From the IMG/VR virus record IMGVR_UViG_3300028858_000159, positions 1-27,902 of that record: a DNA stretch of 27,902 nt; one strand, 5' to 3'. This document shows positions 1 to 27,902 of this stretch, piece by piece. Every line of letters begins with the position of its first letter. Position 1 is the stretch's first letter. Under the pieces are notes generated by a model. The model saw only the letters and a program-made list of their open reading frames with translations. It had not been told where the DNA came from and ran no database searches. This DNA comes from a virus. The position numbers and the translations under genes were made by a program.

Positions 1-468
1 CTTTTCATACGACAGATCGCCAAGGAGTTCGGCGTTCAGCACAATGGTAGGTACCACGATGTATACTCTTCGCTTGTATGGCATATCCGTTCGCTACCCA
101 ATGCTTTGGTTATTCTGGATGAAGCCGGTGACCTGAAATATGAGGCCTTTCTTGAAATCAAGGCTCTTTGGAACGCCACAGAGGGTGCTTGTGGATGGTA
201 CCTGATGGGTGCCAATGGATTGAAGAAGAAAATCGAGGACAACATGAACTCCAACAAAGTCGGCTATGAGGAGATATTCTCCAGGAGTGGCGATAAGTTC
301 CAGTGGATTGTACCTGCCGGCCAAGCGGAACGTGAGAAGTTCCTAAATGATCAGGTAGCGATGGTTGCCAAGGCCAATAAGGCCGTCAATTTAAAAACGC
401 TGGTTGTTAAGAACCAGGGAAGCTTGCGGAGATTGTTCTTTGACATGACTAAACCAAAGATCGCTTAG
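1..468 (+). CDS. MuB/TniB-like transposition ATPase, C-terminal part (5' end outside window)
   Basis: The frame is open from base 1 to the stop at 466-468, so this is the 3' part of a longer gene; a TTG at 106 is not the real start. The segment carries a Walker B motif (LVILDEAGDL, about bases 103-132) followed by a sensor-like stretch (YLMGANGL, about 199-222), the arrangement seen in AAA+ ATPases of the MuB/TnsC/TniB type. Such proteins bind target DNA and activate the DDE transposase of transposable phages. The Walker A half and the transposase should lie just left of the window. It is followed after 6 bases by a second ATPase, and the whole left operon fits an early transposition module. 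The family call rests on motif order and context; another AAA+ ATPase is possible. Confidence 0.75.
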   Translation, partial: LFIRQIAKEFGVQHNGRYHDVYSSLVWHIRSLPNALVILDEAGDLKYEAFLEIKALWNATEGACGWYLMGANGLKKKIEDNMNSNKVGYEEIFSRSGDKFQWIVPAGQAEREKFLNDQVAMVAKANKAVNLKTLVVKNQGSLRRLFFDMTKPKIA

Positions 469-474
469 TGGCAT

Positions 475-1092
475 ATGGCAAAGCGGGCTTTGACAATCCA
501 AAACATACTTGACAAGAAGTACACGCTGTTGGAGTTTGATGGTGCCTGGAGGGACGCGTTCATGTGTCCTGAGCGCGCCGGAACCTGGTTCGTCTGGGGG
601 AACTCCGGAAATGGCAAGACGACTTTTGTACTTCAGATGATCAAGTATTTGGCCGGATTTGAAAAAGTCCTGTTTGACAGCCTCGAGGAGGGGGTTCAGC
701 ATACGCTTCAGAAGAGTCTGGAGACACTTGGGATGATAGAGGTTGGACGACGTGTTGAGGTTGTATGCGAAGGGTACAATGAACTGATAGACCGTTTAAC
801 AACCAAAAAAAGCCCGAACATTATTGTCATCGACTCTATTCAATGGATGCAAATTTCTTACCAGGAGTTCAAGTCGCTTCGTGACAGGTTTCCTAAAAAG
901 TTGTTTGTGTTCATTTCTCAGGCGGATGGAAAGCTTCCCAGTTCAAAGCCGGCAACCGACATCATGTATGCATCGACATTGAAGATATGGGTGGAGGGAT
1001 ACAGGGCCTTTTCAAAAGGCAGGTACATAGGTCCAATAGGACACATCGACATTTGGCCGGAAAAGGCCGCAAGCATTTGGGGAATTAAATAA
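475..1092 (+). CDS. RecA/RadA-like P-loop ATPase
   Basis: A 205-residue protein with a clear Walker A motif (GNSGNGKTT, residues 42-50), an acidic stretch after the next strand (FDSLEEG, about 67-73) and a Walker B strand ending in IVID (about 117-120) followed by SIQW. This order fits the RecA/DnaB-like ATPase core rather than classic AAA+. It is probably a DNA-associated ATPase used in phage replication, transposition or repair. It starts six bases after the MuB-like gene and so is very likely co-transcribed and perhaps cooperates with it. The exact substrate cannot be told from sequence. No transmembrane or signal segment is visible. Confidence 0.75.
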   Translation: MAKRALTIQNILDKKYTLLEFDGAWRDAFMCPERAGTWFVWGNSGNGKTTFVLQMIKYLAGFEKVLFDSLEEGVQHTLQKSLETLGMIEVGRRVEVVCEGYNELIDRLTTKKSPNIIVIDSIQWMQISYQEFKSLRDRFPKKLFVFISQADGKLPSSKPATDIMYASTLKIWVEGYRAFSKGRYIGPIGHIDIWPEKAASIWGIK

Positions 1093-1102
1093 AAACAAAA
1101 AA

Positions 1103-1573
1103 ATGATTACAACTACAGATCGCACTTCTCTTTCAAAAACCTTTCATGTTCTTTTGGGCAAAGCCGGCATTGATCACCACGGAAAATTGACGCTTTTGGG
1201 CAAATATGGAGCTGTCAGCAGCAAGGACATAAGCATTGATGAACTGAGTGAGATATGCAATGGTCTCGAAATCTATGTGCGCACTTTGAACGAGCAAAAC
1301 CACATTCCAAATCCAGATCAGAAGGAAATGGATATCTGGCGGAAAAGAGTCATTGCTGTCATATCGGCATACATCAAGTTTGTTGGCAAGGAATATGAGA
1401 ACACAACTGCCAAGATGAACGCCATTAAAGGCATCGCTTGCAGGGCGTCAGGGCACAGCCCTTTCAATGATATTCCAAAAGCGGCACTCAGAGACGTGTA
1501 TAATGCTTTTGTAAAGACCAACAAGGTGATGGAAAGATCATTCCACGAAATGGAAAGGATGTTCCATGAGTAA
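1103..1573 (+). CDS. Small early protein, possibly GemA/gp16-like (DUF1018)
   Basis: A 156-residue mostly helical protein. Features seen are a short N-terminal helix-loop (KTFHVLLGKAGID), a KYGAVSSKDISIDELSEICNG-like segment, and a C-terminal helical part with an R-A-S-G-H-S motif followed by IPKAALRDVYNAFVK. This pattern of small helices and its place between transposition ATPases and a DUF3164-like gene are reminiscent of Mu gp16/GemA (DUF1018), a small early regulator in Mu-like phages. The resemblance is weak and by eye only. ATG at 1103 follows an A-rich leader. Its 3' end overlaps the next start by 8 bases, indicating translational coupling. Confidence 0.6.
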   Translation: MITTTDRTSLSKTFHVLLGKAGIDHHGKLTLLGKYGAVSSKDISIDELSEICNGLEIYVRTLNEQNHIPNPDQKEMDIWRKRVIAVISAYIKFVGKEYENTTAKMNAIKGIACRASGHSPFNDIPKAALRDVYNAFVKTNKVMERSFHEMERMFHE

Positions 1574-1763
1574 GCGTAACGCAGCATGGTCGCGTGACCT
1601 TGAGGACTTGGAAATTCAGTTGGATGCCGTAGTGGCTATTCTGATGGTAACGTCAGTCTTCGATTCCGAATGGGATTACTGGGTAGCCCTCTACAAAATC
1701 ATCTCATTCGACATATGCAAATTAACCGGCGATATCGCCACATGTGATAGTATCTCTTATTAA
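1566..1763 (+). CDS. Small hypothetical protein
   Basis: A 65-residue protein whose ATG lies inside the end of the preceding gene (8-base overlap), which supports a real, coupled gene. It has a basic N-terminus (MSKRNAAW) and a hydrophobic mid-portion (LDAVVAILMVTSVF) too short and mixed to call a membrane helix with confidence, followed by a tryptophan-containing segment and a cysteine-bearing tail. No family was recognised. It lies in the early operon and is followed after 21 bases by the DUF3164-like gene. Confidence 0.5.
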   Translation: MSKRNAAWSRDLEDLEIQLDAVVAILMVTSVFDSEWDYWVALYKIISFDICKLTGDIATCDSISY

Positions 1764-1784
1764 TTAATTACAAACAGATTAAAG

Positions 1785-2438
1785 ATGGAAAAGATTGATT
1801 TGTCAAAACTGACACCCGAACAAAAGAGCGAGCTGCTCCAAGCCCTATCGGCTGAGAAAAAGAGCGATGAAAGTCGTCGACGGGATGCTTATGAAGGCCT
1901 TCGCATGGACTTTGTGCATCGCATCAAAAATGCCCTTTACAAATACCTGGAAGACGGACTCATGTTCAAGAAATGGCTACGCGATGAAGCTGATACCTGG
2001 TTCGAGGTCATGAAGGATTATGGAAAGTTAAAGAACGGTGATGACCAGCTCGGGTTCTCCCTTACGGACGGCTCGTTCAAGATCAAGGTCAAGGGAAACA
2101 AGGTGAAGAAATTCGACGAGCGTGCCGATATCGCCGAACGTCGCCTGATCGAATTCCTGACGGCATGGGTTCAGAAGAGCGAGAAGGGTGTTTCCGATCC
2201 GATGTACAAGCTTGGCATGCTCATGATCCAACGCAATGAGGAGGGCGAGTTGGACTACAAGTCCATTTCGAACCTATACGCACTGGAGGCGGACTTCAAT
2301 GATACGGAATACTCCGAGATCATGCAGCTGTTCAAGGAAAGCAACGTGGTTGAAGGTACCGCCATCAACTTCTATTTTGAAGAAAAGAACCAGTATCAGG
2401 TTTGGAGAAAGATTGAACCGAGTTTTAACCGCATGTAA
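1785..2438 (+). CDS. DUF3164-like Mu-type early protein
   Basis: A 217-residue charged protein without membrane segments. It begins with a helical EKIDLSKLTPEQKSELLQAL segment, continues with an Arg-rich helix, then a segment with LTDGSFKIKVKGNK (about residues 92-105) that looks like a small beta unit, and a C-terminal helical half. The length and the central LTDGSFK..V pattern match DUF3164, a family usual in Mu-like phages and located among early genes. Its biochemical role is unknown; DNA replication or transposition support is inferred only from position. ATG at 1785 is preceded by an A-rich leader. Confidence 0.7.
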   Translation: MEKIDLSKLTPEQKSELLQALSAEKKSDESRRRDAYEGLRMDFVHRIKNALYKYLEDGLMFKKWLRDEADTWFEVMKDYGKLKNGDDQLGFSLTDGSFKIKVKGNKVKKFDERADIAERRLIEFLTAWVQKSEKGVSDPMYKLGMLMIQRNEEGELDYKSISNLYALEADFNDTEYSEIMQLFKESNVVEGTAINFYFEEKNQYQVWRKIEPSFNRM

Positions 2439-2441
2439 TAA

Positions 2442-2867
2442 ATGATGACAATGGTACTCGGATTCTCAGAAACAGACAAGCGTACAGGTCAGCCCACGAA
2501 TTTTCGTGGGCTCATCCTGGACGGTGTGAAACTTCACTCGCTGCGCGCCGGCAAACGTTGGAAAGAGGGCATGCCCATTCAGATGGCCACCGGCGTAAGA
2601 ACTAAGAGCCAGAAAGTGTTCAATAAGGACAGGGAGGACCTGTCTACGTGCCAGGGCGTTCAAGACGTCACCATCACGGCCAAGGAAACGGAAGGTTTGG
2701 GCATCCATTTCGTGATCATGGTGGACTCGCGAAGACTCAGCCGTACAGAAGCCACCCTATTGGCCACGAACGACGGATTCAACTCGCTTTACGACTTTCT
2801 CACCTGGTTCCACAAGGATGGGGACTTCGACGGTCAGATTGTGCACTGGACAACCCTAAAATATTGA
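2442..2867 (+). CDS. Hypothetical early protein, possibly ASCH-like
   Basis: A 141-residue protein starting three bases after the preceding stop. There are three in-frame ATGs near the 5' end (2442, 2445 and 2451), so the exact start is uncertain. The order of elements (ILDGVKLHSLRAGKRW, then GMPIQMATGVRTKSQ, then CQGVQDVTI) is like that of ASCH-domain proteins, which have a small beta-barrel thought to bind RNA or modified nucleotides. The resemblance is by eye and weak. The C-terminal half contains a tryptophan/phenylalanine-rich FLTWFHKDGDF stretch. It is part of the dense early operon. Confidence 0.6.
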   Translation: MMTMVLGFSETDKRTGQPTNFRGLILDGVKLHSLRAGKRWKEGMPIQMATGVRTKSQKVFNKDREDLSTCQGVQDVTITAKETEGLGIHFVIMVDSRRLSRTEATLLATNDGFNSLYDFLTWFHKDGDFDGQIVHWTTLKY

Positions 2868-2873
2868 TTGAAA

Positions 2874-3320
2874 ATGGCAAAGGAAATAGACTCCTGTCTT
2901 GATTGCAAGGACTGTGAAAAAACAACGACCAGGAATGGTGACATCATTCTGTCATGCGCGCGCCACAGTCAAGTAATCGGGCTGTTCAAGGATGGCAGCA
3001 AGCTCATTTACTCGCTGCCGATACCTGTGTTATGTTGTCCCCCATCACCCGCCCATCAGGAATACAACAAAAAGGCGTTTCTCCTTCCGGATTCAATCAA
3101 CTCCTTGGCGTGTTACCATGCCAAGATTGACAAGGAAGGGGTATACAAGTTTAGCCTGCACGACTGCAACGGCGGAATACGGCTTTGCGGGGACCTGAAC
3201 AAGCGTGTTGATCTGGTGGAGGCCATTGATAAGTTTAAAGCCCTGGAGGACGCTTTGCGTGAATTCAGGTTGCATCTGGAACTTAAGTACGATACCACAG
3301 ATTATACCCTCATACGATGA
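2874..3320 (+). CDS. Cysteine-rich hypothetical protein
   Basis: A 148-residue protein taken from the ATG at 2874; a TTG two codons upstream is also possible but less likely. The N-terminus carries a cluster CLDCKDC with a later cysteine in SCARH (residues about 9-30), suggestive of a small metal-binding knuckle, and a CC pair near residue 52. The C-terminal third is a charged helix. No family was recognised. Its TGA overlaps the ATG of the HAD phosphatase gene (ATGA), implying coupled translation and possible joint function. Confidence 0.6.
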   Translation: MAKEIDSCLDCKDCEKTTTRNGDIILSCARHSQVIGLFKDGSKLIYSLPIPVLCCPPSPAHQEYNKKAFLLPDSINSLACYHAKIDKEGVYKFSLHDCNGGIRLCGDLNKRVDLVEAIDKFKALEDALREFRLHLELKYDTTDYTLIR

Positions 3321-3664
3321 TTTTTGCCATTGACTTTGACGGAACCATTGTTCAGGACAAATATCCCCAGATCGGGGTCCTGCAACCCTTTGCGCGTGAT
3401 GTGATCAACCGCCTGCACGACGAAGGCCACTACATCATCCTTTGGACATGCAGGACCGGAGATCACTTGACGCAGGCTGTCAACTACCTGCTGGAGCACG
3501 GCGTCCGGTTCGACAGGATCAACGACCACGAACCGAACAATCAGATGCAATACGGAGCCGAGGCGCGCAAGGTGTACGCTGACTTCTATATTGATGACAA
3601 GGTGATAGGCGGTTTCCCTGGGTGGTATGCTCTTGACAGCTTGCTCTTTCAAGAAAGTAAATAA
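3317..3664 (+). CDS. HAD-superfamily phosphatase/hydrolase
   Basis: A 115-residue compact HAD-like enzyme. Motif I is complete (AIDFDGT, with the nucleophile at Asp6 and the acid/base at Asp8), motif II is the Thr in LWTCRTG (Thr44), a lysine lies in ARKVYADF (Lys85) and the acidic motif IV is YIDDK (Asp93-Asp94). The protein is therefore likely a small Mg-dependent phosphatase, perhaps acting on nucleotides or polynucleotide ends; the short length leaves almost no cap domain. Similar small phage HAD proteins are often annotated as hypothetical hydrolases. The substrate is unknown. It overlaps the preceding gene by 4 bases. Confidence 0.85.
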   Translation: MIFAIDFDGTIVQDKYPQIGVLQPFARDVINRLHDEGHYIILWTCRTGDHLTQAVNYLLEHGVRFDRINDHEPNNQMQYGAEARKVYADFYIDDKVIGGFPGWYALDSLLFQESK

Positions 3665-3683
3665 TAATTTAAAATAATTGACG

Positions 3684-3869
3684 ATGAAGTTAAAGGATAA
3701 GACTTTGAATTTGTGCGATTACTGTACCAACAGTGCGCCCGAATGCTTGACTCCTGATATTGAGTTCGGTGTAGGTGTTGGATTGGACAACGTTATCAGC
3801 TGTGAGAATTTCGATCAATATCTGGGCGGCGAGGAGCCTGAGTTTGAAGCGCCTTTAAACTGCGATTAA
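3684..3869 (+). CDS. Small acidic Cys-containing hypothetical protein
   Basis: A 61-residue acidic protein read from the ATG at 3684 (an upstream TTG at 3678 is less likely). It has a CDYC pair near residues 11-14, another Cys in PECL, one in ISCENF and one near the end, which could bind a metal ion. The stop TAA abuts the ATG of the next gene. No family was recognised. Confidence 0.5.
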   Translation: MKLKDKTLNLCDYCTNSAPECLTPDIEFGVGVGLDNVISCENFDQYLGGEEPEFEAPLNCD

Positions 3870-4079
3870 ATGGACATTGAAAGCCTATTCGATTTACCGG
3901 CGGACGTACAGGTCATGGTGCTGCTCTCAGCACTGGAGACCATGTCGGTGGAATCTTATCGGATCAGGCAAATCTTCAACGACACCGGCTCCCAGGTTGC
4001 CAGTCGTTTCCTTGAAGAACACGAACATTCTTCAGCCAGGATTAAGGATCGGATTATGACATTGTTTTCTCAAAAATGA
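3870..4079 (+). CDS. Small helical hypothetical protein
   Basis: A 69-residue, apparently all-helical soluble protein beginning MDIESLFDLPADVQ directly after the preceding stop codon (no gap). Charged heptad-like spacing in the second half (FLEEHEHSSARIKDRIM) may form a short coiled coil. No family was recognised. The immediate adjacency argues that it is a real member of the early operon. Confidence 0.5.
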   Translation: MDIESLFDLPADVQVMVLLSALETMSVESYRIRQIFNDTGSQVASRFLEEHEHSSARIKDRIMTLFSQK

Positions 4080-4086
4080 ATGACCC

Positions 4087-4320
4087 ATGCCCGAACAACT
4101 AGATATGTTTCCAGATACAAACATTAAAACCGGCAAAGACTATGTTCGGCTGCCGGATGGTCGGTTTTGCAACCGGTTCCAGCGCGAATTGGCAGTCAAG
4201 GATAGAGCAATCGCACGACTATCGAGACGAAACGAGATACTGGAGCGCCAGTCGGCTGCGCTGATCGCGGCCAATACCGTCCTTCAAAAGTACGCTGGAG
4301 TAAATGCCGGCTCACACTAA
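4087..4320 (+). CDS. Small basic coiled-coil hypothetical protein
   Basis: A 77-residue protein. The N-terminal part includes QLDMFPDTNIKTG, followed by LPDGRFCNRF and a long basic helix (about residues 36-70: KDRAIARLSRRNEILERQ) likely to form a coiled coil. The helix and basic charge could suit nucleic acid or protein binding, but no family was recognised. It begins 7 bases after the preceding stop. Confidence 0.5.
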   Translation: MPEQLDMFPDTNIKTGKDYVRLPDGRFCNRFQRELAVKDRAIARLSRRNEILERQSAALIAANTVLQKYAGVNAGSH

Positions 4321-4338
4321 TAAAACAGAACAAAAAAG

Positions 4339-4839
4339 ATGAATACAAAATTTAATACGGTCGATGATGTCTTGAATGATCCAAAATTCGGATTAAACAT
4401 TAGTGATCATATCAGGAGAATCGAACAGAATCGCACCGATATGTTACATAAGGCGCATCAGGCTGAGATTGACACCCGCATCCGTCGACATCCATTTGAT
4501 TGCCTAAAGGATAGCGGCAAACTCCATCCTAACGACCTGGCAGATGAATTTCGGTTGATCCTGCAAAAGAAATCAAAACTTTCCTCCACTATCAGAGCTT
4601 TCGTGTACAACATTGTCACGCTTGAGATGCGCAACACCATTGAGTTCTACAAACCGGCTGAAGAAAGCCAGAAAAAAGAAGTCGAACGTAACATGAAACC
4701 GTTACACCGTTGTTGGGCACGGTTGTCCGACACCCGTAAACGTAAGCTTCGCGCTAAAGCTGATAAGTTGAATATTCCTCAGATGCTTGTACCAGAAGAA
4801 TATGAGGCTGGAAACTTAATAATATCAGATAGGTGGTAA
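4339..4839 (+). CDS. Hypothetical early protein, basic and helical
   Basis: A 166-residue, strongly charged and mostly helical protein. Notable parts are an N-terminal TVDDVLNDPKFGLNISDHIRR segment, a central IRAFVYNIVTLEMRNTIEF helix and a basic RKRKLRAKADKL stretch near residue 130. No family was recognised. An unknown regulator or DNA-binding protein is possible because of the basic patch and its position near the end of the early operon, where Mu places its late activators, but this is speculation. Confidence 0.55.
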   Translation: MNTKFNTVDDVLNDPKFGLNISDHIRRIEQNRTDMLHKAHQAEIDTRIRRHPFDCLKDSGKLHPNDLADEFRLILQKKSKLSSTIRAFVYNIVTLEMRNTIEFYKPAEESQKKEVERNMKPLHRCWARLSDTRKRKLRAKADKLNIPQMLVPEEYEAGNLIISDRW

Positions 4840-4843
4840 CATC

Positions 4844-4876
4844 AAGCCCTGGCCAGGCTTTGTAAAGGCTTTTTAT
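4844..4876 (+). terminator. Weak hairpin with following T-rich stretch
   Basis: A 5-bp stem (AAGCC at 4844-4848 with GGCTT at 4856-4860, loop of 7) is followed by a second GGCTTTTT at 4867-4874 that could compete for the same upstream arm. This could be a weak terminator or attenuator between two early genes. The stem is short and the second T-run ends almost at the next ATG, so confidence is low. Confidence 0.25.
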
Positions 4877-4877
4877 T

Positions 4878-5105
4878 ATGAAAACAAACTTAGGAAAAAT
4901 GGTTGTATATCATACGACCGAAGCTGACAGAGAATTATTGTCGCAACATGGTAACGTAAATGATCACTTGCCCGCCGTTGTTGTCGCCCAATGGTCAGAA
5001 ACTTGCTGTAATCTTAAAATCATCACGGATGGAGCGGGAAGTGACCTATGGCATACATCGGTTGTACAAGGTCCTAATCCTGGAGAGTTCGACAATATCG
5101 AATAA
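4878..5105 (+). CDS. Small hypothetical protein
   Basis: A 75-residue soluble protein starting at ATG 4878. It contains a VVYHTTEADRELL segment followed by a hydrophobic LPAVVVAQW strand, a CC pair, and an IITDGAGSDLWHTSV segment, giving a predicted mixed alpha/beta miniature fold. No family was recognised by name. It resembles in style the small accessory proteins that fill early operons of Bacteroides Mu-like phages. Confidence 0.5.
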   Translation: MKTNLGKMVVYHTTEADRELLSQHGNVNDHLPAVVVAQWSETCCNLKIITDGAGSDLWHTSVVQGPNPGEFDNIE

Positions 5106-5122
5106 AAAAAAGGCCGTCTTGT

Positions 5123-5179
5123 CCGAAAACAATCAAGCCCTTATTTGCTGGTGGTTCTGCAAATATAGCAAGTTTTCGG
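5123..5179. repeat. Nested inverted repeats upstream of a small gene
   Basis: An outer perfect inverted repeat CCGAAAAC (5123-5130) / GTTTTCGG (5172-5179) encloses an inner perfect repeat TATTTGC (5142-5148) / GCAAATA (5159-5165). The minus strand also reads TATATTTG across 5160-5167, which fits the Bacteroidota -7 element TAnnTTTG. The region fills the 78-base gap before the gene at 5184 and may be an operator, a structured leader or a minus-strand promoter. Confidence 0.4.
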
Positions 5180-5183
5180 TAAC

Positions 5184-5417
5184 ATGGCATACAACAAGAA
5201 GAATCTGTTAAGAAAAATCGTAGAAATCCAGACCATCGTCCTTGCCGCCAAAAAGCGGGGAGCAGCGCAGGTCTGGATTTATAGAAATCTTGTCTCCGCC
5301 CAATACCATATTTCCGAATCAACTTATAACAATTACCTATCCATAAATGCCAAGCGTGAACTGGAGCTCATTGATAAACTCGAGGAGGAAAAGAAGAAAC
5401 AACTTGAACTATTCTGA
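5184..5417 (+). CDS. Small helical protein, last gene of left operon (possible regulator)
   Basis: A 77-residue basic, helical protein. Residues about 5-60 could contain a helix-turn-helix-like arrangement (KKRGAAQVWIYRNLVSAQYHISESTYNNYL), followed by a highly charged C-terminal helix (KLEEEKKKQLELF). It is the last gene before the convergent terminator and is preceded by nested inverted repeats, the sort of place where a regulator of late genes might sit. The HTH reading is by eye only; Mor/C-type activators were not recognised. Confidence 0.5.
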   Translation: MAYNKKNLLRKIVEIQTIVLAAKKRGAAQVWIYRNLVSAQYHISESTYNNYLSINAKRELELIDKLEEEKKKQLELF

Positions 5418-5451
5418 TATGCAAAAAATATCTTTCTCCGTCTCCAACAGC

Positions 5452-5479
5452 AGAAAAGCCCCAAAATCGGGGCTTTTCT
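5452..5479. terminator. Bidirectional intrinsic terminator between convergent operons
   Basis: A perfect 11-bp stem, AGAAAAGCCCC (5452-5462) with GGGGCTTTTCT (5469-5479), has a 6-base loop AAAATC. The GC-rich core is flanked by A-rich and T-rich arms on both sides, so it can end transcription of the left plus-strand operon and of the minus-strand packaging operon. Its right edge touches the stop codon of the last minus-strand gene. Confidence 0.9.
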
Positions 5480-5925
5480 CATTTATCGGCGGTGTTGTCC
5501 TCATAACCTGCCTTCAATACGATCTTGTATTGGAAATAGCCGTTGACGCTGTTTTCCTTGCCCTGTTCGGTTCGACAGAGTGAATCGAAGTTGTCAGTGC
5601 TGTACCCTTGAAGGGCGGCGTAAACGTCGGCTATGGTGTCGTACAGGGCCAGCGACTTGGCCCGTACTTCCTCCGTCGCTTCGCCGTTCGACCGGTTGGT
5701 CTTCGGATCAAACGCCAGGCGTACGGTAATAACGGCGTCGCACTCCTGAATGGTGTCGGTTATGTTTCGCTTGGGGCGAACGGCGATGCCTATGAGCGCG
5801 CAGGGGAACAGTACTGCAGGCCGGTCGGTTTTCACATCCAGTTGTCCCGTGTCCAGGTCTATCCACTTAAGTTCCGGTACCTGGTCTTTAAGCCGCGCCA
5901 TGACGGCCATGTAGATTGTCTTCAT
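5479..5925 (-). CDS. Mu gp37-like / tail terminator-type protein
   Basis: A 148-residue protein ending the minus-strand operon. The form (MKTIYMAVMARLKDQVPELKWIDLD, then PAVLFPCALIGI and a long region ending in a predicted strand) is that of small head-tail joining or tail terminator proteins such as Mu gp37 (DUF1834-like), which cap the tail tube and connect it to the head. The call rests on size, secondary structure and position next to gpG; sequence similarity was judged by eye only. Its start overlaps the gpG-like gene by 4 bases (ATGA type). Confidence 0.6.
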   Translation of the reverse strand: MKTIYMAVMARLKDQVPELKWIDLDTGQLDVKTDRPAVLFPCALIGIAVRPKRNITDTIQECDAVITVRLAFDPKTNRSNGEATEEVRAKSLALYDTIADVYAALQGYSTDNFDSLCRTEQGKENSVNGYFQYKIVLKAGYEDNTADK

Positions 5926-6422
5926 TTGGTGAGTATTTGTTTGATTTGGGTGGTGATCTTGTCTTCAATGTTTTGCTTCAATATGACGGACTTGCCCATG
6001 GATGGACGTGCCGGCAAGGTGAACGGATATTTCCCGAACGCCTTTCCATCCGAGATCCCGAACTGGTGGACCGAGGCGTATGGAGCCGCGTTGGTTATCC
6101 TGGCGCCTTCGGCCGTCCGGTCGTAAGATATGGAGCTTTGCAGTTCCTGGGTCTCACCGGTCAGTATCTTGGCCGCCGTCCTGGCCTCAGAGAATTTTCC
6201 GGTCTGTCCTGAGCGGCCATACCACGGCGATTCCGGATCGCGTCTTTTCACGTCCCTCCACTTTTCCAGGGAGTTGTCGGTGAATCCCTCATTTTTGAAT
6301 GACTCCTTGAAGTGGTTGACCGCCTCCACACCCATGATGTCCTTGATATCTTCACCCTGTACGAATTGGGTGACTTCCTCCATCTTTTTGGCGAAAGCTT
6401 CTGAAAAATCGGCGATATCCAT
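5922..6422 (-). CDS. Phage virion morphogenesis protein, Mu gpG-like
   Basis: A 166-residue protein. It begins with a helical MDIADFSEAFAKKMEEV segment, has WRDVKRRDPESPWYGRSGQTGK (about residues 56-77), a segment LQSSISYDRTAEGARITNAAPYASVHQFG (about 93-120) and a basic KYPFTLPARPSMG. The S-x-A-PYA..HQFG and PARPF/PARPS signatures are typical of the phage virion morphogenesis / Mu gpG family, involved in tail assembly and head-tail completion. It is followed by the gp37-like gene with a 4-base overlap and preceded by an unusual 130-base gap that holds an RNA-like structure. Confidence 0.85.
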   Translation of the reverse strand: MDIADFSEAFAKKMEEVTQFVQGEDIKDIMGVEAVNHFKESFKNEGFTDNSLEKWRDVKRRDPESPWYGRSGQTGKFSEARTAAKILTGETQELQSSISYDRTAEGARITNAAPYASVHQFGISDGKAFGKYPFTLPARPSMGKSVILKQNIEDKITTQIKQILTK

Positions 6423-6440
6423 AAAAATGTCCTTTAAATG

Positions 6441-6472
6441 TTGATAATACGCTGTTTAAAGCATTATATTTG
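6441..6472 (+). promoter_or_regulatory. Candidate Bacteroidota-type promoter, plus strand
   Basis: TTG at 6441-6443, a 21-base spacer, then TATATTTG at 6465-6472, matching the Bacteroides -33/-7 pattern (TTG ... TAnnTTTG). It points right, against the surrounding minus-strand operon, and would start transcription near 6479, just before a series of hairpins. No plus-strand gene follows, so the expected product is a short RNA. Confidence 0.45.
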
Positions 6473-6478
6473 TAGCCT

Positions 6479-6561
6479 AATGGAGAGATATTCCCTTTTA
6501 AGGGAGTTCACTCCCCCAGCGAGGGAAGATGCGGCAACGTATTTTCCCTCGCTTATTTATT
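6479..6561 (+). ncRNA. Candidate small structured RNA opposite to the packaging operon
   Basis: Downstream of a promoter-like sequence lie, on the plus strand, hairpin 1 (TCCCTT/AAGGGA, 6492-6505), an alternative hairpin (GGGAG 6502-6506 / CTCCC 6511-6515, loop TTCA) and a 16-bp hairpin at 6518-6553 capped by the GNRA tetraloop GCAA (6534-6537), then a T-rich stretch. Two pairs in the long stem are G-U, which hold only in plus-strand RNA and become C/A mismatches on the other strand. This points to a plus-strand RNA of roughly 80 bases whose final hairpin ends transcription. It overlaps only the stop codon of the portal fusion gene. Alternatively, the hairpins act in minus-strand mRNA processing. 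Confidence 0.4.
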
Positions 6562-9132
6562 GCCAAACCGTGTACGTAGCTTCGCCGCATCAAGGGTGAT
6601 GGGTCCCATACCTTTCCTGATCAGCACGATGGACTTAATGATCGTTCCGCGATTTGCCTGGAGGGCTGCTTTCAGGCCTTCGTACAGTTCCGTTGACGTG
6701 TAGGCGCCCTCCAGCCTGATGACCACCTCCTCGGCATGCTGTCTGGATGCCGATTTGACACTGTTCTGTATGGCATGCGACCCGCTCTTGGTGATCGGGT
6801 GCTTGGCGTCCGAGAACATGCCGGTCTTGTGGTTGAAGGCGTCCGGATTCTTTACTCCGGAGGTTTCCGGCAGCAAGGAGTATTTCCCACCAAGATCGGC
6901 AAGCTGCTTGTAGGTTTCGACGTTCTTTTTGAACTCGTTCTTGTTTTGCTTGACGATCTCCAGGCTCCCGCCCTTCTTGCCTTTGTAAACCTCAGTCTTC
7001 AGCTGTGTTTTTTCTGCCGCCCTCAGCATCGTCATAGCCGATGCGACGACATCCTTCCTGACAGCTTCCTCCGTATGCTGATAGTAGGGTGTCTGCTTGA
7101 TGTTCACGAACTCGGCTGTCTTCTCGGCATTGTTTCTGAAGGCGGGATTGGCGTCACCTTCGGGCACCTCGGTCGGCTTCTTGTCCGTCTGTCGGACGCC
7201 GCAGCTGCAATTCCAGTCGGAGGGCGGCATGTGCTCGTTCCACCACTCATGATCGATCGGTAGGATGGTTCCCACCCATGTCAGGTGCAGGGCGCGCTGA
7301 TGGACAGATACGCTCTCGATGTATTCCAGATTCGGGTACAGATGGGCCGACTGCTTGAACTTTTTCAGGTTGGCAGCCATGCGCGCAGCCTTCACAGCCG
7401 TGTTGTATTCGGTCTGCAACCATTCGATGTTGTACTTGGCCGACAGTTCCAGGGCCATCTTCTTGAATTTGTAGAAAGGTCGTAGCTTGCCATTCTCGTC
7501 AATCATCATGGCGGCCATCTCCTTAGTCTGCTGATGGTTCTTGAAAGCAGCAAATACGGCCGTATTGGTCTTGAACTGCTTGACAAAGTCGGAATGATCC
7601 TCCTTGATCGGAGCCAGCGACGTATTCACCGCATGTTGCAGGGGAACGTTCGTTGCCTGGAACAGCTTGGCGTTGATCAGCTCATCGGCCTTTCCCCCAT
7701 AAATATCCCTGATGGCCTGGTTGACCAGCTGGTCGATGTTGATCGTGTAGTCATCCGCAAGTGTGATCGTGGTACTGCTGGTCGATCTCCCGCTCCAGTT
7801 CTGATATGCCCCGCTCCTTAGCGTCGGGGCGTAGCCGAAAAAACGTTCAAGCAGTTTGACGAAAAATCCGTGGTCATCGTTCTTGATCTCATCCTTGGTT
7901 TTATCCACCGCAACCGTTTTGTCCTTTCCGGCTTCCTTGGTTGTCGGGGGCTTTGCGTCAGTTCCTCCGCTCGGATCGGGATCTTTTTTTTCGGACTTGG
8001 GTATGCCGGTGATCTCGTAGAAGTAATCGTCGCTCACCGCTATGCCTTGCTTCTTTAGGCTTAGGGCCATGTCGACGCGCTCCTTGGTCGAGATGCGCTC
8101 TCCTCCGTCCGGAAAGGTGAAAAATCCACCGGCCACGTTATAACCGCGCTTGATCAGCAGCGGAACAATTTTGCGGTTAAGGATGCGTTGGATAAAGCGG
8201 CGGTCCGACTTGGTTATGTCCTTCTGTCCGTTCTCATGCACCTCGGCCTGCGATTTGCTTGATCCGTCGACGGTTGTCATGACGTTTCCCAGGACAGCGA
8301 TAAGTATTTCCTCGTTGCAAGCCTTGCGAAAGGTGGCATACAGGTCGCTGCTACCGGAGGACTTGTTCTCGTGAACTTCGATCTCCGACTCTTTGGGCAC
8401 GGCCGCTACCCTGTTCCCTCCGAGTGTCGACAGGGCTTCAAAGAGTTGGTCGCGAGTGTTGGTGTCGTACGAACTGTACTTGCCGGTCACGAACGGCATG
8501 CCGAACAGCTCGGCGAATTGCGCCCAGTCTCCGAAATTGCCGCGCTTGTAGATCACGTACGGTGCCGCTTTGAATACATATCCCAGGTCATCATCCTTTC
8601 CGGCCTCGATGATGAAGTCGTCCAATGTGTAGTCGTAACCTGTCAGGTCCGATTCCTTGGCCACGATATATTTCCTTCGTTCCGCCAGCGGCTTGTCCAC
8701 GTTGGTGATCTTGATGTGCTTTCTCGGATAGGAGAACACGGAGAATTCAGGCAGGAATGCCATTTCTATGACACTTTTGCCGAAAGCCTTGCTCAGGGCG
8801 ATTTCCCGTATCAACTCCTCAAATTCGGGGGTGTCGATCAGATCGTCGATTTCCTCGACGTTCTTTCCGTCCATCTGGAAGGTGATCTCCGCATTGGTGA
8901 TGGCGTTCACGCGCTTTTCAATGGCATCCGACAGGTATGGGTCTGCCAGTATGTTTTCGCACAGGTCGTAGTATTTCGTGCGGTTGCCGGTTTTAAATCC
9001 GTTGACGGCCTTTTTCCAAACGTCGATGTCGGTTGTCTCAATCTTGGCCGGACGTAGGACAAGGGTTTGTATGATTGCGCTCGCGGCCGGACTTTCCAGC
9101 TTGGGAGCCTGGGGTGCATCTTTCTTTTTCAT
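6553..9132 (-). CDS. Portal (DUF935) - MuF head morphogenesis - C-terminal nuclease/toxin-like fusion
   Basis: An 859-residue protein that seems to join three units. Residues about 1-375 look like a Mu gp29/DUF935 portal, the dodecameric DNA channel at the capsid vertex. A Pro/Lys/Asp-rich linker spans about 375-420. Residues about 420-690 look like a MuF/SPP1 gp7 minor head protein, ending with the family-typical WVGTILPIDHEWW ... MPPSDWNCSCGV region (W near 640). Residues about 690-859 form an extra domain with NPDA (Asp764), SDAK (Asp775, Lys777) and a conserved-looking ASRQHAEEVVI helix, resembling CdiA-CT or PBECR-type nuclease domains known to be fused to MuF. Portal and MuF are separate genes in Mu. 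The start overlaps the DUF1320 gene by 4 bases. Confidence 0.85.
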   Translation of the reverse strand: MKKKDAPQAPKLESPAASAIIQTLVLRPAKIETTDIDVWKKAVNGFKTGNRTKYYDLCENILADPYLSDAIEKRVNAITNAEITFQMDGKNVEEIDDLIDTPEFEELIREIALSKAFGKSVIEMAFLPEFSVFSYPRKHIKITNVDKPLAERRKYIVAKESDLTGYDYTLDDFIIEAGKDDDLGYVFKAAPYVIYKRGNFGDWAQFAELFGMPFVTGKYSSYDTNTRDQLFEALSTLGGNRVAAVPKESEIEVHENKSSGSSDLYATFRKACNEEILIAVLGNVMTTVDGSSKSQAEVHENGQKDITKSDRRFIQRILNRKIVPLLIKRGYNVAGGFFTFPDGGERISTKERVDMALSLKKQGIAVSDDYFYEITGIPKSEKKDPDPSGGTDAKPPTTKEAGKDKTVAVDKTKDEIKNDDHGFFVKLLERFFGYAPTLRSGAYQNWSGRSTSSTTITLADDYTINIDQLVNQAIRDIYGGKADELINAKLFQATNVPLQHAVNTSLAPIKEDHSDFVKQFKTNTAVFAAFKNHQQTKEMAAMMIDENGKLRPFYKFKKMALELSAKYNIEWLQTEYNTAVKAARMAANLKKFKQSAHLYPNLEYIESVSVHQRALHLTWVGTILPIDHEWWNEHMPPSDWNCSCGVRQTDKKPTEVPEGDANPAFRNNAEKTAEFVNIKQTPYYQHTEEAVRKDVVASAMTMLRAAEKTQLKTEVYKGKKGGSLEIVKQNKNEFKKNVETYKQLADLGGKYSLLPETSGVKNPDAFNHKTGMFSDAKHPITKSGSHAIQNSVKSASRQHAEEVVIRLEGAYTSTELYEGLKAALQANRGTIIKSIVLIRKGMGPITLDAAKLRTRFGNK

Positions 9133-9548
9133 ATATGTTGGTTTCTTCTTGGGTTGCTGGAAAAGCGAAACTGCGTATTGTTCTCGACCGCACCCGTAGC
9201 ATCTATCCTCACTGGAAAGTCCGGAACGATGCTGCCTTTCTGTACTCCTTTAAGCCATGCGATGGCCGAGTTGTAACGTCTCTCCTTGGCCTCGTAGTCG
9301 ACCGACGGGTTGGCAATGTTGATGTAGTGCCAAACGGCGATGTCCTTGACCCAAATGAGCAGCAAGGCGTCACGTGACTCTTCGGATGCGTTAAAGATGG
9401 CATCCGTGTCAAACGCATGCAGGTAGCCTTTGGCTTCTGCCTGCCCGCCCGATATGGCGGCGGTAAGCAACCTGTCATCGTCGCCGCTGATGGCCGTGAT
9501 CGTTTCCGGATACAGGTGAGTGAATATTTCTTCAGATGTTAGGAACAT
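9129..9548 (-). CDS. Head-tail connector, DUF1320 / Mu gp36-like
   Basis: A 139-residue protein with an N-terminal segment MFLTSEEIFTHLYPETI and a helical core containing LLTAAISGGQAEAKGYLHAFD and DALLLIWVKDIAVWHYI (about residues 27-85), then YNSAIAWLKGVQKG. This arrangement is typical of the DUF1320 family (Mu gp36), small connector proteins that sit between portal and tail, structurally like HK97 gp6. It is located between terminase and portal genes on the minus strand, 2 bases after the TerL stop and overlapping the portal fusion start by 4 bases. Confidence 0.85.
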   Translation of the reverse strand: MFLTSEEIFTHLYPETITAISGDDDRLLTAAISGGQAEAKGYLHAFDTDAIFNASEESRDALLLIWVKDIAVWHYINIANPSVDYEAKERRYNSAIAWLKGVQKGSIVPDFPVRIDATGAVENNTQFRFSSNPRRNQHI

Positions 9549-9550
9549 GG

Positions 9551-11086
9551 TTAAATGCGTTTAGAATTGTTTTGTTTGCTAAAGGTCTTGATGCTGTCCT
9601 GGGCAAGGCTCGACAGCTTTTCGTTGAAGATGAAGTACGCGCCCTCAATGCAGTCGGCGCCGTCGGCCGGCGCGCTCAGTTGCGGGGTGATCAGCTTGAA
9701 CTGGTCTTCCAGCCGTTGCATGTGCGGGTTGTCCTTTTCCGCGATGTTGAAGATCATCCTGCCCTCACGGTTGAGCGGTTCCAGGTTGCCTTCGATGCGT
9801 GCATACTTGTCAGGCTTTGGGCGCGGGTCGGGCGAGATGTTGACGTTCTTCTTGAACTTGTCCCTCGCGGTGGCGAAAAGAGGCTTGAAGACCTGTTGAT
9901 AGAACGGGTCCTGTAGCTTGTTGTTCTCAATGAAGCTGTACACCTGGTTCTTTCCCTTGACATAGCTGTCTATGAAGTAGAACCAGTCGACAAAATCCGA
10001 GTTGGTGACCCTGTCCAGGTATCCGGTAATGACATACAGCTTGAAATCAAGGATTCCGACAAGGAAGTTCGACTTGAACGAATTGGCCTTGGTCTTGGTG
10101 TTGTTGGACGGTGCGGGGTCGGAATAGTTGACCAGGAACGGGAACTTTTCGAGTGGCGGTACCGCTCCCCATGTTATTTCCTTGAAGATGTCACCTTCGG
10201 AGATGGGGTTGTTGAAAAATTCCTTCTGTCCGGATGCGGTGCTGATCAAGGAAAGGAACCGGTCGATGTCCTGCTCGCTGTTCTTGGCCCAGGATGACAT
10301 GCCGTTCTTATCCCTGATGTTGATGATATCCGGAAAATCGGCTTTCTTGATGGCTCTGGATATGCAACAATCCTTTGCGATGATGTTCCCGCAAAATAGG
10401 ATACGATAATCACCCGACACCGAGAGGGTCGGTATGACGGCCTGCTCAATCCATTCCCATTTGATCTTGATGCGGTCCGGATTGCGGGTCTCCTCATCCG
10501 TGTCGATGTCGTCGAACCAAAGAAAGTCCGTACGCCAGGCCTCGTTCCTCGTACCGCGCGGACTTTGCCCGGCACCGATGGCCCTCCAGGAGGCTCCGCC
10601 CTTGGTCGTGAACTCACCATCCTCCCAACTGCCTGGCTTCTGCTGTGTGCCATAATCATTGATGATGCGTTGATTTCCTTCCAGGTTGGCTCTTACAGGC
10701 AACAAAAGCCGTTTGGCATTGGATTCGGAGTTGGATATGAGCAGCGTGTTTCTGACCTCACCCGTAAGGGCAAGCTTCATGTTTTCGAACATGGTCCTGG
10801 TTGTCTTGGCCAGCTCGCGTGACCAGGCGCGGACCTCATACCAGCGCTTATTTTTCATGATCCTCTTGGTCGCCTTCTTGTGGAACAGCGCCGGATCGGA
10901 TTTGTAGTAAAGGGGAAAGTAGTATTTGAACCACGCCTCGTCGTCAGCCTCAAGCCTGGCGATGCGCTTGAGTTTCTCGCCGTGGGACTCGTTGTCGTCA
11001 ATTGGTGTGGACTCCCTGAGCGATTTTAGGTCCTCTTCCCACAATCTTATCGCATCCTTTTCCGATGCTGTCAATCGTTTTCTCAT
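9551..11086 (-). CDS. Terminase large subunit, Mu gp28-like
   Basis: A 511-residue DNA-packaging motor. The N-terminal ATPase contains a divergent Walker A-like segment (WSRELAKTT, residues 88-96) and Walker B (FLWFDDID, 188-195), followed by a coupling-type SVSGDYRILFCGN strand. The C-terminal nuclease region contains YSDPA (Asp323), which fits an RNase H-like catalytic acid, and a late DGADCIEGA (about 472-480). It cuts and pumps DNA into the procapsid together with the small subunit just upstream, whose stop overlaps this start (ATGA). In a transposable phage packaging should be headful and include host DNA, but this cannot be read from the sequence. Confidence 0.93.
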   Translation of the reverse strand: MRKRLTASEKDAIRLWEEDLKSLRESTPIDDNESHGEKLKRIARLEADDEAWFKYYFPLYYKSDPALFHKKATKRIMKNKRWYEVRAWSRELAKTTRTMFENMKLALTGEVRNTLLISNSESNAKRLLLPVRANLEGNQRIINDYGTQQKPGSWEDGEFTTKGGASWRAIGAGQSPRGTRNEAWRTDFLWFDDIDTDEETRNPDRIKIKWEWIEQAVIPTLSVSGDYRILFCGNIIAKDCCISRAIKKADFPDIINIRDKNGMSSWAKNSEQDIDRFLSLISTASGQKEFFNNPISEGDIFKEITWGAVPPLEKFPFLVNYSDPAPSNNTKTKANSFKSNFLVGILDFKLYVITGYLDRVTNSDFVDWFYFIDSYVKGKNQVYSFIENNKLQDPFYQQVFKPLFATARDKFKKNVNISPDPRPKPDKYARIEGNLEPLNREGRMIFNIAEKDNPHMQRLEDQFKLITPQLSAPADGADCIEGAYFIFNEKLSSLAQDSIKTFSKQNNSKRI

Positions 11087-11532
11087 CGCAGCCTGTCCTT
11101 TATGAATGCATCAAACAACGGGGCCATTCCTTGTGCTTGTGCCAGGTCCGTCTTGCGTATCCAATCAAGGAAACTCCTGAAGGTGGAAATGATGTCGGCA
11201 AGGCCGATGTCGGTCTCCATCTTGTCGATGGCTCCGGCCAGTTTGGAGATGGTGTCGGCTTCGGCCGTGGTGGCGTACCTCGCTCCGGAGTCACGGCTCG
11301 TGATGGCCTTGTTCAGCTCGGAGAGTTGCCTGTAAAGGTTCTTCAGCTGCTCTTCCTTGGTGATCGTGATGGAGACTTTAAGTTCATCCCACAGTCCATC
11401 CTTCACCCATTTGCATACGGTCTGGGCCGATACGCCAACGCGCTCGGCAATCTCCTTTTGGGACAGGTTCTCGCGTGTGAACAGCAGCTTGGCCCAGTCC
11501 TTTTTTTGCTGTATGGTCAGTTCCTTTGCCAT
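11083..11532 (-). CDS. Terminase small subunit, Mu gp27/DUF1804-like, with N-terminal HTH
   Basis: A 149-residue protein with a clear helix-turn-helix at about residues 23-44 (LSQKEIAERVGVSAQTVCKWV), followed by a helical oligomerisation part. It recognises the packaging start on phage DNA and hands it to the large subunit. It is the first gene of the minus-strand block, so the divergent region to its right should contain its promoter. The ATGA overlap with TerL supports translational coupling. Confidence 0.88.
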   Translation of the reverse strand: MAKELTIQQKKDWAKLLFTRENLSQKEIAERVGVSAQTVCKWVKDGLWDELKVSITITKEEQLKNLYRQLSELNKAITSRDSGARYATTAEADTISKLAGAIDKMETDIGLADIISTFRSFLDWIRKTDLAQAQGMAPLFDAFIKDRLR

Positions 11533-11584
11533 CTCTTTTTTTGGCGAAGCTATTTGTAATAAGGAGGTTGGACAATTAAGTTTC

Positions 11585-11614
11585 CAAGGGTTGCAATAAA
11601 TGTTTTAACCCTTG
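11585..11614. promoter_or_regulatory. Perfect dyad in divergent late control region (candidate operator)
   Basis: CAAGGGTT (11585-11592) and AACCCTTG (11607-11614) form an 8-bp perfect inverted repeat with a 14-base AT-rich centre; the arms are 22 bases apart centre to centre, about two helical turns. It lies in the 139-base gap between the minus-strand packaging operon and the plus-strand late operon. This is a likely binding site for a dimeric regulator controlling both directions. No exact TAnnTTTG promoter was found here; near matches (TTATTTG at 11620-11626, TTATTTTG at 11647-11654) exist. Confidence 0.45.
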
Positions 11615-11671
11615 TAAGGTTATTTGTGTGATCGTTTTTGCAGCGGTTATTTTGTGTCAAAACCAACAAAA

Positions 11672-12610
11672 ATGGCTAAGACATTTGTCCTTCACGATGA
11701 GAGCGTAAACTCCTATGGCTTTTGGATGCTTACATCCGGAGTCGTACTTGATCAGTTCAAAAAGAACCCGATCATGCTGTTCAACCATAACCGCTCCTAT
11801 AGGGATACAAAAGATACGATCCTTGCAATCGGTCATTGGGAAAACATACGGATTGAGGGTACGGAGATACTTGCCGAACCGGTTTTCGATGCGGATGAGT
11901 TTTCACAGACCATTGCCGCCAAGGTGGAGTCGGGAACTTACAGGATGGCCTCAGTCGGATTTAGACCGATCCTATCGTCCGATGATCCTCAATACATCAA
12001 GCCAGGACAGAGGTATGAAACCCATCTTCAATGGAAGATCAAGGAGGCCTCGATCGTCGACATCGGATCGAACGAAAATGCCCTGGCGTTGTATGACGAT
12101 CATGACAACCTTGTTGAACTTTCCGAAGGACAGGACTGTCCAGGACTCAAACTGCTTACCTCTAACGAAAACAATACAGAAATGAAAGAATTAGCCAAAA
12201 TTTTGAAACTCGCCGATGGAGCGAACGAACAGGCCTTTATCGACGCGGTGAACCCTGTTATGAGTGAAAATGTGACGCTGCGCGAAGACCTCGAGAAGGA
12301 GCGCGATGCAAAAAAGCTTCTCCAGGACAAGGTTGATGCCATTGAACTGGCCGACCGGGCCGCCAAAACGGAAAAAGCGACCGCCCTGATCGACGCCGCA
12401 CTCAAGGATGGCCGTCTGAACGAAACGCCTGAGGCAACCGTGAAAGCCTTTTGGGTTTCATCTTTCGAGACCAATTACGAGATGGCTGAAAAAGCTCTCG
12501 GCGCATTGCCTACCAAGGCAAAGGTGAATCAACCCGTCGTTGACGACACCGCCCTTACTCCCTGGCAGAAACGCCAAAAGGAGATTGAAGACAAGAACAA
12601 GAAAAAATAA
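11672..12610 (+). CDS. Prohead protease with C-terminal scaffold
   Basis: A 312-residue protein read from the ATG at 11672 (a TTG at 11624 gives an implausible leader). Residues 1-about 170 fit the HK97-type/U35 prohead protease: a His in LFNHNRS (His39) and a Ser in RMASVGF (Ser94) are the expected catalytic pair. After about residue 185 it continues with a charged coiled-coil region (DLEKERDAKKLLQDKVDAIEL and on) and a Lys-rich end, typical of an internal scaffold that is cleaved after capsid assembly. It is the first late gene, directly before the major capsid protein. Confidence 0.9.
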   Translation: MAKTFVLHDESVNSYGFWMLTSGVVLDQFKKNPIMLFNHNRSYRDTKDTILAIGHWENIRIEGTEILAEPVFDADEFSQTIAAKVESGTYRMASVGFRPILSSDDPQYIKPGQRYETHLQWKIKEASIVDIGSNENALALYDDHDNLVELSEGQDCPGLKLLTSNENNTEMKELAKILKLADGANEQAFIDAVNPVMSENVTLREDLEKERDAKKLLQDKVDAIELADRAAKTEKATALIDAALKDGRLNETPEATVKAFWVSSFETNYEMAEKALGALPTKAKVNQPVVDDTALTPWQKRQKEIEDKNKKK

Positions 12611-12631
12611 CCCCAAAAATATCAATTGACC

Positions 12632-13873
12632 ATGGCAGTGAATATCAACTCCGCTTATGCAGGCGAGGTACTTGAGCAATTGCTCGTACGCGCCACAACT
12701 GGCAACGAAATCGTAGCCGGTGGCCACATCCACGTACAACCGAATGTGACCAAGAAATTTTCCATTCCGCGCCTCAAAGCCGGAAAGATGTTGCAAAAAC
12801 GCAAGGAACAGCCCGTAGAGTCTGATTCAAAAGGCAATTTCGACATCGATGAGAAGTACCTGGAACCGAAAGACGTGATGGCTTTCACGTCCTTCAACCC
12901 GCGCGCCTTCGAATCCATCTGGCGTCCTTTCCAGCCCACCGGCAACCTGGTGTTCGCTGAACTGCCGTCCAACATCCAGAGCCAGCTGCTGGCTGAACTG
13001 GCCAAGGTGGTCGACTTCGAACTTGGTGACCATTTCATCAACGGCGTGTACGGAGATGGGGAAGGCTTTTATTTCAACGGCATCCTGACACGCATCGTGG
13101 CTGACGCTGATGTAGTCGTCATCGCTACCCCCGAAGCCCTGATCCAGAGCAACGTGATCGCCAAGATGAAGCTGATCCGCAAGGCAATCCCAAAAGCCAT
13201 CAAGAAAAACCCGAACCTGAAATTCTTCATGTCCGTGGAAGATGCCGAAGGCTACGAGTACGAGCTGACCGACAAGCCGCAGAAGGGTGCCGACTATACC
13301 AACATGAACCCTGAACGTTTCAAGGGCATCCAGATCGTGCCTTTGGCCGACTGGCCCAAGGACGTCATCGTGGCCGCCGTGACCAATTCCGGCATCGACT
13401 CCAACTTCTGGGCTGGCGTATCCCTGGCTGATGATGCCGAGGCCATCCAGATTGACAAGCTGACCAACGCCGGCGAGAAATACTTCTTCAAGATGCTGAT
13501 GAAAGCGGACACGAACATCGTGTTCGGTGAGGACATCGTCCTGTACGACGGTCGTGCCGCATCCGTGGCAGCCGGTTCCACCGACCTTGCTGACCTGGCC
13601 TTCGGTGCCGGTGACCTGGTTCCTGAATTCGACACCGAAACGAAAGCCTACACCATGGCCGTGGCCAATGCTGTGGACACCACTACGGTGACTGCAACCC
13701 GCGCCCAGGCCGGACAGGTCATCAAGCTCGGCTCTTCGACCCTTACCACCGGTGTGGCCTCCGCTGCCAAGAACCTTGCCGTAGGCGAGAACATTCTCAG
13801 CATCAAGGTGACGAGCGCCGATGGTCTGGCAACCGAAAGCTACGATGTGCTGATCACCCGCGCAGCCGAGTAA
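12632..13873 (+). CDS. Major capsid protein with C-terminal Ig-like (cadherin-like) domain
   Basis: A 413-residue protein from the ATG at 12632 (an upstream TTG at 12626 is unlikely). Residues about 1-315 look like an HK97-fold major capsid protein of the type seen in Bacteroides phages, lying right after the protease/scaffold. Residues about 317-413 form a separate beta-rich unit (LADLAFGAGDLVPEFD ... TKAYTMAVA ... ENILSIKVTSADG ... YDVLITRA) matching the cadherin-like beta-sandwich (PF12733) pattern. Such domains decorate the capsid exterior and may bind mucus glycans. Codon use is strongly GC-biased, fitting high expression. It is followed by a hairpin terminator. Confidence 0.92.
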   Translation: MAVNINSAYAGEVLEQLLVRATTGNEIVAGGHIHVQPNVTKKFSIPRLKAGKMLQKRKEQPVESDSKGNFDIDEKYLEPKDVMAFTSFNPRAFESIWRPFQPTGNLVFAELPSNIQSQLLAELAKVVDFELGDHFINGVYGDGEGFYFNGILTRIVADADVVVIATPEALIQSNVIAKMKLIRKAIPKAIKKNPNLKFFMSVEDAEGYEYELTDKPQKGADYTNMNPERFKGIQIVPLADWPKDVIVAAVTNSGIDSNFWAGVSLADDAEAIQIDKLTNAGEKYFFKMLMKADTNIVFGEDIVLYDGRAASVAAGSTDLADLAFGAGDLVPEFDTETKAYTMAVANAVDTTTVTATRAQAGQVIKLGSSTLTTGVASAAKNLAVGENILSIKVTSADGLATESYDVLITRAAE

Positions 13874-13921
13874 CCATCCCTCAAGCGAATCATACCTATT
13901 CCATCTCCATCATCTGTGTCG

Positions 13922-13955
13922 AGGGCGCCTGAAAGCGTAAGCCGTAGGGCGCCCT
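13922..13955 (+). terminator. Hairpin after the capsid gene (terminator or attenuator)
   Basis: AGGGCGCC (13922-13929) pairs perfectly with GGCGCCCT (13948-13955), 8 bp with an 18-base loop, followed by TTGTTG. The stem is GC-rich and lies in the 107-base gap between the capsid and amidase genes. The T-run is poor, so partial termination to lower lysis gene expression below capsid levels is a reasonable inference. Confidence 0.55.
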
Positions 13956-13980
13956 TGTTGCAGGAAACAACCACCTCATC

Positions 13981-14436
13981 ATGGCTAAGCTCCAGTATTT
14001 TGTTATCCACTGCACGGCAACCCCTGAAGGGCGAGCAGTCAGCAGTGCCGACATACGGCGCTGGCATACCGCCCCTTCCCCCGTGGGTCATGGTTGGAAG
14101 CAGGTAGGCTATACGGACATGATCCATCTGGACGGTCGCATCGAGCGTCTGGTGCGCAACAATGATGATGAGAATGTTGATCCGTGGGAGATCACCAATG
14201 GAGTGGAGGGAAAGAACCTTGTTTGCCGGCACATAGTTTATGTGGGCGGGATGGACAAATCCGGAAAGACAGCCCAAGATACTCGTACGAGCGCCCAGCT
14301 GGCGGCCATGGAGAAATTTGTAAAGGAGTTCCACAAGAGGTTCCCCCGTGTTAAAATCGTAGGTCATAACGCATTCGCCTCAAAGGCCTGTCCGTCCTTC
14401 GATGTTGCCGAGTGGCTTCGCTTAATCGGTCTATAA
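13981..14436 (+). CDS. N-acetylmuramoyl-L-alanine amidase (endolysin), T7 lysozyme-like
   Basis: A 151-residue zinc amidase of the Amidase_2/PGRP type. Zinc ligands are visible: His10 in FVIHCTAT, His129 in GHNAF and Cys137 in KACPSFDV; Lys135 matches the catalytic lysine of T7 lysozyme, and the spacing KACPSFD is nearly identical to that family. It cleaves the bond between the glycan and the stem peptide of peptidoglycan at the end of the lytic cycle. It has no signal peptide, so it needs a holin, and the next gene (start overlapping the stop codon) is holin-like. Confidence 0.93.
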   Translation: MAKLQYFVIHCTATPEGRAVSSADIRRWHTAPSPVGHGWKQVGYTDMIHLDGRIERLVRNNDDENVDPWEITNGVEGKNLVCRHIVYVGGMDKSGKTAQDTRTSAQLAAMEKFVKEFHKRFPRVKIVGHNAFASKACPSFDVAEWLRLIGL

Positions 14437-14873
14437 TGGAAACCTCCTACATCGCCCAGGCAATTCCCTTGTGGTTCCAGGTGCTCAGCCTCATTCTCAA
14501 TCTGCTGTTTGGCGGTGGCCTTATCCTTACGCTCATCACACTGAGGTCCTTCAAGCTCAAGTCCCAAGGCGAGGCCAATCAAGCCACGGCTCAAGCCGAG
14601 GTGGTCCGCCAGCAGGCCGACAGCGCCGAAATCGACAATGTGGACAAGATGGTCAAGATGTGGCGCGAGCAGGCCGAAACGTTCGAAAACAAATGGAAGA
14701 CCAATGAGGAGCAAATGACGTCCCTTGCTGAAACCGTTGGAGAGCTAAAAGGGGAGGTTCGCCGTCTGGTGAGCATCAATACCAAAATTGTCAAATCACT
14801 CGATAAAATCAACGCAGACAACTATGAAAAGATCATTGAACAGATCAAGGCTGATATTCACTCTGCTTCTTAG
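14436..14873 (+). CDS. Holin-like membrane protein with coiled coil
   Basis: A 145-residue protein starting at ATG 14436, which overlaps the amidase stop (TAATG). One hydrophobic helix at about residues 10-33 (PLWFQVLSLILNLLFGGG and on) is followed by a long charged coiled coil (about 45-140). A single-TM protein encoded directly after an endolysin fits a holin or holin accessory. It could instead be a membrane-anchored lysis regulator. Its 3' end overlaps the spanin-like gene by 50 bases in another frame. Confidence 0.7.
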   Translation: METSYIAQAIPLWFQVLSLILNLLFGGGLILTLITLRSFKLKSQGEANQATAQAEVVRQQADSAEIDNVDKMVKMWREQAETFENKWKTNEEQMTSLAETVGELKGEVRRLVSINTKIVKSLDKINADNYEKIIEQIKADIHSAS

Positions 14874-15375
14874 CCTGGTACTTTTTTCGTGCCGGACCGT
14901 TAAGGAGACTTCACGCTCAGAGACCAACATTCGTAAGGAAGTTGAAAACAAGGTGGAGGCAACCATAAACACTGTCGTGGACTCATCCTCAGTCACCAAA
15001 GAGAATACCGAACACAGGACTTTAGACAGTACCACTACCCGAGTTGTGGATGTTTACCTGTCCGCTCCTGACTCCCTGGGCGCTCAGTATCCGCTGCGCA
15101 TCACCTTTATCAATACCGAGGAGCTCAAGGCGACGGTTGAGCATGCTCTCAAGGTATTTCAAGCAAACAACCACAAATCGGAATCCATTAAGGTCAAGGC
15201 CGACCAGCGCGATCATCAGACGGCAGCCGTGGACACCAGCAATAAGGAGTCCAAGAAACCACCTGACGCATCCTACCTGCTTGTCACCGTCATTGTCATC
15301 GGTCTTATGGCAGCGGCATACTTCCTCTTACCCTGGAAAGACATTTTAAAACGCATTTCAAAACTCTTTAAATAA
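14824..15375 (+). CDS. Unimolecular-spanin-like lipoprotein
   Basis: A 183-residue protein starting at ATG 14824, inside the 3' end of the holin-like gene. It has a basic N-terminus, a hydrophobic signal (residues about 10-22) and a lipobox ending in LFSC (Cys23), then a charged periplasmic stretch, and a C-terminal transmembrane helix (about 150-171, YLLVTVIVIGLMAAAYF) with a basic end. N-terminal lipoprotein plus C-terminal TM is the hallmark of u-spanins (T1 gp11 type), which bridge outer and inner membranes and fuse them in the last step of lysis. The position after amidase and holin supports this reading. Confidence 0.8.
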   Translation: MKRSLNRSRLIFTLLLSLVLFSCRTVKETSRSETNIRKEVENKVEATINTVVDSSSVTKENTEHRTLDSTTTRVVDVYLSAPDSLGAQYPLRITFINTEELKATVEHALKVFQANNHKSESIKVKADQRDHQTAAVDTSNKESKKPPDASYLLVTVIVIGLMAAAYFLLPWKDILKRISKLFK

Positions 15376-15383
15376 CAATCAAA

Positions 15384-15893
15384 ATGGCAGAAAACATTCT
15401 TTTGAAAGTTCGTATAGCCGGTATCGCATTTGCGGACCCTATCACGACAGCGGCCGGACTGGCCACAGCAACCTGGGAGGATCAACCCTTGACCCTCCGT
15501 GACGACGAAGTATCCATCGTGGAGGATGATCCCGATGAAAAAGAGGTGTTCTCACACGAGAACGACTCGGCGGAAGATTATGACATCACCGGAAAGGGTC
15601 TGTCGGCAAAAGGTTCATTCATCAAAATGACCCGCGCCCAAATGGTCGACCTGATCGGAGGAGCCACAGTTGGGGTGGATGCGGCCATGAAATTCCATAA
15701 GTCGGCTCGCAAGCTCACTCTTAACAAGGCCATCAAATTCACCCTGAAAAGCGGTGATACGATGATTGCTCCCAACGCCAAGGGTTTCGTACTCATCAAT
15801 GCCGGACTTGGCGTGGACGGTGTCCAGAAATACCCCTGGAAGTTCAAGCTTTTGCAAGCTTCCGCAGAATGGGATTGCGACCTGGTATACTAA
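15384..15893 (+). CDS. Major tail tube protein
   Basis: A 169-residue protein with beta-rich character, including an acidic middle (EDDPDEKEVFSHENDSAEDYDI) and the strands around TGKGLSAKGSFIKMTRAQMVDLI and FVLINAGLGVDGVQKYPWKF. Its size and position directly upstream of the tail chaperone and tape measure identify it as the tail tube subunit. There is no sheath gene next to it, so the tail should be non-contractile. High expression is expected. Confidence 0.75.
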   Translation: MAENILLKVRIAGIAFADPITTAAGLATATWEDQPLTLRDDEVSIVEDDPDEKEVFSHENDSAEDYDITGKGLSAKGSFIKMTRAQMVDLIGGATVGVDAAMKFHKSARKLTLNKAIKFTLKSGDTMIAPNAKGFVLINAGLGVDGVQKYPWKFKLLQASAEWDCDLVY

Positions 15894-15896
15894 GCT

Positions 15897-16358
15897 ATGG
15901 ACGCTAACGCACGTATAGCGGCAGCTGATGCAATACTTGACAGGGGCGTGCGGTTTAAGATTCCACACGCCCCTGTGCGTATCCGTCTGTTGGGACTGGA
16001 TAGGATAACAATCAGATCATTAAGGGCGGGAACCATACTGGAGATATCTCGAGTCATAGACAGCAACCAGATCGAGGATGCGATCATGCTCAAGGATCAT
16101 GCCTTTCTTGCCCGATCGCTGGAGCCGATGGCCGAATGCATCGCCCTTGCGATGATCAACGGAAAGATTCGAATCAGGCGCTTTACCAAGTTGGTAAAAA
16201 AAATGGTTCTCAGCTTGCCCCCTGATGTGATCGTGGAGATATTCCTACACATCGAGAGGCTTAACCAGAAAAAGCTTTTTTTGACTATTACCAGATTCTT
16301 CTTGTTGCAGACTCAGATGATGACGAGTCCAAGGAAGGTGAATCAGGGGCAGGAGTAA
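15897..16358 (+). CDS. Tail assembly chaperone (short, G-like product)
   Basis: A 153-residue helical protein between the tail tube and tape measure genes, the usual place of the lambda gpG-like chaperone. It begins 3 bases after the tube stop. Its last 25 codons read through a region that is also open in the -1 frame, and its C-terminus (TRFFLLQTQMMTSPRKVNQGQE) looks unlike a folded domain, as expected for the out-of-frame tail of a frameshifting gene. It likely binds the tape measure protein during tail assembly and is absent from the virion. Confidence 0.8.
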   Translation: MDANARIAAADAILDRGVRFKIPHAPVRIRLLGLDRITIRSLRAGTILEISRVIDSNQIEDAIMLKDHAFLARSLEPMAECIALAMINGKIRIRRFTKLVKKMVLSLPPDVIVEIFLHIERLNQKKLFLTITRFFLLQTQMMTSPRKVNQGQE

Positions 16359-16585
16359 AAGGGGAGTTAAAAGGCTATACGGACGGCCTTCATAGCCCTT
16401 GGGGAATGATCGGACAGATTAAGGACAAGCGCGGGTACACGCATGATCAGCTTTTGTGGGACACCTCCTGGCTTAATCTGCTCATGGAGGCGGCCGATCA
16501 ACCCAGATACATCAAAGGCGCTCCCCGAAAGGTGGTGCCCGTGGCCGAAACGGCTGAAGACATTAAACAAACACTTGGAAGATAA
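15897..16585 (+). CDS. Tail assembly chaperone, GT-like product by -1 frameshift
   Basis: The -1 frame is open from 16265 to the stop at 16583-16585 without a suitable early start codon (first ATG at 16406). At 16277-16283 the sequence T TTT TTG, in zero-frame register, is a canonical X XXY YYZ slippery heptamer inside a 7-T run. Slippage there gives a product of about 229 residues whose tail reads DYYQILLVADSDDDE ... WGMIGQIKDKRGYTHDQLLW, a form common in tail chaperone T domains. Lambda G/GT and many siphophages use the same arrangement just before the tape measure gene. Transcriptional slippage at the T-run is an alternative. The frameshift is inferred, not shown. Confidence 0.7.
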
Positions 16586-16590
16586 AACCT

Positions 16591-19500
16591 ATGGAACCCG
16601 TCGAAATTGAAATTAGGATGAAGCAAAACGTTGCCGAGGAGTCTGAAAAAGCCTCCAAGGGTGTGAACGGCATCGGTGCGGCTTCTGACAAGGCCACGCG
16701 CGAGCTGGAGGCGCAAGTGCAGCGGCAACTCATCACCATCGACAAGATCAACAAGGCGCTTGATCAACTCGAAAAGCGGGCGTCGGTCAAATCAACGACG
16801 GGGGTTGACGCCGCCCAGGTGGATGCAACTATGGCAAGGATCGGAAACCTCCGGCAGATGCTCACCGAGGCCAGTGCCGAACTGGTCACCATGCGTGTGG
16901 ATGCCGAGAAGATCAACGCCGTGGTGGCAACCATGGTTCAACAGTACCGGCTGGTTGAGCAGGCCATCAAAAAAACACAGGCGGCAGGAAAGGGCGGTTC
17001 TCCTGCCATGGATTCGCTCAAGGAGGAGCAACGTGTGATCGTGGATGCCCTGGGTGATACCGGTTCTGAAGCTGAGAGTACGTTCGCGAAAATGTCCGGA
17101 CTGGGATTGGCCACCAAGGATGCGTTTGACCAGGCAAGAAAATCGGTCAAGCAGCAATCAGACGTTGTCAAGAATCTGAAGACGGACCTTGACAGCATGC
17201 AGAAGGCGTATGACGGCATGGATGGCGGAAAGCAGAAGGATGCCCTTTCCAAGGAACTGGAGGCTACCCGAAAACAATATTCTGGAGCTGTTGTGGACCT
17301 TGATCGGATGAAAGTCAAACAGGACGAACTCCAAATTTCATCGCGACGGCTGACCGAACAGATGGAAGGCCTACGTGACAAAATGATCAAGCTTCGACTC
17401 GAGGGAAAGGAGAACACAAAAGAATACAGAGCTCTTGAGGATTTGTATAAAAGACTGGCCTCCGAATCAGCAGCAGTACGTTTTGCCGGTCAGGATAAAA
17501 GCGGTGTCCAGGGTCTTGTGCAGGGTGTGACCGGTCTTTCTGGTGCATTGACGGCAGGCGTTGGTGTTATGGGCCTGTTTAATGGCAAGTCAGAGGAAAT
17601 GGAAAAGGTACAGGCGCGCCTTCAGTCTATGATAGCCATCACGATTGGACTTCAGGAAGCTTATAACCTGGTTGATAAGCAGGGTGCATTTTATGCAATG
17701 TATTTTACGAAAGCCAAGAACTTGCTTACCGCTGCAAATTTAAGGTTGGCCGTGTCGTTGGGTGTGTCAACAGCCGCTGCCGCTGCCCTAATGGCTGTAT
17801 TGACACTCGGCGTGTCGGCCGCTATCGGTGGTGTAATATATTTGATGAGCAAATACAATAAACAAGCCAGCGAATCTGCGCAAATCATTCGCGATATAAG
17901 CCAAAAAGCGGCCGAAAGTGCTGTAGAACCAATTGTGAAGTTCAAAAGACTTCAGACCGAATATGCCAAGCTTGGGGATGATTTGAAGGCTAAAGAGAAA
18001 TTCATTCTGGAGAATGCTGACGCATTTAAAGAGTTGGGAGTTCAAGTAAGTAGTGTTGACGAAGCCGAAAACATGTTTGTTCGTCACGCAGACACTTTTG
18101 TTGATTCCGTCATCAAGAGGGCAAAAGCTGCCGCTATGATGGATGTTGCCGCTGAAATATATAAGAAGGCACTGGACAAAATGTTGAAGGCACAAAGCAT
18201 GCCTGATACCGTCGAATTCACATCAGCCCCACAATATGGAGGAACTTCGGTAACAACAGATGTTACGAACTCATCCAAGACTAAAGCGGTTAAGGAAGCA
18301 GAGACCGGAATGAAAGATGCTCTCAAAAAAGTGAATGGATTGATCACTTCGGCCCTTTATGAAACGGATGAAGCAAATAAGTGGCTTGAGTTGGAGTATT
18401 TCAAAACGGTCAAGAACATGTCCGTTGGCACGAAGCCCTATTGGGAACAGATGCAAAAAAATTACCTGGCTACGATCAATTCAATGACCGACAAGGAAGT
18501 CGGCACCAAAAAATGGAAAGACGCCATCAAGAATTATAAGAATGCGACGGCCAAAGTTGCGCTTTTTGATATAAAGGGGAATGACAGCAAGGCCAAGACG
18601 GCCGCCGAGAAACTTCTCAATGCCAATGATTCGCTTACCAAGATGTCCTTGGACTACGACGCCAAGATTGAGGCAGCGCGTGCAGCGGCCATCAAGAACG
18701 GTCGGTCGAATCGTCTGGCTGACGCCAAGTCCGATTTTGAAAAACAAAAGACACAACTGGAAAAAGACCTGATCGCCATTGGCAAGCTTGAGGAGGTAAC
18801 CGGTAAGCCGGCTACTGAGCAACGTGACAAGAATAAGGAGCTTGGAACGGCCATCGAACAGCAATATCAGGCCAAAGTTACATCCATCAACGAGGTTGCC
18901 GATCGTGCACTGGCGGACATCATGTCCGATGCAAAAAGCAATTTTCAAGGTGAGCTCGACCGTAACCTGACGTCCATCGAGAACTATTACGATGATATCA
19001 TACTCAAGGCGACTGAGGAAGGTGCAACTGAAGAGCAGCTGAACACGCTGCGAAACCAACGATTCCAGGATCGCGCTCGCGCACGTCGTGACGAAGCCAT
19101 GAAGAACATTGATTTCGAACTTGATATCGAAAAGCGTCGCATCGAGATGTCCGACAAGACATACCTGTTCCAGGCCGACCGGCAAAAAGACCTGGTCAAG
19201 GCTGAGCGTGACGCCACTGTCAAACGCCTGGCATTGCTCGAGGCGCAATATAAGTCAACTCCGACACCTGAATTGGGACGCGACATTAAGAGTGCCAAGC
19301 TGTCGCTCGACGAATTTGATCAGACGCTGAAAGACCTTGATGTCAGCAAGCTGGAGGAGATTGCCGCTCTGGTTCAGTCGTTGTCCAAACTTGGGTCTTC
19401 CCTGTCGAAAACGGGTGGAGCCTTGGGCGAGATAGGTGACATCCTAACTGGCGTCACCTCCAGCGCTGACGACATCATGACCTCGTTCAAGAAATCGTCC

Positions 19501-20775
19501 TCGACGATGGATAAGATCAGTGCCGGCATCAGTGGACTTGCTGATCTATATTCCATGGTCGCTGATCAGATCGCGGCCAACAAGGCCGAACAGGACGAGT
19601 GGACCGCCGCCATCAAAGAGTCTCAGCAGGCTGCACGTATGGCACGCATTGAGCAGGAAGCCTATCAGCAGAGTAACATCTTCGGTGTTGAGAATCCGTA
19701 TGCAAAAGTCATGGCTTCTGTCAAGCAGTACATGACAGCTATGAAGGAACTGAATGATTACTCGAAAGACATGGAGTCGGGTAAGGTTCAGACAGGAACG
19801 AAAAAAGTAATAAGCGGCGGGAATATTGCGAAGGGTGCCGGTGCCGGTGCTGCCGTTGGTGCTGCCGTTGGTTCGATCATTCCGGTCGTTGGTACTGCCG
19901 TTGTCGGACTTGTCGGTGGTCTTATTGGCGCGGCTATCGGTGCCGCAGTTGGTGCGGCCACGACTAAGGTTGTTCCCGTTTTCAAGTCCCTGAAGGAAAC
20001 CTATGGCAAGGTTATCATGGACGACATGTCCCTGAATCCTAAAATACTTCAGGACTATGACAAATTAGATGCGACCACCAAGGCCATGGTGGACAACTGG
20101 GAGGAGATCAAGACCAAGGCCAAGGAAGCCCAGGAGGAGATGAACGCCGCCCTGACCGAATTGGCCGGTGATCTTGGTACCAAGTTGTCTGATTCACTGG
20201 TGGAAGCATTTCGCAACGGCGATGTTTACGATGCCATCGATGATTTTCACGGCAAGGTGACAGAGACCATCGAGGATATCATTGCACAACTCATTTTTGC
20301 GGCTGCTTTCGGTGATCTGTTTGATGAACTCGGCAAGCGATTCAAAGATAGCTTCGCCATTGGAGGTGACGGTTCGATCGTCGATGACCTAATGTGGTTC
20401 GACAGTACGTATAAAGGGCGACTTGATGCTTACAATACAGGCATGAAGCAAATGCAAGAACAAGGCAAGGCATTAGGTTACGACTTTTTCAGTCCTACAT
20501 CAGAGCGTACCGGCACATCCAAGGGAGTCTCGACCGCTTCGCAGGAATCAATTAGCGAGTTGTCCGGTGGGGTGCTGGCCATGCGTAGTATGTTGGCCGA
20601 GATGCGCAACATGCAGCGGGATGAGCTGGCCATCATGCGGATGATCAATACTGTTCTGGATGCCATCGAGGAAAACACTGCTTATTGCCGTCTGCTTGAG
20701 ACGATGGAAACAAATATGGACAAAATGGCCAATGCTATCGACGATATTGCTGTACGTGGATTAAAAATGAGATAA
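16591..20775 (+). CDS. Tape measure protein
   Basis: A 1394-residue protein, the longest gene of the window, starting 5 bases after the frameshifted chaperone stop. It is dominated by coiled coil (notably about residues 1-300 and 680-960), with hydrophobic segments at about 380-420 (LGVSTAAAAALMAVL) and a glycine-zipper-like Gly/Ala-rich stretch at about 1076-1127 (AKGAGAGAAVGAAVG and on). Tape measure proteins set tail length (about 1.5 angstrom per residue would give roughly 200 nm) and form a membrane channel at DNA ejection, for which the Gly-rich segments are suited. The C-terminus ends in a short helical region before the Dit-like gene. Confidence 0.93.
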   Translation: MEPVEIEIRMKQNVAEESEKASKGVNGIGAASDKATRELEAQVQRQLITIDKINKALDQLEKRASVKSTTGVDAAQVDATMARIGNLRQMLTEASAELVTMRVDAEKINAVVATMVQQYRLVEQAIKKTQAAGKGGSPAMDSLKEEQRVIVDALGDTGSEAESTFAKMSGLGLATKDAFDQARKSVKQQSDVVKNLKTDLDSMQKAYDGMDGGKQKDALSKELEATRKQYSGAVVDLDRMKVKQDELQISSRRLTEQMEGLRDKMIKLRLEGKENTKEYRALEDLYKRLASESAAVRFAGQDKSGVQGLVQGVTGLSGALTAGVGVMGLFNGKSEEMEKVQARLQSMIAITIGLQEAYNLVDKQGAFYAMYFTKAKNLLTAANLRLAVSLGVSTAAAAALMAVLTLGVSAAIGGVIYLMSKYNKQASESAQIIRDISQKAAESAVEPIVKFKRLQTEYAKLGDDLKAKEKFILENADAFKELGVQVSSVDEAENMFVRHADTFVDSVIKRAKAAAMMDVAAEIYKKALDKMLKAQSMPDTVEFTSAPQYGGTSVTTDVTNSSKTKAVKEAETGMKDALKKVNGLITSALYETDEANKWLELEYFKTVKNMSVGTKPYWEQMQKNYLATINSMTDKEVGTKKWKDAIKNYKNATAKVALFDIKGNDSKAKTAAEKLLNANDSLTKMSLDYDAKIEAARAAAIKNGRSNRLADAKSDFEKQKTQLEKDLIAIGKLEEVTGKPATEQRDKNKELGTAIEQQYQAKVTSINEVADRALADIMSDAKSNFQGELDRNLTSIENYYDDIILKATEEGATEEQLNTLRNQRFQDRARARRDEAMKNIDFELDIEKRRIEMSDKTYLFQADRQKDLVKAERDATVKRLALLEAQYKSTPTPELGRDIKSAKLSLDEFDQTLKDLDVSKLEEIAALVQSLSKLGSSLSKTGGALGEIGDILTGVTSSADDIMTSFKKSSSTMDKISAGISGLADLYSMVADQIAANKAEQDEWTAAIKESQQAARMARIEQEAYQQSNIFGVENPYAKVMASVKQYMTAMKELNDYSKDMESGKVQTGTKKVISGGNIAKGAGAGAAVGAAVGSIIPVVGTAVVGLVGGLIGAAIGAAVGAATTKVVPVFKSLKETYGKVIMDDMSLNPKILQDYDKLDATTKAMVDNWEEIKTKAKEAQEEMNAALTELAGDLGTKLSDSLVEAFRNGDVYDAIDDFHGKVTETIEDIIAQLIFAAAFGDLFDELGKRFKDSFAIGGDGSIVDDLMWFDSTYKGRLDAYNTGMKQMQEQGKALGYDFFSPTSERTGTSKGVSTASQESISELSGGVLAMRSMLAEMRNMQRDELAIMRMINTVLDAIEENTAYCRLLETMETNMDKMANAIDDIAVRGLKMR

Positions 20776-20776
20776 A

Positions 20777-21727
20777 ATGATGAAAGGAGCTTGCATCATA
20801 GATGGAATAGATATTTCGGACTTTGGGATGTTCATCCTAAGGGAAGGGGACAATGATCTGTTGACTTTTCCAGAAAGGAAAGAGCCGGCACAGAATGATT
20901 GGTTCGAGCTCGAAGGATTGGACGTAGACTTGTCTGAAGTATTTTTCAGTGAAAGGAAGGTTACCGTCCAGTTTTATCTGAGTGCCCCATCGACAGCGGA
21001 ATTCATGTACAATCTTGACAGCTTCTATTCGATCATGATGATGCCTGGTTACCGGAATATTTACATGAGGGATTTTAACAAGACCTTCACGCTTCGTTAT
21101 CTCGGATGCCCGGCATACGAACATAGGCACGGCCTTGCCGCTGGCGGGAAGAAAGCCGGATACATAACAATGGACTTTATGATGGATGATCCGTTGCAGG
21201 TCTTCGGTCTTTCAACGCAACCGGTGTCAGCCCGTCCGAATCAATCGCACGTGACCATCAACGGGCTGGACCTGTCCCTCTTTGGCATTATCATCCAAAA
21301 GGTGTACCACACGGCCCTTAAGGCGCCCATGATCAAGGAAGGGCTTACCAGGAGAATAGAGCGCATGACCGGCCAATTGGCCGGCACCGGATTCACGCCG
21401 GTCGGAAAGTCGAAGGACATCACATTCGAGTGCACCATGATGGCTGACACGAGGAGTGAGTTCTATGACAATTACGATGCGCTCTTTCACCAGGCAACGA
21501 TAACTGAGCCTGTCGAGCTCGGATTCGTGGAAGGGCGAACGGCGCTGTGCTATTACTCCAAGATGGATTCTTTTGTAAAGCTCAAGCCACTCTCGGCAGG
21601 TGCGAGCGTGACGTTCAACATCACTTTCAAGACCATCGATTCGGGCAGTCTCTTCATTGACGATCTGCGTGTGACGGAAGATGGACAGGTACGCATTACT
21701 GAGGACGGATTCGATCGTAAATTATGA
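20777..21727 (+). CDS. Distal tail (Dit-like) protein with duplicated core
   Basis: A 316-residue beta-rich protein immediately after the tape measure (1-base gap), the usual place of Dit, the hub at the tail tip. Two similar halves can be seen: IIDGIDISDFGMFIL (about residues 6-20) recurs as TINGLDLSLFGIIIQ (about 160-174), and FYLSAPSTAEFMYNLDSFYS has a counterpart ECTMMADTRSEFYDNYDALF. This suggests an internal duplication of the N-terminal tail-hub fold. A short acidic end (RVTEDGQVRITEDGF) follows. ATG at 20777; a second ATG at 20780 is equally possible. Confidence 0.8.
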   Translation: MMKGACIIDGIDISDFGMFILREGDNDLLTFPERKEPAQNDWFELEGLDVDLSEVFFSERKVTVQFYLSAPSTAEFMYNLDSFYSIMMMPGYRNIYMRDFNKTFTLRYLGCPAYEHRHGLAAGGKKAGYITMDFMMDDPLQVFGLSTQPVSARPNQSHVTINGLDLSLFGIIIQKVYHTALKAPMIKEGLTRRIERMTGQLAGTGFTPVGKSKDITFECTMMADTRSEFYDNYDALFHQATITEPVELGFVEGRTALCYYSKMDSFVKLKPLSAGASVTFNITFKTIDSGSLFIDDLRVTEDGQVRITEDGFDRKL

Positions 21728-21744
21728 TTTAAACACAATTTAAA

Positions 21745-23187
21745 ATGGCAAAAAAAATATCAGGTTTGGACCCAGCCGGCACATTGACCGGTCAGGAATT
21801 TTTTGAAGCAGTTCAAAAGGGTAATAGCGTAAAGGTCACAGCTGATCAGATTGCGACCCATGCCCTTGGACGTTTTAACCCAAAGATTTGGGGCATAAGA
21901 AAACAGAGTGGGTCGGCTTCCATATTTTGGGAGCGAATCAATCCGGAGATGCATGCAGAACGGCGGGTGCATAAGCAATGTGGCCGCTATTTGGAGGATT
22001 CAAATGCAAACATAATTGATCTACATCCAACTGATAGTCGAAAGTCTTTTTCCGGAGCCAGTGTCGATTTAACAGGATCACAGGGAAATGTATGGTGGCG
22101 TAAGCCGGCTTACTATTTTAAAGCAGAAATCGTCCAGGCAACGGACGGGCTTTGGTATGAATATCAATGGATGTCCGACAACTATTTTGATGGTGCAACG
22201 TACATGAAAGAGCGTTCATGCTCGCCATGGCACATGGTGGTCAATCGTGCAACAAGTGTTGCGGCCTCTTTGTCATTTTTGACTTGGAATAATGATGGTT
22301 CAATTGTAAGAAATGGAAACGGATTTCCTGTTTACACTGCAAATGCAACTACATACCGTGGAGGCAGCAATAATGCAGCTCTTGATGGTACTGCTTCGAG
22401 CATGCTTGGCATGGGTATATCCGTGATTGATATCAATACGGCACGTTATTTTTCCCGAAATGCTGGTGCTCACTGTGGTTGGTTTTCAATACTTGATGAG
22501 ATACGAACACTATACCGATTTGAATACGCCTGTGATGATATCCAACAGGGATATAATCCTACTCTTGATGCGTATGGAAATAAGCAAGGCGGTCTTGGAA
22601 CCGGAAAATCAGTCGGAGGTGAATGGGGTACATTTAACGGATACCATCCATTCATTCCGATGGGTGTTACCTGCCCACTTGGTAATCAATCAGGACTTGT
22701 TTCCTATACGATTAAGGATTGGGGAGGCGCTGGCATTGACAAAATAATTCAGGTTGATTCATTCCTTGGCCTCGAAATATTATGCGAACATATTTGGACT
22801 GGGGCTGAAGATTTACTGATTTATCATGACGTCGCACAGAATAAAGTAAAAGCATATTATTGTGATGATCCTACAAAATTTGCCAATCCACTCTCCGATT
22901 CTTCAGTGGTTGTACCTATTGGATACAAGCATGTTTGCGATATGGCTCCAACATCTGGTTGGATGGCTGCAATCTCATTACCACCGCTATGTTTACCAAC
23001 TGCTGTCGGCGGATCACCTGGCCTATATGTTCCAGACTATTATTGGGCACCTCCAGATTCTGGCTGGTACACCTCCGGCCTGGGCGCCAGTGCGTATGAT
23101 GGGTCGCATGCGGGTCTCGCCTCGCTGGCTGCGTATCGTCGCGTCTCGGTCGCGATTGCGTATTGGGGCTTCCGTCTGTGCCGTTAA
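21745..23187 (+). CDS. DGR variable protein: tail-tip receptor-binding protein with C-type-lectin-like end
   Basis: A 480-residue protein whose last 38 codons are the variable region of the retroelement. The N-terminus (ISGLDPAGTLTGQEFFEAVQKGNSVKVTADQI, in part) resembles virion-attachment segments of Bacteroides phage tail proteins. The body is rich in aromatic residues, and the C-terminus ends in WYTSGLGAS ... YWGFRLCR, typical of the CLec fold of DGR target proteins (compare Mtd), where the variable residues form the ligand surface. Thirteen residues differ from the template: 449, 451, 452, 455, 462, 464, 465, 469, 470, 471, 473, 478 and 479. Context places it in the tail tip, so it probably binds host surface receptors. 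The body of the gene is more AT-rich than the Dit gene. Confidence 0.92.
   Translation: MAKKISGLDPAGTLTGQEFFEAVQKGNSVKVTADQIATHALGRFNPKIWGIRKQSGSASIFWERINPEMHAERRVHKQCGRYLEDSNANIIDLHPTDSRKSFSGASVDLTGSQGNVWWRKPAYYFKAEIVQATDGLWYEYQWMSDNYFDGATYMKERSCSPWHMVVNRATSVAASLSFLTWNNDGSIVRNGNGFPVYTANATTYRGGSNNAALDGTASSMLGMGISVIDINTARYFSRNAGAHCGWFSILDEIRTLYRFEYACDDIQQGYNPTLDAYGNKQGGLGTGKSVGGEWGTFNGYHPFIPMGVTCPLGNQSGLVSYTIKDWGGAGIDKIIQVDSFLGLEILCEHIWTGAEDLLIYHDVAQNKVKAYYCDDPTKFANPLSDSSVVVPIGYKHVCDMAPTSGWMAAISLPPLCLPTAVGGSPGLYVPDYYWAPPDSGWYTSGLGASAYDGSHAGLASLAAYRRVSVAIAYWGFRLCR
23073..23184 (+). repeat. DGR variable repeat (VR)
   Basis: The 112 bases before the stop codon of the target gene match 23234-23345 with an offset of 161. 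There are 16 mismatches, every one where the template has A (substituted by G, T or C). The other 89 template positions are identical. Similarity stops abruptly on both sides (23072 and 23185). Confidence 0.97.
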
Positions 23188-23222
23188 AACGCAAAGCGTG
23201 AAGCGTGAAAAGTAAAATAGGA

Positions 23223-23368
23223 TACAGCCCATGCTCCGGCCTGGGCGCCAATGCGAATAATGGGTCGAATGCGGGTCTCGCCTCGCTGAATGCGAATAAT
23301 CGCGTCTCGATCACGAATGCGAATTGGGGCTTCCGTCAATACCGTATAAAAAAATTGATTGGGCTGTA
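23223..23368 (+). repeat. 9-bp inverted repeat bracketing the TR
   Basis: TACAGCCCA at 23223-23231 and TGGGCTGTA at 23360-23368 are perfectly complementary. The left arm ends two bases before TR and the right arm begins 14 bases after it. In RNA this would close a panhandle around the whole template. The VR has no such flanks. Confidence 0.6.
23234..23345 (+). repeat. DGR template repeat (TR)
   Basis: The non-coding copy of VR, located between the target gene and the reverse transcriptase. It has 23 adenines, largely in AAT codons when read in VR frame (N-A-N-N ... N-A-N-N ... T-N-A-N-W), the codon pattern that gives the widest amino-acid choice under adenine mutagenesis; 16 of these 23 are altered in VR. 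The RNA copy should be the substrate of the reverse transcriptase. Confidence 0.97.
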
Positions 23369-23450
23369 CTCCCTGCCTCTTGGCAAAAAATAAATACGAA
23401 CAAGCAGTATTAGTAAGCTATTGAACATTCTGCTAAAAATTACGGCACAG

Positions 23451-24449
23451 ATGCCAAAACGGTTATATAATTTACATTACAGGCTTTGTGATCTACAGAA
23501 CATAACACTGGGGTATCACTTGGCTCAGAAGGGCAAATCAAACCGCACCGATATCAAGGCTTTTACTTCAAATTTGAATAGAAACCTGATTGATATATGG
23601 AGTGATCTGGATTCTTTGAGGTATGTCCATGGTCGGTATAGAACAATGATTGTTCAGCAGACAAAGAGACGCGTAATCAACATCGCTCCATTCAGGGATC
23701 GGGTCGTGCATCATTGTTTCATCAATGTTATTAAGCCAACCTGGGAAAGCGTATATATTGATAATACCTATGCCTGCCGAAAGGGTTATGGTATCCATAA
23801 ATGTTTAACTGATGTTGTCTCATGCCTCAAGGATGTAGAGGCCACTGGATATGTACTTCAAATTGATATTAAGCAGTACTATGACAACATTGATCATGAC
23901 GTCCTTAAAGCGATTGAACGAAAGAGGATTGCAGATGAGGACTTCATGCTGATCAGTGACAGGATTACAAACAGTTTCGCTCCTGGAATACCCAAGGGCA
24001 ACTATACAAGCCAGTATAAGGCCAATCTCTACCTGTCCTACTTTGATCATTATGTCAAGGAACAACTGAAGGTAAAATACTATTTCCGATATATGGACGA
24101 CATGGTTTTCTTTGCTTCAACAAAATCTGAACTGCGACATGTGTATGAACAGATAGAAAAATATCTGCGTGAAAATTTGAAGCTGACAATCAAGTCAAAC
24201 TGGCAGATTTACCCTATTGACTCCCGTCCGCTTGATTTTGTTGGATATAAGGCTGATCACAATGGAGTGCTGCTTCGCAAAAACATACTTAAAAACTATT
24301 ACCGGAAGCTTGATCACCTAAAGACCAAATATGACATTATTGACCAGGATAATATAAAACACAACCTCTCTTCTTATTGGGGTTGGCTCGGGTATTGTTC
24401 GGAGTATCATTTTGAAAACGTAATTAAACAATCTTTAAACGCTAAATAA
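23451..24449 (+). CDS. DGR reverse transcriptase
   Basis: A 332-residue enzyme from ATG 23451 (a TTG at 23421 would add 10 residues; MPKRLYNLHYRLCD is the more family-like start). RT fingers/palm motifs are visible: RDRVVHH (about residues 82-88), IDIKQYYDNIDH with catalytic Asp139, GIPKGNYTSQ (GNYTSQ at 183-188), YMDD (214-217) with two catalytic Asp, and FVGYK. The GNxxSQ form at motif 4, in place of the QGxxxSP of group II intron RTs, is diagnostic for DGR enzymes. It copies TR RNA into cDNA while misincorporating at adenines, and the product replaces VR. No maturase, endonuclease or integrase domain is present. AT-richer than neighbouring tail genes. Confidence 0.97.
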   Translation: MPKRLYNLHYRLCDLQNITLGYHLAQKGKSNRTDIKAFTSNLNRNLIDIWSDLDSLRYVHGRYRTMIVQQTKRRVINIAPFRDRVVHHCFINVIKPTWESVYIDNTYACRKGYGIHKCLTDVVSCLKDVEATGYVLQIDIKQYYDNIDHDVLKAIERKRIADEDFMLISDRITNSFAPGIPKGNYTSQYKANLYLSYFDHYVKEQLKVKYYFRYMDDMVFFASTKSELRHVYEQIEKYLRENLKLTIKSNWQIYPIDSRPLDFVGYKADHNGVLLRKNILKNYYRKLDHLKTKYDIIDQDNIKHNLSSYWGWLGYCSEYHFENVIKQSLNAK

Positions 24450-24451
24450 CT

Positions 24452-24838
24452 ATGAAAAAAGTGGTGTTGATGGTAGATGTCTTTACAACAGAACTACCGA
24501 AAAGTATTCAAAGGCTTGACTTGAAATCATTTTATTACCGGTATGATATTAAAAGCACAAACCGGCTGATAGAAGGTAAGGACCTATCAGGCTTCATGCA
24601 TAACGATCTCTATGTTGAAGGTGATCTTACTCAAAGTGAGATCATGCGCTCTTGGCTGAGTGCTGTTTATCCAATAGATCAAGAGTTAAAGCTGCTTAAC
24701 GACTTCAACGCTTTTACATCCGGAATAACAGGCGATGCTGCCAAGAAGGTAGAGTATGAAACATACCTGGCAAAGCGCAAGGATTTTCGTGAGCAGTTGG
24801 CCCTTGATTTTGAAACTTATATGGCCGATCAACTATGA
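24452..24838 (+). CDS. Unknown 128-residue protein next to the RT
   Basis: A 128-residue protein starting 2 bases after the RT stop, so co-transcribed with it. It has a hydrophobic N-terminal strand (KKVVLMVDVFTTEL), a central YVEGDLTQSEIMRSWLSAVYPID and a charged C-terminal helical segment (YLAKRKDFREQLALDFETYM). Its length equals that of Bordetella Avd, but the sequence does not look like the basic four-helix Avd family and has predicted strand content at the N-terminus. It could be a tail component or an unknown DGR accessory. Its stop overlaps the next start by 4 bases. Confidence 0.6.
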   Translation: MKKVVLMVDVFTTELPKSIQRLDLKSFYYRYDIKSTNRLIEGKDLSGFMHNDLYVEGDLTQSEIMRSWLSAVYPIDQELKLLNDFNAFTSGITGDAAKKVEYETYLAKRKDFREQLALDFETYMADQL

Positions 24839-25155
24839 ATGATATACCAGATTTTGCAGACCTGTTCAGCGGCATAGATGTCAATCGTGATGCCGAGCAA
24901 TATAGTGAGAGAAAGATCAGTGTTACGAATCTTCTTAATCTGCCCATTACTGTTCTTGGCTTTAAGCCGAACATCAGCACTGAGAACGGCCCCAAGCATT
25001 TGGTCCGCATAGAGGTTGAAGATGAGATCAGGGTATTCTTTACCGGATCAAAGAAGATTAAAGATGTGCTGGAGCATGAAAGGGTAAAATTCCCTTTTCG
25101 TGCAATTATTAAAAGCTATCAAATAGGAGATAAACGTGGTTATAAATTCACATGA
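24835..25155 (+). CDS. Unknown 106-residue protein, possibly tail-associated
   Basis: A 106-residue mixed alpha/beta protein. An acidic N-terminal part (MNDIPDFADLFSGIDVNRDAEQ) is followed by beta segments (ISVTNLLNLPITVLGF, LVRIEVEDEIRVFFTGSKK) and FRAIIKSYQIG. The strand-rich pattern with a basic end may be a small OB-like or beta-barrel unit. No family was recognised. It is coupled by ATGA to the preceding gene and separated by one base from the long tail-tip gene. Confidence 0.6.
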   Translation: MNDIPDFADLFSGIDVNRDAEQYSERKISVTNLLNLPITVLGFKPNISTENGPKHLVRIEVEDEIRVFFTGSKKIKDVLEHERVKFPFRAIIKSYQIGDKRGYKFT

Positions 25156-25156
25156 T

Positions 25157-27902
25157 ATGCAGATATACGACAAAGATAACGACCCGATCCTTGATATGGC
25201 GGTTGACGACAACAGTTATCGCTACAAGGAACTGATGGGTGATAACACGCTTTCGCTGATGTTCTCCATGGCTGAATTTATTGAGCTTCCTGTCGGCTGC
25301 AGGTGCGAGTTCAAGGGCGAAAGCTATTTTCTTTTCTTGCCGGAGAATTTCAAAAAGAACCATACCCGTAGTTGGGACTACACGCTGGTGATGTACAGTC
25401 ATCAAAAGATGTTGTCGACCACCAAGTTCAAGTTCTTCACCATGAACGGGTGTGTTGTCGAAGGTCGCTTCAAGCTGAAGTTCTCACTCACGGCCACACC
25501 TGCTGAGTTTGCCCAGCTGCTTGTCGACAATATGAACATCAATGATCCGGACGGTGGATGGACACTTGGTGTTTGTATCGAGGCCTCACCCGTCACTCTT
25601 GACTTTAATCATGAGTATTGCGATGCGGCGCTGTCTAAGATGGCCGCTGCTTTTAATACTGAATATGATGTTACCGTCAAGACCATATCCATCGGACCGG
25701 TTGAAAAGATGAAGGATTCGCCCATTGATCTGGAGTATGGTTATGACAAGGGAATCCTGGGCGGCATCCAGCGCACCCAGTATGACGACTCGAAGATCAT
25801 CACCAGGGTGTATGTCCAGGGCGGTAGTGACAACATCGACGCAAGCCTTTATGGCAATGACACGCTTTTGTTGCCCAAATCAACGCAGTTCGCCAAAGAC
25901 GGTGTCGTGTATGCGTCCGACCCTTCCGGCTCGTACGTGGAGCGCGCTAACCGCTCAGGAAGCATCCTTGACGACTCGCTTGATGTATCCGATGTTAAGC
26001 CACGCTGGACCGGCACTGTCTCCTCCGTCGTAGCGGTCGATGACTCGAAAAGCCTATACGATATCCTGGATAATTCAATACCCGAAGAGCTTGATTTCGC
26101 CGCCTCGGTCATTGAAGGCGAGACAATGTCCATTATCTTCCAATCGGGCGATTTGGCAGGTAAGGAGTTTGACGTGGCTTATGATCACAATGAGCGGAGG
26201 TTCGCCATCGTTCCTGTCACCGAGAACGGTTACAACTTCCCCCAGGGCGCGCTGATACCTGCCGTAGGTGACTTCTACGCCGTCTTTCACATTTCGCTAC
26301 CTATCCAATATTACCAGTCGGCGGAGGCGGAGGTCATGGTCAAGACGGTTGACGCTCTTTCCAAAGGTGAAAAGCCCCAGTACACCTACAAATGGACGCT
26401 CGACGAGCTGTATGCCAAACGCAACTGGCTGGCCATCGGCGGCAAGTTGGACGTGGGTTATTTCGTGCTGTACCGCGACCCGCAGTTCCTTACGGTCCCT
26501 GTGTCCATCCGCATAATATCAGTGAAGGATTATGTTAACAAGCCCAAGTCGCCTGTCATCGAGATATCAAACAACGTATCTTCCAGATCGTTCTCAAGCG
26601 TTCTTAACACCATTTCGACACAGGAGCAGGTCAATGAGCGTACGAACAAGGAAGTTGTCAGCTTTACACGCCGTCGCTTTCGGGATGCCCAGGAAACGAT
26701 GGGTATGCTTTCTGATGCCTTGACGAACTTTACAGGCTCCATAAGCCCGATTAGCGTGCATGCCATGCAGATCATACTTGGCGACGAGAGCCTCCAGTTC
26801 TACTATGTCAATAGCAAGGTGGCTCCTGAGAGGGTGGAGGATGGAATTGTTTACAGCGATTCGACGAAACGTTTGTCCATACCGTCAGGTATCATCCAGC
26901 ACATGACGCTCGGCATCAACAGTCTCTCCTCATCCCACGCGCCTTCAGAGTATCGCTTCTGGGATTTGGCCGGTTATGTGTCTCCCTTGCTTGACGAGGC
27001 TAATAAGAAATACTACCTGTATGCAAAAGTCAGCAAGACTCTGAATACTGGCATCTACCTGTTGAGCGAGACCGCCATACCCATGGAGTCCGTCGATGGG
27101 TTCTTCCACCTGTTCGTTGGAACGCTGGGCAGCGAGTTGGACGGTGAAAGGAGCCTGGTCATGTGGTACGGATATTCCGAGCTTGGTCCTGGGAGGTTTA
27201 CGACCGACAAGATCGTATCACCCAGCGGCGGAACCTTTATCGACCTTGTCAATGACGTGATCAAAGGCAATTTCAAGTTTGTCTCCGGAGATGATGTTGA
27301 AGATGTAATTAATGGGGTTTCAGGTATAGCCAATACTGGCATTGCCAATGCCGCCACTGCCCAAGCCGCTGCAAATGCGGCTGCCTCTGCCGCCAGTGCA
27401 GCCCAAACAACAGCCAACACGGGTGTTGCCAATGCCGCCACCGCCAACGCCTTGCTTGCCGATCTCGCCAGCGACAACAAGCTCACGGCCATCGAAAAAC
27501 AGCAAACCAAAACAGAGTGGGATGCTATCGTATCGGAAAAGCTAAAGAACGACACCCAGGCCGATGCCTTCGGTGTGGCCAAGACAGCCTACGGCACCGC
27601 CTATACGGCACTCAACACCTATATCACCCCGCTCCTGGCTGATCTGACCACGACCTCCGACATTACAGGAAGCACCTTCCGCTCGACCTTTAAGGCCTAC
27701 TACGACGCCCGAACCGACTTGCTGAATGCCATTTCAACAAAGGCCAAGACATTGGCCGACGCCGCACAGTCATCGGCCAATACTGGCATTGCCAATGCCG
27801 CCACTGCCCAAGCCGCTGCAAATGCGGCTGCCTCTGCCGCCAGTGCAGCCCAAACAACAGCCAACACGGGTGTTGCCAATGCCGCCACCGCCAACGCCTT
27901 GC
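25157..27902 (+). CDS. Large tail-tip protein (Tal-like hub), 3' end outside window
   Basis: The frame is open from ATG 25157 to the window end (915 codons) without a stop; the competing ATG at 25152 belongs to another frame. The N-terminal half (MQIYDKDNDPILDMAVDDNSYRY, in part, then beta-rich sequence through about residue 450) is typical of tail hub / Tal-like proteins (gp27/gp44 fold) of Bacteroides siphophages. Further on there is a NVSSRSFSSVLNTISTQ linker, a beta-rich domain to about 710, and an Ala-rich coiled region with NTGIANAATAQAAANAAASA that recurs after 149 residues. It should form the tip beneath Dit and support the receptor-binding protein. No catalytic peptidase motif was recognised in the visible part. 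Confidence 0.8.
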   Translation, partial: MQIYDKDNDPILDMAVDDNSYRYKELMGDNTLSLMFSMAEFIELPVGCRCEFKGESYFLFLPENFKKNHTRSWDYTLVMYSHQKMLSTTKFKFFTMNGCVVEGRFKLKFSLTATPAEFAQLLVDNMNINDPDGGWTLGVCIEASPVTLDFNHEYCDAALSKMAAAFNTEYDVTVKTISIGPVEKMKDSPIDLEYGYDKGILGGIQRTQYDDSKIITRVYVQGGSDNIDASLYGNDTLLLPKSTQFAKDGVVYASDPSGSYVERANRSGSILDDSLDVSDVKPRWTGTVSSVVAVDDSKSLYDILDNSIPEELDFAASVIEGETMSIIFQSGDLAGKEFDVAYDHNERRFAIVPVTENGYNFPQGALIPAVGDFYAVFHISLPIQYYQSAEAEVMVKTVDALSKGEKPQYTYKWTLDELYAKRNWLAIGGKLDVGYFVLYRDPQFLTVPVSIRIISVKDYVNKPKSPVIEISNNVSSRSFSSVLNTISTQEQVNERTNKEVVSFTRRRFRDAQETMGMLSDALTNFTGSISPISVHAMQIILGDESLQFYYVNSKVAPERVEDGIVYSDSTKRLSIPSGIIQHMTLGINSLSSSHAPSEYRFWDLAGYVSPLLDEANKKYYLYAKVSKTLNTGIYLLSETAIPMESVDGFFHLFVGTLGSELDGERSLVMWYGYSELGPGRFTTDKIVSPSGGTFIDLVNDVIKGNFKFVSGDDVEDVINGVSGIANTGIANAATAQAAANAAASAASAAQTTANTGVANAATANALLADLASDNKLTAIEKQQTKTEWDAIVSEKLKNDTQADAFGVAKTAYGTAYTALNTYITPLLADLTTTSDITGSTFRSTFKAYYDARTDLLNAISTKAKTLADAAQSSANTGIANAATAQAAANAAASAASAAQTTANTGVANAATANAL
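27329..27902 (+). repeat. In-frame tandem-type repeat in the tail-tip gene, period 447 bases
   Basis: Bases 27329-27455 and 27776-27902 are identical over at least 127 bases, offset 447 (149 codons), and the second copy runs to the window edge. The shared part codes for an Ala/Asn-rich helical segment; between the copies lies DNKLTAIEKQQTKTEWDAI ... YYDARTDLLNAI. Further units may follow outside the window. Confidence 0.9.

Follow-up and report, generated by a model that had tools for sequence, protein, structure and literature searches.

The window analysed here is the whole of the 27,902-base IMG/VR virus contig IMGVR_UViG_3300028858_000159, in which a cassette is flanked by a Dit-like gene of the tail (20777-21727) and, from 25136, by a prophage-tail gene matching PF06605. 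The cassette has the parts of a diversity-generating retroelement (DGR), which uses error-prone copying of a nearby template to rewrite a tail protein at its end: a target gene ending in the VR, a template TR, a structured spacer (Sp), and a reverse transcriptase (RT). Its features are as follows.

21745-23187, plus strand: target gene, encoding a 480 aa tail protein (PHROG 5302, E 1.4e-47), with the VR as its final 37 codons
23073-23184, plus strand: VR, 112 bp, with 16 mismatches to the TR, all at template adenines
23089-23162, plus strand: part of the VR showing adenine mutagenesis, with 13 of 20 template adenines changed, affecting 11 residues
23176-23184, plus strand: IMH segment CTGTGCCGT (Leu-Cys-Arg), with fixed, non-random differences from the TR
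23234-23345, plus strand: TR, ending in IMH* CAATACCGT at 23337-23345
23368-23453, plus strand: Sp RNA domain of the template RNA, Rfam RT-17 (RF03020 at 23369-23452, 41.0 bits against a gathering score of 40.4)
23374-23385, plus strand: Sp hairpin 1, TGCC-TCTT-GGCA, with GC/AU covariation in A3
23404-23433, plus strand: Sp helix 2, GCAG...CTGC around an internal loop of AGUA (23412-23415) and GAA (23423-23425), with compensatory changes in 6 of 8 pairs
23451-24449, plus strand: RT, 332 aa from its ATG in a frame open from 23421, with GNYTSQ and YMDD
24452-24838, plus strand: gene of 128 aa, with a homologue after the target of a DGR-less Porphyromonas phage and another after the target homologue G024

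The phage and its tail-protein target

The head module is of the Mu type by profile matches (Portal_Mu, E 2.3e-69; Phage_tail_S, E 1.5e-11), with weaker Mu_F and Gp36 matches in the head region, and an AAA_22 ATPase fragment like those of MuB-type ATPases sits at the left edge of the contig. The hallmarks of a Mu-like phage, Mu-type portal and head genes and a transposition ATPase, are thus present, with MuA falling outside the contig. A gene of 1,394 codons without a Pfam match is read as the tape measure. Of 295 Bacteroidales genomes, 41 have a relative of the portal, and the RTs nearest to that of the window come nearly all from Bacteroidales. Given these relatives, the long tape measure and the Dit- and Tal-type tail genes, a Bacteroidales host and a siphophage form are credible, in keeping with the initial annotation of the source as a Mu-like Bacteroidota siphophage.

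Other features of the contig are peripheral to the cassette. The portal/minor head fusion (6553-9132) ends in residues 771-840 with a weak CdiA_C-like toxin domain match, below the cut-off at E 6.3e-5. The tail gene 3' of the DGR contains an internal repeat, about 440 bp long and near-identical between copies, within which the contig ends (27329-27902, and L257). On the sister contig L257, to the right of where the window stops, positions 8462-9298 hold a likely DNA adenine methyltransferase gene, recognised by eye from the translation.

The target is probably a receptor-binding protein. Its AlphaFold2 model, built from 48 homologues, has a pLDDT of 87 and replaces a poor first model from 13 sequences (pLDDT 45). 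Among PDB folds the model matches best the DGR variable protein TaqVP (5vf4; E 0.05, prob 0.75), with BPP-1 Mtd at rank 19, and the predicted viral structures that match it include crAss-like tail fibres and a Treponema denticola variable-protein-like entry. The initial annotation had proposed a C-type-lectin-like end and asked that the C-terminus be modelled; with a DGR variable protein as the closest PDB fold but an E of only 0.05, the predicted fold is likely and moderately supported.

Adenine changes and the fixed homing segment

The VR lies in frame at the 3' end of the target gene and reaches its stop codon. The TR has 23 adenines and 89 other bases; all 16 mismatches fall on adenines (hypergeometric P 2.6e-14; 8 A>G, 5 A>T and 3 A>C) and none of the 89 other bases differs. 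Both the coordinates and the counts of the initial annotation hold, as does its conclusion of past adenine-specific retrohoming into a tail gene. Its figures of 16 of 23 adenines and 13 residues are correct as differences from the template, but they overstate the mutagenesis. The last three changes, at 23177, 23178 and 23180, are fixed IMH/IMH* differences, and the pattern recurs in related loci: the last template adenine is G in the VR at 37 of 37 distinct loci, and of the 33 whose TR has no A beside it, 32 have a non-A mismatch at that neighbouring site. Across the 37 loci the VR ends in TGTGCCGT (in one locus TTTGCCGT) and the TR in TTTACCGT, CTATACCGT or CAATACCGT, while the internal TR-A columns are close to random in the VR (most at 1.4-2.0 bits) with zero non-A changes. 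Leu478 and Cys479 do not vary among 48 target proteins, one of them that of the DGR-less L217. The 3' segment of the VR with its fixed changes is the IMH, facing the IMH* of the TR. Given that 3 of the 16 changes are fixed across loci, true mutagenesis amounts to 13 of 20 adenine sites and 11 residues, 2 of the 13 differing codons lying in the IMH segment.

In related TRs the sequence context of adenines shows a further regularity. Within the clade, template adenines in a TAC context have almost never changed (1 of 16); the figure is 51% in AAT and 74% in GAA contexts, and 40% in other DGRs. Nearly all of these TAC adenines fall in one column, -48 relative to the Cys codon, so context and selection are inseparable as causes.

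The VR and TR are separated by 49 nt, which leaves no room for avd, and the accessory protein Avd of BPP-1-type elements was likewise not found elsewhere. PF22296 (bAvd) has no match in the window or in the virus records of its relatives, although it is positive in a Bordetella hinzii control, a genome with BPP-1-like DGRs, and PF05635 has none in the record. The 128 aa gene after the RT was considered as a substitute and rejected, because it also follows the target in relatives where the RT is absent. The BPP-1-type hairpin after the VR, defined as GC-rich, 7-10 bp long and with a GRNA loop (PMC3240598), is not apparent at this site, where only a 4 bp stem forms and the fold is not significant (z -0.66). 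No second VR/TR pair exists in 32.2 kb, made up of the window and the 4,295 bases by which another contig, identical to it, extends it on the right.

Target homologues without an RT nearby occur in L003, L217, L226 and G024, the same downstream gene adjoining in L003 and G024. By this distribution the TR-RT part behaves as a removable module.

The reverse transcriptase and the activity of the element

The RT matches RVT_1 (2.2e-18) and phrog_1423 (1.3e-101). In a tree that also took in RTs of other kinds from the same bacterial genomes, it lies inside a Bacteroidales clade of 21 rows (SH-aLRT 100), most of which have a VR/TR pair of their own, and group II intron-like RTs lie outside that clade. 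The placement that the initial annotation expected for an RT with GNYTSQ and YMDD is thus borne out. A reading as a defence RT, raised by PADLOC matches to DRT/UG models, is ruled out by the tree and the VR/TR pair. Two non-DGR Bacteroidales RTs (L136 and L152), with SP in place of the SQ motif, fall inside the broader DGR portion of the tree. The solved structure that matches best is 8ub7 (E 9e-38), 26 orders of magnitude ahead of the next (1.6e-11); the entry is named just "Reverse transcriptase", and we take it to be most likely the RT of the BPP-1 DGR (bRT).

Alignment with 8ub7 reveals one unusual residue. The window RT reads GIPKGNYTSQ where 8ub7 reads GIPIGSLTSQ, which puts a Lys at the position of bRT Ile181, numbered by count along the alignment. 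Among 75 DGR RTs scored at this position, 60 have I, 10 V, 3 L, 1 Y (perhaps misaligned) and 1, that of the window, K. Reportedly, I181 of bRT influences adenine errors. As a lead from the alignment, the Lys could lower or change activity or fidelity.

Two other records of this phage (3300028777 and 3300031244) are identical to the window over their overlap; 3300031244 stops inside the target before the VR, and 3300028777 covers the VR, which is unchanged, with 12,158 bases of overlap compared. Since the only other record covering the VR is identical, the element gives no sign of recent diversification, and since identical contigs may be the same clone, activity is neither shown nor excluded. 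That the DGR is a relic, once functional but by now weakened or dead, perhaps because of the Lys that the window RT alone carries among those scored, would accord with the identical VR, but it is unlikely: the RT has an undamaged frame, YMDD and the conserved Arg aligned with bRT R74, the VR is in frame with 13 adenine sites changed and zero non-A changes, the TR and the fold of the spacer RNA are intact, and the second contig may be of the same clone. The copy in the window may thus be active at present.

Bacteroides phage Versailles and a B. acidifaciens prophage (L002/L050) have flanks that match at 100% over 900 bases upstream and over 1,300 bases downstream, TR and RT included, yet their VRs differ at 19 positions, each of them a template adenine. 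Similarly, L012 and L055 have 100% identical flanks and diverge only in the VR, with 15 of 16 changes at TR adenines. By this divergence, confined to the VR in pairs that match everywhere else along the stretch compared, close relatives, and with them the subfamily, are shown to be active in nature. The comparison of VR and TR in other records that the initial annotation proposed therefore came out in two ways, with A-only VR divergence among relatives but an identical sequence in the one other record that has this VR.

The spacer RNA and the element as a whole

Between TR and RT the window has a spacer that passes the Rfam RT-17 cut-off. Thirteen spacers yield a structure of 13 pairs, the same by RNAalifold and by hand, with compensatory changes in 7 of the pairs; 97% of its cells are paired, against 84% in shuffles, and the pairing is lost sharply when the structure is slid. 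A covariance model of our own scores the window spacer at 83.4 bits, the window having been in its training set. Across 100 loci this model found 49 matches, every one on the coding strand and nearly all directly after the TR (usually by 23-47 nt) or directly before the RT, and 11 of its 24 strongest loci lay outside the training set. Further, in whole-genome searches 5 of 5 independent RT-17 or RT-18 matches fell between the TR and RT of a complete DGR. The AGUA/GAA helix is found beside the TR in many other DGRs, including BPP-1-like elements with Avd. A regular-expression search for the helix misses members with an altered GAA (L010, L012, L055 and L056 have CAA), so its negatives are not proof of absence.

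In the window the motif ends at the start codon of the RT, as would suit a cis-regulator of RT translation lying outside the template RNA. Loci whose TR is downstream of the RT make that reading improbable: there the helix follows the TR in 8 of 12 and precedes the RT in 0 of 13, against 1.6% of random windows. Given that it follows the TR even in that arrangement, the RT-17 motif is part of the template RNA, and, by comparison with more than 100 relatives, a small structured RNA of this kind beside the template is a recurring part of DGRs. In BPP-1 the spacer folds and recruits bRT-Avd, according to PMC12875486, which cites Handa 2025. Because the helix is shared by elements with and without Avd and moves with the TR and not with the RT, it would be the likely handle by which DGR RTs take up their template, here without Avd. 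For the wider proposition, in which the orphan Rfam RNAs RT-17 and RT-18, with RT-14 a probable third, form the 3' spacer domain of template RNAs in DGRs and this helix is the likely RT handle, the chances are about even. Rfam lists RT-17 (RF03020) and RT-18 (RF03021) as sRNAs named after the RT. A search of the open literature found nothing that ties either to DGRs; an earlier mention is possible in Weinberg 2017, Wu 2018, Handa 2021 or Handa 2025.

Taken together, the window almost certainly holds a complete DGR that has no Avd, is ordered target-VR-TR-RT and is carried by a Mu-like phage with a host among the Bacteroidales. The completeness that the initial annotation had claimed is upheld by the A-only signature between VR and TR, the RT of the DGR clade with its xGxxxSQ motif, the IMH and IMH* at the 3' ends of the repeats, the structured spacer RNA after the TR (by RT-17 match, covariation and position tests) and a phage tail protein as target. 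An ordinary tandem duplication diverged by drift would place two copies side by side in the same orientation, as they are here, but it is refuted by the adenine bias (all 16 changes on 23 of 112 positions), by the RT and spacer RNA adjoining the TR, and by the same pattern in 37 related loci. In the mechanism proposed, an RNA covering the TR and the structured spacer with its RT-17 fold would be bound by the RT, presumably through the spacer. The RT would copy the TR from a putative priming site within the IMH*, misincorporating opposite adenines, and the cDNA would replace the VR upstream of the fixed IMH segment. The outcome would be tail proteins with changed C-terminal surface residues, on a target that may bind the receptor.

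The closest comparisons are with phage Versailles (ON453897) and the B. acidifaciens prophage, which share with the window a target homologue (39.7%), the VR-TR-RT order, a VR-TR gap without avd, an IMH ending TGTGCCGT and the fold of the spacer RNA. Unlike the window they are of a different phage, with an RT just 45% identical and some 60 aa longer at its N terminus, and with an expanded loop in spacer hairpin 1. The Hankyphage DGR of Bacteroides (PMC6199706) is likewise carried by a temperate, Mu-like (transposable) phage. PMC7290462 describes the crAssphage LMMB DGR, of lineage 3 (Wu et al. 2018), as TG-VR(IMH)-TR(IMH*)-RT without avd and its target as a tail-collar fibre type of C-type-lectin class 3, likenesses both; in contrast to the window, LMMB is a crAss-like podophage, and its VR is without the IMH residues SRLC/A, which the window VR keeps as RLC. 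By the definition of Wu et al. 2018 (PMC7290462), the window has the target-TR-RT order, the absence of avd and the RLC in the IMH of lineage 3/CLec3, an assignment made on these defining features. BPP-1 resembles the window in its A-specific mutagenesis, its RT (8ub7, taken as bRT) and its structured spacer after the TR, and the BPP-1-like L102 has the same AGUA/GAA helix; Avd and a hairpin of 7-10 bp after the VR, both required by BPP-1, were not found in the window.

The element in the window is in itself ordinary, its type (TG-VR-TR-RT without avd) being already published for crAss-like phages (PMC7290462). Its added value is comparative, in a base-level split of the mutagenised from the fixed homing segment over 37 loci. 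A named but unexplained Rfam RNA is, further, tied to the template RNAs of DGRs, so that the way in which Avd-less DGRs recognise their templates can be tested directly. The RT-17 link also gives a structure-based way to find DGR template RNAs.
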